Shown: positions 1 through 64,000 of the stretch, piece after piece | Layout: every line of letters begins with the position of its first letter | Numbering within the stretch: position 1 is the first letter of the stretch | Assembly: GCA_025924315.1 (NCBI GenBank) | Contig: JAICIO010000004.1 | Location: forward strand, 1 to 64,000 | DNA from: Phycisphaerae bacterium | GTDB taxonomy: Bacteria > Planctomycetota > Phycisphaerae > Tepidisphaerales > Tepidisphaeraceae | Length of the DNA: 64,000 nucleotides | Reading direction: 5' to 3' | Translations under genes and position numbers: made by a program | The notes under the pieces: generated by a model | Told to the model about the DNA's origin: nothing | The model's database searches: none | What the model saw: the letters and a program-made list of their open reading frames with translations, nothing else

Positions 1-893
<893 letters not shown>

Positions 894-931
894 TTTCGTC
901 TTCCTCTTCTCCTCTTTTGCTCCTCTCCTAT

Positions 932-1933
932 TCACTTCGCGGGGTAGTACTTGTCGACGTTGTCCTTCGTCAGGAAAACATGGTCGGTATAAAACTTGTC
1001 CGGGATCGTTTCGCCCTTCATGCGCTTGACGAGCGCGGGGATGATTTTGTCGCCGTACTTTTCGGGGAAGCTGGCGGTGGTGCCGACCATTGGCGTGTCC
1101 GCTTTGCGGATTTCTTCGCGACCGCGATCGCTGCCGTCGACCGCGACGACCGCGATGTCCTTCTTGCGCCCGAGCGACTCGGCCGCGGCGATCGAGCCGA
1201 GGGCGGTGTCGTCGTTGATGCAGACGACTGCGATGTGATGCGCGTTCGGTAGCGTGCTGAGCGCGTCCTTCACGAGGCGATTCGCTTCTTCGAGCGTGTT
1301 TTTACTGTCGAGATGTTTCACCTTCGAGTCGTCGATCTTGCCGACGACCGATTCGAGCCCATCGCGCTGTCCCTTCATGCGCGCCGCCGGCACCGGACCG
1401 GACTGTGGAAGCTCGAGCATGATCAGCGCATCGACCTGACCGTTCCAATTCTTCTTGATCCAGTTGCCGAGTCCTTCGCCGGCCATATTGCCCGCCTGCG
1501 TGTTGTTCACGCCGAAGAACGTGGCGCCTTCCATCGGAATGTCGATCGCGATCACCGGGATTTTCTCGGCGTTGAACTTCTCCATGATCGCCTTGCCGAA
1601 CTGCTCATCGGTCTGAAACTCAATCACGCCCTGCACGCCCTGCACGAGCATGTTATCGGCGTTGGCGAGCGCGGTCTGGCCGTCCATGCGATTGTTCATC
1701 ACGACAAGGTCGATATTGCCGGCTTCCTTGGCGGCGCGTTCGATACCCTCGCGGACGCGGACGGCGAAGGGAAAATCTTCGGCGATATTTGCGAAGCCGA
1801 CTTTGTATCGCGTGCCTGAGGATTGGGTGGTGGCCGACGAACTGGACGAGTTTCCGCGGTTGCAGCTGATGGAGAGCACAAGTCCGAGGAGGGCGATGCA
1901 GACACCGAGGGCGCGAGAGCGATATCGGAACAT
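932..1933 (-). CDS. Sugar ABC transporter substrate-binding lipoprotein
   Basis: This is the extracytoplasmic sugar-binding component of the importer whose ATPase follows directly downstream. The protein is about 333 residues, starting MFRYRSRALG. A hydrophobic segment and a lipobox LSISC put the lipidated Cys at about residue 24, followed by a Ser-rich tether. The body has the Peripla_BP_4 (RbsB-like) pattern: KVGFANIAEDFPFAVRVREG near the start, VVMNNRMDGQ, GVIEFQTDEQ, IDIPMEGATFFGVNN, then CINDDTALGSIAAAE and VAVDGSDRG in the second lobe. An in-frame start 126 bases further upstream would add residues encoded by a dispersed hairpin, so it was rejected. The chosen ATG has AGGAG five to six bases upstream. 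The ligand is probably a monosaccharide, but this is an inference from family. Confidence 0.92.
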   Translation of the reverse strand: MFRYRSRALGVCIALLGLVLSISCNRGNSSSSSATTQSSGTRYKVGFANIAEDFPFAVRVREGIERAAKEAGNIDLVVMNNRMDGQTALANADNMLVQGVQGVIEFQTDEQFGKAIMEKFNAEKIPVIAIDIPMEGATFFGVNNTQAGNMAGEGLGNWIKKNWNGQVDALIMLELPQSGPVPAARMKGQRDGLESVVGKIDDSKVKHLDSKNTLEEANRLVKDALSTLPNAHHIAVVCINDDTALGSIAAAESLGRKKDIAVVAVDGSDRGREEIRKADTPMVGTTASFPEKYGDKIIPALVKRMKGETIPDKFYTDHVFLTKDNVDKYYPAK

Positions 1934-2018
1934 GGGTCTCCTGAAGGTTGTGGCGAAGTCTAAACGACGGGAAAAGGCGGTCAAGGACGACGCGACCTTG
2001 TTAGACTTCGCGGCGTCT

Positions 2019-2092
2019 GTCATTCTGAGCGAAGCGAAGAATCTCGGGTTCGGAAGCAACTTGCGATATCGAGATCCTTCGCTTCGCTCAGA
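2019..2092. repeat. Dispersed hairpin, CTGAGCGAAGCGAAG family (first copy)
   Basis: The left arm at 2021-2045 (CATTCTGAGCGAAGCG and on) pairs imperfectly with 2071-2092. The second copy is at 10429-10507. From memory, this hairpin type occurs in many unrelated soil bacteria and is often mistranslated as a peptide containing LSEAKNL. The 324-base stretch 1934-2257 holds this element, the next one and a remnant, and no gene that can be supported. Confidence 0.8.
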
Positions 2093-2108
2093 GCCTGTGA
2101 CTTTTTAT

Positions 2109-2183
2109 GACGAGCCGCGACCGTCAGGGAGCGGTTTGTGCGATGTTGAAACGAGAAACGCTCCCTTACGGTCGCGGCTCGTT
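2109..2183. repeat. Dispersed hairpin, GAGCCGCGACCGT family
   Basis: The left arm at about 2110-2133 (CGAGCCGCGACCGTCAGGGA) pairs with 2159-2182 (CTCCCTTACGGTCGCGGCTC). It lies directly after the previous hairpin. A fragment CTCTCAGGATGACAGAG at 2207-2223 resembles the distal end of that earlier family, suggesting insertion next to or into an older copy. Confidence 0.75.
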
Positions 2184-2257
2184 CACTCATTCCAAAACGT
2201 CACACTCTCTCAGGATGACAGAGTCTTCTGGAAGCCGTGTCATCAAAAGGAGCTCGA

Positions 2258-3457
2258 ATGGACTTCATCACTTCTCGGCGGACGTTTCTTCAGGCGGTGG
2301 GTGTGGGAACCGTGGCGCTCGGCGCTGCATCGACGATTCGCGGCGCTGATAAACCGATTCAGGGATTCGAACAGCAAGTAGCCGATCCGAATGCATCGCA
2401 AGACTGGAAGCCCGTGTCAGACAAAAAGGTTCGCGTCGGCATTGTCGGTTATGGCGTGTGCAAGTTCGGTTCGGCGTTTGGATTTCAGGATCACCCGAAT
2501 GTCGAAGTCGTCGCGGTGAGCGATTTGATCCCGGATCGTTGCGCGGAACTCGCGAAGGAATGCCGGTGTGCGAAGACGTATCCGTCGCTGGAAGAAATGG
2601 TGAAGGACGACACGGTCGAGGCGATCTTTCTCGCCACCGATGCGCCGCATCACGCGGAGCACGCGATCCTCACCTTGAAGCACGGCAAGCATGTTGCGAG
2701 CGCGGTGCCGGCGGTGTTCGGGTCGCTCGAGCAGGCGGATCAGTTGCTCGAAGCGGTGAAGAGCACCGGGCGGAAGTACATGATGTTCGAGACGTCGTAC
2801 TTTCATCCGGATCTGTACGCGATTCGCACGTTGTACAACGCGGGATTGCTTGGGAAGCTGACGTACAGCGAAGGCGAGTATTTTCACTTCATGCCGGAGC
2901 CGGTCGATTCATACAAAGGCTGGCGGATCGGGCTTCCGCCGCAGTGGTATCCGACGCATTCGAACGCGTATTACGTTGGCGCGAGCGGAGGCAGCTTCAC
3001 CGAAGTGTCGTGCATCGGCATGCCGAGCCGCATCTCGCACCTGCAGCCGGCAAACAACAGTTACAAGAATGCGTTCGGCACGGAGATCGCGCTGTTTCGT
3101 ACGAGCGAAGGCGGGATGTCGCGCATGGCGGTGAGCTGGGACACGCCCGGTTTCGGCGGAGAAATGGGCCGCGTGCGCGGGCAGCTTGGATCGTTCTATG
3201 AAAAGTTCCAGGGCGCGGCGGACGTGAAACTTCCGAACCTCAATCGCCCGCCGCTTCCGCCGACGGTTCAGCCCGGCGGGCATGGCGGATCGCACGGTTA
3301 TCTCATGAACGAATTCGTCACCGCGATTTTGCAGGATCGCAAGCCGCTGGTGGACATTGTCCATGCGCTGAACATGACGGTCGGCGGGATTGTCGCGCAT
3401 CAATCCGCGCTCAAAGACGGCGAGTTGATAAAGATTCCGCAGTATTCCCTGACGTGA
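2258..3457 (+). CDS. Gfo/Idh/MocA family oxidoreductase with Tat signal
   Basis: A predicted NAD(P)-dependent sugar or inositol oxidoreductase of about 399 residues, exported folded by the Tat system. The N-terminus MDFITSRRTFLQAVGVG has a twin-arginine motif followed by a hydrophobic stretch. The Rossmann region follows with VRVGIVGYGVCKFG, then VSDLIPDRCAELAKEC and LATDAPHHAEHAILTLKHGK. The usual EKP of the family is replaced near SAVPAVFGSLEQ, so the catalytic Lys of the canonical motif is not obvious. The C-terminal alpha/beta domain contains GASGGSFTEVSCIGM and ends with a typical NMTVGGIVAHQSAL helix. The start at ATG 2258 is supported by AAGGAG about six bases upstream. In planctomycetes such exported members often sit with carbohydrate genes; here a sugar ABC importer is divergent. 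The substrate is unknown. Confidence 0.9.
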   Translation: MDFITSRRTFLQAVGVGTVALGAASTIRGADKPIQGFEQQVADPNASQDWKPVSDKKVRVGIVGYGVCKFGSAFGFQDHPNVEVVAVSDLIPDRCAELAKECRCAKTYPSLEEMVKDDTVEAIFLATDAPHHAEHAILTLKHGKHVASAVPAVFGSLEQADQLLEAVKSTGRKYMMFETSYFHPDLYAIRTLYNAGLLGKLTYSEGEYFHFMPEPVDSYKGWRIGLPPQWYPTHSNAYYVGASGGSFTEVSCIGMPSRISHLQPANNSYKNAFGTEIALFRTSEGGMSRMAVSWDTPGFGGEMGRVRGQLGSFYEKFQGAADVKLPNLNRPPLPPTVQPGGHGGSHGYLMNEFVTAILQDRKPLVDIVHALNMTVGGIVAHQSALKDGELIKIPQYSLT

Positions 3458-3466
3458 TGGTTGAAT

Positions 3467-3540
3467 GTAGGGTGCGCTTCAGCGCACCGGTTATTCTTTC
3501 GTCGAAAACCGGATATCCGGTGCGCTGAAGCGCACCCTAC
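3467..3540. repeat. Intergenic hairpin, GTAGGGTGCGC family (copy 1)
   Basis: The arms are GTAGGGTGCGCTTCAGCGCA at 3467 onward and the reverse complement ending at 3540. The inner bases carry CCGGTTATT against a degenerate partner. Related copies lie at 13723-13796, 50992-51065 and 61453-61529. It sits between the oxidoreductase and the copper protein, and lacks a T-run typical of an intrinsic terminator. Confidence 0.85.
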
Positions 3541-3605
3541 AGAACGTGCGCTGTGATATTCGTTGACCGCCCATATGTTGGATGAGTCGTTACGAAAGGA
3601 AATCG

Positions 3606-3950
3606 ATGACTCATCAACATGTCACCGAAGAAATGCGGAAATGCATTGAACAATGTTCGAAATGTCACGACGTCTGTCTTGAAACGATGCAATACTGCCT
3701 TCATCAGGGCGGAAAACATTCAGATCCACATCACATCCGGCTGATGGAAGACTGCGTCGAGATCTGCCAGACGAGCGCGAACTTCATGCTCCGCGGATCG
3801 GATCTTCACAAGTTTACGTGTCGTGCGTGTGCTGAAGTTTGCAAGCGCTGTGCGGACGATTGCGGGAAGATGAGCGACGACGCGACGATGAAGAAGTGCG
3901 CCGACACCTGCCGCGCCTGCGCCGAATCGTGCCAGAAGATGAGCGCATGA
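3606..3950 (+). CDS. Four-helix-bundle copper-binding protein (DUF326 / Csp-like)
   Basis: A small cytosolic-looking protein of 114 residues with 16 cysteines, most in CxxC or CxxxC spacing along predicted helices (MRKCIEQCSKCHDVC, CRACAEVCKRCADDC, CADTCRACAESC). This pattern matches the DUF326 or copper storage protein-like family, in which Cys lining the core of a four-helix bundle bind many Cu(I) ions. No signal peptide is visible, which would fit a cytosolic Csp3-like protein. The start at ATG 3606 has AAAGGA upstream; an earlier in-frame ATG at 3582 lacks this. The stop overlaps the start of the GH43 gene as ATGA, so the two are probably co-transcribed, an unexpected pairing. Copper storage or detoxification is inferred from the family. 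Confidence 0.88.
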   Translation: MTHQHVTEEMRKCIEQCSKCHDVCLETMQYCLHQGGKHSDPHHIRLMEDCVEICQTSANFMLRGSDLHKFTCRACAEVCKRCADDCGKMSDDATMKKCADTCRACAESCQKMSA

Positions 3951-5236
3951 TCCGCAGCGACTCGACGATGAGACAGGTCATCGGTTTGCTGACGTTCGCA
4001 CTGCTGATCGCTGTCACTGCTTGCGCGCAGCCGGTCGACATCACGCGCGTGCATGATCCGTCGATCATCAAAGCCGGTGGCGCTTACTACGTTTTCTCGA
4101 CGGGCATCGGTGTACCGATCCGGCGTTCGACCGACCTTGTGAAATGGGAGCCCCTCGGTCGCGTGTTTGATCGCACGCCCGACTGGGCGCTGAAGACGAT
4201 TCCGGGTGCGCAGCTGGGCATGTGGGCGCCGGATATTTCGTATTACAACGGCCTCTATCATTTGTATTACGCCGTGTCGACCTTCGGCAGCAATCGCTCA
4301 TGCATTGGATTGGCGACGAACAAGACGCTCGATCCGAACAGCCGCGATTATCGGTGGCTCGATCAGGGCATGGTCATCGCGTCGAATGTGAAGAACCGCG
4401 ATGACTGGAACGCGATCGACCCCAATCTCGTGCTCGATGAGAAGGGCCAGCCGTGGCTGGCGTTCGGCTCGTTTTGGAGCGGCATCAAGCTCGTTCGCCT
4501 CGACCGCGCAACGGGCAAACGCGCGGCCGATTCAAACGAAGTGCTCTCGATTGCGAGTCGCGGCGGCGGCCCGATTGAAGCGCCGTTCATCGTTCGCAAA
4601 GGCGAGTACTTTTATCTCTTCGTCTCATTCGACTACTGCTGTCGCGGAAAGGACAGCACGTACAAGATCATGGTCGGCCGATCGAAGCACGTCACCGGCC
4701 CGTATCTCGCGCGCGACGGCAAGGCAATGATGGACGGCGGGGCGACGGCGGTTCTGGCGAGCTACGGCCACGTGCGCGGTCCCGGCCATTGCGCCGTGCT
4801 TCAGGAAAAGGACGGCGATTGGCTCGCGCATCATTTCTACGACGCGGACAACAACGGCAAGCCCGCGCTCCAGGTTCGTCCGCTCGTTTGGACGAACGAT
4901 GGTTGGCCCCTCGCCGGCGAGCCGGTGGCCTATGGGCCGGCGGTGAAGGATCTTTCCGTGCTCGGGCGCTGGGATCATTACGTCGATGACAAAAAAGTAG
5001 ATGCGATCGATCTGCTCGAGAACGGTCACATCAACAAACCGGATGGGAAGGCGACGTGGTCGCTCGATGGACATTCATTGAAGCTGATCTGGCCGCGAAC
5101 GGGTGCGGCAAACGGGACGTGGACGGATGAATGCATCGTCGGCCGCGACGGGAAGTGGTACGCAGGAAGAAACGAGAAAGGCGACCTGATCCGCGGAATT
5201 CGTGTGGATGCGCAAGCGGCTCACGGATCCCAGTGA
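3947..5236 (+). CDS. Glycoside hydrolase family 43 arabinan endo-1,5-alpha-L-arabinosidase
   Basis: A secreted arabinan-degrading enzyme of about 429 residues. A hydrophobic N-terminus ends in AVTAC, a possible lipobox or signal-peptidase region near residue 26. The five-bladed propeller signature is clear: the general base is in HDPS (Asp37), then MWAPDISYYNGLYHLYYAVS, IDPNLVLDEKGQPWLAFGSF, a probable catalytic acid in PIEAPFIV, YYLFVS-like FYLFVSFDYCCRG, and GPGHCAV. These are the hallmarks of endo-arabinanases in GH43. A C-terminal beta domain of about 100 residues follows. The start is chosen at 3947, where ATGA overlaps the copper protein stop; ATG 3968 is an alternative. Its last 16 bases overlap the convergent pseudopilin gene. 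It probably feeds arabinose oligomers to importers such as the ABC system at the left edge. Confidence 0.92.
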   Translation: MIRSDSTMRQVIGLLTFALLIAVTACAQPVDITRVHDPSIIKAGGAYYVFSTGIGVPIRRSTDLVKWEPLGRVFDRTPDWALKTIPGAQLGMWAPDISYYNGLYHLYYAVSTFGSNRSCIGLATNKTLDPNSRDYRWLDQGMVIASNVKNRDDWNAIDPNLVLDEKGQPWLAFGSFWSGIKLVRLDRATGKRAADSNEVLSIASRGGGPIEAPFIVRKGEYFYLFVSFDYCCRGKDSTYKIMVGRSKHVTGPYLARDGKAMMDGGATAVLASYGHVRGPGHCAVLQEKDGDWLAHHFYDADNNGKPALQVRPLVWTNDGWPLAGEPVAYGPAVKDLSVLGRWDHYVDDKKVDAIDLLENGHINKPDGKATWSLDGHSLKLIWPRTGAANGTWTDECIVGRDGKWYAGRNEKGDLIRGIRVDAQAAHGSQ

Positions 5237-6021
5237 AACTCGCCTTCCTGGGCGGGCATGGGATTGAAGATCACGTGGCCGTCAACGAAGCCGATGCTCC
5301 CTTTGTGCGCGTAGTGCCAGTCATATCCCCAATACAAACACGCGTCGAAGAAGAGAACTGTGTTGCTGGCGTCGTGCACTGAGCCGATTTTGACTTCATC
5401 GAGTCCGCCGTCGTGCCGCGGTTGGGGGCGAAGGGGATAGCCGTTGGCGTTGAAGTTGTAGCTGTTGCCAACCCAATCGAACTGACTGTCGGCGGGGTAC
5501 GGCGTGAGATTTGGATCGTAAGTCCACGGCGCATTGTCATCGCACGGGCAGCGGAACATTTCGATCTTTCCGCCGACGTAACGATTGAGCGGCCGTGGGA
5601 CCACGCGGTTGAAGAAGTCGGACTGGTCGAGGTTCTTGTTGCCCGCCTCGCGTCCGCCGTAGGCATACCAATCCATTCCATCGGTATCGAGATCTGCGCC
5701 GCGCCAGAATGCCGTTCCGCGATTGTCGTTGAGATAGGATTGGAAGGCGAAATAAACCTGCCGCAGATTGCTCGCGCAGGCGACGATCTGCGCCGATTGC
5801 CGCGCCCGCTTGAGCGCTGGGAGGAGCAATGACATCAGTACTGCGATGATCGCAATGACAACGATCAGTTCGACAATCGAGAAGGCATGTGGAGACCGGG
5901 AGGGCGAGGCTCCCGCCGAGCCGTCTGCGTCGGATTGATCCGCAGATTTCGCAGATTGCGCAGATTTAGAAAACGGGTTGAATTCGATCTGCGAAAATCT
6001 GCGTAATCTGCGGATCATCAT
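5221..6021 (-). CDS. Pseudopilin-like protein with repeat-derived leader (H-X9-DG type)
   Basis: A type II secretion/pseudopilin-like protein anchored by one N-terminal helix. The methylation-type segment is FSIVELIVVIAIIAVLMSLL with Glu at +5, followed by the usual LLPALKRARQSAQ and CASNLRQVYFAFQSYLNDN. The C-terminus carries HKGSIGFVDGHVIF, matching the H-X9-DG pattern. The start is uncertain: no ATG, GTG or TTG lies in frame between the hydrophobic segment and the nested hairpin at 5897-6049. The first candidates are the paired ATGs at 6021-6016, inside the repeat, giving a leader of about 46 residues against 7-17 in the six other members of this window. An even longer start at 6093 would overlap the upstream sigma-factor gene. 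Expression and processing are therefore doubtful. It overlaps the convergent GH43 gene by 16 bases. Confidence 0.8.
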   Translation of the reverse strand: MMIRRLRRFSQIEFNPFSKSAQSAKSADQSDADGSAGASPSRSPHAFSIVELIVVIAIIAVLMSLLLPALKRARQSAQIVACASNLRQVYFAFQSYLNDNRGTAFWRGADLDTDGMDWYAYGGREAGNKNLDQSDFFNRVVPRPLNRYVGGKIEMFRCPCDDNAPWTYDPNLTPYPADSQFDWVGNSYNFNANGYPLRPQPRHDGGLDEVKIGSVHDASNTVLFFDACLYWGYDWHYAHKGSIGFVDGHVIFNPMPAQEGEFHWDP

Positions 6022-6049
6022 TCGGCTCGGCAGGAGCCTCGCCCTCCCG
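5897..6049. repeat. Nested hairpins at the 5' end of a pseudopilin gene
   Basis: Two different inverted repeats are nested. The outer arms are 5897-5923 (CGGGAGGGCGAGGCTCCCGC and on) and 6023-6049. The inner arms are 5936-5967 (TGATCCGCAGATTTCGCAGA and on) and 5986-6017. The outer unit is the one in the ABC ATPase gene at 9-103. The inner unit itself contains repeated CGCAGATT words. The candidate start codons of the pseudopilin gene fall between the inner and outer right arms. Confidence 0.85.
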
Positions 6050-6068
6050 AAATGAGAATCGCTTGCGA

Positions 6069-8375
6069 TCACGGTTTCTCTGGTCGATGCCACACGCCGG
6101 TGTGCTGGAAGTTACCATTCGCCGTCGCCCATTGCACGAGCTCGGGGCGATACGCCATCTCCGTGCGATAGACAAACACGCGGCCGTCGGTCAGGCCGAA
6201 GATTACCTCCGCCTTTCCATCTCCATCGATATCGCAAATCGTCGGCTGCGTGCTGTTCGTCACCGTCGCGTCGACGATCATCGGCTTGATCGTCGACGTG
6301 CGTGTTTTCGGATCCCACTTGATCCAATACGTGCCGATGAACAAATCGATGATGCCATCGCCGCCCAGGTCCGCGACCGAAATGCCCGAGCCGGGTATGC
6401 GCTCTGTCCAATTAACGGCACTCTCGGTGAGGTCGCTCGCGGGGATCCGTGCGATGGATCCGTTGGGCGAATCGTTGAGCGTCGTGCCATCGCCGTGAAA
6501 CGCGCAGACATCCATCGAGCGCCGATCGTAGACGATGATCTCCGCCTTCCCGTCGCCGTCGAGATCCGCGAGCGTCGGCGAGGTATCGCCCGTCCAGATC
6601 GACTCCTTCAGCACGCCGTCGATCCTGCCGACACGATGCGTACCTGGGGCGGCGGTGCCGTCCGCACGCCACACGTACAGGTCACTCGCGCCGGCGATGA
6701 CTTCCATTTTGTCGTCGCCGCTCACATCGCCCATCACGGGCGCGAAGCCGACTAAGGTCGGCCAGTGGATTGCGTGCCGCCAGTTGGGCAGCTCGTGTCC
6801 GGTTGCATCGTAGCCGACGACGTCACCCTGACTTTGGTTGTAGCTGTTCTTGTCCACGAAGAGGTGAAACACCTCCGGCTTGCCGTCGCCATTCACGTCG
6901 CCGATGCACGGTGCGAAACCACTCACCGTCGCGAGCGGATGCGTCGGCGGCCAGTTCTTGATCGTCCCGCCCTTGACGTTGGTCAGCGCCGCGCCTGTGA
7001 CGATGTCGGCCACGCCATCACCGTCCATATCGACGAGCGGCGCACTCGCCCACTGGCTGCCGCCGTGCATGGTCGTGGCGTTGCCGTTGCGATCAATCAC
7101 GCGCAGGCCGAGAAAGTACGGCGTCGTGATGACGATCTTCGATCCGCCGGCGCCGTCGGAGCAGACGGAAGGACTGCTGTGCCACGAGGGAAGATAAGAC
7201 GACGCATCGCGCCGCTCACGAACCTGCGGATTGACGAGCTCCGCCGGCCAGCCCGGCACGGGTGTGCCGTCGGCATAAAACGCGAACAGCAGCACCGACG
7301 GCGTCGGCGCGTTGTGAACCAGCGAAACGCCCGGCAGCGATTCGCACGGCACGATGATCGCGAGACGCCCGCTGCCATCGAGATCCGCGACGGAAACCGA
7401 TGCGGTGATCGATCCCGGCAGCGCGAGTGGCCAGCCGGGCATGATTGCGGAATTCGCTGGCGATGCGGCGCGCTGGGCCGCCCATGGTTTTCCGGGCGTC
7501 GCTTTCACCACGGCCTGCCCAACACTTGGCGTCAGCCGGACGGCCGGAGGCGCCGCGTGAATGTATGCTTCAACGCCGCACAGGCCCGCGACAATCACGG
7601 TGAGCGCGCCCACCATTGCCGCGACGGCCTTGATCTTCGCCATGGTCATCGCGCGGACCACCGCATCGGCCAGAGAGGCATTGACCGGTGTCTGGCTCAT
7701 CGCGCTGGCGGCGACTTGCGAGGCATGAAGCGGCGCCGAGTGCGTTCCATGCGCCACCAGCAATCCCATCACCGCGCTCGGCGCCATCGTCATCCCCCGG
7801 CGATGCAACCGCTCGCGGAGACTTTGCACCGCACGCGCCACGCGCTTGCGCGCCGCCTCTTCCGATATCCCGAGCGCCGCGCCGACATCCGGAAAACTCT
7901 TCCCTTGATAGAACCGCAGCAGCAGCGCTTCGCGGTCGCGCTGGTTCAGCCGCGCGATCATCTCTTCGACCAGCGGATTCGACTCGAGTGTCCCCGCTTT
8001 GCCGGTGGTTTCCGTGATTTGCTCCGCCATCGCCGACGCCTTTCGCTCGTGATACGCCCGCCGGCGGTTCGCGCGCAGCAACTGCAGGCAGGTGTAGCGC
8101 GTGACCTTAAACAGCCAGGGACTCAAATGATTTTGCCCCGTCAGTCCACTCGCTTTTCGCGCCAGGATGAGAAACACCGTCTGCGCGACATCGTCTGCCA
8201 AATGTGGATCAGCCACCTGCTGACGGGCGGACGAGTGCACCCAGTTCAGGTGCCGCGCGACGAGTTGTGTGAATGCTTGCGCGTCCCCCGCGATGAAGCG
8301 CGACAGCAATTCGCCGTCCGTCGCGACGGAGTCACCGGACAGCTTGGTTGGTGTGGTCGATGTCAGCACCGGCAT
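6069..8375 (-). CDS. Sigma-70 family factor fused to a membrane span and FG-GAP/VCBS propeller
   Basis: A 768-residue fusion. Residues about 22-105 form sigma region 2 (LLSRFIAGDAQAFTQLVARH, then ADDVAQTVFLILARKASG). Residues about 135-190 form region 4, with a helix-turn-helix in FPDVGAALGISEEAARKRVA. A single hydrophobic helix lies at about 248-270 (MVGALTVIVAGLCGVEA). The rest, from about residue 300, has seven clear Ca-binding-like FG-GAP/VCBS units: DLDGSGRL, DMDGDGVADIV, DVNGDGKPEVF, DVSGDDKMEVI, DLDGDGKAEII, DLGGDGIIDLF and DIDGDGKAEVI. This suggests a seven-bladed propeller outside the membrane and a sigma domain inside. ATG 8375 is chosen for a strong GGAGGAGG eight or so bases upstream; the much longer open frame upstream is antisense to other genes. 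Its target promoters and ligand are unknown. Confidence 0.88.
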   Translation of the reverse strand: MPVLTSTTPTKLSGDSVATDGELLSRFIAGDAQAFTQLVARHLNWVHSSARQQVADPHLADDVAQTVFLILARKASGLTGQNHLSPWLFKVTRYTCLQLLRANRRRAYHERKASAMAEQITETTGKAGTLESNPLVEEMIARLNQRDREALLLRFYQGKSFPDVGAALGISEEAARKRVARAVQSLRERLHRRGMTMAPSAVMGLLVAHGTHSAPLHASQVAASAMSQTPVNASLADAVVRAMTMAKIKAVAAMVGALTVIVAGLCGVEAYIHAAPPAVRLTPSVGQAVVKATPGKPWAAQRAASPANSAIMPGWPLALPGSITASVSVADLDGSGRLAIIVPCESLPGVSLVHNAPTPSVLLFAFYADGTPVPGWPAELVNPQVRERRDASSYLPSWHSSPSVCSDGAGGSKIVITTPYFLGLRVIDRNGNATTMHGGSQWASAPLVDMDGDGVADIVTGAALTNVKGGTIKNWPPTHPLATVSGFAPCIGDVNGDGKPEVFHLFVDKNSYNQSQGDVVGYDATGHELPNWRHAIHWPTLVGFAPVMGDVSGDDKMEVIAGASDLYVWRADGTAAPGTHRVGRIDGVLKESIWTGDTSPTLADLDGDGKAEIIVYDRRSMDVCAFHGDGTTLNDSPNGSIARIPASDLTESAVNWTERIPGSGISVADLGGDGIIDLFIGTYWIKWDPKTRTSTIKPMIVDATVTNSTQPTICDIDGDGKAEVIFGLTDGRVFVYRTEMAYRPELVQWATANGNFQHTGVWHRPEKP

Positions 8376-8471
8376 TACGTGACCTCCTCCGACGCACAGC
8401 GGCGGATCTTTGCACATTAAATCGCCGATTCGCGCAGAAGCGGACAGAAATCCGCTAAGATCGTCCGCCGC

Positions 8472-9317
8472 ATGATCATCGACGTTCACAGTCACGCGTG
8501 GGAATATCCGCTCAACTTTGGGGAAAGCTTTCGTCGCCAGGCGATTCGCGCTCGCGCGGGCGTTGAACTGGATTTGACCGTCCGCTACGAAGATTATCGC
8601 GCCGCCTGCCCACCCGACACAAAAACGATCGTCTTTGGCGGAAAGGCTCGCCGCAGCGAGTTGTGGATCGATGATCGCTATATTGCCGATTACGTCGCGA
8701 AACATCCTGACACGCTGGTGGGCTTTCTGTCGGTTGACCCGACGCAGGACGGCTGGGAACGCGAAATGCGCGACGGGCACGAAACGCTCGGCCTCCGCGG
8801 AATCAAGCTGCTTCCGATGTACGCCGGGTTCTTTCCTCACGACGAACGACTTGATCCGCTTTGGAAATACGCGACCGAAAAACAAATCCCTGTGCTGCTG
8901 CACACCGGCACGACGTTCGTCGCGCAAGCGCCGCTCGAATGCACGCTTCCGCGGCACATCGATGCCGTCGCGATGAAGTTCCCCGATGTGAAGATCATCA
9001 TGGCGCACCTCGGCCATCCGTACGAAGGCGAGTGCGTCGCGACGATTCGCAAGCATCCCAATGTCTATGCCGACGTGTCGGCGCTCCACTATCGGCCGTT
9101 TCAGCTTTACCACTCGCTGATGCTCGTGCAGGAGTATGGCGTGTGGAACAAGGTGCTCTTCGGCACCGACTATCCCTTCACGAACGTGAACGATTCGATT
9201 GCCGGCATTCGCAATCTCAACAACATGCTCGAAGGCACGAACCTTCCGCGGTTGAAGAGCGGCGAGATCGAGAAGATGATCCATCGCGACAGCCTGGGCA
9301 TTCTTGGCTTGACCTGA
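8472..9317 (+). CDS. Amidohydrolase-family metal-dependent hydrolase
   Basis: A cytosolic TIM-barrel hydrolase of the Amidohydro_2 type, 281 residues. Metal-binding signatures are MIIDVHSHAWEY (HxH) at the very N-terminus, LLHTGTTF, IIMAHLGHPYEGECVATIRK and the C-terminal FGTDYPFTNVND aspartate. Members of this group include decarboxylases and hydrolases for aromatic or lactone substrates; nothing here fixes the substrate. It is divergent from the sigma-factor gene, with 96 bases between their starts. It ends 14 bases before the next gene, an M19 dipeptidase, so the two are likely one operon. No clear ribosome binding site precedes ATG 8472, but upstream in-frame starts are lacking. Confidence 0.88.
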   Translation: MIIDVHSHAWEYPLNFGESFRRQAIRARAGVELDLTVRYEDYRAACPPDTKTIVFGGKARRSELWIDDRYIADYVAKHPDTLVGFLSVDPTQDGWEREMRDGHETLGLRGIKLLPMYAGFFPHDERLDPLWKYATEKQIPVLLHTGTTFVAQAPLECTLPRHIDAVAMKFPDVKIIMAHLGHPYEGECVATIRKHPNVYADVSALHYRPFQLYHSLMLVQEYGVWNKVLFGTDYPFTNVNDSIAGIRNLNNMLEGTNLPRLKSGEIEKMIHRDSLGILGLT

Positions 9318-9331
9318 ACAACGGAGATTCG

Positions 9332-10438
9332 TTGCGACCGATATTTGACGCGCATCTCGATCTGGCGTGGAACGCGCTGCAATGGAACCGCGATCTGACA
9401 CAGCCGCTTGCATTGATGAACCAGGGCGAAGCGCACATGACCGATCATCGCGCGCGCGGGCATGGAACCGTCTGCTTGCCGGAAATGCGGCGAGCGAAGA
9501 TCGGCGTGTGCCTTGCAACCGTGCTCGTGCGGGCCAAGCCGAATGTTCTGCCTATCGCTGGGGCGAATCGCCGCGACCTCGACTTTCGCAATCAAACGAT
9601 TGCGAGCAGTATCGGCCGCGGGCAACTCGCTTATTACCACTTGCTCGAGCGAATGGAACAGATGCGCATCCTTCGTACGAACCAGGATCTTCGCGAGCAC
9701 TGGGCCCAGTGGGCCAGCGCGCCGGAAACGTCGCCGCTGGGCGTGATCATTGCGATGGAAGGCGCCGATCCGATTGTCGATCCGTCGCAGGCGGGCGATT
9801 GGTTTGAGCAAGGGTTGCGCTGCGTCGGGCTTGCGCACTATGGTGCGAGCGCCTATGCGATGGGCACCGGCGGTGAAGGCCCGCTCACGTCAGAAGGACG
9901 CGCGATCCTGCATGAGTTCGAATCGCTCGGCGTCATCGTCGATCTCACGCACACGTCCGAGCCGGGATTTCACGAAGTGCTCGACCGATTTTCCGGCCGC
10001 GTTCACGCCAGCCACAACATGTGCCGCGCGCTCGTGCCGGGTGACCGGCAGTTTTCAAATGAGCAAATTCAGCGGCTGATCGAACGCGATGCGGTCATCG
10101 GCATGGCCTGCGATGCGTGGATGTTGCAACCGGATTGGATCATCGGCCAGACCACGCCCGAGCAAACGCCGATCGACAACGTCGCTGATCACATCGATCA
10201 CATCTGCCAGCTCGCCGGTAACACACGGCGTGTCGGCATCGGCAGCGATCTCGACGGTGGATTCGGCACCGAGCAAACTCCCCGCGATCTGAAATCGATC
10301 GTCGATCTGCACAAGCTCGAGCCGATCCTCGCGAAGAGAGGTTACAGCGACGCCGATATCGACGCGATCTTCTTCGGCAACTGGTTGCGGTTTTTCGCGG
10401 AGTCCCTTCCGAAACGCATCGAATCGTCGTCATCCTGA
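9332..10438 (+). CDS. Membrane dipeptidase family protein (peptidase M19)
   Basis: A zinc-dependent dipeptidase-like enzyme of about 368 residues. The M19 pattern is seen: FDAHLDLAWNAL (HxD) at the N-terminus, the bridging Glu in AMEGADPIVD, then DLTHTSEPGFHEVL, HASHNMCRAL and a C-terminal GIGSDLDGGFGTEQTP. The start is taken as TTG 9332 because CGGAG lies five bases upstream and the family N-terminus begins there; no ATG fits. There is no signal peptide. It follows the amidohydrolase closely and is probably co-transcribed. The last codons (Ser-Ser-Ser-stop) are read from the left arm of the hairpin repeat at 10429-10507, so the element supplies the end of the gene. Confidence 0.9.
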   Translation: MRPIFDAHLDLAWNALQWNRDLTQPLALMNQGEAHMTDHRARGHGTVCLPEMRRAKIGVCLATVLVRAKPNVLPIAGANRRDLDFRNQTIASSIGRGQLAYYHLLERMEQMRILRTNQDLREHWAQWASAPETSPLGVIIAMEGADPIVDPSQAGDWFEQGLRCVGLAHYGASAYAMGTGGEGPLTSEGRAILHEFESLGVIVDLTHTSEPGFHEVLDRFSGRVHASHNMCRALVPGDRQFSNEQIQRLIERDAVIGMACDAWMLQPDWIIGQTTPEQTPIDNVADHIDHICQLAGNTRRVGIGSDLDGGFGTEQTPRDLKSIVDLHKLEPILAKRGYSDADIDAIFFGNWLRFFAESLPKRIESSSS

Positions 10439-10507
10439 GCGAAGCGAAGGATCTCGGGATGGAAGCCGCGCTCGGATATCGAGATGCTTCGCTTCGCTCA
10501 GGATGAC
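10429..10507. repeat. Dispersed hairpin, CTGAGCGAAGCGAAG family (second copy)
   Basis: The arms GTCATCCTGAGCGAAGCGAA (from 10429) and the reverse complement ending at 10507 are nearly perfect over about 30 bases. It overlaps the dipeptidase stop codon and lies between that gene and the convergent lipase gene, so it may act as a bidirectional terminator. Confidence 0.85.
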
Positions 10508-10521
10508 GCGCCCGACGTCAC

Positions 10522-11472
10522 TCAATCGACGCGAATCCGCCGCCGCACGCCGGTCTGCTTCTTCTCAGCCTGCCCCTGGAGTCCGCGGATGTAGTTCGAA
10601 ATCAGATGGTCGGTAATTCCTTCGTGGAAGCTTTTCCCGCGCGTCGCGATTGCCCGCGCCACCGCATGCACGTGCCAGGGCTCGATGTCCGCGTTCTCAA
10701 TGATCGCGCCGTCGCGATCGATGTAGACGAACGTCTTCACATGCGCGTAACACGGCACGCGATCGGCCATCTCCTTGAGCTTGTCGAATATTTTTCCATT
10801 GGTGAATCGCGGCGTTTCCGGAAGCAATCTCTTCAGCGACGCCATCGGCATCTCCGGCACGAGATCGAGCCGATTGACGATGCGATAGGTCGGCAGATCG
10901 TATCCGTCGCAGAAATTCGGATCACCCACACGCGGCGAACCGAACGTGTACGTCGCGACGGCGGGGCGATTGAGCTTCGCGAGCCGGCACGCCGTCAGCA
11001 CCGCCAGCGCGCCGCCCATCGAATGCCCCGTGAGAAACAGCGGCTTGTCATCTTCAATTCGCTTCAAGAGCCGCTCGATCTTGTACCACGTGTGCTTCAG
11101 TGCCGCACTGAACCCCAGATGCACGCGGCCGTGATAGTGGTCTCGCTTCACCAGGCGCACGACCGCATCGGTGATCCACGTCTGCAGCGTCACCGGATCC
11201 GATCCGCGAAACGACAGCACCGCGTGCGTGTCGGAAACGCCGAGAAACCCGCGCGTCCGCGTGAGCTTGTGCCGAAACGCAACCACGTCGAGTCCGAGCC
11301 GCTCTTGCGCCGCTTGCGCCGGCGCGCGGTGATACGCGATATCCGCCGCGTGCGCGAGATAGAGCGCATTCGTGCGATTGAAAGAAGAATCCGTTGGCTC
11401 GAAGGGAAGCCCCACGCGACGTATTGCACCGTGGTGTGCGTCGGCAATCAAGTCGGATGTCGCTGCTTCCAT
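10522..11472 (-). CDS. Class 3 lipase family alpha/beta hydrolase
   Basis: A lipase-like hydrolase of about 316 residues. The nucleophile elbow is LTGHSMGGALAVLTACRLAK with Ser at about 151. VLSFRGSD before it matches the oxyanion-side strand of Lipase_3 proteins. YTFGSPRVGDPNF and YRIVNRLDLVPEMP follow with the expected catalytic Asp, and a C-terminal His region is near CYAHVKTFVYI. No signal peptide is seen, so it may be cytosolic. The start is set at ATG 11472, which overlaps the end of the VOC gene by 25 bases; the ribosome binding site is weak. It is the third gene of a DoxX-VOC-lipase operon with overlapping ends. The lipid or ester substrate is unknown. Confidence 0.87.
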   Translation of the reverse strand: MEAATSDLIADAHHGAIRRVGLPFEPTDSSFNRTNALYLAHAADIAYHRAPAQAAQERLGLDVVAFRHKLTRTRGFLGVSDTHAVLSFRGSDPVTLQTWITDAVVRLVKRDHYHGRVHLGFSAALKHTWYKIERLLKRIEDDKPLFLTGHSMGGALAVLTACRLAKLNRPAVATYTFGSPRVGDPNFCDGYDLPTYRIVNRLDLVPEMPMASLKRLLPETPRFTNGKIFDKLKEMADRVPCYAHVKTFVYIDRDGAIIENADIEPWHVHAVARAIATRGKSFHEGITDHLISNYIRGLQGQAEKKQTGVRRRIRVD

Positions 11473-11897
11473 AGCGACAGCGGGCCGATGAAGCTCGCGT
11501 CCGGCGGATCGTCGAGCAGCGCGATAAACTCGACCAGATGACCGTCCGGGTCGTGAAAGTACAACTGCGCCGATGGCATCCAGCCGATGACCGATGGCTC
11601 GCTCGTCTCGTTGCCGTTGAAGTCGTGCGTCGCGATCTTGAGTTGCTTCAATCGCTCGGCCTCTGCAGTCAGCTCCGCCAGCGTCATCGCGATCGCGAAA
11701 TGCATTCGATGGAATTCGCCGTACTCCGTCTCCGGCCCCCACAATCCGAGCATCGAGCCTCGATCCTCACCGATGTAGAGAAAAACGATGTCCCGTTTCG
11801 GATCGCGATACGCGAACGTCAAGCCGACCACGCCTTCGTAAAACTCCCGCGAGCGTTCGACGTCCGCGACGGGTAGATGGGCCTCATACAAATTCAT
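11448..11897 (-). CDS. VOC (glyoxalase/bleomycin-resistance) family protein
   Basis: A 149-residue protein of the vicinal oxygen chelate fold. It shows EAHLPVADVERSREFYEGVVGL at the N-terminus, the mid-protein FHRMHFAIAM metal-binding strand and the C-terminal YFHDPDGHLVEFIALL pattern, with the His and Glu expected to bind a divalent metal. Family members are dioxygenases, glyoxalases or thiol transferases for reactive small molecules; the substrate is not evident. The start overlaps the DoxX gene by 14 bases and its end overlaps the lipase start, indicating translational coupling within one transcript. Confidence 0.9.
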   Translation of the reverse strand: MNLYEAHLPVADVERSREFYEGVVGLTFAYRDPKRDIVFLYIGEDRGSMLGLWGPETEYGEFHRMHFAIAMTLAELTAEAERLKQLKIATHDFNGNETSEPSVIGWMPSAQLYFHDPDGHLVEFIALLDDPPDASFIGPLSLWKQRHPT

Positions 11898-12429
11898 CGC
11901 CGGCTCGTTTCGTCAGCCACCGATCCAATGATAGCGCACTCGGACCAGCGACGACCAACGCGATCATGCCCGCGATGTAGAGCAGATTGACTTCGATCCC
12001 CGGCGGACCGAAGACGGGACCATTTGCCGTCAGACCGATCGTGTTGATCGCGCTGAAGCCGTATCGCAGGTGCACCGTGAACATCGCGACGAGCATGCTG
12101 ACGATCAGCGGAATGCTCACGATCGCAACAAGCACGCCCGCGAGAAGCGCGAGCCCGCCGACGATCTCCAGCATCGTCACGACCCACGCCGTCGCAGTTG
12201 GAAGCGGCACGCCGATTTGAAGCAAGAGCTTGCCGAAGTTCGCCGGCCCACGATTCCACTTGGCCAAGCCATGTGCCAAAAAACCATAGCCGATCACCAT
12301 TCGAAGGGGCAGCAATCCAATCGCGCACGCATCCGCGCGGCGCCGGAACAACTTTGAGCTGAACTGATCCACGTACACTTGAGATGCCGCGGGGCGAAGG
12401 GTGGTTACACGCAGCAGATTCGTGCTCAC
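11884..12429 (-). CDS. DoxX family membrane protein
   Basis: A 181-residue inner-membrane protein with four hydrophobic helices. The DoxX pattern appears in LLPLRMVIGYGFLAHGLAKW, FGKLLLQIGVPLP, MLEIVGGLALLAGVL and a last pair of helices after NGPVFGPPGIEVNLLY. DoxX-like proteins are poorly defined, and some are linked to quinone or thiosulfate redox chemistry or stress. The start is GTG 12429 with GGAG a few bases upstream. It is divergent from the carbonic anhydrase gene and leads an overlapping three-gene operon with VOC and lipase genes. A redox or detoxification role is only inferred from that context. Confidence 0.88.
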   Translation of the reverse strand: MSTNLLRVTTLRPAASQVYVDQFSSKLFRRRADACAIGLLPLRMVIGYGFLAHGLAKWNRGPANFGKLLLQIGVPLPTATAWVVTMLEIVGGLALLAGVLVAIVSIPLIVSMLVAMFTVHLRYGFSAINTIGLTANGPVFGPPGIEVNLLYIAGMIALVVAGPSALSLDRWLTKRAGDEFV

Positions 12430-12460
12430 GAGAACTCCAATTGTTAGACTTCACTGCGGT

Positions 12461-13081
12461 ATGGATTCCGCACATGACATGAGACCGGGCATCACCGCTA
12501 ACGAGGCGCTAACCCGCTTGATCCAAGGGAACAAGCGTTTCCTTCGCGGCGCGGCGCGGTTTCCGACGATGCAGAAGGAAGTGCTCGCGGAGCTGGCGCG
12601 GGCGCAGCGGCCGTATGCGACGATCCTCGGCTGCAGCGATTCGCGCGTTCCGCCGGAGCTGCTCTTCGATGCGAGCTTCGGCGAGCTCTTCGTGATTCGC
12701 GTCGCGGGAAACACGCTCGCGCCGGAAGTTGCCGGTAGCATGCAGTATGCCGGAGTTCATCTGCAAACGCCGCTGTTTGTTGTGCTTGGCCACGAAGCCT
12801 GTGGCGCGGTGAGCGCGGCGCTGGCCACGCGGTTCGAAGGCGCGAAGCACAAATCCCGCATCGCGAAGCTCGTCAAAAATATCACGCCCGCGCTCGACAG
12901 GCTTGATCCAAAGCTTGAGACGGCGAAGTTGCTCGCACAAGCGGTTGAGGCGAACGTGCGATACACGATGAAGCGGATCTACGATTCGCCCGAAGGCAAA
13001 GCCCGCCTGAAGGAAGGCCGCATCAAACTCGTGGGCGCGATCTACGGATTGAAAACCGGTCGCGTGCGATTTCTGCGATGA
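12461..13081 (+). CDS. Beta-class carbonic anhydrase
   Basis: A cytosolic zinc enzyme interconverting CO2 and bicarbonate, 206 residues. Zinc ligands and the catalytic dyad are all present: CSDSR (Cys58, Asp60, Arg62) and HEACGA (His111, Cys114). GNTLAPEVAGSMQYA is the usual strand between them. The N-terminal ANEALTRLIQGNKRF is typical of the bacterial clade. The C-terminus ends in the expected IKLVGAIYGLKTGRVRFL strand. ATG 12461 was chosen because the family N-terminus begins there and upstream codons overlap the divergent DoxX gene. Thirty-one bases separate the two starts, so they share a very compact promoter region. Confidence 0.94.
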   Translation: MDSAHDMRPGITANEALTRLIQGNKRFLRGAARFPTMQKEVLAELARAQRPYATILGCSDSRVPPELLFDASFGELFVIRVAGNTLAPEVAGSMQYAGVHLQTPLFVVLGHEACGAVSAALATRFEGAKHKSRIAKLVKNITPALDRLDPKLETAKLLAQAVEANVRYTMKRIYDSPEGKARLKEGRIKLVGAIYGLKTGRVRFLR

Positions 13082-13148
13082 GATTGCAGTACGGCTAAAA
13101 CGTCGCTACGTCATCAGATGCGAGAGGACAAAGCACGCGGATCTTTCC

Positions 13149-13243
13149 GCGTGTAGTCGGCGAGCTTGCTCGCCGTTTGATTGCGAGCGAAGACTGTAAC
13201 AACTCGATTTGTGAAACGGCGAGCAAGGTCGCCCGCTACACGC
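13149..13243. repeat. Intergenic hairpin, GTGTAG(T/C)GGGCGAGC type
   Basis: The left arm 13149-13180 (GCGTGTAGTCGGCGAGCTTG and on) pairs imperfectly with 13212-13243, which ends GCCCGCTACACGC. It lies in the 200-base gap between the carbonic anhydrase and the next gene; nothing else is recognisable there. Confidence 0.75.
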
Positions 13244-13281
13244 AGAACCGCACGCATTACCTATAACGGAGATAAGCAAAA

Positions 13282-13725
13282 ATGCCCCGCGGCGTCCCCG
13301 CCATCCGTATCTGGCCGATGAGCGATAAGATCAAAGGCTTCCGCGGACGCAGCATCGAAGACGTGCAGCGGAACCTCTTCCTGCGTCGTCTGCCCAATAC
13401 AATGAAAGGCCGCTGGCACTACGGGTCGTCGGGCCTGAACGCCGATCCCGGCACGCTGATCCTCTTCCAATTCAAAGCCCGCATCATCGCGTCGGCCGTC
13501 TTTTTGCGCGACGAGAAATACGAGAAACCCATCCGCGGAAACGCCGGCGAAATCGCGATCGACCCCAAATCGATTCGCACATTCGAGCCGCTAGATGTTG
13601 AGGCGGTGCGCAAAGTCTGGCCAAGCTTCCGCGCCTTCGGTCACGCGAAGCAGGCCCTCAATCCGACGCTCTATTCGAAGTTCCTCCGCCAAATGAAAAA
13701 CGTCGCGTCGCCTAAGCTTTCGTAG
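13282..13725 (+). CDS. Unknown protein, possible PUA/EVE-like fold
   Basis: A 147-residue soluble protein that I do not recognise. It starts MPRGVPAIRIWPMSDKIKG with GGAG about ten bases upstream of the ATG. The central TLILFQFKARIIASAVFLRD followed by GEIAIDPKSIRTF resembles the beta-strand pattern of PUA or EVE-like modules that bind modified bases, but this is a weak impression. No signal peptide or membrane span is seen. The stop codon TAG at 13723-13725 is also the first bases of the hairpin repeat that follows. It stands alone between two repeats. Confidence 0.7.
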   Translation: MPRGVPAIRIWPMSDKIKGFRGRSIEDVQRNLFLRRLPNTMKGRWHYGSSGLNADPGTLILFQFKARIIASAVFLRDEKYEKPIRGNAGEIAIDPKSIRTFEPLDVEAVRKVWPSFRAFGHAKQALNPTLYSKFLRQMKNVASPKLS

Positions 13726-13796
13726 CGTGCCCTTTAGCGCATCACTTATTTCTTCGCACGCTGGATGAATAACCGGTGCGCTAAAGCGCACCCTAC
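13723..13796. repeat. Intergenic hairpin, GTAGGGTGCGC family (copy 2, degenerate left arm)
   Basis: The right arm AATAACCGGTGCGCTAAAGC to CCCTAC (ending 13796) is intact. The left arm TAGCGTGCCCTTTAGCGCAT has several substitutions against it. It overlaps the stop codon of the preceding gene. Confidence 0.75.
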
Positions 13797-13852
13797 AAAA
13801 CATTGCGTCGCCGACTGTGTCGCAATCGCGCGATCGAGTACAACCACTGACC

Positions 13853-14272
13853 ATGGGGCGGTTTTACGGGCATTTCGCAGCGGCGTATGGCACCATGTGG
13901 CTGGTGATGTTGCTGCTCGCGCTCGTCACGCAGAGCCACATCGAGACCGGATTATACGGATTGATTGGATTTCCGATCATTGCATTGATTTACGCCGCCG
14001 TTCGAGTGTCCTCCACCCCTCGGAGTGAGAATCGCCCGATTCCGTTTGGTCCCATCAGCCGCGTTCGCGGTTTCAACGCGTCACCCCATGGCCGAGGCAA
14101 CGTGAACCTGAACCTGACGATCGAGCCCAACGAATTTGGGTATCAACTCTCCGTCGTCTCAGATGACGGCTCGCTCGCCGAAGGCACGCAACACGCCACC
14201 CGAGATGCCGCCAAGCGATATGTGACGCAAACCTACGGCGTGCCTGAATCGCTGTGGGTAACAGGCTCGTAA
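13853..14272 (+). CDS. Small membrane protein of unknown function
   Basis: A 139-residue protein not assigned to a family. Two hydrophobic helices near the N-terminus (YGTMWLVMLLLALVTQ and LYGLIGFPIIALIYAAV) suggest a hairpin in the membrane. A soluble C-terminal half follows with NLTIEPNEFGYQLSVVSDDG and a last helix ATRDAAKRYVTQTYG. ATG 13853 (MGRFYGHFAAAYG) is preferred to an upstream GTG because it starts just before the first helix; neither has a clear ribosome binding site. It is convergent with the TIGR03067 gene, 34 bases away. Confidence 0.65.
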   Translation: MGRFYGHFAAAYGTMWLVMLLLALVTQSHIETGLYGLIGFPIIALIYAAVRVSSTPRSENRPIPFGPISRVRGFNASPHGRGNVNLNLTIEPNEFGYQLSVVSDDGSLAEGTQHATRDAAKRYVTQTYGVPESLWVTGS

Positions 14273-14306
14273 GGAATCGATCGAATCGCGCCGATCAGAC
14301 CCGCGA

Positions 14307-14912
14307 TCACTTTTTCTCGCGCGCGTACGCCACGAGATAGAGCTTCGTGTTCGGCGCGGTCTTAAATTCTGTTGGGCGCGCCTTTCCGCTGAGGTCGTAA
14401 CAGATCCGCCAGGTGTCGCCGCTGGTCTTATCGTGCTTCAGCTCGTAGATGCAGAGGAATGTCTTGCCCTTGTTCGGCCCTTCAGTGCCGGTGATGTCGA
14501 GCGTCTTGGGCGTCGCGGAATCGTCGAGCTTGATCGTGCCCTTGTCGTCTCCCTGTTCGCCGACGGTCACGGTGTACTGGTCATCCTTGATCACGAGCTT
14601 GATTGTCTTGCGCACGTCATCGGGAAACTTCTGCCCGCCCAACTCGGCTGTCGCCGGGACCCACGTGCCTTGGATCGCGTCGGTGTCTTTCACGTCAGCC
14701 TCTTTGGACTCAGCGCTGAACGCAACCCAAGACAGGGACAGCACGACGATGCCGGCGAGCGACAGCTTGAGGGACTTCGGGACCTCCTCGCGAAAGGAAC
14801 CAGCAGATCCACCCAAAACGTCGGTGCGTGTTGGCGAGGAGTATAACAGGCCGGTTCGCAGGAGGAAGAACGAACCGCGATCACGCCGCAGATCGCGATG
14901 CGCGTGCTTCAT
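14307..14912 (-). CDS. TIGR03067-domain exported protein, start uncertain
   Basis: A small exported protein of a family that is expanded in planctomycetes and has no known function. The recognisable part is a signal peptide, SLKLSLAGIVVLSLSWVAFS, then DAIQGTWVPATAELGGQKFP, the domain opening, and a lipocalin-like beta series (KLVIKDDQYTVTVGEQGDDK, TLDITGTEGPNKGKTFLCIY, WRICYDLSGKARP). The natural start is unclear: an AGGAGG lies at 14783-14788, just before the signal peptide, but no ATG, GTG or TTG follows it at normal spacing. The nearest in-frame ATG at 14912 would add about 50 Arg-rich residues before the signal. The domain call is firm; the start is not. Confidence 0.82.
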   Translation of the reverse strand: MKHAHRDLRRDRGSFFLLRTGLLYSSPTRTDVLGGSAGSFREEVPKSLKLSLAGIVVLSLSWVAFSAESKEADVKDTDAIQGTWVPATAELGGQKFPDDVRKTIKLVIKDDQYTVTVGEQGDDKGTIKLDDSATPKTLDITGTEGPNKGKTFLCIYELKHDKTSGDTWRICYDLSGKARPTEFKTAPNTKLYLVAYAREKK

Positions 14913-15039
14913 GAAGGAGAGACTCTGCAAAATCTGCTATCTGCTCTACAGTCGATCAATGCCTCGTCGATCGCGTGTGCGTCTCTGTCGCCCGCTTCGA
15001 ATGTCGGGGCTTCATCGCCGTGATGGAGTTGTTAAAGCC

Positions 15040-15717
15040 CTATCCCACCAAATGCCGAATCACGCCATCCACCCAGGGGCCGAGCTTCGCGCTGAGCGAA
15101 TAGACCCACATCGCACACACGATGCCGGTAAAGACATCCATCGTGTAATGCGCGCGGAGGACGAGGACGGTGATCGCTTCGAAAAACGCGATCGCTAATC
15201 CGAGCGCGAGTCCCCATGTGCCCCAGTGGCCGGCCAACGTAGCAGCACCGTAGACGGCGATTGCGGTGTGTCCGCTGAAAAAGAGGTCGTTGGCGGTGCC
15301 GTAGGTGACGAGGATCGCGGGGACGCCGGGGTAGCGCCAGACCATTCCGCTGGGGGCTGGGAGGGGGCAGAGCATTTGGCAAATCTGCCTCAGGGCGAAG
15401 AGGAGGACGAGGCCGACGTAGGGGCGGATCGATTGTCCGAAAATAGCAGATCCGAGTAAGTACGCGCCGAGCAGGTCGATCACGAGGGATGATGCGATGA
15501 GCAGACGATTGCCGGCGCGTTCGTTCGTGAAATAGCGGTGATGGATGCGGGCGGTGAGGACATGAATGCCGTCGGTCAGCGGAACTTCGACGGCGACTTT
15601 GGGGACACGCTTGGCGAGGAGGCCCTGCGTGACGAACCATGCGACGATGCCGATGATGACGAAGGCGACGCGGACGGCGATCACGGGCCAGGGGGCGATG
15701 GCGAAGGCGACGGTCAT
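15040..15717 (-). CDS. PAP2/sphingomyelin-synthase-like membrane phosphatase or transferase
   Basis: A polytopic membrane protein of 225 residues with about six helices. The two active-site motifs of the PAP2_C (sphingomyelin synthase-like) group are present: NDLFFSGHTAIAVYG with the catalytic His, and RAHYTMDVFTGIVCAMW with the His-Asp pair. YRYPGVP-like WRYPGVPAILVTYG precedes them. In eukaryotes this fold transfers phosphocholine to ceramide; bacterial members may be lipid phosphatases or head-group transferases. It starts at ATG 15717, overlapping the upstream small gene by ATGA, so the two are translationally coupled. The lysophospholipid acyltransferase gene lies further upstream on the same strand, which fits a lipid-related neighbourhood. 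Confidence 0.82.
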   Translation of the reverse strand: MTVAFAIAPWPVIAVRVAFVIIGIVAWFVTQGLLAKRVPKVAVEVPLTDGIHVLTARIHHRYFTNERAGNRLLIASSLVIDLLGAYLLGSAIFGQSIRPYVGLVLLFALRQICQMLCPLPAPSGMVWRYPGVPAILVTYGTANDLFFSGHTAIAVYGAATLAGHWGTWGLALGLAIAFFEAITVLVLRAHYTMDVFTGIVCAMWVYSLSAKLGPWVDGVIRHLVG

Positions 15718-15992
15718 GATTGGTGGTCCTGCGCACGTCGGATCTGCTCTGCGGTCACCTCGGTCTCGAATAGACCATGTCCCTTCGCCCATGGACCGCT
15801 TTGGATCAGATCCATCATGTCCACGATGGCATCGTAATTGGGGTCGTCCGCTTCGGTTTGAAGCTGATGCTCCATGAAAAGCAACATGATCGTCACTTGC
15901 GCTACGCCCTGTGCTTTCAGCGCGATCACAAGCCCGTATAGAGCTGTTCCAGGCTGGGGAGCGGCGAGTGCATGTGCGAAGCGGGCTCGCAT
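15714..15992 (-). CDS. Small unknown protein coupled to the PAP2-like gene
   Basis: A 92-residue protein that I cannot assign. It is mostly helical: MRARFAHALAAPQPGTALYG, then LVIALKAQGVAQVTIMLLFM and an acidic stretch with DPNYDAIVDMMDLIQSG, ending in AEQIRRAQDHQS. The two-helix pattern with a conserved-looking WAKGHGLF loop suggests a small soluble partner or regulator. The support for it being real is the ATGA overlap with the start of the next gene. A longer start upstream would run through the hairpin at 16037-16108 and was rejected. Confidence 0.65.
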   Translation of the reverse strand: MRARFAHALAAPQPGTALYGLVIALKAQGVAQVTIMLLFMEHQLQTEADDPNYDAIVDMMDLIQSGPWAKGHGLFETEVTAEQIRRAQDHQS

Positions 15993-16036
15993 TGAGTCAG
16001 TTACCAAGCGTATCTCCGTTCGACGACGAGGGATTT

Positions 16037-16108
16037 TCCACGAAGGACACGAAGGGACACGAATGAAGGCATGCGGTCGACTTCGTGTTCCTTCGTGTCC
16101 TTCGTGGA
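16037..16108. repeat. Intergenic hairpin, CCACGAAGGACACGAAGG type
   Basis: The arms TCCACGAAGGACACGAAGGG (from 16037) and its near-perfect reverse complement ending at 16108 are 27 bases long with an 18-base loop. It lies between the acyltransferase gene and the small coupled gene. Confidence 0.85.
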
Positions 16109-16134
16109 CAAGCATTCTTTTTACTGAACGAACT

Positions 16135-16157
16135 GCACGGGTTGAAAACCCGTGCTA
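16135..16157. repeat. Short hairpin GCACGGGTTGAAAACCCGTGC overlapping a stop codon
   Basis: A compact stem with a short loop at 16135-16155. Its flanking TA completes the TAG stop of the acyltransferase on the minus strand (16155-16157). It belongs by sequence to the CACGGG(C/T)T family also seen at 45737-45795. Confidence 0.75.
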
Positions 16158-17354
16158 CATGGCAGTTGTCGAATCGATCCCAAGCATCGCGCGAAGCTGT
16201 CTTTCAATTGTGGTGATGAGCGGGTCGGCTTCGCCGCGCGCTTCTCTGCCCATGCTCACTTCGATCGCATCGCCGACGGTGATTTTGGCGTCGACGCGGC
16301 CATGCACCGTCACTTTTCCCGTCAGATCTTCTTCGAATCGTTCGACGGTTTCGACCATTCGCGCTTTGGCGGTGCTGTCACCGATGTAGTTCGGCGGATA
16401 GTGGTAGAGTTGCTGGGCGACGTCGGCGTCTTCGAGCTGGCGCCATCGGCGGGCCTTCTCGGCTTCGTCGAGATCGCCTTTGATCATGTCGGGGAGAATG
16501 GCGGCGCGGAGTCGCTTCACGCGCGCGACGACATGGCCGTCGCTGTTGTTGTTGGTCCACTCGGCTTCGAGCGGTTTGAGGATCGCGTCGTAAAGTTTGG
16601 GGATGCGCTCCGCGATCGTGCCGTCCTGCGTATGGCCGAGGTATTGGAGTTCTTTCAGCGCAAGTAATCCGGCGCCGACCTTCTGGAAGCGTTCGTAGAG
16701 CGGCAACTCGCGGCTCGGTCGCCAGGTGAGGCGTTGTTCGATTTCGTCGAGGCTTCGCGCGACGACGGCATCGATGTCATATGGAAACGAGTAGCGCAGC
16801 GCGACGGGATGCACGACGACTTTTTTGTTTTCCTTCGCGCGTTTCTTGGCGGCCTGTCGGGCAATCAGGGCGGTGCCTTCGAGCATCGGTGTGAGGCGGT
16901 CATTCGTGCGCGAGATGTGGCCCTCGGGGAAAATCACCAGCGGACGCTCGGCGGTTTCGAGAATCTCGATCGACGTCTGCACCGCCTGCTTGTCCATCCC
17001 TTCCCGATAAATCGAAAAGGCGCCGGCGCGCCGCAGGACGAACGCCTGCAGCTTGTTGTGCATGAAGAGGTGGGCGCTGGCGACGACGAAGAACGGCTTG
17101 CCGATTTTCTTCGCGAGCGCGGAGATGATGAACGGATCTTCATCGCGCGAATGGTTTGGCGTGATGAGCACGCCATGACCCGCGTCGATCGACGCGCGGA
17201 GTTTCTCATCGCCGGTGATTTCGATCTTCGAAGTCCCGTAGCGGCGATGTAGATAGCGCGGAATGTAAAGGTTGATCGCCCGCGGCCAGAGCGTGCCGTG
17301 GTAGGGCGGGACCGGGACGTATGGCTTGTCCGACACGACGGAGTTCATGCCCAT
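16155..17354 (-). CDS. Lysophospholipid acyltransferase family protein (PlsC-like)
   Basis: An acyltransferase of 399 residues, likely membrane-associated, that acylates a lysophospholipid or glycerol-phosphate. The PlsC motifs are visible: LITPNHSRDEDP (H-x4-D), a block with FVLRRAGAFSIYREG, then PLVIFPEGHISRTND (FPEG). It is longer than the usual 240-280 residues, with a C-terminal extension of about 180 residues rich in helices (ELQYLGHTQDG, EDADVAQQLYHYPPNYIGDS) that has no recognised domain. Two in-frame starts (17354 and 17348) are adjacent and cannot be separated. Its stop codon is part of a hairpin repeat. Confidence 0.88.
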   Translation of the reverse strand: MGMNSVVSDKPYVPVPPYHGTLWPRAINLYIPRYLHRRYGTSKIEITGDEKLRASIDAGHGVLITPNHSRDEDPFIISALAKKIGKPFFVVASAHLFMHNKLQAFVLRRAGAFSIYREGMDKQAVQTSIEILETAERPLVIFPEGHISRTNDRLTPMLEGTALIARQAAKKRAKENKKVVVHPVALRYSFPYDIDAVVARSLDEIEQRLTWRPSRELPLYERFQKVGAGLLALKELQYLGHTQDGTIAERIPKLYDAILKPLEAEWTNNNSDGHVVARVKRLRAAILPDMIKGDLDEAEKARRWRQLEDADVAQQLYHYPPNYIGDSTAKARMVETVERFEEDLTGKVTVHGRVDAKITVGDAIEVSMGREARGEADPLITTIERQLRAMLGIDSTTAM

Positions 17355-17435
17355 CGCCCCAGGTTCGAGGGTTCGATTAGACTAAATACTGCGAGAAGCG
17401 GAAGCTCGCGTTTAGGTTACTGAAGTCTGCAACTT

Positions 17436-20399
17436 TCACAATACATCAACAAGTGTCCGCCGGTGGCTTGGAACTTTATGCGCGAGATCGGCATCCTGCA
17501 AAAGGGTGTTCGTCGGAGGGCTCGACGTGGCCGCGGTTATCGGAGTTGACGCCAATGACAACGTCCTCCGATTCGCCTGCGTCTGATTCATCGGCGGATC
17601 GACGTGTTTGCCGAAGTTCGCCGCGAGAATGTTGAAATCCGTAATCGTCACATTTCCCGAATAGTCGAAGTCGCCCTGGCTGAAGGTCATTCCGGACTTG
17701 CCGAAATTCGCCGCCAGAATGTTGAAATCGAGGATGTCGACTTTCTGATTTCGATCGGCATCACCGCCGAGCACGAAGAAGCTGAAGTTGATGTCGGCGG
17801 TCGACGCGTTGCCGGCCAAATCAGAATACTTCCCTGCAGCAACGGTTCCCTCATACCAGCCATCCGGCAATACGCCACCGGTGTAGCCGGGAAAGCGGAA
17901 CACACCGGTGACTTTGTCGGTCAGCCAGGTGACAAATTGCATCGACGATGTCGGCACCGAGGTTCCGGTGGTCGTGTTCGTCAGCGAAATGTCACTCGTC
18001 GTAAACGTGCCGATGACATTTTCCGAGAACTTGAATTTCAGCGCGTGCACGGGGGACGTCGAGTTCGGATCAAAGATAACGCTGCTGCTCGACGGTGCGG
18101 TGGTGTCGATGGTCACCGTGAGGGCGGCTGATGAAAAACCTTCGTCGCCGTCGCTATCGACGCCCGTTGCGGTGATCACATGCTGGCCTTCTGACAACGG
18201 TGTCGCGGGCTTGAAGCTGTACGATCCGTTGGTGACGCTGGCGGAGCCCGCGAGCGCGCCATCGATGAACACCTTGACGGTCGTCGCGTCCTTCCCGTTT
18301 CCAGCAAAAGTGGGTTGCGACTTATTCGTGATCCCATCGCTACTCGACGTGCCGGTGTCGTCCGCTTTGAGCAGGCTCACCGATGGAGTCTGCGCGCTCA
18401 CGCCGAGCGTCGCCGTAGTGGTGGAATAGGTGACGAAGTATCGGCGCTGTGGCGATCCTGGCTGCGTGACGGATGAGAACTGACCTGACAAGCTGCTGCC
18501 GGTGACGATATCGAACTTCGCGGTCGATGGAGGATCGTAGATCAGGACGGGCTGCGGTACGACGGTGCCGTCCAAGGTCACATTTCCGGCGGCGAGAATT
18601 CGGCCGAAGTCGTTGGTGGTCGTGCCGCTGATCGGAATCACTAACGTGCCGGTGGAGGATTGCGCGAAATCGCCCTGCAGCGAAAGCACTGCGCCGGCGG
18701 CAAGGGTCAGCGTTCCTGCGTTGAGCGTCATCGACGTGATTGCGGGGATGGAAGATCCAACTCCGGAAAGACCGAGGGTCGCGGCATTCGTCAAAATGCT
18801 GACCGATGCCGGCAGCACGAGGGTCGATGCGGCGTCTGCCTTCCATGTTCCGCCCGTCAGTGTTCCGTCTTGCGATGAATAATTGGTTGGGACGGTGTCG
18901 AGCTTCAACGTTCCGCCGCTCGTTGCCAGCATGGTGCCGTTGTTCGAGAGCGTGTCTGGTGCAAGGCGCACTTCTCCACCTGAAATACTCGCGGAGACCG
19001 TGCCGTGGTTGTCGAACGTCGTCGTCGCCGGCGTCTGCGGGTCATCGATTATCTCGCCACCACCGCCACTGACCGTTCCGTAAAAACTCAATGTCGCGGG
19101 TGTGTTTTCGTCCGTGCTTTTCAGCAGCAACGACGATGTCGTGGGACTGTCGAAGAGAAGGCCAGAACCAGAAGTCCAGATTTGTGAGCCCAAAGCGATC
19201 GCTTTCGCCCCGCGACCTTTAAGCTCCAGCGTTCCGAAGAACAGCGTGTCCAGCGTAACCGTTGCGCCGTCGTCCGGGACGAGAAGGGTACCGGTGATTT
19301 TCACGTTCGAGAGACGAGAGCCGTCCCGCGCCGTAACGATGCAGGTCCACCCGCTCTCAGGAATGAGCGCTCCGCCGGTGCCGGTCATCGTGCCGTTCAA
19401 GACGAAGCCGCCGCGCACCGTGGTTTTGGACTGCTCAAGCACTATGTCGCCGTTGATCGTGGCGTCCTTGATGGTGCCGCCGTCGCAGATCAACTTCGTG
19501 CCGTCGGTGGTCGTTACGCTCCCGGGGCCGAAGAGATATCCGTTTGAATTCAAGATCACCGAGCCGGTCGTGGCCGACAATGTGATCGACGCAGTCGAGA
19601 GATCGAGCGTGCCGTCCAGCCGAGTGGTTCCGGTTGTGCCTGTTCGAACGATCGATGAAACAATCGCGGGCGAATAGGTCCCTTGTAGCCACAGGTTCGC
19701 ATCATCGACCAGGAGAGATGTCGTACTGCTCCACGTCCCCGCGACTTCAAGCGTCGCGCCGCTCGTGGATGTCAACGTGCCGTCGTTCGTGAAGGTGACC
19801 TTGTCCCCGCTGCTGTTGGCGGTGCCACCCACATTCAAAAATGCGCCGGAACCCGATGCTTCGATGCTACCGTGGTTCACAACCGCGCCAGTACCCAGGA
19901 ACACCGGCCGCACCAATGTGGTGCCCACGGCAGTGGCTTGTATGTTGATTCCACTTTCAATCGTCAGCGTCGGTGTGCTCTGCCAGTTATCCACCATCAC
20001 GGCAGAGCTGTTCGTAACCAGGTCGACTTCACCAGTTCCGCCCAGGGAGGGTGTCAGTGATCCGGTAAAGAGCAATACGCCCGAGGTCTTGTTTGTTGCG
20101 TCACCGGCCGTCACGGTTGCGTTCTGAAGCGTGACGCTACCGAACACCTCTAGCGTGTCCGCGAGCAGGATATTCTCTGATGTGACGAGCGTTCGCACCG
20201 AAGCTTGGGTGCTCACGCGGATCGTTGGATTTGCGCTCGCGACGGAAATCGTGACATCATCATTCTGGGTCGGAACAACGTCGCCGGACCAGTTCAGCTT
20301 GTCGCTCCAACTCGTGCCATCGCCGCCCCCGTCCCAGGCGATGCTTGCGAGTAATGTGCGGCGCTCCAGTTGTTCGATCGTTAACTGCGGGTACAGCAA
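17436..20399 (-). CDS. Large secreted beta-rich protein with dockerin-like C-terminus
   Basis: A 987-residue extracellular protein. The N-terminus carries IEQLERRTLLASIAWDGGGD, the LEPR/LERR motif that precedes many planctomycete extracellular proteins. The bulk (about residues 30-670) is a repetitive Thr/Ser/Gly-rich series of short strands such as GTGEVDLVTNSSAV and SSQDGTLTGGTWKADAASTL, as in beta-helix or autotransporter-like passengers. An Ig-like domain follows (TTVKVFIDGALAGSASVTNG). Near the C-terminus are two EF-hand-like units, GDADRNQKVDILDFNILAAN and GDFDYSGNVTITDFNILAAN, a type I dockerin-like pair. Codon usage is less G+C-rich than its neighbours in places. The start is TTG 20399, chosen because no ATG lies in frame near the motif. 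It probably acts at the cell surface; the function is unknown. Confidence 0.82.
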   Translation of the reverse strand: MLYPQLTIEQLERRTLLASIAWDGGGDGTSWSDKLNWSGDVVPTQNDDVTISVASANPTIRVSTQASVRTLVTSENILLADTLEVFGSVTLQNATVTAGDATNKTSGVLLFTGSLTPSLGGTGEVDLVTNSSAVMVDNWQSTPTLTIESGINIQATAVGTTLVRPVFLGTGAVVNHGSIEASGSGAFLNVGGTANSSGDKVTFTNDGTLTSTSGATLEVAGTWSSTTSLLVDDANLWLQGTYSPAIVSSIVRTGTTGTTRLDGTLDLSTASITLSATTGSVILNSNGYLFGPGSVTTTDGTKLICDGGTIKDATINGDIVLEQSKTTVRGGFVLNGTMTGTGGALIPESGWTCIVTARDGSRLSNVKITGTLLVPDDGATVTLDTLFFGTLELKGRGAKAIALGSQIWTSGSGLLFDSPTTSSLLLKSTDENTPATLSFYGTVSGGGGEIIDDPQTPATTTFDNHGTVSASISGGEVRLAPDTLSNNGTMLATSGGTLKLDTVPTNYSSQDGTLTGGTWKADAASTLVLPASVSILTNAATLGLSGVGSSIPAITSMTLNAGTLTLAAGAVLSLQGDFAQSSTGTLVIPISGTTTNDFGRILAAGNVTLDGTVVPQPVLIYDPPSTAKFDIVTGSSLSGQFSSVTQPGSPQRRYFVTYSTTTATLGVSAQTPSVSLLKADDTGTSSSDGITNKSQPTFAGNGKDATTVKVFIDGALAGSASVTNGSYSFKPATPLSEGQHVITATGVDSDGDEGFSSAALTVTIDTTAPSSSSVIFDPNSTSPVHALKFKFSENVIGTFTTSDISLTNTTTGTSVPTSSMQFVTWLTDKVTGVFRFPGYTGGVLPDGWYEGTVAAGKYSDLAGNASTADINFSFFVLGGDADRNQKVDILDFNILAANFGKSGMTFSQGDFDYSGNVTITDFNILAANFGKHVDPPMNQTQANRRTLSLASTPITAATSSPPTNTLLQDADLAHKVPSHRRTLVDVL

Positions 20400-20460
20400 A
20401 TTGCCCCCGGTAAAACATGAGCTTGCACGAGGATAGTTTGCTCCGCATGCCTTGCAAGGC

Positions 20461-20826
20461 TCAGTTTGGCTCGTTCTTGCGAAAAGCGAGCCGTGCGCGG
20501 TTGACGTCGGGGTAGATCTGGAAGAGTTTTCCCAGCCCCATCATCGTGAGCGTGTTGAGCACCATGCTCTTCGGCGCGGCGATTTTGACGTCTCCTCCCT
20601 GGCGTGCGAGCTTCGTGTGCAGGCGAACGAGGGTGCCGATGCCGTAGCTCGAGATGTATTCGAGCTGCGTGCAGTCGACGATGATCTCCTTGACGCCGGA
20701 TTCGACGAGCGTTTCGAGCTGTTTCACGAATTCGACGGCGGTGTCAGAGTTCAGTCCGCCGTCGGCGCTGAGGATGACAACGCTGCGATCGAGTTCGTGG
20801 ATGTAGAACTCCACGGGTCCGAGCAT
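20461..20826 (-). CDS. STAS-domain anti-sigma factor antagonist-like protein
   Basis: A 121-residue cytosolic single STAS domain. The order is typical: VVILSADGGLNSDTAVEFVK, EIIVDCTQLEYISSYGIGTL (with the Ser pair at the phosphorylation position), then GGDVKIAAPKSMVLNTLTMM and LGKLFQIYPD. In partner-switching systems such proteins bind an anti-sigma kinase and are controlled by Ser phosphorylation. No anti-sigma kinase or phosphatase gene is adjacent, so its partner must be elsewhere. It lies 61 bases upstream of the dockerin-like gene on the same strand, with 290 bases between it and katG on the other side. Confidence 0.88.
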   Translation of the reverse strand: MLGPVEFYIHELDRSVVILSADGGLNSDTAVEFVKQLETLVESGVKEIIVDCTQLEYISSYGIGTLVRLHTKLARQGGDVKIAAPKSMVLNTLTMMGLGKLFQIYPDVNRARLAFRKNEPN

Positions 20827-21053
20827 ACCACATCGCGGATTCGCGAGTGTTAAGGCTCAACTTGATCGACGCACGTGGTGACGGAGAGCATTGTCCGGAA
20901 ACCGGCCCGCGAACATTACTCATCCTGACCGGTGTTTCCCGAATTCAACCTTCGTAACGTGGCAAGCTATTGCGAGTAATGCATGCAACAGTTTCCGGTT
21001 GTGCGGAACGTCGGTGAAAATATCATTGATCGTGCGCGTCCATGTGAGCATAA

Positions 21054-23372
<2,319 letters not shown>

Positions 23373-23403
23373 TCCGAAGCCACCAACACTTTCGCAAACG
23401 AAG

Positions 23404-23430
23404 AAACCCTCGCACGAAGCGAGGGTTTTT
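23404..23430 (+). terminator. Intrinsic terminator after katG
   Basis: The stem AAACCCTCGC / GCGAGGGTTT has a short ACGAA loop followed by TTTTTG, 30 bases after the katG stop. Confidence 0.85.
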
Positions 23431-23518
23431 GTATTCGGACCGGAGAACAGGGGACACGGTTAGAACTTTTCCGGTTGGCGTGGCTGAAAACGCGGCGTCG
23501 CTCGTCCACTGTTCGACG

Positions 23519-24127
23519 ATGACGGATCCCACGCAAAGATTTACAATAAATCGCATGGCCGACGTGACACAGATTCTGTCTGCAATGCAGCGGGGTGACG
23601 CGCACGCGGCAGAAGCGCTGTTGCCGCTGGTCTATACCGAGCTGCGCAAGCTCGCCGGACATCGTCTCGCCGAAGAGAAGCCCGGGCAGACACTGCAACC
23701 AACGGCGCTGGTGCATGAGGCATATATTCGTCTGGTCGATGTCGATCCCGTGCAGGATTGGGACAGTCGGGGGCACTTCTTTGCCGCCGCTGCCGAGGCG
23801 ATGCGGCGGATACTCATTGATAATGCGCGCCGAAAGAAGCGCGAAAAGCATGGCGGGGACCGAAAACGCGTCGATCTGAACGACGTGGCACAAGTAAAGG
23901 TCGGGGACGAGTCGCCGTCGATGTGTGATCATCTCCTGGAGTTGGACGATGCCCTGACGCGTCTCGCCCAGCAGGACCCTCAGGCAGCGGAGCTGGTCAA
24001 GCTTCGTTATTTCGCGGGGTTAACGATCCCTCAGGCCGCGCAAGTGTTGGGAGTTTCGCCGCGTAAGGCTGATCTCATCTGGTCGTTCGCACGGGTGTGG
24101 CTCCAGCGGGAACTGGACGGAACGTAA
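23519..24127 (+). CDS. ECF-type sigma factor of the kinase-linked planctomycete group
   Basis: A 202-residue sigma factor of the TIGR02999-like type. Region 2 runs through ADVTQILSAMQRGDAHAAEA, the conserved LRKLAGHRLAEEKPGQTLQP and ALVHEAYIRLVD, and FFAAAAEAMRRILIDNARRK. Region 4 holds LRYFAGLTIPQAAQVLGVSP. This subgroup is usually encoded beside a Ser/Thr kinase, which is the case here: the kinase gene starts 75 bases downstream on the same strand. ATG 23519 was chosen; ATG 23555 is an alternative start. The upstream frame is open into katG but is not supported. Phosphorylation control by the neighbouring kinase is inferred from genomic context in the family. Confidence 0.9.
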   Translation: MTDPTQRFTINRMADVTQILSAMQRGDAHAAEALLPLVYTELRKLAGHRLAEEKPGQTLQPTALVHEAYIRLVDVDPVQDWDSRGHFFAAAAEAMRRILIDNARRKKREKHGGDRKRVDLNDVAQVKVGDESPSMCDHLLELDDALTRLAQQDPQAAELVKLRYFAGLTIPQAAQVLGVSPRKADLIWSFARVWLQRELDGT

Positions 24128-24202
24128 AAATTGCTGACCTGTTGCGCGTCGCCCGGCAGAAAGGCGCATTGAATGCGCCGGATTCGCGCATGAGCGTACG
24201 CA

Positions 24203-27200
24203 ATGCTGGAACGCGATATATTTATCGAAGCGATACAGAAGGAAACCCCAGCCCAGAGGGCTGAGTATCTCCACAGCGCATGTGGTGCCGATTCCGAGTT
24301 GCGCCTCCGCGTCGAGCGCCTGTTGGTTGACCACGATCGGCAAAACACCTGTCTCGTCGATTCCGGCGCCCCGGCATTCCTCGCCTCCGCTGTACAGGCA
24401 GCAGCCGCCTTCGCAGAACCGGGCAGCAGCATCGGCCCCTATAAGCTGCTGGAGCCCATTGGCGAGGGGGGCTATGGCGTCGTCTACATGGCCGAGCAGA
24501 CCAAGCCTGTTCAGCGCAGGGTCGCGCTCAAAATTATTAAAGCCGGAATGGACAGCAAGCAGGTGGTTGCCCGCTTCGAGGCCGAGCGGCAAGCGCTGGC
24601 GCTCATGGACCACCCGAACATCGCCAAGGTTTTCGATGCCGGCGTGACGGAGGCGGGCCGACCTTACTTCGTCATGGAACTGGTCAAAGGCGTGCCGATC
24701 ACGAAGTACTGTGACGAGCACCGCCTCACGCCGCGGCAGCGCGTCGAGCTGTTCGTGCAAGTCTGTCTTGCGGTGCAGCATGCGCACCAGAAGGGGATCA
24801 TTCATCGCGACATCAAGCCGACGAACGTGCTGATCGCGCGGTACGACGGCAAGCCGGTGCCCAAGGTGATCGACTTCGGCGTGGCGAAAGCAACCGGACA
24901 GCGGCTCACCGATGCAACCATGTTCACCGGCTTCGGAGACGTGATCGGCACGCCACAGTACATGTCCCCGGAACAGGCGGAGCTCAATCAACTCGACGTC
25001 GATACGCGCAGCGACATTTACTCGCTGGGCGTGCTGCTTTATGAGCTGCTGACGGGGACGACGCCCCTGGAAAGCAAACGGGTTCGTGAGGTCGCGCTGC
25101 TGGAGGTGCTGCGGGCGGTTCGCGAGGAGGAGCCGCCGCGCCCGAGTGCTCGGCTGACCACGAGCGCGGAACTGCCCGCCATCGCCGCACATCGTGGGCT
25201 GGAGCCGGGAAGTCTCGGCGCGGCCGTGAAAGGCGAGCTGGACTGGATCGTCATGAAGGCGCTGGAGAAGGATCGGTCGCGCCGTTACGAGACCGCGAAT
25301 GGCTTCGCGGCGGACGTTCACCGCTATCTCAACGACGAGCCGGTGCTCGCGTGCCCGCCGTCCGTCGCATACCGCGTCTCCAAGTTCGTCCACCGGCATC
25401 GAGCGGGCGTTGGAGTCGCAACGGTGGCGGCAGTGCTTATTCTCGTCGTCGCCGGCGGCATCGGCTGGAACGTTCGCGACCGCGCCGCCAAGCGCCTCGC
25501 GGTCGAACGTGATGTACAAACCGCCCTACATGAAGCAGCGACTTTCTCCGGCTCCCGCAACTGGCCCGAAGCGCTTGCCTCCGTGCAACGCGCCCAGGGG
25601 CTGATCTCCGCGGGCAGTGTCAATGACGACCTGCGCCGGCAGGTCGCCGAACTCCAGGAAGAGCTCCGCATCGTCGCGCGGTTCGAGGAGATTCGCCTTG
25701 CCCGAAGCGAGGTCACCCCGCAGCAGAGCTTCGACATGAAAAGCTCGGATCCACTCTACGCCAGGGAATTCCAGGACCTGCTTGGAAAGCCAATCGAGCA
25801 GATGGACGCGAAGACGGCAGGCGCGCGCCTGGGCGAACGCGCCGTCGCCGCCGAGCTGGCAGCGGCGCTGGACGACTGGGCCTACGTGCGACACTTGCTG
25901 GGCATGCCCGGGTGGGAGCATCTGGCCGACGTCGCGACGGCGACCGATCCCGATCCGCTGCGAAGCCGCGTTCGGGCGGCATGGCGGCGACAGGACCTCG
26001 CCGCATTGACGGAGTTGGCCGAGTCGGAGCAACTGCTCGCGATGTCTCCGCCATCACTCGTGAGCCTGGGCAAATCCCTGGAGGCATTGGGCGCGCCGGA
26101 CAAGGGGCTGTCGCTGCTGCGGCGCGCGCGATGGCAGCATCCGGACGACTTCTGGACGAACTACGAGCTGGCGGTGGCGCTGGACCATCTCTCGCCGGTG
26201 CCGCGCCAGGAAAAAATCCGCTACCTCACCGCCGCCGCTGCAGTGCGGCCGCACAGCCCGGGCATCTACTTTTCCCTCGGGTACGCGCTCGCGGCCGAGC
26301 GCGAGCTGCAGGAGGCGGAGGCGGCGTACCGCGAGGCGCTGCGGTTGAAGCCGGACTACCCGGTCGCCATGTTCAACCTCGGCTGGGTCATCTTCAACCA
26401 GCGGCGCGACTACGAGGCCGCCATCTCGTTATTCAAAGAGGTCATCCGCCTCGAGCCAGAAAAACCGCTAGCGTACGAGAGCATCGCTATGCTCGAGCGG
26501 GAGCGCGGGGGTCAGGAACGGGCGATCACGGCGCTGCGCGCTTTAGCGGATGCCGGTCGGCGAAGCGGGGCTTACTGGAAGGTCATCGGCACCGAGTTCC
26601 AGCACGGCGCCAGCTGGTCCGACGCGGCGGCGGCGCTGGAGAAGTCGGTGCAGTTCGGCTCGGGTGACGATCCGTCGGTGCGCTTCTCGCTGGCCATCGC
26701 CGAGGCCCACCTGGGGAGTCTGGAGCAGGGCCGCGAGCACTACGACCGCGGCGTGGCCCTGGTCGATCGTCCGTACATGCACAGCGCTGTTCTGCGGCAC
26801 ATGCTGATCGAAGCGGCAAGCCTTCTCCGCGTCGAAGACGTTCACGTCGCGGTCGCACGCGGCAGGGAAGACATCCTTTCCAACCGATGGGAAGACGCGC
26901 ACCGCGAGTACGCCGCTTTGCAGGACTGGGCGAACTCGGGCGACAAAGGTCGATGGTTCGAGCACGCCTGCGTGGACTTGATGGTCGGTGACGTCGAAGG
27001 CTACCGCCAGTTGTGCCAGCGCATCGTGCCCCCCGAAGGCGCCGCCGTCGATGGATACGACGTGTTCGTTGTGGCGCGGACCTGTGCGCTGCGCGCGGAT
27101 TCAATGCTCGGTTCCACGCGACTGCAGAAGGCGGCTGAAATTCTTCTGGCGAAGGAGCAGTACGCCTGGTCGCTCCACGTCGCGGGCCTGGCGTACTATC

Positions 27201-27553
27201 GGGCCGGCGACTTTGACAAAGCGATCGAGGTGCTTCGGCGATCCAATGCGCAGTCGTGGGAAGGGGGCGCGAAGGCGTTGAACTGGCTGGTGCTGGCGTT
27301 GGCGCACCATCGCCTGCATCAAGACGCTGACGCGCGCGAGGATTGGAAGACGGCAATGCGACTGATCAATGAGGCGAGCGGGAATGCGGCTCACCCGGTG
27401 GCGATACCTGCGCCCGACTGGGCGGAAATCCAGGTGCTGCTTCGCGAGGTGCGAGATGCGCTCGGAGACATCGCTGACGCGGAATCCAGTGTCGGATCGT
27501 CCACCGCTCACAGCGCACCAAGCACGTCCGCCACAAAGCAGAATAATCCTTGA
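24203..27553 (+). CDS. Membrane Ser/Thr protein kinase with C-terminal TPR region
   Basis: A 1116-residue transmembrane kinase. The kinase domain spans about residues 80-380: GEGGYGVVY, VALKIIK (Lys110), HRDIKPTN (Asp203), VIDFGVAK, and the SPEQAEL segment in place of APE. All catalytic residues are present. One membrane helix follows at about 401-422 (VATVAAVLILVVAGGIGW). The long C-terminal part has a coiled region (LRRQVAELQEELRIVARFEE) and TPR-like units, for example YFSLGYALAAERELQEAEAA and YPVAMFNLGWVIFNQRRDYE, which would lie outside the cytoplasm. It forms a pair with the ECF sigma factor upstream. This resembles the ECFSTK arrangement described for planctomycetes. The signal sensed by the TPR part is unknown. 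Confidence 0.94.
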   Translation: MLERDIFIEAIQKETPAQRAEYLHSACGADSELRLRVERLLVDHDRQNTCLVDSGAPAFLASAVQAAAAFAEPGSSIGPYKLLEPIGEGGYGVVYMAEQTKPVQRRVALKIIKAGMDSKQVVARFEAERQALALMDHPNIAKVFDAGVTEAGRPYFVMELVKGVPITKYCDEHRLTPRQRVELFVQVCLAVQHAHQKGIIHRDIKPTNVLIARYDGKPVPKVIDFGVAKATGQRLTDATMFTGFGDVIGTPQYMSPEQAELNQLDVDTRSDIYSLGVLLYELLTGTTPLESKRVREVALLEVLRAVREEEPPRPSARLTTSAELPAIAAHRGLEPGSLGAAVKGELDWIVMKALEKDRSRRYETANGFAADVHRYLNDEPVLACPPSVAYRVSKFVHRHRAGVGVATVAAVLILVVAGGIGWNVRDRAAKRLAVERDVQTALHEAATFSGSRNWPEALASVQRAQGLISAGSVNDDLRRQVAELQEELRIVARFEEIRLARSEVTPQQSFDMKSSDPLYAREFQDLLGKPIEQMDAKTAGARLGERAVAAELAAALDDWAYVRHLLGMPGWEHLADVATATDPDPLRSRVRAAWRRQDLAALTELAESEQLLAMSPPSLVSLGKSLEALGAPDKGLSLLRRARWQHPDDFWTNYELAVALDHLSPVPRQEKIRYLTAAAAVRPHSPGIYFSLGYALAAERELQEAEAAYREALRLKPDYPVAMFNLGWVIFNQRRDYEAAISLFKEVIRLEPEKPLAYESIAMLERERGGQERAITALRALADAGRRSGAYWKVIGTEFQHGASWSDAAAALEKSVQFGSGDDPSVRFSLAIAEAHLGSLEQGREHYDRGVALVDRPYMHSAVLRHMLIEAASLLRVEDVHVAVARGREDILSNRWEDAHREYAALQDWANSGDKGRWFEHACVDLMVGDVEGYRQLCQRIVPPEGAAVDGYDVFVVARTCALRADSMLGSTRLQKAAEILLAKEQYAWSLHVAGLAYYRAGDFDKAIEVLRRSNAQSWEGGAKALNWLVLALAHHRLHQDADAREDWKTAMRLINEASGNAAHPVAIPAPDWAEIQVLLREVRDALGDIADAESSVGSSTAHSAPSTSATKQNNP

Positions 27554-27818
27554 AGGACTCCACGACCACGCCACGGCAAACGGAATTAAAAAACCCGCGC
27601 GCTGCGGATGCCGAATGGCTCTGGTCGCTCCCGGCGCGAACCCTGGATCGCGAAGCTGCTCTCTAATCGGCACCTAAACACACCTGTCGCTCACCGGCTG
27701 AAAAAACTTGCGCGACCCGGCTGCCGACGACGCATTGCCTCCAGCGGCGGAAGGTTCGTGCGGCCGCCATCCCAACAGGATGCATCAGTGATTTTCCGTG
27801 TTCTCAGGAGGCTCAATC

Positions 27819-29711
27819 ATGAAGCGCCCATATCGTCCTTCGCCCGCCGCCATCACCTGGACTCTCGCGCTCTCGACCAGCTTCGCGGCTTCCGCGGGAA
27901 TCGCGCGAGCCGACATCTACCAATGGGAGTACGTCAACCCCGCTGATCCGACGCGAGGCAAGCAGGAGAGCACAACCCTCTGTCCCGACGGCGCGGGCGC
28001 GAACGTCGCGCAGGCCACGGATCTTTCCAACCGCAACCTCATCAAGGCATACATGATCGATTTCGACCTTTCGGCCGTTGGAATTTACAGCGATTACGAT
28101 GGTGAATTCATCGGGGAAGACGGGTCAAACCTGATGAGCGTGAACCTCAGTCAGGCCGATCTCACAAACGCGAACCTTGGCGGCGCGACGCTGACGAACG
28201 TCAATTTCACCGCCGCCGAGATACGCGGCGCAAACTTGGCCGCCCAGCTCTATCCGGGCAGCGGCGCCGGGACCGGAATCAGTGTCGCGCAGCTGGCGTC
28301 CACGTCCAGCTACCAGGCCCACGATCTCACGGGAGTGGGGCTGGCGTACTGCGGGCTCGACGGGATCGATCTTTCCAATCAGAACCTCACGACCGCCAGC
28401 TTGCTCGGTTGCAGCTTGAAGAATGCTCTCCTCACTCAAGCGAAGCTCGTCGGAACATCGTTGGAAGGGGCCAACCTTGCCGGGGCGAACCTCACTGGCG
28501 CCGATGCATTTGCCGCAGATTTCGGCGGCGCGAACCTGACCAATGCGAACCTTAGCCAGACCAAGCTCCAGGCTTACATGCTCACTGCGACGGTAACGGG
28601 AGCCAACTTCACCGGCGCCGACATCCACGAAGCGATCCTGCCCATCGGTTTCACCGCCACACAACTCTATTCCACAGCCAGCTACCAGAACCACGACTTG
28701 ACCAACATTGTGCTATCCGGCGATTCGACGCAGTGGAACTTCGCGAACCAAGACCTTACGAACGCGAGCCTGTCCGCCTCCACGGTAACGAATGCGAACT
28801 TCACTGGCGCGACCGTGCGCGGGGCGGACCTGCCCTACGGTTTCACCCCGGCTCAGCTTTACTCCACGGGTAGCTACCAGGTCCGCGACTTGCGCGGGAT
28901 CAGACTGGCCGGCTTGTTTAACGGGACGAACTTGACGGGACAAAACCTCGCCGGCGCATTGTTCAATGGGTTCTGGAACAATTGCAATTTCAGTCATTCG
29001 AACCTTACCGGCGCTGGCTTCTCTGCCACGCCGCTCGCCAATTCCGATTTCACCGAGGCCGATCTCACGCTTGCGCTGGTGGGCCGCGGTTTGAATGGGA
29101 CTGACATGACGGGAACGAATTTCAGTCACGCCAATCTAGTCAACAGCAATTTCGAGCAGGTCGATCTAACCAATGCCATCCTTACGGCGGCCGACGCACG
29201 CGGCGCGGTGGGACTGCTTCCGCCGCCTTCGACCAACCTGATTCGGCCCGACGGACACATTGCCGGCCTTGATCTCGTCGCTCGCGCGTGGCTGCTCGTC
29301 CGCAATTACGAAGGCAACCCGACCGCTTCGCCGTCACCGACGGGCCCGATTCCCATCGTTGTCGATCAGCACTTCACCGCCAAGTCCACCGGCACATTGA
29401 AGATGCTCTTCGATGCCGACGCCTGGGTTTCCACCATCTCCTTCGACCCCGGCATTCCGGTCGCGCTCGGCGGCACGTTGCAACTCGACTTCGCCACCGA
29501 CGTGGATGTGGCCAGTCAGTTGGGCCGAACGATCGACGTGTTCGACTGGAGAGGCGTCACGCCGACCGGCACGTTCAACATTCAAAGCCCGTACGCATGG
29601 GACACGTCCAAGCTCTACACCACGGGTGAAATCACGCTCGTGCCGGAACCAACGAGCCTGGGATTACTTGTGCTGGCGATGCCGGCGCTGCTCGCTCGCC
29701 GCCGTCGCTGA
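27819..29711 (+). CDS. Pentapeptide-repeat protein with PEP-CTERM sorting signal
   Basis: A 630-residue exported protein. A signal peptide (ALSTSFAASAGIARA) precedes a pentapeptide-repeat solenoid of A(N/D)LXX units, for example ANLAGANLTGADAFAADFGG. The solenoid is interrupted by a longer unit that recurs three times with the core QLYSTASYQNHDL (variants ASTSSYQAHDL, YSTGSYQVRDL), a super-repeat of roughly 75 residues. After it comes a beta-sandwich region and a C-terminal PEP-CTERM: VPEPTSLGLLVLAMPALLAR and a basic tail. AGGAGG lies seven bases before ATG 27819. It follows the kinase gene by 265 bases in which no other gene is seen. It is likely exported by an exosortase-type route; its function is unknown. 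Confidence 0.9.
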   Translation: MKRPYRPSPAAITWTLALSTSFAASAGIARADIYQWEYVNPADPTRGKQESTTLCPDGAGANVAQATDLSNRNLIKAYMIDFDLSAVGIYSDYDGEFIGEDGSNLMSVNLSQADLTNANLGGATLTNVNFTAAEIRGANLAAQLYPGSGAGTGISVAQLASTSSYQAHDLTGVGLAYCGLDGIDLSNQNLTTASLLGCSLKNALLTQAKLVGTSLEGANLAGANLTGADAFAADFGGANLTNANLSQTKLQAYMLTATVTGANFTGADIHEAILPIGFTATQLYSTASYQNHDLTNIVLSGDSTQWNFANQDLTNASLSASTVTNANFTGATVRGADLPYGFTPAQLYSTGSYQVRDLRGIRLAGLFNGTNLTGQNLAGALFNGFWNNCNFSHSNLTGAGFSATPLANSDFTEADLTLALVGRGLNGTDMTGTNFSHANLVNSNFEQVDLTNAILTAADARGAVGLLPPPSTNLIRPDGHIAGLDLVARAWLLVRNYEGNPTASPSPTGPIPIVVDQHFTAKSTGTLKMLFDADAWVSTISFDPGIPVALGGTLQLDFATDVDVASQLGRTIDVFDWRGVTPTGTFNIQSPYAWDTSKLYTTGEITLVPEPTSLGLLVLAMPALLARRRR

Positions 29712-29963
29712 AGATGAAGAGAGAACTCGCCGGCTTAAATGCGCCGACTGCTGCCGAAGATGGCTGGTGCAGCGCATGAGGCAAACTCCGCGGAGACGCT
29801 GCGCTGGTGAGAAGTTCAACTCGTCCCCTTCTCTGCCCCATCCCTTTCAACGACGGCGGTCGCGTGACTACGGGTGATGACTGCACCAACCGCGATTCCG
29901 AGGACCATTTACGCGCGGCATGCGGCGGAATCCAAAGCACTTGCATCGCGTGAAATCAGGAAA

Positions 29964-30050
29964 CGGAGAGGGGGAGATTCGAACTCCCGCTACCCTTGCG
30001 GGCAGACCGGTTTTCGAAACCGGCGCATTCAACCACTCTGCCACCTCTCC
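29964..30050 (-). tRNA. tRNA-Ser (CGA anticodon)
   Basis: An 87-base cloverleaf on the minus strand. The acceptor GGAGAGG pairs with CCTCTCC with discriminator G. The D-arm is GCAGAGTGGTTGAATGC, the anticodon stem-loop CCGGTTTCGAAAACCGG has anticodon CGA, there is a long variable arm CTGCCCGCAAGGGTAG, and the T-arm GGGAGTTCGAATCTCCC. The long variable arm and G discriminator are Ser features. No CCA is encoded. Confidence 0.96.
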
Positions 30051-30172
30051 GGGTGGACGGAAAACAGTAGCCGATCTGGACGCTTCCGTCAAAGCGATGG
30101 AAATGGAGCGGCGACGCATCCGACGAAGGTCCTATTGCGGCCGTCGTGTGCAAAAGAGTAATCCTTTTGAAG

Positions 30173-31519
30173 ATGATGCGACGGACTCTCGAATCTGTGT
30201 TTCTGCTGTTAATCGTCGCAGCGATGGCGGGGTGTGAAAGCAAGTTTTGGCTGATGCCTACGCCGAATTTGTACACGCGGGGGGATGTCGATCCGTTTCC
30301 GAACGTTCCGCCGGAGCTTCAGAACAATCACGTCGAAGTTCTGTATCTGACCGATCGCAAACCAGAGCCGTCGAAAGATCCGAACGACACTTCACCACAC
30401 TACGGCTACAAGCGTTCGCGGTCGGTGGCGTTTGGCGTTGCAAACGTAGACATCGGGGAGAATCTGTCGTGGGACAAACTCGAGGCCGTTAGCCGCACGA
30501 AGGAGCGCGAGGAGCGCATTCCGCTGCGCGTGACGAAGACGACCGAGATCGTGCGGTTTCCCGAAACGCCGAGAATTCTGAGCGCGATCGCGCCGTTTCA
30601 GCCTGCGACCGCACCCACGACCGCGGCGACGCAAATGCAGGCGGAGCTCGATAAGGACATGAAGCTGGTGTACGGCGAACTCTCGGCGAGGTTGGCGAAA
30701 TCACCATCGAAGGAAGTGTTCGTCTTCGTTCACGGTTACAACAACGACTTCGACTATTCAGTGATGACGATCGCGCAGCTGTGGCACTTTCTGGGCCGCC
30801 GTGGCGTGGCGATCGCGTATTCATGGCCGGCGGGTGCCTCCGGACTGCTGCGTGGATATACGTACGATCGCGAGAGCAGTGAATTCACGGTGTATCACTT
30901 CAAGGAGATGATTCGCGCGATCGCGGATTGTCCGGATGTGAAGAAGATCAACATCATCTGTCACAGCCGCGGAACGGGCGTGGTGGTTTCGGGACTTGCA
31001 GAACTGCACATGGAAATCGGCGGCTCCGGTCGATCGACGCGCGACGTGCTGAAGCTCGGATCACTGGTGCTGGCGGCGCCGGATCTCGATCTGGATGTGC
31101 TGATCCAGCGCGCGGTGACGGTGCGTCTCGGGCTCGTGCCGGAGCGCACGACGGTTTACGCATGCGCGAAGGACAAGGCGCTGAGCATCTCGAACTGGCT
31201 CTTCAGCGGAACGAGTCGGCTTGGCGCAATTCGGTCGAACATGTTTCAGCCGGACGAACTGCAAATGCTGCGAAGCTCGAAGACGGTGCAGTTCGTCGAT
31301 GCGCAGATCTCCGATCCGGGACCGTACGGGCACAGTTACTTCCACGCGAATCCGGCGGTCAGCTCCGATCTCATTCTGCTGATGCGGTATCACTGCCCGC
31401 CGGGTGCGGAGTATGGCCGGCCGCTTCGTGCGGATAAGAATGGGTTTTGGGTGATCGACGACAAGTATCCGGCGCCTACGACACAACCGCTCGTCGACGA
31501 CGTGGGAGTAAGTCGTTGA
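30173..31519 (+). CDS. Alpha/beta hydrolase of the DUF900 type, lipoprotein
   Basis: A 448-residue putative serine hydrolase anchored by lipid. The N-terminus MMRRTLESVFLLLIVAAMAG runs into Cys21 in an AMAGC lipobox. The core has the DUF900 pattern: a strand with EVLYLTDRKPEP, then VFVFVHGYNNDFDYSVM, a Trp-containing AIAYSWPAGASGL, and the nucleophile elbow IICHSRGTGV with Ser. A catalytic Asp region is expected near SLVLAAPDLDLDVL and a His near YGHSYFHANP. ATG 30173 was preferred to an upstream GTG because it begins just before the signal helix. Its 3' end overlaps the convergent murJ gene by 44 bases. Substrate unknown. Confidence 0.88.
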   Translation: MMRRTLESVFLLLIVAAMAGCESKFWLMPTPNLYTRGDVDPFPNVPPELQNNHVEVLYLTDRKPEPSKDPNDTSPHYGYKRSRSVAFGVANVDIGENLSWDKLEAVSRTKEREERIPLRVTKTTEIVRFPETPRILSAIAPFQPATAPTTAATQMQAELDKDMKLVYGELSARLAKSPSKEVFVFVHGYNNDFDYSVMTIAQLWHFLGRRGVAIAYSWPAGASGLLRGYTYDRESSEFTVYHFKEMIRAIADCPDVKKINIICHSRGTGVVVSGLAELHMEIGGSGRSTRDVLKLGSLVLAAPDLDLDVLIQRAVTVRLGLVPERTTVYACAKDKALSISNWLFSGTSRLGAIRSNMFQPDELQMLRSSKTVQFVDAQISDPGPYGHSYFHANPAVSSDLILLMRYHCPPGAEYGRPLRADKNGFWVIDDKYPAPTTQPLVDDVGVSR

Positions 31520-33212
31520 TGACGTTCATCCCCATCGCTGCGCAAAGCCCGAAGTAAACGCCGCCGCCGAGCGTCATCAACTCGACCAGTTGAATCGCCC
31601 AGATGATCTTCCGCTCGCCATGCGGATAGAGGCGCGTGTGTTGGAGGGCGACGCAGGCGATCCACATTGCGGCGCTGGCGATGAGCATTTTGGCGATGGG
31701 ACCGAAGCTGCGGCGGAGGTTCATGCCACCGACACGCCGATCGAGCATCCACAACATAATGACGGCCTGAATCGCGAAGCTCACCAGCGTGCCCACCGCC
31801 ATTCCGCTTTCGCGCAGGCCGGTCCAGAGCAGCGGGAGTTCGATGATCGTGTTGATCGTGAGATTGACGATTCCCCAGATCAGCGGAGTCATCGTGTCGT
31901 GGAGCGCGTAGTACGCGCGGTTGAGGATCTGCTGCAGGCTGAAGGCCCAGATCGCGGCGCTGTAGATCGCGGTGGAGAGCGCGACCCATTTTGTGTCCTC
32001 GTAAGTGAAGTGTCCGCGTTCGAAAAGAAAACGGATCGCGGGATATCGTACGACGATCATGCCGACCGAGGCGGGAAGGCCGATGAAGAGGCTTGCTTCA
32101 ACGCCGTGGCGGAGGACGTTTTTGAAATCGTCGGGGATGGAGCGCTTGGCCGCTTTCGAAGTCGGAAGCGCATCGCTGCTCAGCTTTGGAAAGATCGCGG
32201 TGGCGAGCGCGATCGCGAAAACGCCAAGGGGGAATTGGTACATGAACTGCGCCCAGTTCAACCGCGCGGCAGCGCCCTCGGCCATGGGATACTTGATCAC
32301 GTGACCGAAGAGGCTGAAGGTTGAATGGCCTTCGCCTTCTGCAAGGATGAACGAGATCCCTTTGTCGAGCACGACGCTCACCTGCATCACGCCGGCGCCG
32401 AGCGCCACCGGGAGCGTCATCCAGAGCATCTTGCGAATCGCGGGCGTCCAGAGATGCAGAATGAAGCGGAAGCGGAAGCCGACCGCGTAAAGCGACGGTA
32501 ACAGCATGGCGATTTGAATCACGCCGGCGACGAGGACGGAGATCGACAGCCATCGTACGCCGGCGATCTGGCCGGCTTCGGTTCGCAGATCGAACCATCG
32601 CGCTGCCACGATAATCGCGATGATGAGACAGAGGTTTGAGACGATCGACGTCGCGGTGATGGCGACAAATCGAAGATGCACCTGAAGGATCGCGCCGAGG
32701 AAGGCGGTTCCGCAGATCAGCAGAACGTACGGCAGCATGATGATCGTCAGCTTCACCGCGAGCAGGTAGTCCGCCCGCATGTGCACGAAGAGCAGTGCGA
32801 AGAGCACAAGCTCGCCGACGATCGTTAACGCAATCAAAATCCCGCAGAGCAGGTTGACACTGGCGACGGCGAAGTCCTTGGCGGTGACTTCGCCGCTGGT
32901 GTCGCCGGTTTCCTCCCGCTTGATGGCCTGGGCGTAGAGCGGAATGAACGCCGCGGAGAGTGCGCCTTCGCCCAACAACTTGCGGAAGAGATTGGGGACG
33001 GTGAACGCGACGGTGAAGGCGGACCAGATTGTGCCCGCGCCGAAATAATTGGCGGCGATGCTTTCGCGAGCCATGCCGAGAATTCGGCTGATGAACGTAA
33101 TGACGCCGATGAGCTTGGCGTGAAAGACGAATGATTTCGTCGTGCCAACCGAGCGCTTCGGCTCCGCCGGCGCTGCTGGCACAAATGAGAGTGATACCGC
33201 TTGATCGGACAT
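31476..33212 (-). CDS. murJ: Lipid II flippase MurJ
   Basis: A MATE-like flippase of about 578 residues with 14 predicted helices that moves the peptidoglycan precursor lipid II across the membrane. Signature parts are ITFISRILGMARESIAANYF near the N-terminus with the conserved Arg in the first helix, FTVPNLFRKLLGEGALSAAF and the IPLYAQ that follows, and a late QILNRAYYALHDTMTPLIWG. Its presence supports peptidoglycan synthesis in this planctomycete. ATG 33212 is chosen for AAGGA five bases upstream; a start at 33242 lies in a palindrome. It follows the thiE fusion gene on the same strand and overlaps the convergent DUF900 gene at its 3' end. Confidence 0.95.
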   Translation of the reverse strand: MSDQAVSLSFVPAAPAEPKRSVGTTKSFVFHAKLIGVITFISRILGMARESIAANYFGAGTIWSAFTVAFTVPNLFRKLLGEGALSAAFIPLYAQAIKREETGDTSGEVTAKDFAVASVNLLCGILIALTIVGELVLFALLFVHMRADYLLAVKLTIIMLPYVLLICGTAFLGAILQVHLRFVAITATSIVSNLCLIIAIIVAARWFDLRTEAGQIAGVRWLSISVLVAGVIQIAMLLPSLYAVGFRFRFILHLWTPAIRKMLWMTLPVALGAGVMQVSVVLDKGISFILAEGEGHSTFSLFGHVIKYPMAEGAAARLNWAQFMYQFPLGVFAIALATAIFPKLSSDALPTSKAAKRSIPDDFKNVLRHGVEASLFIGLPASVGMIVVRYPAIRFLFERGHFTYEDTKWVALSTAIYSAAIWAFSLQQILNRAYYALHDTMTPLIWGIVNLTINTIIELPLLWTGLRESGMAVGTLVSFAIQAVIMLWMLDRRVGGMNLRRSFGPIAKMLIASAAMWIACVALQHTRLYPHGERKIIWAIQLVELMTLGGGVYFGLCAAMGMNVINDLLPRRRRAVVS

Positions 33213-33233
33213 CCGTTTCCTTGATCGTTCAGA

Positions 33234-33255
33234 CAGTGCCACTTAAGTGGCACTG
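33234..33255. repeat. Perfect 22-base palindrome at the thiE stop codon
   Basis: CAGTGCCACTT followed directly by its exact reverse complement. It contains the TAA stop of the thiE fusion gene and lies 22 bases upstream of the murJ start. It could be a repeat unit, a terminator-like stem or a binding site; there is no T-run. Confidence 0.8.
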
Positions 33256-34304
33256 CCGGTGGAGAGGGTATTTCGCTTCACTTGTTCCTTCAACGTACGC
33301 GCGGCCTCTTTCGCGTTTTCACAACTGATCACCGAAGCGGTCACCGCGACGGCGCGCAGGCCGGTGGACAGGACTTCATCGACATTTTCAGGGGTGATGC
33401 CCGCAATTGCGACCGCCGGAGTGCTGATTTCGCCAGCGACTTGGCGCGCGTAGGCGAGGCCGGGGAGGAAATCTCTCGTTTTTGTGGTGCTTTTGTAGAT
33501 CGGGCCGACGCCGATGTAGTCGGCGCCGCCTTCGACGGCTTTTCTTGCCTGGGCGAGGTCGTGCGTGCTGACGCCGAGGATTTTGTTTCGGCCCAGGAGT
33601 TTGCGGGCTTCGGTCGCGGGAAGATCATTTTGGCCGACGTGGAGGCCGTCGGCGTCGCTGAGCATCGCGATGTCGGCGCGGTCGTTGATGATGGAGATTA
33701 CGTTGTGCTGGCGACACAGGTGGACGAGCTGTTTGGCGCGGTTGAGAAGTTCACCTGATTCAAGGTCCTTTTCGCGCAATTGGAGGCAATCGGCGCCGCC
33801 TTCGATGGCCTCCTTTGCGACCTCGAGCCAGTTTTTCCTGCATAGCGACTCGGTGATCAAGACGTAGAGGCGAACGGACGCGAAATCGCAAGCGATCGGA
33901 CGAAGCGTCGCTGCGATGCGGCGCTCGAGCTCATAAAAGCGATATCGAAGTCTCTCGATTCGTGAGGCGGCCGGCGCATCTTCCGTCTTCAGAAACTCTT
34001 CGATCGTGCGCAGCGCTTCTCCCAATCGTTTCCCTGCTGCGGTCACGACATGATTGATGTCTTCTCTGCTCGTTTCTGCCGTTGTTTTGTTCACGGTTCC
34101 GACGTCACCGGGGGTGTCGCGGTGGAGGATGGCATCATCGAGGAAAGGCCGCAAGATCTCGGCGAAATCGTGCCTTAGTTGCTTGAGCGACGCGCAGAGG
34201 GCGTCGCTGTTCAGGACGAAGCGCGCGTAGTCTTCGATCACGCGCAGGGCTTCGCGGGCGCGGTTGGCGTTGGCGTCGATCACTCGCAATGTGGCTGGGT
34301 TCAT
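33243..34304 (-). CDS. thiE: ThiD2-ThiE fusion, thiamine phosphate synthase
   Basis: A 353-residue two-domain protein of thiamine synthesis. The N-terminal 140 residues match the ThiD2 domain (RVIDANANRAREALRVIED, then LKQLRHDFAEIL, and HVVTAAGKRLGEALRTIEEF), a helical domain linked to hydroxymethylpyrimidine phosphate metabolism. From about residue 145 the ThiE barrel follows: LQLREKD, IINDRADIAMLSDADGLHVG, GVSTHDLAQARKAVEGGADY, GPIYKSTTK and VAIAGITPENV, with the pyrophosphate- and thiazole-binding loops intact. The start ATG 34304 fits the family N-terminus. No TPP riboswitch could be recognised in the roughly 50 bases between the start and the hairpin upstream. It may be co-transcribed with murJ. 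Confidence 0.94.
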   Translation of the reverse strand: MNPATLRVIDANANRAREALRVIEDYARFVLNSDALCASLKQLRHDFAEILRPFLDDAILHRDTPGDVGTVNKTTAETSREDINHVVTAAGKRLGEALRTIEEFLKTEDAPAASRIERLRYRFYELERRIAATLRPIACDFASVRLYVLITESLCRKNWLEVAKEAIEGGADCLQLREKDLESGELLNRAKQLVHLCRQHNVISIINDRADIAMLSDADGLHVGQNDLPATEARKLLGRNKILGVSTHDLAQARKAVEGGADYIGVGPIYKSTTKTRDFLPGLAYARQVAGEISTPAVAIAGITPENVDEVLSTGLRAVAVTASVISCENAKEAARTLKEQVKRNTLSTGSAT

Positions 34305-34353
34305 GAAATGGCCCGCGAAGGGTCGATTATAGGACCGACGGGGCTTCTCGCCA

Positions 34354-34425
34354 CGTTTAGCCCCCGCGGCCACGCGGGGGTCTTCGCGCGAAGCCAAACC
34401 CCCGCGTGGCCGCGGGGGCTAAACG
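34354..34425. repeat. Intergenic hairpin, TTTAGCCCCCGCGGCCACGC type
   Basis: The arms from 34354 (CGTTTAGCCCCCGCGGCCAC) and the exact reverse complement ending at 34425 give a stem of about 29 bases. It lies between the divergently transcribed thiE fusion and DNA methyltransferase genes, so it is not a simple terminator. A similar but not identical element is at 52021-52100. Confidence 0.88.
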
Positions 34426-34551
34426 AACATGAATCGACGAAAGCTTGCGTTCAAGGTCGGACTCGAAGCGCTGAAGCGGAATCGTGGAAAAGGTGTGCGA
34501 ACTTCGCGCACGATTTGCGCGATCCGTCCAAATCTGTACAATCGCGACGGA

Positions 34552-35487
34552 ATGCCGGAAACGAACCAAATCATTCAGGGCGATTCGATTCAGATCCTTG
34601 ATGAAGGGCCCGAGGCATGGGTCGATCTGTGCTTTGCGGATCCCCCGTTCAACATCGGCTACCTGTATCACGGTTACGACGATCAGAAGGACGTCGACGA
34701 GTACCTGGATTTCAGCGAGAAATGGATGCGCGCGGTGTATCGCGCGCTGAAGCCCAACGGCTCATTTTACCTGGCGATTGGCGACGAATTCGCGGCGGAC
34801 CTCGCGGTGATTGCGCGTCGGAAGATCGGTTTCCACATGCGGAACTGGATCATCTGGCATTACACGTTCGGTCAGCAGACGAAAAAAATGTTCGCCAAGA
34901 GCCACACACATATTCTGTATTTCACGAAACAGAAGCCGGTGGCGGGGGAGGAGAAGTTCACCTTCAATGCGGACGCGGTGCGCGTGGCGAGCGCGCGGCA
35001 GACGACCTACGGCGACAAGCGGGCGAATTCGAAGGGCAAACTGCCGGACGACACGTGGTTTTTGCGTCCGCAGGAAGCGGCGCCGCACGGATATTTCGAG
35101 CCGGGATTCGACGTGTGGAACGAATCGCGCGTTTGCGGAACCTTCAAGGAGCGCGAAGGGTGGCACGGATGCCAGATGCCGATCGGTGTGCTCGATCGGA
35201 TCATCAAGGCTTCGAGCAATTTGGGCGACGTCGTGCTTGATCCGTTCAACGGCAGCGGGACAACAGTCGTGTCGGCGGCGCTGCTTGGGCGGCGGTATGT
35301 GGGGATCGATCAGTCCGAAGAGTACGTCGGGTACGCTCGAAAGCGTCTCGAGCACGCGCTGGAACACGCGAAAAAGAACGGTGCTGCTCCGCAGATTGAC
35401 GGAAAGCGCGCGTCACGCGTATTGACTCCGACGGATGCGTTCGGGCGTCCGCGCGTGGCCCGGCGCGGAACCGCGAAGACGGCGTAA
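34552..35487 (+). CDS. Orphan beta-class DNA methyltransferase
   Basis: A 311-residue site-specific adenine-N6 or cytosine-N4 methyltransferase. The catalytic motif FADPPFNIGYLYHGYDDQ (DPPF at about residues 30-33) is near the N-terminus and the AdoMet motif DVVLDPFNGSGTTVVSAALL near the C-terminus. That order places it in the beta (N6_N4_Mtase, PF01555-like) class. The region between, including GFHMRNWIIWHYTFGQQTKK and WNESRVCGTFKEREGWHGCQ, holds the likely target-recognition part. The C-terminal tail is basic. No restriction endonuclease gene is near, so it looks like a solitary methyltransferase. ATG 34552 is chosen because the upstream in-frame extension begins next to a hairpin repeat and has no conserved content. 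Confidence 0.9.
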   Translation: MPETNQIIQGDSIQILDEGPEAWVDLCFADPPFNIGYLYHGYDDQKDVDEYLDFSEKWMRAVYRALKPNGSFYLAIGDEFAADLAVIARRKIGFHMRNWIIWHYTFGQQTKKMFAKSHTHILYFTKQKPVAGEEKFTFNADAVRVASARQTTYGDKRANSKGKLPDDTWFLRPQEAAPHGYFEPGFDVWNESRVCGTFKEREGWHGCQMPIGVLDRIIKASSNLGDVVLDPFNGSGTTVVSAALLGRRYVGIDQSEEYVGYARKRLEHALEHAKKNGAAPQIDGKRASRVLTPTDAFGRPRVARRGTAKTA

Positions 35488-35708
35488 TGCCCTACACCTC
35501 CGGGATTTTCAATAATCCTGCTTTAGAGAATAAAGTTTTGCAGCCGATCGTTTGGAATAGATAGTCAGGCCACGGGCGGCCTGAACGGTCGTCGCGTTCC
35601 TATTACCTGACAAAAAGCAGATAGACAAAAAAACGGAAAAAAGTAGGCGCGGCCCTATGAATCGATTAGGATCGTTCGCCAAGTCTCTTCTAGCTGAGGG
35701 AGCTCTTC

Positions 35709-36767
35709 ATGTCTAAGCGTCGTATGGGCTTTACGTTGGTGGAACTGCTGGTGGTGATTGGCATCATCGCGGTTCTTGTCTCTATGTTGCTGCCGGTTTT
35801 GGGTAAGGCGCGACAGGCCGCTCAGACGGCGCAGTGCCTCTCCAATCTCAAACAGTTCGCGAATGCGGACGCAATTTACGTCAACGAATGGAAGGGCTGG
35901 CACGTCCCGGCGATGCAGGATAAGGCGGGCCCTCGCGCGGACGGCACGGTCGTCGATAGCACGCCGGCCAACTCGAACGCCCGCTCGTGGGCGGGAAATC
36001 GGGTCTTCCGTAAATACCTGAATCTACCGATCATTGAGAGTGATACGCCGGGTACTGGAACAGCGTCGGCAGTTCAGGCCGGCATTCATGGCATGCCGAT
36101 CAATTTCCTCTGCCCGACGGCACTTCGCCTGCAGACAAGCTTCCAGCCTTCAACCGGCGGACCTGGCTTGTACACGACGGTGAACTCCTATGGGATGAAC
36201 GTGACAGGAGTGGACTATCCGCCGGCGCCGAGCGTTTCGGGTGGCGGCGCTCGCGATGGCGTGACCGATCCGACTGTCACGACCTACGTTTACCCACTCG
36301 GCTCGACCCCGCCGGGACCGACGACCGATGGCACGCCGGGCTATGGCTTCCACGGCTACAAGGCCGCGCAAGTCCGCAACTCGTCAAACAAGATCATGTT
36401 CGCCGATTCGCAAGGTTCGCTGCTGATCAACAAGAACGGCGCGATCGCCGCACACGGCCCGGATCGCAACGGATACAGCTGGTATCCGGTGGGTGGATTT
36501 GAAACCGTCACCGACGATAAGCCCCGCATCACCGACAACATTGTGATCGGTGAAGGTGGCAGCGGCAGCAGCAATATCAATGGCATCGTCTTCTGGGAAG
36601 CGGATCGCAACATCGCCTACCGGCACAACAAGTGCGCGAACATCGTGTTCTTCGATGGACATGGCGAAACAGTGCGCTTCGATCGAGTTCGCCGAATCGT
36701 GAACGAGTCGTCGTTCACCACGAACAATACCTCGCCGCAGGACACGTATTGGGTAGTGCTCAAGTAA
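35709..36767 (+). CDS. Pseudopilin-like protein 1 of the tandem array (H-X9-DG type)
   Basis: First of six consecutive pseudopilin-like genes on this strand; 352 residues. The seven-residue leader MSKRRMG is followed by [20 protein letters not shown], with Glu at +5 after the processed Phe. The next segment [20 protein letters not shown] is shared with all members. A hallmark [12 protein letters not shown] follows, then a variable middle and [14 protein letters not shown]. The C-terminal [15 protein letters not shown] gives the H-X9-DG pattern. It is closest to member 4 (39440-40489), sharing [21 protein letters not shown] and the SPQD tail motif. The family is thought to use the type II secretion/type IV pilus route in planctomycetes, with unknown roles. 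It follows 221 bases of A-rich non-coding DNA after the methyltransferase gene. Confidence 0.92.
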
Positions 36768-36802
36768 GCTTCCGGTAGGGTCGTCAGCCATCGCAAATGT
36801 TG

Positions 36803-36842
36803 AAAAAAGCGTATGCAACTTAAACGTTGCATACGCTTTTTT
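36803..36842 (+). terminator. Intrinsic terminator after pseudopilin 1
   Basis: The stem AGCGTATGCAAC / GTTGCATACGCT with loop TTAAAC is flanked by an A-run and followed by TTTTTT, so it could work in both directions. It lies 36 bases after the stop. Confidence 0.9.
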
Positions 36843-36870
36843 GCTTGGAATAGCGTCGATTGTTTGGTAG

Positions 36871-36898
36871 TTGACATGTTAAGTGAAAGGCGCAAAAT
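36871..36898 (+). promoter_or_regulatory. Candidate sigma-70 promoter of pseudopilin 2
   Basis: TTGACA at 36871-36876 (6 of 6), a 16-base spacer and CAAAAT at 36893-36898 (4 of 6) lie about 45 bases upstream of ATG 36944 and directly after the terminator of gene 1. Confidence 0.45.
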
Positions 36899-36943
36899 CG
36901 ATTGCGCTCGATGATGTTCCAAGAACCTTGCTGCGAGGAAACG

Positions 36944-37864
36944 ATGCCCACCCGATTTGCCGCCCGAAAACGCGCTTTTACGCTGGTCGAACTCCTGGTC
37001 GTCATCGGAATTATCGCAGTCCTGATTTCCATACTGCTCCCCGCGCTGAACAAAGCGCGCGAAACCGCGATGAAGACGCAATGTCTTTCGAACCTGCATC
37101 AGTTTGTGCTCGCGGACCAGATGTACATGAACCAATCGAAGGGCTGGCACGTGCCGGGATGGACCGCGTTTCTGCTGACCCCGCCAAGCACGTATCAGCC
37201 GAATTCTGCGCTAACCAACAATTGGTCGGGCAATTACCTGTGGCGTAAATGCTTGAATGTGCCAATCGTTGAAGGAACCGACGTGGCTGCGCCCAACTCG
37301 GGCGTCCAAGCGGCTCGCTTCGCGCAGGAGTTCCTTCCCCGAAAGCTGATGTGCCCGTCGGCCCTACGAACGTTCGCGGGCGGGAGCGGGTCGTACCAAC
37401 CCTTAACCGGGGACGAGTTGGTGACTCCCAACGGCTTTTATGGAATGAACCTCCAAGGGCTCGAAAATCAAAGCACGGTAACGCATCGCGTGCCGATCAC
37501 TGACCCGCAGTGCTCGCAGGCCATAGACCCGCCGGCTGGATATGGCCACCACGGCTACAGTGCAAGCCAGGTCAAGCATGCATCTGAGAAGCTCGAGTGG
37601 ATCGATGGCGTGAACAAAGTCGTGAACATGGATGGCTCAGGCGACCCAAGCGGGAGCCCGACCCATGCGGGCACAGACCCGTGGCTGTGGCCGCGTGACT
37701 ATGACAAGATCGGCGAATCCGGCACCAACGGCACGATCACGCGATCGAGCGCGTGGCGCCATCGCGGTTACGCCAACGTGGCCTTTTTCGATGGCCACTG
37801 CGAGTCGGTCCGTTCCGACGCCATCAAGCAAAATGCCAAACTCTGGGAAGTCGTGCTGCCGTAA
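36944..37864 (+). CDS. Pseudopilin-like protein 2 of the tandem array
   Basis: 306 residues. The leader [11 protein letters not shown] is followed by [20 protein letters not shown]. The processed region runs into [20 protein letters not shown] and [14 protein letters not shown]. The middle part [20 protein letters not shown], the [14 protein letters not shown] block and the C-terminal [20 protein letters not shown] (H-X9-DG) are almost the same as in gene 3. The two have exactly the same length, so this pair is the product of a recent duplication. ATG 36944 has GAGGAA five or so bases upstream, and an upstream in-frame TTG is not needed. Substrate or partner unknown. Confidence 0.92.
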
Positions 37865-37896
37865 ACCATCGGTTCGACAATCAAATTGCGAAGATG

Positions 37897-37925
37897 AACC
37901 GCGAGCTTGCTCGCGGTTTTTCTTT
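37897..37925 (+). terminator. Intrinsic terminator after pseudopilin 2 (CCGCGAGC stem)
   Basis: The stem AACCGCGAGC / GCTCGCGGTT has a minimal TT loop, followed by TTTCTTT. The same stem recurs after genes 3 and 4. Confidence 0.88.
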
Positions 37926-38213
37926 GAGAAATAGGGCATGAACGTACCCGCGTGAATTATACGGGCCGGGATCGTTTTTGGAGGAAGCGGCGCAGCCGCG
38001 GAGGCGCGCCACTTTCTCTTTTTTTGGTTGACTCAAACATATGCGTTCCCAATTATTGCTTATGGCAATCTTTGAATATTCGTGTCGGTCTCGTTTGGGC
38101 TCTGGCTGTATGGGAGCCCATAATGTTCAAGCAATCAGGCGCGGGCGCGTGTGAAGATGGAATTTCTTCGTCAACGCATGAGTTTTACTTGTCCGATTGC
38201 AATCGATCGAATA
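37926..38213. other. Gene-free leader upstream of pseudopilin 3
   Basis: Part of a 446-base stretch without a supported gene between pseudopilins 2 and 3. It is more A+T-rich than the surroundings. A candidate promoter is TTGACT at 38028-38033, a 17-base spacer and AATTAT at 38051-38056, about 255 bases before ATG 38311. Upstream of that is a G+C-rich patch (GCGGCGCAGCCGC at about 37988-38000) with a following T-run, possibly a second terminator. A frame of about 100 codons in this stretch has no family features. Confidence 0.5.
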
Positions 38214-38282
38214 CATTGGTTCCCATTGTCCTCATGCATTGGTTCCCATCGTCCTGATGCATTGGTTCCCATTCTCGTCATT
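38214..38282. repeat. Three tandem 23-base direct repeats upstream of pseudopilin 3
   Basis: Three head-to-tail copies of CATTGGTTCCCATYGTCCTSATG begin at 38214, 38237 and 38260; the third diverges in its last seven or so bases. They end 28 bases before ATG 38311. The regular 23-base period without spacers suggests an iterated binding site or a short slippage repeat. No other member of the array has it. Confidence 0.85.
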
Positions 38283-38310
38283 GTTCGAGCAACCCTTATC
38301 GAGGAACAAC

Positions 38311-39231
38311 ATGCCCATTGCCTATACACGCTGTCGTGGCTTCACGCTTGTCGAATTGCTGGTCGTGATCGGAATTATCGCGGTCCTGATCTCAATGCTG
38401 CTGCCAGCGCTGAACAAAGCGCGCGCAACCGCGGCGAAGACGCAGTGCCTCTCCAACCTGCGTCAGTTCGGGCTGGCCGACCAGATGTACATGAACGAAT
38501 CGAGGGGATGGCATGTGCCGGGCTGGCAGGCAACTCCCGTCCAGTTGAACGAAGGCTTAACCAACCATTGGTCGGGCAACGCGCTATGGCGTCGGTGCCT
38601 GAACGTGCCGATCGTCGATCCAAGCGACCCGGCTGCCCCAGGCTCGGGTGCCCAAGCTACATTCGCGCAGGAATTCCTTCCGCGAAAGCTGATGTGCCCG
38701 GTCGCCCTGCGAACTTTCGCGGGCGGGGGCGGATCGTTTCAACCGTTAAGCGGTGACGAGTTGGTGACTCCAAATGGCTTCTATGGAATGAACGTGCAAG
38801 GGGTCGATAGCACCCCGAATTCCACCCGCGTTCCGAGGATCGATCCACAATGCCATCAGGCGTACGACCCGCCGGTTGGTGATGGCTTCCACGGATTTAA
38901 GGCCAGTCAGGTGAAGCGTTCCGCGGAGAAGCTCGAGTGGATCGACGCTCAGACGAAGCTGGTAAATATGGACGGCTCGGGCGATCCGACCGGCAGCAAA
39001 ACCCATGCGGGGACAAACGCGACGCTTTGGAAGCAAGACTACGACAATGTCGGGGAATCGGGGACGGGTAACGTGGCGCTGCCAAATGGCGGACGTGGCA
39101 AGGTTGTTCGCACGAGCAGCTGGCGGCATAATGGGTATGCCAACGTCGTGTTCTTCGACGGCCATGCCGAATCGATCCGCAGCACCGAGATCAAGCAAAA
39201 CCCCAAGCTTTGGGAAGTCGTCCTGCCGTAG
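38311..39231 (+). CDS. Pseudopilin-like protein 3 of the tandem array
   Basis: 306 residues. The leader [10 protein letters not shown] is followed by [20 protein letters not shown], then [20 protein letters not shown] and [15 protein letters not shown]. It is a near twin of gene 2: both have [34 protein letters not shown] and the ending [11 protein letters not shown] or [11 protein letters not shown]. It differs mostly in the residues after HVPGW and in an insertion near [20 protein letters not shown]. The C-terminal [20 protein letters not shown] carries H-X9-DG. GAGGAA precedes ATG 38311. It is the only member with direct repeats in its upstream region, so its control may differ. Confidence 0.92.
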
Positions 39232-39261
39232 TCGATCCGTTCCGCGATCAAATGCGAAGAC

Positions 39262-39290
39262 AACCGCGAGCAAGCTCGCGGTTTTTCTTT
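39262..39290 (+). terminator. Intrinsic terminator after pseudopilin 3 (CCGCGAGC stem)
   Basis: AACCGCGAGC / GCTCGCGGTT with an AA loop and TTTCTTTT; the same stem as after genes 2 and 4. Confidence 0.88.
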
Positions 39291-39370
39291 TGGGGAAATA
39301 ACCGGCGATGCTGCGTCATTGAATTAGTTGGACGAGGGCATTCCTTTTTTCGAAACGGCTGAACAAATAA

Positions 39371-39398
39371 TTGAAAAAACGATCGGCGTCGATATGTT
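39371..39398 (+). promoter_or_regulatory. Candidate sigma-70 promoter of pseudopilin 4
   Basis: TTGAAA at 39371-39376 (5 of 6), a 16-base spacer and TATGTT at 39393-39398 (4 of 6) lie about 41 bases before ATG 39440, a layout like that upstream of gene 2. Confidence 0.38.
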
Positions 39399-39439
39399 GA
39401 TCGATTGAAAGCGTTCGAGTTTCACGCCCGGAGGCAACC

Positions 39440-40489
39440 ATGAACCAACGTTCATCGTCGCGCGCGTTTACCCTGGTGGAACTGCTCGTCGTCATTGCGA
39501 TCATCGCTCTTCTCATTTCGATGCTCTTGCCCGTGCTGAGCAAGGTGCGACAGGCGGCGCAGGCGACGCAGTGCATGAACAACCTGAAGCAGTTCGGCAT
39601 GGCCGACCTGATGTATGTCAACGAGTGGAAGGGATGGCACGTGCCGGCCGTGCAGGGGTCGAGGCCCGGCACCGCCGAGCCTGAGGTCAAACGATCGTGG
39701 ATGCGGAATCCAAGTTTTCGGCGAATGCTTCGCGTCCCCGTGCTGGAAGAGCCTCAAACCGGATTCGTTCCTGGTCAGCCGGCCAATAACACATTCTTCA
39801 CCAATCAACGACTCGTCGGTGGTTTTCCGCCAAAGTACTTGTGTCCCTCAGCGAATGGCGTAGGTGGCCTCACGATTTGGTCGGGCACAGCTGGCGAGGC
39901 GATTGGCATTGATCTCGTACAGATGACCACATACTACGGCATGAACGTCACCGGCGTGGACTATATCACCGGCGGCAATGGAGCCGGCTCAGGCGCATAC
40001 GACGGCGTGCCCGATCCGTTTCTCACGCCTTATTGCCGTTTGGAGGCGAATGGCGCCACCGGTCCCACCCCGCCGGTGACCGATTTCCACGGCTATAAGG
40101 CCTCTCAGGTACGCAGTTCATCCGAAAAGGTTATGTTTGCCGACGCCCAATACTGGGAGATCAACGTCAACGGGTGCGTGGCTTTTGACCACGACCTTCA
40201 AGGAGTTCCACTGAATCACGGCTCGGTCACGGGCGAGTCTTCATCCGATTCGGCTAGAACCAGCGACTACGCGTTTTTCGGCGAGAGGACCAGCGCCAGC
40301 ACGCTGAACGGCCAAACCATCGACCCGAATCGCTCGATCGCCTATCGCCACAACAAGGGGGCGAACATCATTTTCTTCGATGGCCACGGCGAATGGCGGC
40401 ATCGCGATTTCATCCGGCGAATCTGCGACGGCAACTGGCATTCGCCACAGGACCGCATGTGGTACGTGATCAAGGACCCGCCCGGCTGA
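39440..40489 (+). CDS. Pseudopilin-like protein 4 of the tandem array
   Basis: 349 residues. The leader MNQRSSSRA is followed by [20 protein letters not shown], then [20 protein letters not shown] and [14 protein letters not shown]. The middle has [20 protein letters not shown] and [20 protein letters not shown]; the C-terminus has [19 protein letters not shown] and an SPQD tail. These features group it with gene 1 rather than with its immediate neighbours, so similar copies are interleaved. The upstream CCCGGAGGCAACC supplies a good ribosome binding site. It is a likely secreted or surface-anchored filament-type protein, as for the other members; the role is unknown. Confidence 0.92.
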
Positions 40490-40536
40490 TCGAAGGCCCG
40501 CCAGGTTCGAAAGGTCGGACGTTGATCATTGTTTAG

Positions 40537-40563
40537 CCGCGAGCTTGCTCGCGGTTTTTCTTT
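40537..40563 (+). terminator. Intrinsic terminator after pseudopilin 4 (CCGCGAGC stem)
   Basis: CCGCGAGC / GCTCGCGG with a TT loop and TTTTTCTTT. It is identical in stem and loop to the terminator after gene 2. Confidence 0.88.
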
Positions 40564-40719
40564 CCCGATCTTCCGTAAGTGTTGACACCTCGGACATTTG
40601 TGCGACGATTTTCGCGGAAAGGGAATTCCAAGCCGCAGTTGCGCGTTTCTTTAAGTAAATGTCGTTTCGGTCTGGGGCCGGGCTCGAACTGTTTTGTCGA
40701 TCGAGGGCGTTTCGCACGC

Positions 40720-41640
40720 ATGACTCACCCGCTTGGTTCATCTCCCACGGCAAAGCAGCGCTCGGCGGCCTTCTCGCTGGTCGAACTGCTCGTCGCGATT
40801 GCGATCCTCGCGCTGGTGATCGCGCTGCTCTTGCCGACGATCAGCAAAGCTCGTGCGGCCGCCCAGCGCTCACAGTGCCTTTCGAACCTTCGCCAGTTCG
40901 CGTTCGCCGATCAGATGTACCTCAACGACTGGAAGGACTGGCACATCCCCGCGCTGCAGGATGCCGGCTCAACCCTGAGTTCGTCCTACTCGCGCTGCTG
41001 GGCGGCCAACATTGCGGTCAGGCGTCACCTGCTTCAACCGATCATCGATGCGAGCACGCCGACCTCGCCCGCGTCCCTCGTGCCCGCCTCGTACGCCACT
41101 CATTATCTGATGCCGAATCTGCTCTGTCCGACCGTAACCACCAACGCGTGGATTCACCGCGATGGCTGGGAACTTCGCTCACCGGTCGGAAGCATCGGCA
41201 TGAACATCACCGGCGTGGACGTAACGCTTGATGCGAATCATGCGGAACAAGACGGCGTCGCGGATCCGTCCGAAACTCCGCAGGCGCTGCCCAGCGGACC
41301 GATCGGCGCGGGGTTCCACGGCTACAAGCGCTCGCAAGTGAGACGCCCGAGCGAGAAGCTCATGTTCTGTGATGCGCTCAGTGTGCTCGTGAACATCACC
41401 GGTTCCGGCAATGCCCCCGGCGCGCCGCTCTTGTCGGATGGCAGAGAACGAGACTATGACGTGATCAAGGAACGCACCGGCTCCGGCACGTTACCCGACG
41501 GCCGAAAGTTCGACGCCGACCGCAACATCGCCTGGCGGCACAACGATTACGCCAACATCGTGTTCTTCGACGGTCACGCCGAATCCCGCCGCAAAGAAGA
41601 CATCCGCCAGAACGCCAAGCTCTGGGTTGTCACACGCTAA
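40720..41640 (+). CDS. Pseudopilin-like protein 5 of the tandem array
   Basis: 306 residues. The leader [17 protein letters not shown] is the longest in the array at 17 residues, followed by [20 protein letters not shown], then [20 protein letters not shown] and [15 protein letters not shown] (a variant of the WKGWHVPA signature). It keeps [20 protein letters not shown] and the C-terminal [23 protein letters not shown] 40720 is chosen because it lies closest to the hydrophobic segment. A TTGACA at 40582-40587 upstream has only a weak -10 partner. No convincing intrinsic terminator follows; only a weak GGAGC/GCTCC stem without a T-run is seen near 41690, so genes 5 and 6 may share a transcript. 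Confidence 0.9.
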
Positions 41641-41774
41641 CTTTTTCGATTCCCTGCCGAACTGGATCCGGCCGCGTCCGTAGTTCTTCTGGAGCTTTCA
41701 ACGCTCCAACCGGGCCGCTTAAATCAAGCTGCTGCCGGCTGTCATAACCCCATTATTCGGTTTGGAGTAGTTTC

Positions 41775-42605
41775 ATGACGCTCTCTCTTGCGCGCCGTCG
41801 GCGCGGATTTACGCTCGTCGAATTGCTTGTCGTTATCGGGATCATTGCGCTCTTGATCTCGATGCTTTTGCCCGTCGTCAATAAGGCACGGGAATCGGCG
41901 AATCGCACACAATGCCTTTCGAACCTCCGGCAACTTGCGATCGCCGACCAGATGTACCTGAACGAGTCCAAAGGGTGGCACGTGCCGGCGTGGCAGGGGA
42001 GTTCGCTCTGCATCACCTCCGGCGCGGCGACGAACATCTGGCCGTCGAACGCGCTCTTCCGCCGCTCGCTCAATATGCTTTTGATCGATCCCGCGCCCTA
42101 TCCCGCGGCGCAGCGCGGTGTCGTCGCGATGGTGACTCGACCTTGGATCTGCCCGGATGCACTTCGGACAAACAATCCGATCACCGATCCCACAACCGGA
42201 AACTCATACTTTCCGCTGAACGCGAGCACCGGCATGAACGTCGCGACGTTCAACACCACGCCCGGGAATTCGGTGACGCCGCAGGCCGCCGCGCCCACCT
42301 ACTTCTTCGGATTCAAGCGCAACCAGGTCAAGCATCCGACCGACAAGCTGATGTTCGTCGACGCGATGAATATCCTCGTCGACCGCAGTGGTTCGGGTCA
42401 GCTCTGGGGACGCAATTACGACAACGTTGGCGAGCGCACCGGCACCGGTAGTCTTCCGAGCGGACAGCCGTTTGACGCGAGTCGTATGACCGCCTGGCGC
42501 CACAACAACGGCGCAAACGTCGCCTTCTTCGACGGTCACGCAGAATGGCTCCAGAAAAAGACCATCACCAACAACACCAAGTTGTGGGATGTGACGACCG
42601 ATTAG
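41775..42605 (+). CDS. Pseudopilin-like protein 6 of the tandem array
   Basis: 276 residues, the shortest member. The leader [11 protein letters not shown] is followed by [20 protein letters not shown], then [20 protein letters not shown] and [15 protein letters not shown]. The middle is reduced, keeping [20 protein letters not shown]. The C-terminal [15 protein letters not shown] has H-X9-DG. GGAG lies about eight bases upstream of ATG 41775. A strong terminator follows. As in the other members, the N-terminal helix would anchor it in the membrane or a pseudopilus; the variable middle suggests binding of different partners. This is an inference. Confidence 0.92.
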
Positions 42606-42640
42606 TTCGGCGGATTTGAGAAACAAGTCGTGAACGAACG

Positions 42641-42671
42641 GGAGCCGGTGAAATCACCGGCTCTCTTTTTT
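42641..42671. terminator. Bidirectional-looking terminator between pseudopilin 6 and response regulator
   Basis: GAGCCGGTG / CACCGGCTC with an AAAT loop and a following T-run on the plus strand. It separates two convergent genes. Confidence 0.88.
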
Positions 42672-42683
42672 GATCAGGATTCG

Positions 42684-43055
42684 TTAGCTTGCGCCGTTGG
42701 TCACCGCTCGGATCGCGGCCTCTAGCTTATCGAGATCGACAGGTTTGGTGAGATGGGTATGGAATCCGGATTGCAGCGCCTGATCGACGTCATCGACGGA
42801 GTCGAATCCCGTCAGGGCGATTCCCTTCAGGCCCGCTTGTCCCCGAAGCTGCCGCATCAGGTCCAGACCGCTGCCGTCGGGCAAATCGAGATCGCTGATG
42901 AGCAGATTGAATTGGTGCTTTTGAGCGCTCGCCAGCGCATCGTTCACGCACGGCGCCGTTTCCACGACATAACCCAAATGGCGCAAAAGGCGAGCCATGA
43001 GTCGGAGCGTGTCTTCGTGGTCTTCGACAAGCAATATCTTCAGCGCGTCAGGCAT
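42684..43055 (-). CDS. Receiver-only response regulator
   Basis: A 123-residue cytosolic receiver domain without an output domain. The acidic pair is in LLVEDHEDT, the phosphorylated Asp is Asp55 in LLISDLDLPDGSG, the switch Thr lies in GIALTGFDS, and the conserved Lys in HLTKPVD. Such proteins pass phosphoryl groups in relays or act by protein contact. No histidine kinase is nearby. ATG 43055 (MPDALKILLVED) is taken as the start; an upstream in-frame TTG adds three residues. It is convergent with the pseudopilin array, which makes a functional link possible but unproven. Confidence 0.93.
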   Translation of the reverse strand: MPDALKILLVEDHEDTLRLMARLLRHLGYVVETAPCVNDALASAQKHQFNLLISDLDLPDGSGLDLMRQLRGQAGLKGIALTGFDSVDDVDQALQSGFHTHLTKPVDLDKLEAAIRAVTNGAS

Positions 43056-43301
43056 GGATCGCAATCAAACAATGCAACAACCCCGAAAACGCCGTAGCCG
43101 CGGCATCTCCGCCCGGGCAAATTTGTACATTTCCCAAACAAACTGTCAATCGAGTTGCACGCGGACCTGTTGTTTTTCGCTAAGGATTTTCCGAAGCGAT
43201 AGACCGCTGTGTGCGCGCGATGTTAGGCCGCCGTGTGAACAAAATCCGTCCGGTCGAGTATTATTTTCGCCAGCCCGTCCGCCGGAGCACACTTGGGGAC
43301 A

Positions 43302-45725
43302 ATGAGTCGGTTGATCACGCTCTTCGCACTCGCGATTACTTCGCTGCTGCCGCTTCGCGCGCTGGCCGCAGACAAGATCGACTTCGCCCGCGATGTTCAA
43401 CCCATTCTTTCCGACAACTGTTATCGATGTCACGGACCGGACGCCGCCGCCCGAAAGGGCGACTTGCGCCTCGATCAACTCGATCGCAAACTCGGTCCCT
43501 TCGCGCCACGCGACGGCTACTCGATTGTCGTTCCCGGAAATCTCGATGACAGCGTCCTCGCGATGCGCATCACGGCGGATGATCCCGACCAGATCATGCC
43601 GCCGCCGAAATCAAACCGGCATCTCTCCACACAGCAAATCGAAACGCTCAAGCAGTGGATCCAGCAGGGCGCGAAGTGGGGTCAGCACTGGTCGTTCGTC
43701 AAACCCGTCCGCCCGCCGGTGCCGGAAGTGCAGGACAAATCCTGGCCGAAGAACGACATCGACCATTTCATCCTCGCGCGACTTGAGAAAGAAAAAATCG
43801 CGCCCTCGCCACCAACCGACAAAGCCGCGCTCCTTCGCCGCGTCGCGCTCGACCTGACCGGCATCCCACCCACGCCCGCGGAACTCGACGCCTTCATCGC
43901 GGATGACTCACCGAACGCATACGAAAAACAAGTCGATCGCCTCCTCGCCTCGCCCCATTTCGGCGAGCGGCAGGCCCGACACTGGCTCGACAACGCGCGC
44001 TATGCTGACTCCAACGGTTATTCCCAGGATTTCCCGCGCGTGATCTGGCCTTATCGCGATTGGGTCATCCACGCGATGAACAACGACATGCCGTTCGATC
44101 AATTTACGATCGAGCAGCTTGCCGGCGACATGCTGCCCAATGCGACGCTCGATCAGAAAACCGCCACCGGGTTTCATCGCAACACGCAGATCAACTCCGA
44201 AGGCGGAATCGATCCCGAACAATTTCGAGTCGAATCGATCATCGATCGCGTCGCGACGACTGGCACCGTTTTCCTCGGTCTGACGATCGCCTGTGCGCAG
44301 TGCCACGATCACAAGTTCGATCCCATCTCGCAAAAGGAGTACTACCAGTTCTTCGCGTTCTTCAACAATTGTGATGAGCCGACCATGAAGGTGAGCGGCG
44401 TGGTTGATCCGAAGCAGATCGCCGAGCTCCAGGAGCGCATCGACACCCTCGAGACGCAGGTGAAGCAGAAGATCGCGGAATGGGAAGCCGGCCTGACCGA
44501 CGCGGAGAAAGCGACGCTCACGCCGAAAGCGCGCGCAGCACTGGCCTTTCCCGCGGACAAACGCCTCCCGGCTCAGATCGCAGCGGTGAACGAGGCGCTG
44601 CGCCTTGCCGACAACGACTTCGGCGGAATGCTCGACAACCTGAACGCCGTTCGCAAACAGCTCAATGACGGCGTCTCGACGATGGTGATGGCCCAGCGAA
44701 AGCAGCCTCGCAAAACCACCATCCTCATCAAGGGCGATTTCACGCGGCCGAGCGATGAAGTTTCGGCCGGCGTGCCTCACATGCTTCCTGCGATGAAGGT
44801 GAAGAATCCAACTCGCCTCGATCTCGCGAAATGGATCGTCGATCCAGAGAATCCCCTTACCGCGCGCGTGACGGTCAATCGTATCTGGCAGCAATACTTC
44901 GGCCGCGGAATTGTCGAGACGGAAAACGATTTCGGGTCGCAAGGCTCGCCGCCGTCGAATCCTGAATTGCTTGATTACCTCGCGACAGAGCTGGTCAAAA
45001 ACAACTGGAGTCTCAAGCACATTCATCGCCTGATCGTCACGTCGGCGACGTACCAGCAATCGTCGAAGGCTCGGCCGGAGCTCGACAACATCGATCCCTA
45101 CAATTGCCTGCTCGCGCGCCAATCACGAATTCGCCTCGACGCCGAAATCGTCCGCGACGTCGCACTCGCGTCGAGCGGCCTGCTCAGCGAAAAGATCGGC
45201 GGGCCCAGCGTCTTTCCGCCAATTCCCGACGGTGTGATGAGCCTCGGCCAGGTGAAGCACGAATGGAAAACGAGCGTCGGCCCCGACCGCTACCGCCGTG
45301 GGATGTACACTTTCACGTATCGCAATTCGCTGCACCCCTCGCTCGCGAGCTTCGACGCCCCCGATGCGATCCTCGCCTGCACGCGCCGCATCCGATCCAA
45401 CACGCCTCTCCAGGCGCTGAACCTGTTGAACGACACCGCGTGGATGGAGTTCTCCCGCGCACTGGCCGCTCGCGTGCTCAAAGAACACGGCAACGTCGAC
45501 ACGCTCTTCCGCCTCGCGACCTCGCGCGTTCCGGAATCCGATGAGCGCCAGATCCTCCAGGATCTGCTCGACAAAAAGCGAGCCGAACTGAAAGACGAAC
45601 CGAAAAACGCCACCGCGATCGCCGCGAAGATGACCCCGCCAGGCGTCGAAACATCCGATTTCGCCGCGTGGACGCTGGTTTCACGCGTCGTGTTAAACTT
45701 GGATGAAACGATTACGCGAGAGTGA
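43302..45725 (+). CDS. PSCyt1/DUF1549/PSD1 (DUF1553) cytochrome-type protein
   Basis: An exported protein of about 807 residues from a planctomycete-rich family. A signal peptide ([16 protein letters not shown]) is followed by the PSCyt1 domain with one heme-binding CYRCHG (Cys40, Cys43, His44) and the distal MPPPKS Met. The DUF1549 domain follows ([20 protein letters not shown], then [14 protein letters not shown]) and contains a second Cxx[13 protein letters not shown]. The C-terminal DUF1553/PSD1 domain ends with [10 protein letters not shown] and a helical tail. A coiled region ([20 protein letters not shown]) joins the last two. The protein is shorter than many relatives of about 1000 residues because no carbohydrate-binding insert is present. 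It is paired with the DUF1501 gene downstream, as is usual. Its substrate is unknown. Confidence 0.93.
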
Positions 45726-45736
45726 GAAACGTGAAC

Positions 45737-45795
45737 GTGACACGGGCTTTTATCCCGTGCTCGCACCGTATGCACGGGCTAAAAGCCCGTGTCAC
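45737..45795. repeat. Hairpin of the CACGGGCTTTTA type between PSD1 and DUF1501 genes
   Basis: GTGACACGGGCTTTTA on the left and TAAAAGCCCGTGTCAC on the right, with CCCGTGC/GCACGGG inside. It fills most of the 82-base gap between two genes expected to be co-transcribed. The right arm is followed by the ribosome binding site of the DUF1501 gene. Confidence 0.85.
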
Positions 45796-45807
45796 AAGGA
45801 AGCCGCT

Positions 45808-47238
45808 ATGGATCCGCTCCATCTGATCACCCGTCGCCACCTGTTCAAGAACTGCGCCGTCGGCGTCGGCTCTCTCGCTCTCGCGTCGCTCCTCGCCGAG
45901 TCCGGCTTCGCTGCGCCCGGCCCTTCCACCCAGAAGATCCCCGCGCTTCAGTACCCGCAGAAGGCGAAGAACGTCATCTACCTCTTCATGGCCGGCGGAC
46001 CCAGCCAGCTCGAGCTCTTCGACTACAAACCGAAACTCAACGAACTGAACGGCAAGCCGATCCCCGATTCGTATCTCGCCGGCAAACGCTTCGCCTTCAT
46101 GGACAGCAGCTTCAAACAGCGGACGACGCTGCTCGGCTCGCGGCGTAAGTTCGAGCGGTTCGGCAAGAGCGGCACGTACATTTCCGAATCGATCCCGCAT
46201 ATTGCAAAAATAGTAGATGACATCGCCATCGTGAAAACTGTCTCGACCGACGTCTTCAATCACGCGCCCGCGATTCTGTTTATGAACAGCGGATCGTCGC
46301 AATTCGGCCGGCCGAGCATGGGCGCGTGGGTGAGCTATGGCATCGGTTCGGAATGCAAGAATCTCCCCAGTTTCGTGGTGATGCTCTCCGGCCCCCGCGG
46401 TCCGCGCGGCGGGGCGGTGAACTGGGGTTCCGGTTTTCTGCCGACCACACACCAGGGCGTGCCATTCCGCGCCAGCGGCGATCCGATCGTAGATATTTCC
46501 AGCCCCATGGGGATCAGCGATCATCACCAGCGCGATTCGCTAGACGCCATCAACGCGCTCAATGCCAAGCGCCTGCAAGAGACGGGCGACGCGGAGATCC
46601 AGACGCGCATCAGCCAGTACGAGATGGCCTATCGCATGCAAACCAGTGCGCCGGAGCTGACGGATCTTTCCGGTGAGACGAAAGAATCGCTCGAACTGTA
46701 CGGCGTCGATCCCACCAAGCCGAGCTTCGCCAAGAATTGCCTGCTCGCTCGCCGCCTCGTCGAGCGCGGCGTGCGCTTCGTGCAGCTCTATCACACCAAT
46801 TGGGATAGCCACGGCGGGCCGGGCGAAACCTTGGAAAAAGATTTCGAAGCCCGCTGCAAAGAAGTCGATCAAGCCTCCGCGGCGTTGGTGATGGATCTCA
46901 AGCAGCGGGGGTTGCTGAAAGACACCCTCGTGATCTGGGGTGGCGAGTTCGGCCGCACACCGATGGGCGAAAATCGCACCAGCACCGGCCGCAATCACCA
47001 CATCGACTCCGCCACGATGTGGTTCGCCGGCGGAGGCGTAAAATCCGGCATCACCGTCGGCGAAACCGACGAGCTCGGCTTCAACGCGGTCGAGGACGGC
47101 TGCCACGTCCACGACATCCACGCAACGATCCTGCATCTGCTCGGCCTCGAGCACACAAAGCTCACCTTCCGCTTCCAGGGCCGCGACTTCCGACTCACCG
47201 ACGTGAAGGGGCGGCTGATCGACAAACTACTGGCGTGA
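45808..47238 (+). CDS. DUF1501 (sulfatase-like fold) exported protein
   Basis: A 476-residue protein of the DUF1501 family, with an alkaline-phosphatase/sulfatase-like fold. The N-terminus LITRRHLFKNCAVGVGSLAL carries a twin-arginine export signal. Family landmarks are KAKNVIYLFMAGGPSQLELF, then KFERFGKSGTYISESIPHIA, HAPAILFMNSGSSQFGRPSM, FVQLYHTNWDSHGG and VIWGGEFGRTPMGEN followed by RNHHIDSATMWFAGGG. AAGGA lies just upstream of ATG 45808; the longer frame upstream is translated from the hairpin repeat. It pairs with the PSCyt1/PSD1 gene just before it. In planctomycetes this pair is common and often multicopy, with a suggested role in polymer breakdown, but the reaction is unproven. Confidence 0.94.
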   Translation: MDPLHLITRRHLFKNCAVGVGSLALASLLAESGFAAPGPSTQKIPALQYPQKAKNVIYLFMAGGPSQLELFDYKPKLNELNGKPIPDSYLAGKRFAFMDSSFKQRTTLLGSRRKFERFGKSGTYISESIPHIAKIVDDIAIVKTVSTDVFNHAPAILFMNSGSSQFGRPSMGAWVSYGIGSECKNLPSFVVMLSGPRGPRGGAVNWGSGFLPTTHQGVPFRASGDPIVDISSPMGISDHHQRDSLDAINALNAKRLQETGDAEIQTRISQYEMAYRMQTSAPELTDLSGETKESLELYGVDPTKPSFAKNCLLARRLVERGVRFVQLYHTNWDSHGGPGETLEKDFEARCKEVDQASAALVMDLKQRGLLKDTLVIWGGEFGRTPMGENRTSTGRNHHIDSATMWFAGGGVKSGITVGETDELGFNAVEDGCHVHDIHATILHLLGLEHTKLTFRFQGRDFRLTDVKGRLIDKLLA

Positions 47239-47240
47239 AT

Positions 47241-47330
47241 CCGCAACCCGCGGAGCTGCGCTCTGCCGCTAACTAAGGGAGACGGTTCCGATATTTAGCG
47301 GCGGAGCGCAGCTCCGCGGGTTCCGGTTGC
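47241..47330. repeat. Intergenic hairpin, AACCCGCGGAGCTGCGCTC type
   Basis: The left arm 47245-47272 (AACCCGCGGAGCTGCGCTCT and on) pairs with 47295-47322 with one mismatch. It starts within three bases of the DUF1501 stop codon. Confidence 0.85.
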
Positions 47331-47352
47331 CCAACCCCGAAGAAAAGCGATC

Positions 47353-48639
47353 ATGATTTCTATGCTGAAGCGATTTGCTCTCGTTCTCTGTTTCCTCACA
47401 ACGACCCTCACGACAAACGCGGAAATCTCCAAGGCCGACAAGATCTTCATGAAGCGCGGGCTCGTCATTCACGCGCTCTGCTTTCCTGACAACGTGCTGC
47501 ATCTGAAAACGCTGACCGATTGCGGCTTCACCGGCGTGACCTGGCCGGGCAAATCGAACATGAAGCAGCTCGGCCCGCCGCCGGGGATTCCGTGGTCGAA
47601 GTGGATGATGGGCGACGACGATCGCGATGTGACCGATGAGGAGAAGCCGTATGCGCCGAACATCGTCGCCTTTCAGTTTCACGACGAGCAGAACCTGAAC
47701 GACGACAAAACGCTCGCGATCGCGAAGAAATGGTTCGAAGACATGCGGCCGAGATGCCCGGACGTCATCCTCTACACCAATCAGTACGGCGGATTGCTCA
47801 CCGACCCGAACATGCAGCGTTACATCCAAACCTGCAAGCCCGACATGCTCTCGTTCGACACCTACCCGATCTGGGAAACGCAGGATAACTGGCGATCGTA
47901 CTTCGGCGATCTGCAGCGTTATCGCGCGTTCTCCGCGGGCTCCGGCATTCCGTTCGGTTGCTGGATGCAGACCTTTCACGGCGAGAATAAGTATCGCGAT
48001 CCGAGCGAGTCCGAACTGCGACTCGACATCTTCGGCGCCTGGACCTTCGGCGCGAAGATGCAGCAGGCGTTCACCTACAATGCCGGTTCGAGTTGCCTCT
48101 TCAAGAAAACATTCAACGGCTCCGGCGATACGCAGCTCGCGCCCGCATATGACTGGCTGAAGAGAATCCTCCACGAATCGAAGATGCTCTCACCGTATCT
48201 CGTGAAACTCCGCTGCACCGATGCGCGATGGCTTCAGGGCAAAGGCAGTGAATTGCCGTGGGGCGTCGCGCCGTGGCAGTACGACAAAGATCTGCCCCAA
48301 CTTCGCGGGATCACGGTGACTAACGCCAGCCAGAAGAACGGCGGACAGCAGGGCGACGTCGCCCTCGGATTCTTCAAACCGCTGGAAGAAGACAAGAACG
48401 AGCGCTGGATCATGGTGACGAATGCGCTGGTCGATAAAACCGCGGCGTCGAACCTGTGCGCCCAAAAAATCACGTTAAATCTTGTGCTCGAGAACGGCGC
48501 AAAGGTCGAAATCGTCGATCGTCAGACCGGCAAGCTTGAAGTCCCAAAGATGAAAAAAGTCGGCGAGGCGGACCGCAACCTACTCGAGCTCGATCTGCCC
48601 GGCGGGACGGGCGATCTCCTGTGCATCACGCAACCGTAA
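47353..48639 (+). CDS. Secreted TIM-barrel-like protein, possible glycoside hydrolase
   Basis: A 428-residue exported protein that I cannot assign to a named family. A signal peptide (MLKRFALVLCFLTTTLTTNA) precedes a domain with alternating strands and helices: MKRGLVIHALCFPDNVLHLK, CGFTGVTWPG, NIVAFQFHDEQNLNDDK, DVILYTNQYGG, CKPDMLSFDTYPIWETQ and the late WMQTFHG and RLDIFGAWTFGAKMQQAFTY. The acidic residues in FHDEQN and SFDTYP sit where catalytic acids lie in GH-A-clan barrels, so a glycosidase is possible. About 130 C-terminal residues form a beta-sandwich-like region with DRQTGKLEVPKM. It follows the DUF1501 gene beyond a hairpin and may or may not share its transcript. Confidence 0.72.
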   Translation: MISMLKRFALVLCFLTTTLTTNAEISKADKIFMKRGLVIHALCFPDNVLHLKTLTDCGFTGVTWPGKSNMKQLGPPPGIPWSKWMMGDDDRDVTDEEKPYAPNIVAFQFHDEQNLNDDKTLAIAKKWFEDMRPRCPDVILYTNQYGGLLTDPNMQRYIQTCKPDMLSFDTYPIWETQDNWRSYFGDLQRYRAFSAGSGIPFGCWMQTFHGENKYRDPSESELRLDIFGAWTFGAKMQQAFTYNAGSSCLFKKTFNGSGDTQLAPAYDWLKRILHESKMLSPYLVKLRCTDARWLQGKGSELPWGVAPWQYDKDLPQLRGITVTNASQKNGGQQGDVALGFFKPLEEDKNERWIMVTNALVDKTAASNLCAQKITLNLVLENGAKVEIVDRQTGKLEVPKMKKVGEADRNLLELDLPGGTGDLLCITQP

Positions 48640-48660
48640 GACCTCGTGTCCCGTTTGTGT

Positions 48661-48773
48661 TTCTTTGGTGGCACCGACATTCTTGTCGGTGATCGGACGC
48701 GGTAACCAGCGTCCGAATATGCGTCGATGAGTACATCACCGCATCACAGACAAGAATGTCTGTGCCACCGAAG
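48661..48773. repeat. Intergenic hairpin, TGGCAC(C/A)GACATTCTTGTC type
   Basis: The left arm from 48661 (TTCTTTGGTGGCACCGACAT and on) and the right arm ending 48773 (GACAAGAATGTCTGTGCCAC and on) pair imperfectly, each with a small internal palindrome around ACATTCTTGT or ACAAGAATGT. It lies between two convergent genes. Confidence 0.75.
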
Positions 48774-48788
48774 CGGTTTGCGACCAGA

Positions 48789-49574
48789 TTACCCGGGCGT
48801 TTTTCGCGTTGGCTCCAGCAACTGCGCAAGCCGCGGATTGTCAGGCATGCGATCCGCCGGCAATCGTCGCGCCGCGTCCGTGCTCGCGAAGCGATACGGT
48901 CCCCACGCGCGGCAATACTGGTTCTGCATCAGGTATCGTCGTCGCGAAGATCGATTCACCGATCCGCGGTGCCACAGCTGGTGATTGAAAAGATACACGT
49001 CGCCGGCCTTGCACAGGATCGGAACCGGTCCGCGGCCTTCGAACTCCGGCCGCTCGACCTTCGGCACGTCACGCCCTGAATAGTGACTGCGCGGCACAAC
49101 TTCCGTCGGACCATTCTCCGGCGAATCGATGTCCGACAGCGCGATCTGAAAACTGAACCAGAACACCGGCAGCTTGATTCGCGCATCGTGCCGCGGAATG
49201 TCGTCCGGCAGCGGAAACTCGAGCAGATCGTCCACATGCCACATGCTGATACCGGTGTTCGTATCGGACCGGATCACGTTCTGCCCGCAGAACGCGACGT
49301 TCTTCCCGAGCACCGCCTTGGCCAACCTGATCAGCGGCTCATGCACCAGCAATTCCGCGAACGCTGGATGCAACGCCTGAGTTGAGCGCAGCACATTCGT
49401 CTTCAAGATCGGGGTGATAAACGTCGACTCGAGCGATGGATCATCTAGAAATCGATCCGCCAACTCGCGAAGCGTCTTCACTTCGTCGCCGCTCAAAACA
49501 TTACGAACGATCGCAAACCCTTCGCGATAAAACTCAGCGAGGATTTGCTGTTGCTCATCAGTTGCGAGCTTCAT
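48789..49574 (-). CDS. Phytanoyl-CoA dioxygenase (PhyH) family protein
   Basis: A 261-residue Fe(II)/2-oxoglutarate-dependent oxygenase-like protein. MKLATDEQQQILAEFYREGF and VLSGDEVKTLRELADRFLDD open the family fold. The metal triad is seen as WHVDDLLEFPLPD (His and Asp) and the later YLFNHQLWHRGSVN His, with ARG/RSSRRRYLMQNQY supplying the 2-oxoglutarate-binding Arg. Its start ATG 49574 overlaps the stop of the upstream oxidoreductase by one base (TGATG), so the two are translationally coupled. The open frame extending upstream belongs to an overlapping frame of that gene. The pair may modify a sugar or lipid substrate; which one is not known. Confidence 0.9.
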   Translation of the reverse strand: MKLATDEQQQILAEFYREGFAIVRNVLSGDEVKTLRELADRFLDDPSLESTFITPILKTNVLRSTQALHPAFAELLVHEPLIRLAKAVLGKNVAFCGQNVIRSDTNTGISMWHVDDLLEFPLPDDIPRHDARIKLPVFWFSFQIALSDIDSPENGPTEVVPRSHYSGRDVPKVERPEFEGRGPVPILCKAGDVYLFNHQLWHRGSVNRSSRRRYLMQNQYCRAWGPYRFASTDAARRLPADRMPDNPRLAQLLEPTRKTPG

Positions 49575-50956
49575 CAATACTCTCGCTTTTTCTTCCCGGG
49601 TTCGGGCTTCGGATACATCCCATTCGCGTCCGCGAGAACCGGCGCCGGCGAACTCTCGGTCATCTTGTCGACATCCGGCGCGAAGACATGATCGGAGTTG
49701 AGCACCTGATCGAATGTCACTTCGTGTCCCGTGTGCGCGGCCATGCGACCCATGTTGCAGACGAGGCTCGCTTCGACGCCGCGTTTCAGCTCGCTGTACG
49801 GCTTGTCCTGTACGATCGCGTCGATCAAATCCTGCCATTCGTTCAGATACGGATTGCTCTGAACGGTCGATTGCCAGACCTGGTTTTCCTTTGTCTCGGC
49901 CAGCCCCTTGAAGATCGTCGACGGCGAGCCGCAATCTCCGCCGGGGGAACTGATGGCGCAGCCTTTCGTGCCATGAAGATGGCTCGAATAAATCTCTTGG
50001 GCGCCGTCCATACAGCGGCCGTCGAAGTTCAGCTTCGTTCCGTCGGCGAAGGTGTATTCGACGCCGTAGGAATCGAAGTTCTGATCGACGTACGGCGTGC
50101 CGTCGTCGGCAGTTTTGTAGTGGCGCCCGCCGACGGCTTGCGCTTTTACCGGCCACGCGTTTTTCATCCAGCAGAGGTGGTCGATGTGGTGAATGTAAAA
50201 ATCGTTGAAGCATCCGCCGCTCGCCCAGATGAAGCTGTGGAACCGGCGGATCTGGTAATCGAGCTCGCTGATATTCGCGGGCTTCGGCGTTGATCGAAAC
50301 GTCGCGGCCGGTCCGTGCATGCGATAGCCGCGCATGAGAATGATCTCGCCGATCGCGCCGTCGCCGATGCGCTTGCTCAATTCCTCAAGCGAGCGCGAGT
50401 GACGCGACATCAAACCGACCGCCACCTTCAGATTCTTCGACTGCGCCTCTTCGCCGAGCTTCAGCAGCTTGCGGCTGGAAGACCCGTCGGCGCTGAGCGG
50501 CTTCTCCATGAAGACGTTCAACCCTTTTTCGATCGCGTACCCGAAATGAACCCAACGAAACGCGAGCGGCGTGGCGAAGATCGCGACGTCGCCGGGCTTG
50601 AGACAATCCATTGCTTTCTTGTACGCGTCGAAGCCGATGAAGCGCCGCTCCGGCGGAACATCGACGCGGGGCGCGATTTCCTTGTTCCCGCTCAGCGCCG
50701 CGTACGAGTTGTCCTGCCGATCCTTGAACACATCCGCCATCGCGACGAGCTTGATCGTCGGGCCTTTCGCGTGAAGTGCATCGGAGGCGGCGCCGGTCCC
50801 GCGTCCACCACATCCGATCAGCGCGACTTGGATCGTCGAATTCTCCGCCGCATGCACCGTGGGGATCACAATCCCCGCCAAGGCCGAAGCCGCCGCGATC
50901 GCGCCCACGCGCTTGCCCAGTTCCCGTCGTGAAATGCCGTTGTTGTTCGAATCCAC
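49574..50956 (-). CDS. Gfo/Idh/MocA family oxidoreductase with Tat signal (second copy)
   Basis: A 460-residue exported NAD(P)-dependent oxidoreductase. The start is GTG 50956, six bases after AAGGAG, giving a Tat signal NGISRRELGKRVGAIAAASA. The Rossmann domain begins IQVALIGCGGRGTGAASDAL, then VAMADVFKDR, with GLNVFMEKPLSADG carrying the canonical EKP lysine. The C-terminal domain has ASGGCFNDFYIHHIDHLCWM, with the His ligand or catalytic residue pair HHIDH, and SSHLHGTKGCAI. It resembles GFO-IDH-MocA members that act on glycosides in planctomycetes. It differs from the copy at 2258-3457 by having the complete EKP motif. It is coupled to the PhyH gene downstream and follows the ribokinase gene beyond a hairpin. 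Confidence 0.92.
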   Translation of the reverse strand: MDSNNNGISRRELGKRVGAIAAASALAGIVIPTVHAAENSTIQVALIGCGGRGTGAASDALHAKGPTIKLVAMADVFKDRQDNSYAALSGNKEIAPRVDVPPERRFIGFDAYKKAMDCLKPGDVAIFATPLAFRWVHFGYAIEKGLNVFMEKPLSADGSSSRKLLKLGEEAQSKNLKVAVGLMSRHSRSLEELSKRIGDGAIGEIILMRGYRMHGPAATFRSTPKPANISELDYQIRRFHSFIWASGGCFNDFYIHHIDHLCWMKNAWPVKAQAVGGRHYKTADDGTPYVDQNFDSYGVEYTFADGTKLNFDGRCMDGAQEIYSSHLHGTKGCAISSPGGDCGSPSTIFKGLAETKENQVWQSTVQSNPYLNEWQDLIDAIVQDKPYSELKRGVEASLVCNMGRMAAHTGHEVTFDQVLNSDHVFAPDVDKMTESSPAPVLADANGMYPKPEPGKKKREY

Positions 50957-50991
50957 CAAGATCTCCTTGTGTCTTAGGTCACGTGGATCTT

Positions 50992-51065
50992 GTAGGGTCC
51001 GCGTAAGCGGACCGGGTATTCGCTTTTTCGAACTCAAAAACCCGGCCCGCTGACCCGGACCCTAC
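50992..51065. repeat. Intergenic hairpin, GTAGGGTCCGC family (copy 3)
   Basis: GTAGGGTCCGCGTAAGCGGACCG on the left and a slightly diverged right arm ending GGACCCTAC at 51065. It lies between the ribokinase and oxidoreductase genes on the same strand. Confidence 0.82.
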
Positions 51066-51071
51066 TCATCC

Positions 51072-52004
51072 TTATCCGTAATATTTCTTCCACATCGCTT
51101 CGATCTCGTCGCGGCGGCCCATCGCGGGGATGGATCCTAGTTTCGTGCAGGCGATCGCGCCGGCGCAATTCGCGAGTTGTACGGCTGTCGTCAGCGGCGT
51201 CTTCGCCGCGAGCGCCACGGCCAACGCGGCGTTGAACGCGTCGCCGGCGCCGGTCGAGTCAATCACTTCTACGCGCACCGGCGGGACGTGTTGTTGACCT
51301 TCGTCGTTCAGAATCATCGCGCCGCGCTCGCCGAGTGTGACGATGAGCGTGTTCACCCCGCGGGATCGCACCTTCCGCGCGAGTTCGGCATCGTCTTCTT
51401 TCGAGTCCGGCGAGAGGCCGAGCATCACGCGGAGCTCTGATTCGTTTGGCGTGACGATATCGCAATCGCGCAGAACTTCACCAGGCAACACAACCGCCGG
51501 CGCTGGATTCAGGATCGTGAGCTTGCCATGCTTGCGACCGAGCTGCATCGCTTGGGCGGCGGCTTCCACTGGATTCTCCAGCATCGTCAGCACGACGTCG
51601 CTCGCCGCGATCTGCGGTTCGAACCGATCGACAAACGCCGCGTTCATCCGCGACAGCGCCGCCAGATCTGTGATGCACGCACTTCGGCCCGCGGGATCGA
51701 GCAGGCCGAAGCCCACCGACGTTTTCGCGCCCGGCATGACGCAAATCCCTTCGCGATCAATTCCTTCCGCCTTCGCGAGGTCGAGTGCAAGCTGCGCGAA
51801 ATGATCTTCACCGACCGCGGTCACGAAATGCGTTCGCGCGCCCATCCGCGCCACGCCCGCGGCCTGGTTGCCGCCTTTTCCGCCCGGGCCGAGATAAAAA
51901 TCCCGCCCGAGGAGCGTCTCGCCCCATATCGGCAGTCGATCGGCGCGGATCAGGATGTCCACGCAGAAGGAGCCGACGACGGTGACGGTGGGTTTGTCGT
52001 TCAT
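51072..52004 (-). CDS. Ribokinase-like PfkB sugar kinase
   Basis: A cytosolic sugar kinase of about 310 residues. The PfkB signatures are present: GPGGKGGNQAAGVARMGA near the N-terminus and DSTGAGDAFNAALAVALA with the catalytic Asp and anion hole near the C-terminus. ILNPAPAVVLPGEVLRDCD, TPNESELRVMLG and LIVTLGERGAMI are all ribokinase-like, suggesting ribose or a related sugar. The start ATG 52004 (MNDKPTVTVVGSFCVD) is preferred; an upstream in-frame start at 52013 adds three residues. It follows the NagB-like gene on the same strand with a hairpin between. The protein gives the region a sugar-phosphorylating step. Confidence 0.92.
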   Translation of the reverse strand: MNDKPTVTVVGSFCVDILIRADRLPIWGETLLGRDFYLGPGGKGGNQAAGVARMGARTHFVTAVGEDHFAQLALDLAKAEGIDREGICVMPGAKTSVGFGLLDPAGRSACITDLAALSRMNAAFVDRFEPQIAASDVVLTMLENPVEAAAQAMQLGRKHGKLTILNPAPAVVLPGEVLRDCDIVTPNESELRVMLGLSPDSKEDDAELARKVRSRGVNTLIVTLGERGAMILNDEGQQHVPPVRVEVIDSTGAGDAFNAALAVALAAKTPLTTAVQLANCAGAIACTKLGSIPAMGRRDEIEAMWKKYYG

Positions 52005-52020
52005 GACTAGCACGAAGTCA

Positions 52021-52100
52021 ATTTAGCCGCGCGGGCTTGCCCCGCGCGAGACGTCATTCGGCTCCGCGGCTTTCGCGCGGGGCAAGCCCCGCGGCTAAAT
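52021..52100. repeat. Intergenic hairpin, ATTTAGCCGCG(G/C)GGCTTGCCCCGCGCG type
   Basis: ATTTAGCCGCGCGGGCTTGC on the left and GCAAGCCCCGCGGCTAAAT on the right, ending at 52100. It lies between the NagB-like and ribokinase genes on the same strand, so it would be transcribed within a likely operon. Confidence 0.85.
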
Positions 52101-52117
52101 GGTTGTTCATCGATCGC

Positions 52118-53023
52118 TCATTGCGGATCGCGGCCGAACTTTGCATCGATCGGCGCAGCGCTCGCTTGATCGCACGCGACGCGCACGTTTGCGTGCCCGT
52201 GGCACAGCGTAATCGCGTAATCGGAATCACGCTGCGTTGTCAGTAGAAACACGCGGAGCATCCACTGTTTCCACGCGCCGCCATCGGTCAGCAGGTGAAT
52301 CGTCTTCGCGCGAAGAATGTCCGACATTCCGCACGTGATCGCCATCTGCGGAATGCCTTGCGTGTATCCACCGGTGGCACGCTGCGAGTGCGCGATGATT
52401 GTGTCGTCGAGCAGGCGCACGATGCGGGTCTTACCGTTCGCGAACTCGTCTTCGCTGATGCGCTGCCAGCGATTGTTCGGCGTTTCGTTGAAGGCGAGAT
52501 GGCCGCGATAGCCGAAGCCGGCGAAGGTCGCATCAACTCCGCCTGCTTGTTCTATAGTTGCGCTAAATGCATCGAGGTTGGATGGATCGGGAAAGATGAT
52601 CTGCTCGCGTGGCGGACGAAGGCTCGGCTCGATCAGATTGTAGAGGAATCGCTCTGCGTAGCCGCGGAGGCTGAACGGATGGTCCGTCGGGAGGGGGCGA
52701 CCTTGCCAGTCGAGCCATTCGTCCATGTGGAAGGCCCACACGTTCGCCCACGAAATGCGCCGTTCGTTCGTGAGCTTCGCCAGCAGCGGATATTGCGACT
52801 TCGGCCCGATTGGCAAAATCCATCGCGTCGGCTCATTGCGAGCGTTACGCGATTCGATCTCGCCCGCCATCATCTGCGCGAGATACTCGTAAAGCGCCTG
52901 CTTCGTCGGCAGAACCGTCAGCGGATAGCGCGCGACGCGCACGAGCTGATCGACGGGCATCGCGAGCATGGATTCGGTGACGTCACCGGCGCGGGCGGGG
53001 TATTTGAAGGTCGGATCGGGCAT
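52118..53023 (-). CDS. NagB-like (glucosamine-6-phosphate deaminase superfamily) protein with altered active site
   Basis: A 301-residue cytosolic protein of the NagB/RpiA fold. WANVWAFHMDEWLDWQGRPL corresponds to the FxMDEY region, with the catalytic Asp after Met, and DHPFSLRGYAERF to the HPxSY region. The second active-site segment reads FAGFGYRGHLAFNETP, where canonical enzymes have an Asp before GH (DGHIAFNE). That Asp is replaced by Arg while His and Glu are kept. The enzyme may therefore catalyse a different step, for example lactonase-like or isomerase-like chemistry, or be regulatory. The start ATG 53023 lies directly after the stop of the upstream glycosidase gene (TAGATG), so the two are translationally coupled. 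An amino-sugar role is inferred only from the fold. Confidence 0.86.
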   Translation of the reverse strand: MPDPTFKYPARAGDVTESMLAMPVDQLVRVARYPLTVLPTKQALYEYLAQMMAGEIESRNARNEPTRWILPIGPKSQYPLLAKLTNERRISWANVWAFHMDEWLDWQGRPLPTDHPFSLRGYAERFLYNLIEPSLRPPREQIIFPDPSNLDAFSATIEQAGGVDATFAGFGYRGHLAFNETPNNRWQRISEDEFANGKTRIVRLLDDTIIAHSQRATGGYTQGIPQMAITCGMSDILRAKTIHLLTDGGAWKQWMLRVFLLTTQRDSDYAITLCHGHANVRVACDQASAAPIDAKFGRDPQ

Positions 53024-55459
53024 CTATTTCACCGTCGCTTCAACGGTGATCTTTCCTTCGCGGTGCGAAACGGTGATACGGCCGTCCGAGTCGAAGTCTT
53101 TCTGCTCTTCGCCATTCACCGAAACTGATTTGAGCGGCTGACGTAGGCACAAGTCGATCTGTTTCCACTCACCGCTCGGCGGATCGATCGTCGCGGTGAT
53201 CTTGTCACCATTTCGTTCGATGTTGAATGAGATGTCCCCGAAATAGGTGCGCATCTTTTCGACGCTGATGCGCTTTCCGTCCGCAAGCCATGGATGCGGC
53301 GCGCCTTTGAGGAGCGTGAGCGTGCCCGTTTCGACGTTGTCCTTCAGTTCTTCCAGGACGAGCGCCTCGCGCAACATGAGGAGTGTGTCGGCATTCGCCG
53401 CGGAGTTGGGGATCGAATAGTTTGGGCCAACAAACCCGCCATCGACGGTGTTGTAGCCGATGAACGGCTGCGCCTCCGACGCGACATAGGTGTAACGCGA
53501 GTGCGCGAACGCGAGCCGCGAATAAAAGCCGAGCAGGAACTCGTCGATCTTGCCCTGCCGCAGGCGGAAGTTGTAGTAACCGCCGTCGTAGACGTTGTTG
53601 ATGGCGCCGATTTGTCCTGCGTGGCTGCGGCCGCGCGTCAGGCCGAGAACGAAGCCATTGCGCGCGTGAACGTAATCCGCGAGCCACTGGGCGGGCTCGT
53701 CGTCGGGGTTGAAAAAGTTGTAGTGCATCTCCATGTCCACCCAGTAGTGGGAGTAGATGCCCTGCAGGCGGCCGAAGCCGAGATCGTCGTACGGCTGCGG
53801 GCCGTAGTCCGGGGTGTCCTTAAAGTAGAGCGTTTGCAGATCGATGAACGGCGGGAGGCCCGGCTGGTGAATGGCGCCGCGCTTCATCGCGTTCATGATG
53901 CAATCGCGAAAATTCGCGGCTTCGCTCAGATATTTCTCGCCACGGGCGGGATCGATTTTGGTGACGACGAGAAACCGGCCGAGGTCCGCGAGGCCTTGGC
54001 AGTTGGTGATGTCATGCCCGAGCACGTACGCCGCCTGGGTGCTTGCCTCGACGTCGGCCGCGGCTTTGTCCGGCGGAAGCAGCCCGTAGTGCAGCGGCTT
54101 CTCGCCATTCTTCTCGACCATCGTCGAGTGATGTTCTGCGACGATTTCGTCCGCGACACGCAAGAAGTCCGCCTGGTGCCGGTCCCACAGATCTTTCTTG
54201 CCCGTGAGGCGGTACGTTTCGAGCAGATGGTGCAGCGGCATCGCGCGGCGGTTCTGGTATTTACGACCCGCGCCCTCTTTCGTCATGCTCATGTGGATGA
54301 ACCATTCCTGCAGCGCGTCGGCGTAATCGCCGTGGCCGTACATCGCAAAGGTGTGCGTCGCGAAGCCGTTTTCGTAGGGGTAAGTCGAATCGTTGTAGCG
54401 CAGCCCGGCGCCGTACGTGAACTTAGGCCCGTCGGCAAGGACGAAGTTCTGCAGCAGAATCGCCCGCCAGATGTTGTTCACGCGGGCTTCCGGCGTTTCG
54501 ATCTTTCCGCCCTTGTCGAGCAGGCCTTGCCAGAAGCTGACGGCCGCTTCGTGGGTTGAAGTGAATTCGCTCTCGGTCGGCTTTTTCACGAGCGGCTTCT
54601 TATCGGGAATGAATGGAATCTTGAGCAGCGCTTGTCGAGATTGCCCGGCCGGAAGATCGAACTTCCACGACAGCGCGTGACCATCGAGCAGCGCCGCATC
54701 ATCGGCGGCGACGATCACCGCGCCGCTCGCATCCGTAACGAACCCGCCGTTGAAAGAAATCTTCTCTCCGTCGATTAGCGTGATCGGCGCCTGAATCATC
54801 GCGGCCTTCGCTTCGTTCGACGTGTTGGTCGCTTCGAACGAGACGAACGCGACATCCCAGCCGTCCGTTTCGCCTTCAGGCTTCCACGCGAACGCGGTCT
54901 CCGAGTATTTCACACCATCCAGGTCGTACGTCGCGACGATGATCGGCAGATAGCCGCGCTCGTAGCCGATGCTCGAGAAATCCTTCCGCACGCGGCCGAA
55001 CGCTTTCGCCTTCGGGCCGACGCGAAATTCAACCACCGTGTTGAAGCGCTCCTGCGTGAGGTTCGCCGCGATCGCGCCGTTCCAGTGGATCGCGAACTCG
55101 TCGTTGTACTTGCCCATCGGCTTGGTTGGATCGGACCAGGTACCGAGGACGGTGCGATCGAGAATCTTGCCCGGATAGACGGCCGTAAGCGCGTCCCACG
55201 ACGGCTCGCCCGCGGCGATGATCTTTTTCGCGAGCGGATCGTCCGGCCCGCGCTTCATCACGTCCTCGTTCTTTTTCCCCGCCTCCATCGCGGCGCGTTC
55301 CTGCGGCGTGAACTCGACGTCCTTCGCCCAGGAATTCACGAGGTTGATGTACTGCTCGCTAAGTGCGCGAGCTTTGTCGCGTTCGGGATTGGGCTTGGGT
55401 TGTGCGACGGCGGATAACGAGATCAGCACGATGACGACGAGGGGTGTGAGCGTTCGCAT
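53024..55459 (-). CDS. Secreted six-hairpin-type glycosidase-like protein
   Basis: An exported protein of 811 residues. A signal peptide (PLVVIVLISLSAVAQ) is followed by an N-terminal beta-rich domain and then a long helical domain that looks like an (alpha/alpha)6 barrel: RVNNIWRAILLQNFVLADGP, YPYENGFATHTFAMYGHGDY, HHLLETYRLTGKKDLWDRHQ, LGFGRLQGIYSHYWVDMEMH and later LTRGRSHAGQIGAINNVYDG. This architecture is typical of GH63/GH78/GH95-like enzymes, but I cannot name the family. A short C-terminal beta module with TYFGDISFNIERNGDKITAT and KSVSVNGEEQKDFDSDGR is shared with the next gene (55492-58083). It is the second gene of the operon and is followed without gap by the NagB-like gene. Confidence 0.8.
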   Translation of the reverse strand: MRTLTPLVVIVLISLSAVAQPKPNPERDKARALSEQYINLVNSWAKDVEFTPQERAAMEAGKKNEDVMKRGPDDPLAKKIIAAGEPSWDALTAVYPGKILDRTVLGTWSDPTKPMGKYNDEFAIHWNGAIAANLTQERFNTVVEFRVGPKAKAFGRVRKDFSSIGYERGYLPIIVATYDLDGVKYSETAFAWKPEGETDGWDVAFVSFEATNTSNEAKAAMIQAPITLIDGEKISFNGGFVTDASGAVIVAADDAALLDGHALSWKFDLPAGQSRQALLKIPFIPDKKPLVKKPTESEFTSTHEAAVSFWQGLLDKGGKIETPEARVNNIWRAILLQNFVLADGPKFTYGAGLRYNDSTYPYENGFATHTFAMYGHGDYADALQEWFIHMSMTKEGAGRKYQNRRAMPLHHLLETYRLTGKKDLWDRHQADFLRVADEIVAEHHSTMVEKNGEKPLHYGLLPPDKAAADVEASTQAAYVLGHDITNCQGLADLGRFLVVTKIDPARGEKYLSEAANFRDCIMNAMKRGAIHQPGLPPFIDLQTLYFKDTPDYGPQPYDDLGFGRLQGIYSHYWVDMEMHYNFFNPDDEPAQWLADYVHARNGFVLGLTRGRSHAGQIGAINNVYDGGYYNFRLRQGKIDEFLLGFYSRLAFAHSRYTYVASEAQPFIGYNTVDGGFVGPNYSIPNSAANADTLLMLREALVLEELKDNVETGTLTLLKGAPHPWLADGKRISVEKMRTYFGDISFNIERNGDKITATIDPPSGEWKQIDLCLRQPLKSVSVNGEEQKDFDSDGRITVSHREGKITVEATVK

Positions 55460-55491
55460 CGCGGGCGATTGTACCCGCGGACGCGTGCGAA

Positions 55492-58083
55492 TCAGTAATG
55501 CGCGACCACCGAAATCATGCCGTTCGCGTTCTTCAATGTGACGATTTCACGTGCCGAATCGAAATCTTGCGCAGGCTCGCCATTTACCGTAACGCTCTTC
55601 ATCGGCGAGGAGCTCGGATGGCGAAACCGCACCAGGATCGTCGCCGGCGGATTTCGTTTCGGGGTATCGATCGTCGCGGTTATTTGGCTGTGCTCGACAT
55701 CCGAAGTGATCTCATAGTTTAAATCACCGAAGTACGTCGGCGCGTTCTTTACTCGAATCGATTTGCCTTGCTCGAGCCACGCGCGCGGCGTCGCGCGGCC
55801 GATCCACAAAGAATCGCCATCTTCCATCACCAGCAGGTTGCGGAAGTTTTCCATGAACCAGCCGGCGGTGCCGTTGTCGGGGTTGTCGCAGGCGTTGAAG
55901 TGGCCGGATTGCCACGCCTCCCAGAACTTTCCGTTTGCGCCGACCATGACGGCGTACTCGTTCATCCAGAAGCGGAGGAAATTCGGCACGTCGTCCTGCA
56001 GCAGAAAGATGTTCGCATTGTGGGATGCTTTCGGCAGGCGCGAGTAGGCCGTCCAGAACCAGGTGTCGTCAGCCGGAAGATTCTTCTTCTTCCGCTCGGC
56101 CTCAATCTGCGGCGTGAAAGTCGAAATGCCCATCTCATCCATCGCGTCGAGCGTGTCGATCATGCGCGGATCGCGTGCGGCGATCGCGCCGAACGGCTCG
56201 GCGAGCGGAAGCGAGCCCATGAACATGTCGCAATCCGGGAACTGTGGCGCGCCGAGCTCCGGCCCGGTGAGACCGCGCATGTAGGCCGCTCGCGGAATAT
56301 ACGTGTGAAACATTCCATCGCGTCCACGACGCACGGGAGAAAGCGCCGCCTCTTGCAATATCACGCGATGAAGATCGTCACGAAAGGCAGTGGCTTCGTC
56401 GCGATATGTCTTGCCCGCTTCGGGATCGATTTCTGAAAACGCATCGGCGAAGCGTGAGAGGCCTTGTAGTGAAAACGCGTCGTCGCAGTAATACCAGTGC
56501 CAGTCGCAGCTGGGCAGAGCGTAATCGCCGAGCATCTGCGGCGGCATCAGCCCGCGCACGAACAGCTCGTCGCGATTCGGAATGTCCTTCATGTACGAGC
56601 GGCGCTGGCGGATGATCCAATCGGCCGCCGCTTGCAGTCGCGCGCGATTCTTCTCGAGCCACGCGCGATCGCCTGTCAGAAAATATCGCTCCGCCATCGC
56701 GAAAAGCAGTCGGCCGGTCGAAGCGTGTGTGCCGTCGTGACTGTAGCCCATGTCGTGACGCATCGACGCCGCCAGCTCGAGTGCGCCATTGCCGTCGGTG
56801 TAGTCGCCATCCGATTTCGCGCCGGGCGCGCTGAGGAAGTGTTCGTAAACCTTCTCGGCCGGATCGTGCAGGCCGATCATCTCCATCTCGCGCGCGACGC
56901 GGCCCACTTCGAACCCAAGCCCGCCCCACATGTGTTTGCCGGTGAGTTGATTTGACGCGGCCCGCCACGCGTCCGTCCATCGCTGATCGGACAACTCGAC
57001 AATCATCGGCGGATCGGGAACCTTCGGCATCGATGGCGCGGTCGTCCCCGGCGGGCAATCCCACAATCGCACCTTCTGCATCAGCTCATCCCACGACTTC
57101 GCCTCACCATGCTCGCGCGTCATCTCGCGAAAGGTTTTGAGATGCTTGCTCGCCAGTTGCGCGCGGAAGTCTTTCGATGACAGACCGGTGGCCTCTTTGG
57201 TGATGAAAACATCGCGCGATGGAATATAAATCGGCCCGCCATCGAGATCGCGGAGGCGAATGGTGAACCCGTCTGTCTTGTTGATCCAGAACGTGAGACG
57301 ACTGTCGAGGCCGAGGCGCGCGTCGGGTGCATAGAGTGCTGAGATCGCGAAGCCGGCTCGTCCATCGCTCAATGGTGACTTGGAGCCGATCACCGTCATC
57401 GACGGCTCGATTCGATCGCCGAGGTTTTTGCCCTCGACTTCGATGTCGATGCGTTTCCAGTTGCCGAGTTGTTTGCTCGTGATCGCGATTCTGGGAACTA
57501 CGGAAATATCGCCAAACACCGCGATCATTTCCGTCGCGGGCGGGACCCGCTGGCTGTAGCTCGAATCCATCATCGCGGACGGATCGCTGTGATAGGTCCA
57601 GGTGCGACCGTCGGCCGAGACGTCCGGATGGCTGAGGATCTGATCGACCGTCCAGCCGAACCAGCCGAAGGAGGTCGGATAGCTGCGAACCTCGACGGCA
57701 TCGGGCGAAATCTTTGCATCCGCCGGCCACTCGACGCGCAGGTCGTAGTCGTGCAATCCGCCGACCCAAAGTAATTCCGCGAGCAATTTCCTCGCCGGCG
57801 CCGGGGGAAATGCCCGCAACAGGTCGGGCATGTTGTAGTAAATGCTTTTGAGCTGATCCGGCGGAAGGGCTTTCGATGCGGTGCGGTAGATCTTGTCGAT
57901 GCGCTCGAGCCGATGCGGGATGAAGTATGCTTCGGGTTTTTCTTGAACCGTCGCGTCGGCTCGCCATGCGTACGCCCACGGCGCGAGATCGACCGGTTGA
58001 CCGACAAGTTTGTCGAAATCGGCGGCGCGAGCGGTGGACGCAATCATCAACGCGACCGCCAGTTGGTAGAAACTACGATTCAT
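55492..58083 (-). CDS. Secreted six-hairpin-type glycosidase-like protein (paralogue)
   Basis: An exported protein of 863 residues, first gene of the minus-strand carbohydrate operon. A signal peptide (LAVALMIASTARA) precedes a beta-rich N-terminal part with DYDLRVEWPADAKISPDAVE and TSFGWFGWTVDQIL. A helical barrel region then carries MEMIGLHDPAEKVYEHFLSA and SMRHDMGYSHDGTHASTGRL, with CDWHWYYCDDAFSLQGLSRF later. The C-terminal beta module (APTYFGDLNYEITSDVEHSQ, then KSVTVNGEPAQDFDSAREIV) matches that of the protein encoded downstream, so the pair seems to have arisen by duplication with heavy divergence of the barrel. Only 53 bases separate its start from the divergent methyltransferase gene, so both promoters must lie in that space. 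Its exact enzymatic family is not recognised. Confidence 0.78.
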   Translation of the reverse strand: MNRSFYQLAVALMIASTARAADFDKLVGQPVDLAPWAYAWRADATVQEKPEAYFIPHRLERIDKIYRTASKALPPDQLKSIYYNMPDLLRAFPPAPARKLLAELLWVGGLHDYDLRVEWPADAKISPDAVEVRSYPTSFGWFGWTVDQILSHPDVSADGRTWTYHSDPSAMMDSSYSQRVPPATEMIAVFGDISVVPRIAITSKQLGNWKRIDIEVEGKNLGDRIEPSMTVIGSKSPLSDGRAGFAISALYAPDARLGLDSRLTFWINKTDGFTIRLRDLDGGPIYIPSRDVFITKEATGLSSKDFRAQLASKHLKTFREMTREHGEAKSWDELMQKVRLWDCPPGTTAPSMPKVPDPPMIVELSDQRWTDAWRAASNQLTGKHMWGGLGFEVGRVAREMEMIGLHDPAEKVYEHFLSAPGAKSDGDYTDGNGALELAASMRHDMGYSHDGTHASTGRLLFAMAERYFLTGDRAWLEKNRARLQAAADWIIRQRRSYMKDIPNRDELFVRGLMPPQMLGDYALPSCDWHWYYCDDAFSLQGLSRFADAFSEIDPEAGKTYRDEATAFRDDLHRVILQEAALSPVRRGRDGMFHTYIPRAAYMRGLTGPELGAPQFPDCDMFMGSLPLAEPFGAIAARDPRMIDTLDAMDEMGISTFTPQIEAERKKKNLPADDTWFWTAYSRLPKASHNANIFLLQDDVPNFLRFWMNEYAVMVGANGKFWEAWQSGHFNACDNPDNGTAGWFMENFRNLLVMEDGDSLWIGRATPRAWLEQGKSIRVKNAPTYFGDLNYEITSDVEHSQITATIDTPKRNPPATILVRFRHPSSSPMKSVTVNGEPAQDFDSAREIVTLKNANGMISVVAHY

Positions 58084-58136
58084 CGCTTCTGATTACCGGC
58101 CGGACGACAAAATGCAAAATGATTGGAGGCGCATCC

Positions 58137-58949
58137 ATGAACGCGAACCAAGCTCTCTGGGAAAAGGGGGATTTCACGCGCATCGCCGACAGCATGAGAG
58201 AAAGCGGCGCGGCGCTGGTTGATCGAATCGGGATCAAGAAGGGCATGAAGGTGCTGGATCTCGGCTGCGGCGACGGCACGACCGCGATCCCCGCGGCGAA
58301 GACCGGCGCGGAGGTGCTTGGCGTCGACCTCACACCCAAGTACGTTGCAGCGGGCAATCAGCGCGCGAAAGAACTTGGACTGACAAATATTCGCTTCCAG
58401 GAAGGAGATGCGATGGATCTGCGCGATCTGCCCGATCGCACCTTTGATGTCAGCATGAGCATCTTCGGCGCGATGTTCGCCCCGAGGCCGCTCGACGTCG
58501 CAAAAGAAATGGTGCGCGTGACGAAGCCCGGCGGGCGGGTCGTCATGGGCAACTGGATCCCAAACGATCCCACGCTTGTCGCGCAGATTCTCAAGATCAG
58601 CTCGGCCTACACGCCGGCTCCGCCGGCGGGGTTCGTTAGCCCAATGCTGTGGGGGGTGGAAGATCAGGTCATCGAGCGTTTCGCGGCCGCCGGAATTCCG
58701 CGCGATCGTATTTCCTTCATCCGAGACACGTGGACGTTCACGTATCCGCATCTGCCGGTCGCGCTGCTCGACGCCTTTCGCAAGTATTATGGCCCAACGA
58801 TGAACGCGTTCGAGGCCGCTGAGGCTAAAGGCAAGGGCGCGGATCTGCAGCGCGAGTTGGAGGCGCTCTTCAATGCGCACAATCAAAGCACAGACAATCA
58901 GACGACGCTGATCTCCGCGGCGTTTCTTCGGGTCACCGTTTCCGTTTGA
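58137..58949 (+). CDS. Class I SAM-dependent methyltransferase
   Basis: A 270-residue cytosolic methyltransferase. The AdoMet motif KVLDLGCGDGTTAIPAAKTG and the acidic strand VLGVDLTPKYVAAGNQRAKE are clear. FQEGDAMDLRDLPDRTFDVS and SIFGAMFAPRPLDVAKEMVR follow, then VTKPGGRVVMGNWIPN as in ubiE-like and small-molecule methyltransferases. GGAGG lies nine bases before ATG 58137. The C-terminal part FTYPHLPVALLDAFRKYYGP has no assigned domain. It is transcribed away from the glycosidase operon and toward the GH2 gene; its substrate is unknown. Confidence 0.93.
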   Translation: MNANQALWEKGDFTRIADSMRESGAALVDRIGIKKGMKVLDLGCGDGTTAIPAAKTGAEVLGVDLTPKYVAAGNQRAKELGLTNIRFQEGDAMDLRDLPDRTFDVSMSIFGAMFAPRPLDVAKEMVRVTKPGGRVVMGNWIPNDPTLVAQILKISSAYTPAPPAGFVSPMLWGVEDQVIERFAAAGIPRDRISFIRDTWTFTYPHLPVALLDAFRKYYGPTMNAFEAAEAKGKGADLQRELEALFNAHNQSTDNQTTLISAAFLRVTVSV

Positions 58950-59021
58950 ACGCGAGCGATGCTTCGCGCATGATGTGCAGACTCAGCGAGGCAACGACAC
59001 ACTTCATCAAACGGGAACACA

Positions 59022-61439
59022 ATGCATCATCACGTCGCGGGCGTACTTCGGTGGTCTGCTCTCCTTCTGACCGGCATCACAATCCTCTTCCAGGCTTCAT
59101 GTGCGGCGACGAAGAAACAAGCGCCGTCGCTCACGCATGCGACGCCGCCACGCGAGCAAACCTTGCTCGACGCCGACTGGCGTTTTCATCTCGGCGACAT
59201 CACGCCAACTGATCAGGTGATCGCGGATAAATTCGACGATTCGCAATGGCAGCACATCGACGTGCCGCACGATTACGTGCTTGGCGGCAAATACACCAAC
59301 AGCGATGACCACGCCCAGCGCGGACATGGTTATCTGCCGTACGACGTCGGCTGGTATCGCAAGACGATCGTCATTCCTGCATCCGACAAGGGAAAGATTC
59401 TCACGCTCGATTTCGACGGCGTGTTCCGCGCGAGCGACGTGTGGCTCAACGGTCAGCACCTCGGCAAACATCCCAGCGGCTATACGCCGTTCTCGTACGA
59501 CATCACGAAGCTCGCGAAGCTTGGCAGCGAAAACACGATCGTCGTGCGCGTCGATCCGCGGGAGTTTGAAGGTTGGTGGTACGAAGGCGGGGGGATTTAT
59601 CGTCACGTCTATCTGACCGCGGTGGCGCCCGTGCACGTCGCGCGCTATGGCACGTATGTGGTTTCGACCGTGCCAAATGGCGATCAGGGCTCGGATGCCA
59701 CCGCCGAAATCTCGATTCGAACGAGGCTCGAGAACAGCGGGGGGCCGGGCGAGGGGAGCTGTGTCGTCGTTTCCGAAATCATCAGCCCCGACGGAAAATC
59801 GGTGGGCAAGCACGTCAAGGCTGTCTCCGCTTCCGCCGCCAAGGCGGGCGACGTCCTCGATGAATATACGATCGACCACCCCAAGCTTTGGGACATCAAC
59901 TCGCCGAATCTGTATCAGGTCCGCACGACCGTTCTGCAAAACGGCAAGTCGGTCGATGCGACGACGACGAACTTCGGCATCCGCACCATCCGCTACGACA
60001 AGGACAAGGGTTTCTTCCTCAACGGCCGGCATGTCGAGATCCAGGGCCTCGCCTGTCACCAGGATTTCGCCGGCGTCGGCATCGCGGTGCCGGATAGTCT
60101 TCAGCCGTGGCGCGTCGCGACGCTCAAGGCGATGGGGTGCAACGCATGGCGCACCGCACACAATCCGCCGAGCGAAGCGCTCCTCGACGCCTGCGATCGA
60201 TTGGGCGTCATGGTGATGGACGAGAACCGTCATCTCGGCGACGCGTATACGCACCATGCCACGAAAGGTCTCACGGGCGACAACCTTTCCGATCTCGCGA
60301 CGATGATTCAGCGCGATCGCAATCACCCCAGCATCATCATGTGGTCAATGTCGAACGAAGAAGGCCAGCAAGGCACGAAGGAAGGCGCCGCCGTCCTCGG
60401 CAAGATGAAGGCCGCCGTTCACAAGTACGACCAGACGCGTCCCGTGACGTCGGCGATCAACCACAACCTGAACTTCCGCCGGCCCGATGCTGAGCAGGAA
60501 GACATTCTCGGCATCAACTATCACGACAAAGACTACGACGGCATCCGCAAAGCATATCCCGACAAACCCATCTTCGGCTCCGAAGACACGAATCAGAAAA
60601 CCGCGCGCGGCGAATATGGCGACAACAAAGACGCCGGATTGTCCAGCGCCTACAACCTGAGCGAAACCGGTTGGCAGGCGGTGATCGAGCGCCCGTACTT
60701 TGCCGGCTCGTTCACGTGGACAGGCTTCGATTATCGCGGCGAGCCGAATCCGTGGGGCTGGCCGGACGTCAGCAACAACACAGGCCTCGTCGACCTCTGC
60801 GGATTCCCCAAGGACAAGTATTACTACTTCGAATCGTGCTGGTCGGACAAGCCGATGGTGCACATCCTGCCGAGCTCATGGAACTGGAAAGGCAAAGAGG
60901 GGCAGAACATCCGCGTGCTCACGTGGAGCAACGCGAAGCAGGTCGAGTTGTTCCTGAACGGCAAGAGCCTCGGCAAGAAAGATGTGCCGCGGGCCAGTCA
61001 TGCGGAGTGGCAAGTCGCGTACGAGCCGGGCGAGCTCGTCGCCAAGGCCTCGAACGATGGCAAGATCGTCGCGACGGATAAGCAGGAGACGACGAATCCG
61101 GCCGCGAAGATTGAGCTTTCGCCGAGCCGAATGGATCTGAGCGCCGGCGCAGGGGACGCGATCGTCGTGCCGGTTTCGCTGCTCGACAACAAGGGCCGCG
61201 TCGTGCCGGACTCGAGCAATCGCGTGACCTTCGAGATCACCAGTGGTGAGGGCAAAATCCTCGGTGTCAGCAACGGCAACCCCGCCGATCACGACAGCGA
61301 CAAGGCCACCCAGCGCAACGCATTTCACGGCGATTGCATCGCGGTGCTGATGGCGGGCACCAAGCCGGGCAAGCTGACGATCACCGCGACGTCGCCGGGA
61401 CTGAAGCCCGCGAGCGCGACCTTTACGGTTCGAAAGTAA
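59022..61439 (+). CDS. Glycoside hydrolase family 2 protein, probable beta-galactosidase, lipoprotein
   Basis: A lipid-anchored glycosidase of 805 residues. The N-terminus (LLLTGITILFQASC) has Cys27 as the lipidated residue. The GH2 order is complete: sugar-binding domain (ADWRFHLGDITPTDQ, HIDVPHDYVLGGKY, GWYRKTIVIPASDKG, ASDVWLNGQHLGKHPSGYTP), an Ig-like domain, then the barrel (FFLNGRHVEIQGLACHQDFA, CNAWRTAHNPPSEALLDACD). The acid/base Glu is in WSMSNEEGQQG and a nucleophile candidate is the Glu in FGSEDTNQ. A C-terminal region of Ig-like domains, with LTWSNAKQVELFLNGKSLGK and a final KLTITATSPGLKPASATF, follows. It begins 72 bases after the methyltransferase. It likely removes beta-linked galactosyl or related sugars at the cell surface. 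Confidence 0.93.
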   Translation: MHHHVAGVLRWSALLLTGITILFQASCAATKKQAPSLTHATPPREQTLLDADWRFHLGDITPTDQVIADKFDDSQWQHIDVPHDYVLGGKYTNSDDHAQRGHGYLPYDVGWYRKTIVIPASDKGKILTLDFDGVFRASDVWLNGQHLGKHPSGYTPFSYDITKLAKLGSENTIVVRVDPREFEGWWYEGGGIYRHVYLTAVAPVHVARYGTYVVSTVPNGDQGSDATAEISIRTRLENSGGPGEGSCVVVSEIISPDGKSVGKHVKAVSASAAKAGDVLDEYTIDHPKLWDINSPNLYQVRTTVLQNGKSVDATTTNFGIRTIRYDKDKGFFLNGRHVEIQGLACHQDFAGVGIAVPDSLQPWRVATLKAMGCNAWRTAHNPPSEALLDACDRLGVMVMDENRHLGDAYTHHATKGLTGDNLSDLATMIQRDRNHPSIIMWSMSNEEGQQGTKEGAAVLGKMKAAVHKYDQTRPVTSAINHNLNFRRPDAEQEDILGINYHDKDYDGIRKAYPDKPIFGSEDTNQKTARGEYGDNKDAGLSSAYNLSETGWQAVIERPYFAGSFTWTGFDYRGEPNPWGWPDVSNNTGLVDLCGFPKDKYYYFESCWSDKPMVHILPSSWNWKGKEGQNIRVLTWSNAKQVELFLNGKSLGKKDVPRASHAEWQVAYEPGELVAKASNDGKIVATDKQETTNPAAKIELSPSRMDLSAGAGDAIVVPVSLLDNKGRVVPDSSNRVTFEITSGEGKILGVSNGNPADHDSDKATQRNAFHGDCIAVLMAGTKPGKLTITATSPGLKPASATFTVRK

Positions 61440-61452
61440 TTTCCGCGCGCGT

Positions 61453-61529
61453 TGTAGGGTCCGCTTCAGCGGACCGGTTATTCGCCTTTTCGAATAGGAA
61501 TAACCGGTCCGCTGAAGCGGACCCTACAA
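61453..61529. repeat. Intergenic hairpin, GTAGGGTCCGC family (copy 4)
   Basis: TTGTAGGGTCCGCTTCAGCG on the left and the exact reverse complement ending at 61529, with CCGGTTATT/AATAACCGG extending the stem to about 33 bases and TTCGCCTTTTCGAATAGG in the loop. It is the most perfect of the four copies and carries GTCCGC where copies 1 and 2 carry GTGCGC. Confidence 0.88.
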
Positions 61530-61537
61530 AAGCCTCG

Positions 61538-63589
61538 ATGCATATGAGAAAGCGATCGTTCATCTGCTGGGTCGCATTCGCGAGCTGCTTCATCGTGCGT
61601 CACGGTGTAGCAGCGCCCGTTTCATCACAACCGTCGCGGGCAGAATTGCTCGCGAAGGAGCAGGTGCCGGAAGCGGTGAAGCTGCCGGCGCCCAAGGCGC
61701 CGGTTCCCCTTCCGGACGATTGGGATCGCGCCGATGCGCCGATCTCAATTCATTTCGCACAAGCGCTGCCGGGTGAACTCATTGTTCGTCGCGTCAGCCA
61801 AAACGATGGGCGCCTCTATCTCCAAATTCTTTCTTCAAAGGGCCCGATTCAAGGCCACGCCGAGATCAAGCAGGGCGACAAATCGATCGCCCGCGCGACG
61901 TGCGATGATTCGCTCTGGTTGTCACTCATACCGCGCATCGGAAAGATCACATTCCAGATTTTCTCTGGCGATGCGAAAGACCCCGTTCAAGTGACGAGTC
62001 CGACCACGCTGGTCGAAATTCGCGGATCGCAGATCTTCGTGAATGGCGAGCATTTCCTGATCAAAGGCGCGACAGGTAGCGGGCTAAGCGCGGGTGATGC
62101 GATTGCCGTTCATCGCCTCGGCATCAACCTCCTCCGTGGGCAGAAAGCGCTGGAAGATTGCGAGCGCGACGGCTTCATGAGCATCACGTCGCTGAATTTT
62201 GGCTCGATCGCGTCACTCGACGCCATGAAAGCGCCCGATAGCGAGTTCGAGCAGACGATCACCAAGTGCCTCGAATGGCTGAAGCAAAACGACAGCGCCG
62301 CGATCGCCAGTCCCAACACGCTGATCGTCCAACTCGGCAACGAGCGCAGCAGCGGCGGGGCTCCGCCGGGGCCAGAATCCGATTCACTCCAGCGTCGTCA
62401 TGCCGCTCAACTGATCGCGCGGGCGCGGAACCAGATCAAACCGCTGGCGCCCATGCTGCCCGTCGGCTATGCGAACCAGGATCTCACCTTTCTCACACCT
62501 GATTGCATGGACGTCTACATGCACAACAGTTTTCTCGCCAAGGATCGCTACAACTATCCGTGGGAAGACTTCATGAAGTGGCAGGGCTGCCTGCCGACGG
62601 ACGGCAACGATCATGTTCGCCCGTTTGTGAATTCCGAGTTCGGCGCGAATCGCTATCTTCCCCAGGCGTATCACGGGGGACCGAACAATCCGTTCCTCGA
62701 GCGCATCCATGCGTGGAATTTTCCCAATCGCTGGGCCGAGTTCATGGAGCACGGCACGGCCGGCGGATCGATTTACTGCCTCTACGATCTCGATTTGCCG
62801 CGCGATCAGGGATGCTCGACCTTCGGGCTCTTCACGTTCGACCGCAAACCCAAGCTCGCCTGCTGGGACGTCAGCCACATGTGGCGCGATTTCGACCTCG
62901 CGGTCGAAGGCGACAACCTCGTGCTGACACACAAGCGCGATTACTGGGCGCGCAATATCCGCCTGACGCTTTCACCGGAGAACGGCAAAGTGGTCACGCG
63001 TGAAATCGACGACATCGGCCCGAAGACCGATCGCAGAATCGCGCTGAAGTCGCTTTTTGCAGGGGACGCACCCAAGTCTTTGCGCTGGTCGATCGACTTC
63101 ACAACCCACAGCGGCCTGCCCAACGCCGCCATCGGCGCGTGGCCAACTTCACTCGAGGAAGCGGACTTTCTCAAGAGCCTTCAGGGACGCGACACGTATC
63201 CGCTGCTGAGCGAACTTTTCGACACCGAGGTTCTAACGGCCGATGGCAAACCCGCCCCACGAACCCTCGCGGAGATGACCAACGCCGACGGCATCATTCC
63301 CGTCGCGATGCGCAAACGCAACGGCGTGACGTATCTCCTTCTGATCACCCGCGAGAACGCCGACAAGCACGGCCCGATTCGTCACGGCATCAATCTCGAC
63401 GTCGCGTTTAAGGGTAAGGTGACGAAGGTCGACGACACAACCCGCGCGGATCTGCCGGATACGGTCGAAGCCACATCGATCCAAGACGGGCTGCGTCTCA
63501 CAAATCTCGACGCCGCCAGAATCCCCGGCGCCATCGGCCAACGCTGCCAAACGCCGTTCAAAATGCCGGTCTACAAAATCTCGCCGTGA
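61538..63589 (+). CDS. Secreted glycoside hydrolase-like protein (GH2/clan GH-A type)
   Basis: An exported protein of about 683 residues. A signal peptide (SFICWVAFASCFIVRHGVAA) precedes a beta-sandwich of about 120 residues and then a TIM-barrel-like domain starting near IFVNGEHFLIKGATGSGLSA, the type of turn that opens GH2 and GH5-like barrels. LIVQLGNERSSGG carries the likely acid/base Asn-Glu, and PFVNSEFGANRYLPQAYHGG the likely nucleophile Glu. It then runs through NRWAEFMEHGTAGGSIYCLY with a C-terminal beta domain. It is shorter than classical GH2 enzymes and lacks the full first sugar-binding module. ATG 61538 directly follows the hairpin; ATG 61544 is possible. It probably acts with the GH2 gene upstream. 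Confidence 0.82.
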   Translation: MHMRKRSFICWVAFASCFIVRHGVAAPVSSQPSRAELLAKEQVPEAVKLPAPKAPVPLPDDWDRADAPISIHFAQALPGELIVRRVSQNDGRLYLQILSSKGPIQGHAEIKQGDKSIARATCDDSLWLSLIPRIGKITFQIFSGDAKDPVQVTSPTTLVEIRGSQIFVNGEHFLIKGATGSGLSAGDAIAVHRLGINLLRGQKALEDCERDGFMSITSLNFGSIASLDAMKAPDSEFEQTITKCLEWLKQNDSAAIASPNTLIVQLGNERSSGGAPPGPESDSLQRRHAAQLIARARNQIKPLAPMLPVGYANQDLTFLTPDCMDVYMHNSFLAKDRYNYPWEDFMKWQGCLPTDGNDHVRPFVNSEFGANRYLPQAYHGGPNNPFLERIHAWNFPNRWAEFMEHGTAGGSIYCLYDLDLPRDQGCSTFGLFTFDRKPKLACWDVSHMWRDFDLAVEGDNLVLTHKRDYWARNIRLTLSPENGKVVTREIDDIGPKTDRRIALKSLFAGDAPKSLRWSIDFTTHSGLPNAAIGAWPTSLEEADFLKSLQGRDTYPLLSELFDTEVLTADGKPAPRTLAEMTNADGIIPVAMRKRNGVTYLLLITRENADKHGPIRHGINLDVAFKGKVTKVDDTTRADLPDTVEATSIQDGLRLTNLDAARIPGAIGQRCQTPFKMPVYKISP

Positions 63590-63598
63590 GTCGAGCCC

Positions 63599-64000
63599 CT
63601 AGACGAGTTCATACCGGACAATGATGCAACTGGTGCTGTCTCCACGTGGCATGAATACTGAAGCAACGATGCCCCATGGATACGTGCCAGGCGCGAGCCC
63701 ACAACGCTCTTGCAGCCACAGGTCATGCGAGGCTTTGCGCGCTCGTTCGTTGCGCTCCGAGAAATCCGTCCAGGATTTGCCGAACCGATCATCGGCGTCT
63801 TCCATGTGGATCATCGAAAGACGCGGGCCGTGAAAGAAAACGGCAACCGAGAAGAGCAAGCCGGCTCGCATCGGTGGCAAGAACCAACTGTGCCAAGGCT
63901 CATTGTCAACGGCGGTGCGGCAATCGCGAAAGATGTCCAGCGACTGAAACTCATCACGCGTCGTGCGCGGCCCAAGTTCAACGGCTGGATGTTCGAAGGA
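63599..64000 (-). CDS. Unknown protein, 5' end beyond the window
   Basis: An open frame of 133 codons that continues past the right edge. The visible part reads FEHPAVELGPRTTRDEFQSL, then DNEPWHSWFLPPMRAGLLFS and VFFHGPRLSMIHMEDADDRF, ending CIIVRYELV and stop. I do not recognise a family. The sequence has the composition of a globular, soluble protein, and the run of charged residues after SWTDFSERNERARKASHD looks like a helix. It is convergent with the GH2-like gene, with only 9 bases between the two stops. Confidence 0.6.
   Translation of the reverse strand, partial: SFEHPAVELGPRTTRDEFQSLDIFRDCRTAVDNEPWHSWFLPPMRAGLLFSVAVFFHGPRLSMIHMEDADDRFGKSWTDFSERNERARKASHDLWLQERCGLAPGTYPWGIVASVFMPRGDSTSCIIVRYELV

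Follow-up and report, generated by a model that had tools for sequence, protein, structure and literature searches.

A composite palindromic element of 153 nt lies at the 5' end of a type IV pilin-like gene in the window, the 64,000-nt stretch of planctomycete DNA that was analysed, and the only one of its six frames that stays open is the frame used by the pilin. The outer part of the element belongs to a family dispersed over the whole genome, and members of this family are also read in frame inside the genes of RsmB and an Lhr-type helicase. We put at about even the chance that the pilin is translated by coupled initiation at GTG 6072 and read-through of the inserted element.

The composite element and the pilin frame

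The features are as follows.

5897 to 6049, no strand assigned: composite element of 153 nt, a REPIN-like outer pair whose loop holds a second hairpin
5898 to 5922, plus strand: outer REP unit GGGAGGGCGAGGCTCCCGCCGAGCC, 0 mismatches to the family pattern
6024 to 6048, minus strand: outer REP unit GGGAGGGCGAGGCTCCTGCCGAGCC, 0 mismatches to the family pattern
5936 to 6017, no strand assigned: inner hairpin, a member of the independent dispersed repeat family ATCCGCAGATTNCGCAGATT, whose copies elsewhere are intergenic and about 76 bp long
5221 to 6072, minus strand: type IV pilin-like ORF from GTG 6072, with PF07963 and TIGR02532 over their curated cut-offs
6070 to 6072, minus strand: candidate start GTG, 63-residue leader, overlapping TGA 6071-6069 of the upstream gene
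6016 to 6021, minus strand: candidate starts ATG ATG, 46/45-residue leader, between the outer and inner stems
6069 to 8705, minus strand: upstream gene, a fusion of ECF sigma-70 domains and FG-GAP repeats, with an approximate 5' end (Pfam scan of 6069-8375)

Nested inverted repeats had been predicted here and both were located: outer arms at 5897-5923 and 6023-6049 (27 nt, 96% match) enclose inner arms at 5936-5957 and 5996-6017 (22 nt, 95% match). Folding of the pilin strand gave -120.1 kcal/mol, compared with -64.6 ± 4.9 for shuffled sequences (z -11.4), and 0 of 200 shuffles folded as well. The Rfam scan of the element returned only two matches, both to microRNA models and far under the gathering score, and a search for a promoter or intrinsic terminator at the element found neither. 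One of the three coding-strand frames is open through the element, so retention of the frame would be expected about one time in three by itself.

The pilin ORF scored 22.8 with PF07963 (cut-off 21.2) and 20.4 with TIGR02532 (cut-off 16.3). Its cleavage motif is SPHA/FSIVEL (the slash marks the cut site; F codon 5883-5881), and the Ala at -1, which is acceptable in prepilin processing (PMC10191384), is also found in other pilins of this genome. The ORF is intact, the coding signal of its mature part is kept, and a relative-rate test with two outgroups indicated that this copy was not accelerated (18 v 24 and 26 v 18).

As the original prediction had stated, ATG, GTG and TTG are all absent between the repeat and the FSIVEL segment, and ATG ATG is present at 6021-6016. 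These had been taken as the sole start candidates of an ORF at 5221-6021, which has to be corrected to 5221-6072 and is open as far as 6093: in-frame GTG codons at 6072-6070 and 6093 both lie outside the repeat, and the candidates GTG 6093, GTG 6072, ATG 6021 and ATG 6018 give leaders of 70, 63, 46 and 45 residues. The premise that the repeat alone offers a start was thus wrong, because the GTG at 6072, which overlaps the upstream stop, had been overlooked. The placing of ATG ATG inside the repeat holds in a looser sense, as the two codons lie mainly in the short spacer that separates the outer from the inner arms.

Two families of dispersed repeats

The 25-nt REP core of the outer unit is GGGAGGGCGAGGCTCCYGCCGAGCC. 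It gave 148 matches in its own genome at up to 3 mismatches and the reversed control pattern gave 0, so the outer unit is not a chance palindrome. There were about 75 dispersed copies of the palindromic repeat of the pilin-leader kind, and the REP copies that were read were mostly inverted pairs, typically 70-77 nt, with loops variable in content and constrained in length. In one REPIN (L173, G000:C36:970-1149), which spans 180 nt, the loop carries another kind of long insert. Among the family genomes, the one with the nearest pilin relative (G020) had 134 REP matches at up to 2 mismatches, and the other 24 had 0 or 1 each. The distribution in the phylum is patchy (11 of 392 sampled genomes), the REP was absent from five further genomes, two of them Verrucomicrobia/Limisphaerales, and the 25-nt string was not found in the literature searched.

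Two inverted REP units, constrained spacing and high copy number are the properties of REPINs, and all three were found. In the search for RAYT linkage, none of 10 Y1_Tnp matches had a REP within 1.5 kb, and neither the GTAG nor the CGTC end tetranucleotide of the GTAG/CGTC superfamily occurs in the 25-nt core. Because neither of these properties was found, we use the name "REPIN-like" only. The assessment of REPIN sites drew on about 80 loci, in which genes were predicted by a home-made codon-bias caller.

The inner hairpin is a repeat family separate from the REPIN and lodged in its loop. All 11 inner-only copies examined were intergenic, and 10 of them lay within about 27 nt of a gene 3' end. 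The inner hairpin was found in a REPIN loop at about six places; the five other composites were mostly intergenic, four of them were near gene 3' ends, and the fifth (L003) had degenerate outer arms.

Pilin relatives, start choice and rival readings

Eight REPIN-free pilin relatives in the class had leaders of 6-19 residues, most with an ATG and a Shine-Dalgarno match, compared with 45-63 residues for the pilin here. The predicted leaders of 7-17 residues in the pilin array were recovered from the nearest plausible ATG of its six members (7, 11, 10, 9, 17 and 11 residues). Among 29 pilins analysed in the own genome, most had a start no more than about 21 residues from the cut site; the long-leader exceptions were a paralogue on contig C44 (nearest start at 38) and the pilin at L247 (28).

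The C44 copy is the closest pilin paralogue (64%), and it occupies the C-terminal portion of a long ORF (L139:2074-3648) that is coding throughout. This ORF has two apparent membrane segments, lacks the repeat and follows an ECF sigma-fusion gene in the same orientation. A long upstream extension can therefore arise in this subfamily without a REPIN. The shared arrangement also supports the gene order seen here, which bears on the reading that the junction is a false join, made at a high-copy repeat in a draft assembly of 262 contigs. We consider such a misassembly very improbable: several contigs do start or stop near a REP, but the 153-nt composite has an interior unlike that of the other copies (at most 89% identical).

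The comparison with repeat-free relatives that had been proposed was achieved in part, since pilin relatives with short leaders were obtained and the orthologous sigma-pilin junction minus the repeat was not found. The searches, which covered 26 genomes of the family, 81 relatives and 397 genomes of the class, gave pilin relatives but no such junction; a scan of genome contigs for the empty site gave distant matches only. No sigma gene lay upstream of the G020 and G005 pilin matches, and the remaining relatives were read at the leader only. When the flanks of the element were joined without it, an in-frame leader of 12 residues resulted (VIASDSHLSPHA/F). This leader has no Lys or Arg, which is unusual for a prepilin, and one insertion of the family, in RsmB (below), is not base-exact, so the joined leader is only illustrative.

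In the most likely course of events, a composite REPIN-like palindrome, in which a second hairpin occupies the loop between two inverted 25-nt REPs, would have been moved by a presumed mobilising enzyme and have landed 19 nt beyond the stop codon of the sigma/FG-GAP gene, at the junction with the co-directional pilin-like gene. The insertion would have displaced or split a short ancestral leader and left the reading frame open. Translation of the pilin would most likely start by coupled initiation at GTG 6072, where the Shine-Dalgarno match is weak (-2.9) and the upstream TGA overlaps. Ribosomes would then traverse the hairpin and make a 63-residue leader, about 50 residues of it repeat-encoded, ahead of the A/FSIVEL site; or else the pilin may be poorly expressed.

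The latter leads to a second reading, which we consider possible though clearly less probable, that the insertion severed the pilin from its own start and ribosome-binding site, leaving the gene silent or nearly so and the element only a downstream REP of the sigma/FG-GAP gene. The ATG that its relatives have 6-19 residues before the cut site, mostly with a Shine-Dalgarno match, is lost here. REPs near gene ends are common in this genome, as they are elsewhere, and REPs at ORF 5' ends are frequently non-coding (PMC3733652). Against silencing, the element can be read in an open frame all the way from the overlapping GTG, the mature part keeps its coding signal and the protein is not accelerated. 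The arms, however, do not differ from the family pattern, so there may not have been time for decay since the insertion.

A start at ATG ATG within the repeat, as originally predicted, would mean that the repeat supplies the start codon and that the leader has 46 residues. ATG starts are the commonest, and the anti-SD duplex energy over the upstream 20 nt is -5.9; but the purine-rich stretch sits in the outer stem with poor spacing, the codon and its upstream region are buried in the -120 kcal/mol hairpin, and an in-frame GTG exists outside the repeat. We regard this start as unlikely, even though a second pilin lends it some support. In that gene (L254/L222, G000:C48:26314-26461, plus strand) a REPIN abuts the hydrophobic segment, and its REP arm differs at a single base, which produces an in-frame TTG with an 8-residue leader, MPSRKQEG/FTLIEL. 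Cross-matching of pilins and REPs covered 100 of the 148 REP positions and about 80 loci, and within this set at least 2 of 85 pilin motifs abutted a REPIN. We give little credence to the wider idea that REPINs of this lineage are recurrently recruited as pilin leaders, with a mobile palindrome supplying the start codon and signal-peptide leader. From the prediction that the gene acquired a new leader from a mobile repeat, we keep the interruption of the leader by a dispersed and apparently mobile repeat, and the short leaders of REPIN-free relatives; we drop the claim that the repeat necessarily supplies the start.

In-frame elements in other genes and known systems

By the codon-bias caller, about 13 of 60 evaluable REPIN loci fell within long ORFs that carry coding signal to either side of the REPIN, and several frames were used. 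Two of these, RsmB and the Lhr-type helicase, were checked by homology; the rest rest on coding signal, some with flanking domain matches. In RsmB, GRARLPPSRLSDRASGSEGASLSQ lies exactly at the REPIN, and nine family relatives are 22 residues shorter there. This net gain of 22 residues does not correspond base for base to the 70-nt element, so the insertion at the pilin junction may likewise be less than clean. In the Lhr-type helicase, alignment with 5v9x sets the 25 query residues at the REPIN (188-212) against only 2. Both proteins thus carry repeat-encoded residues in an otherwise conserved sequence, as in RPE-like elements. At another locus (L260:99-2582, G000:C64) a FabF-like ketosynthase runs to its natural end and continues in frame, through a REPIN, into a second ketosynthase-like unit. 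REPs at ORF N-termini are frequently misannotated as coding (PMC3733652); the REP at the N-terminus of the L153 ORF is probably such a case, and the warning applies to the pilin-leader element too.

REPINs, or REP doublets, are inverted short REPs with a spacer in dispersed copies (Bertels and Rainey 2011, PMC3116915). The elements here resemble them in two inverted short REPs with a spacer, a length of 70-77 nt and numerous dispersed, mainly intergenic copies, but no REP-flanked RAYT was found, the loop may host other hairpins, and about one-fifth of the evaluable copies are in frame in genes. A parallel in genes is Opitutus terrae, whose intragenic dimers of GTAG/CGTC repeats encode 20-30 in-frame residues in real genes, also at N-termini (PMC3733652), whereas here the sequence family is another one, without a GTAG/CGTC end, and a composite of about 50 residues lies at a prepilin leader. 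Rickettsia palindromic elements are likewise in frame in many unrelated genes (PMC10969869, PMC3733652), but they are about 150 bp with a conserved peptide, whereas the elements here use several frames. The pilin itself follows type IV prepilins with class III signal peptides (PMC10191384) in a leader end of Gly/Ala, then F, E at +5 and a hydrophobic stretch, but its leader of 45-63 residues is mostly repeat-encoded, and the other leaders of the genome are mostly up to about 21.

In-frame intragenic REPs are already known, so the pilin-leader element adds to the oddity of repeats that become protein and is not a new device. A REPIN-like family is read in frame inside many genes of one planctomycete, gene junctions included. 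This makes testable a route from mobile palindrome to protein sequence, and also the acceptance by prepilin peptidase of long, newly acquired leaders.
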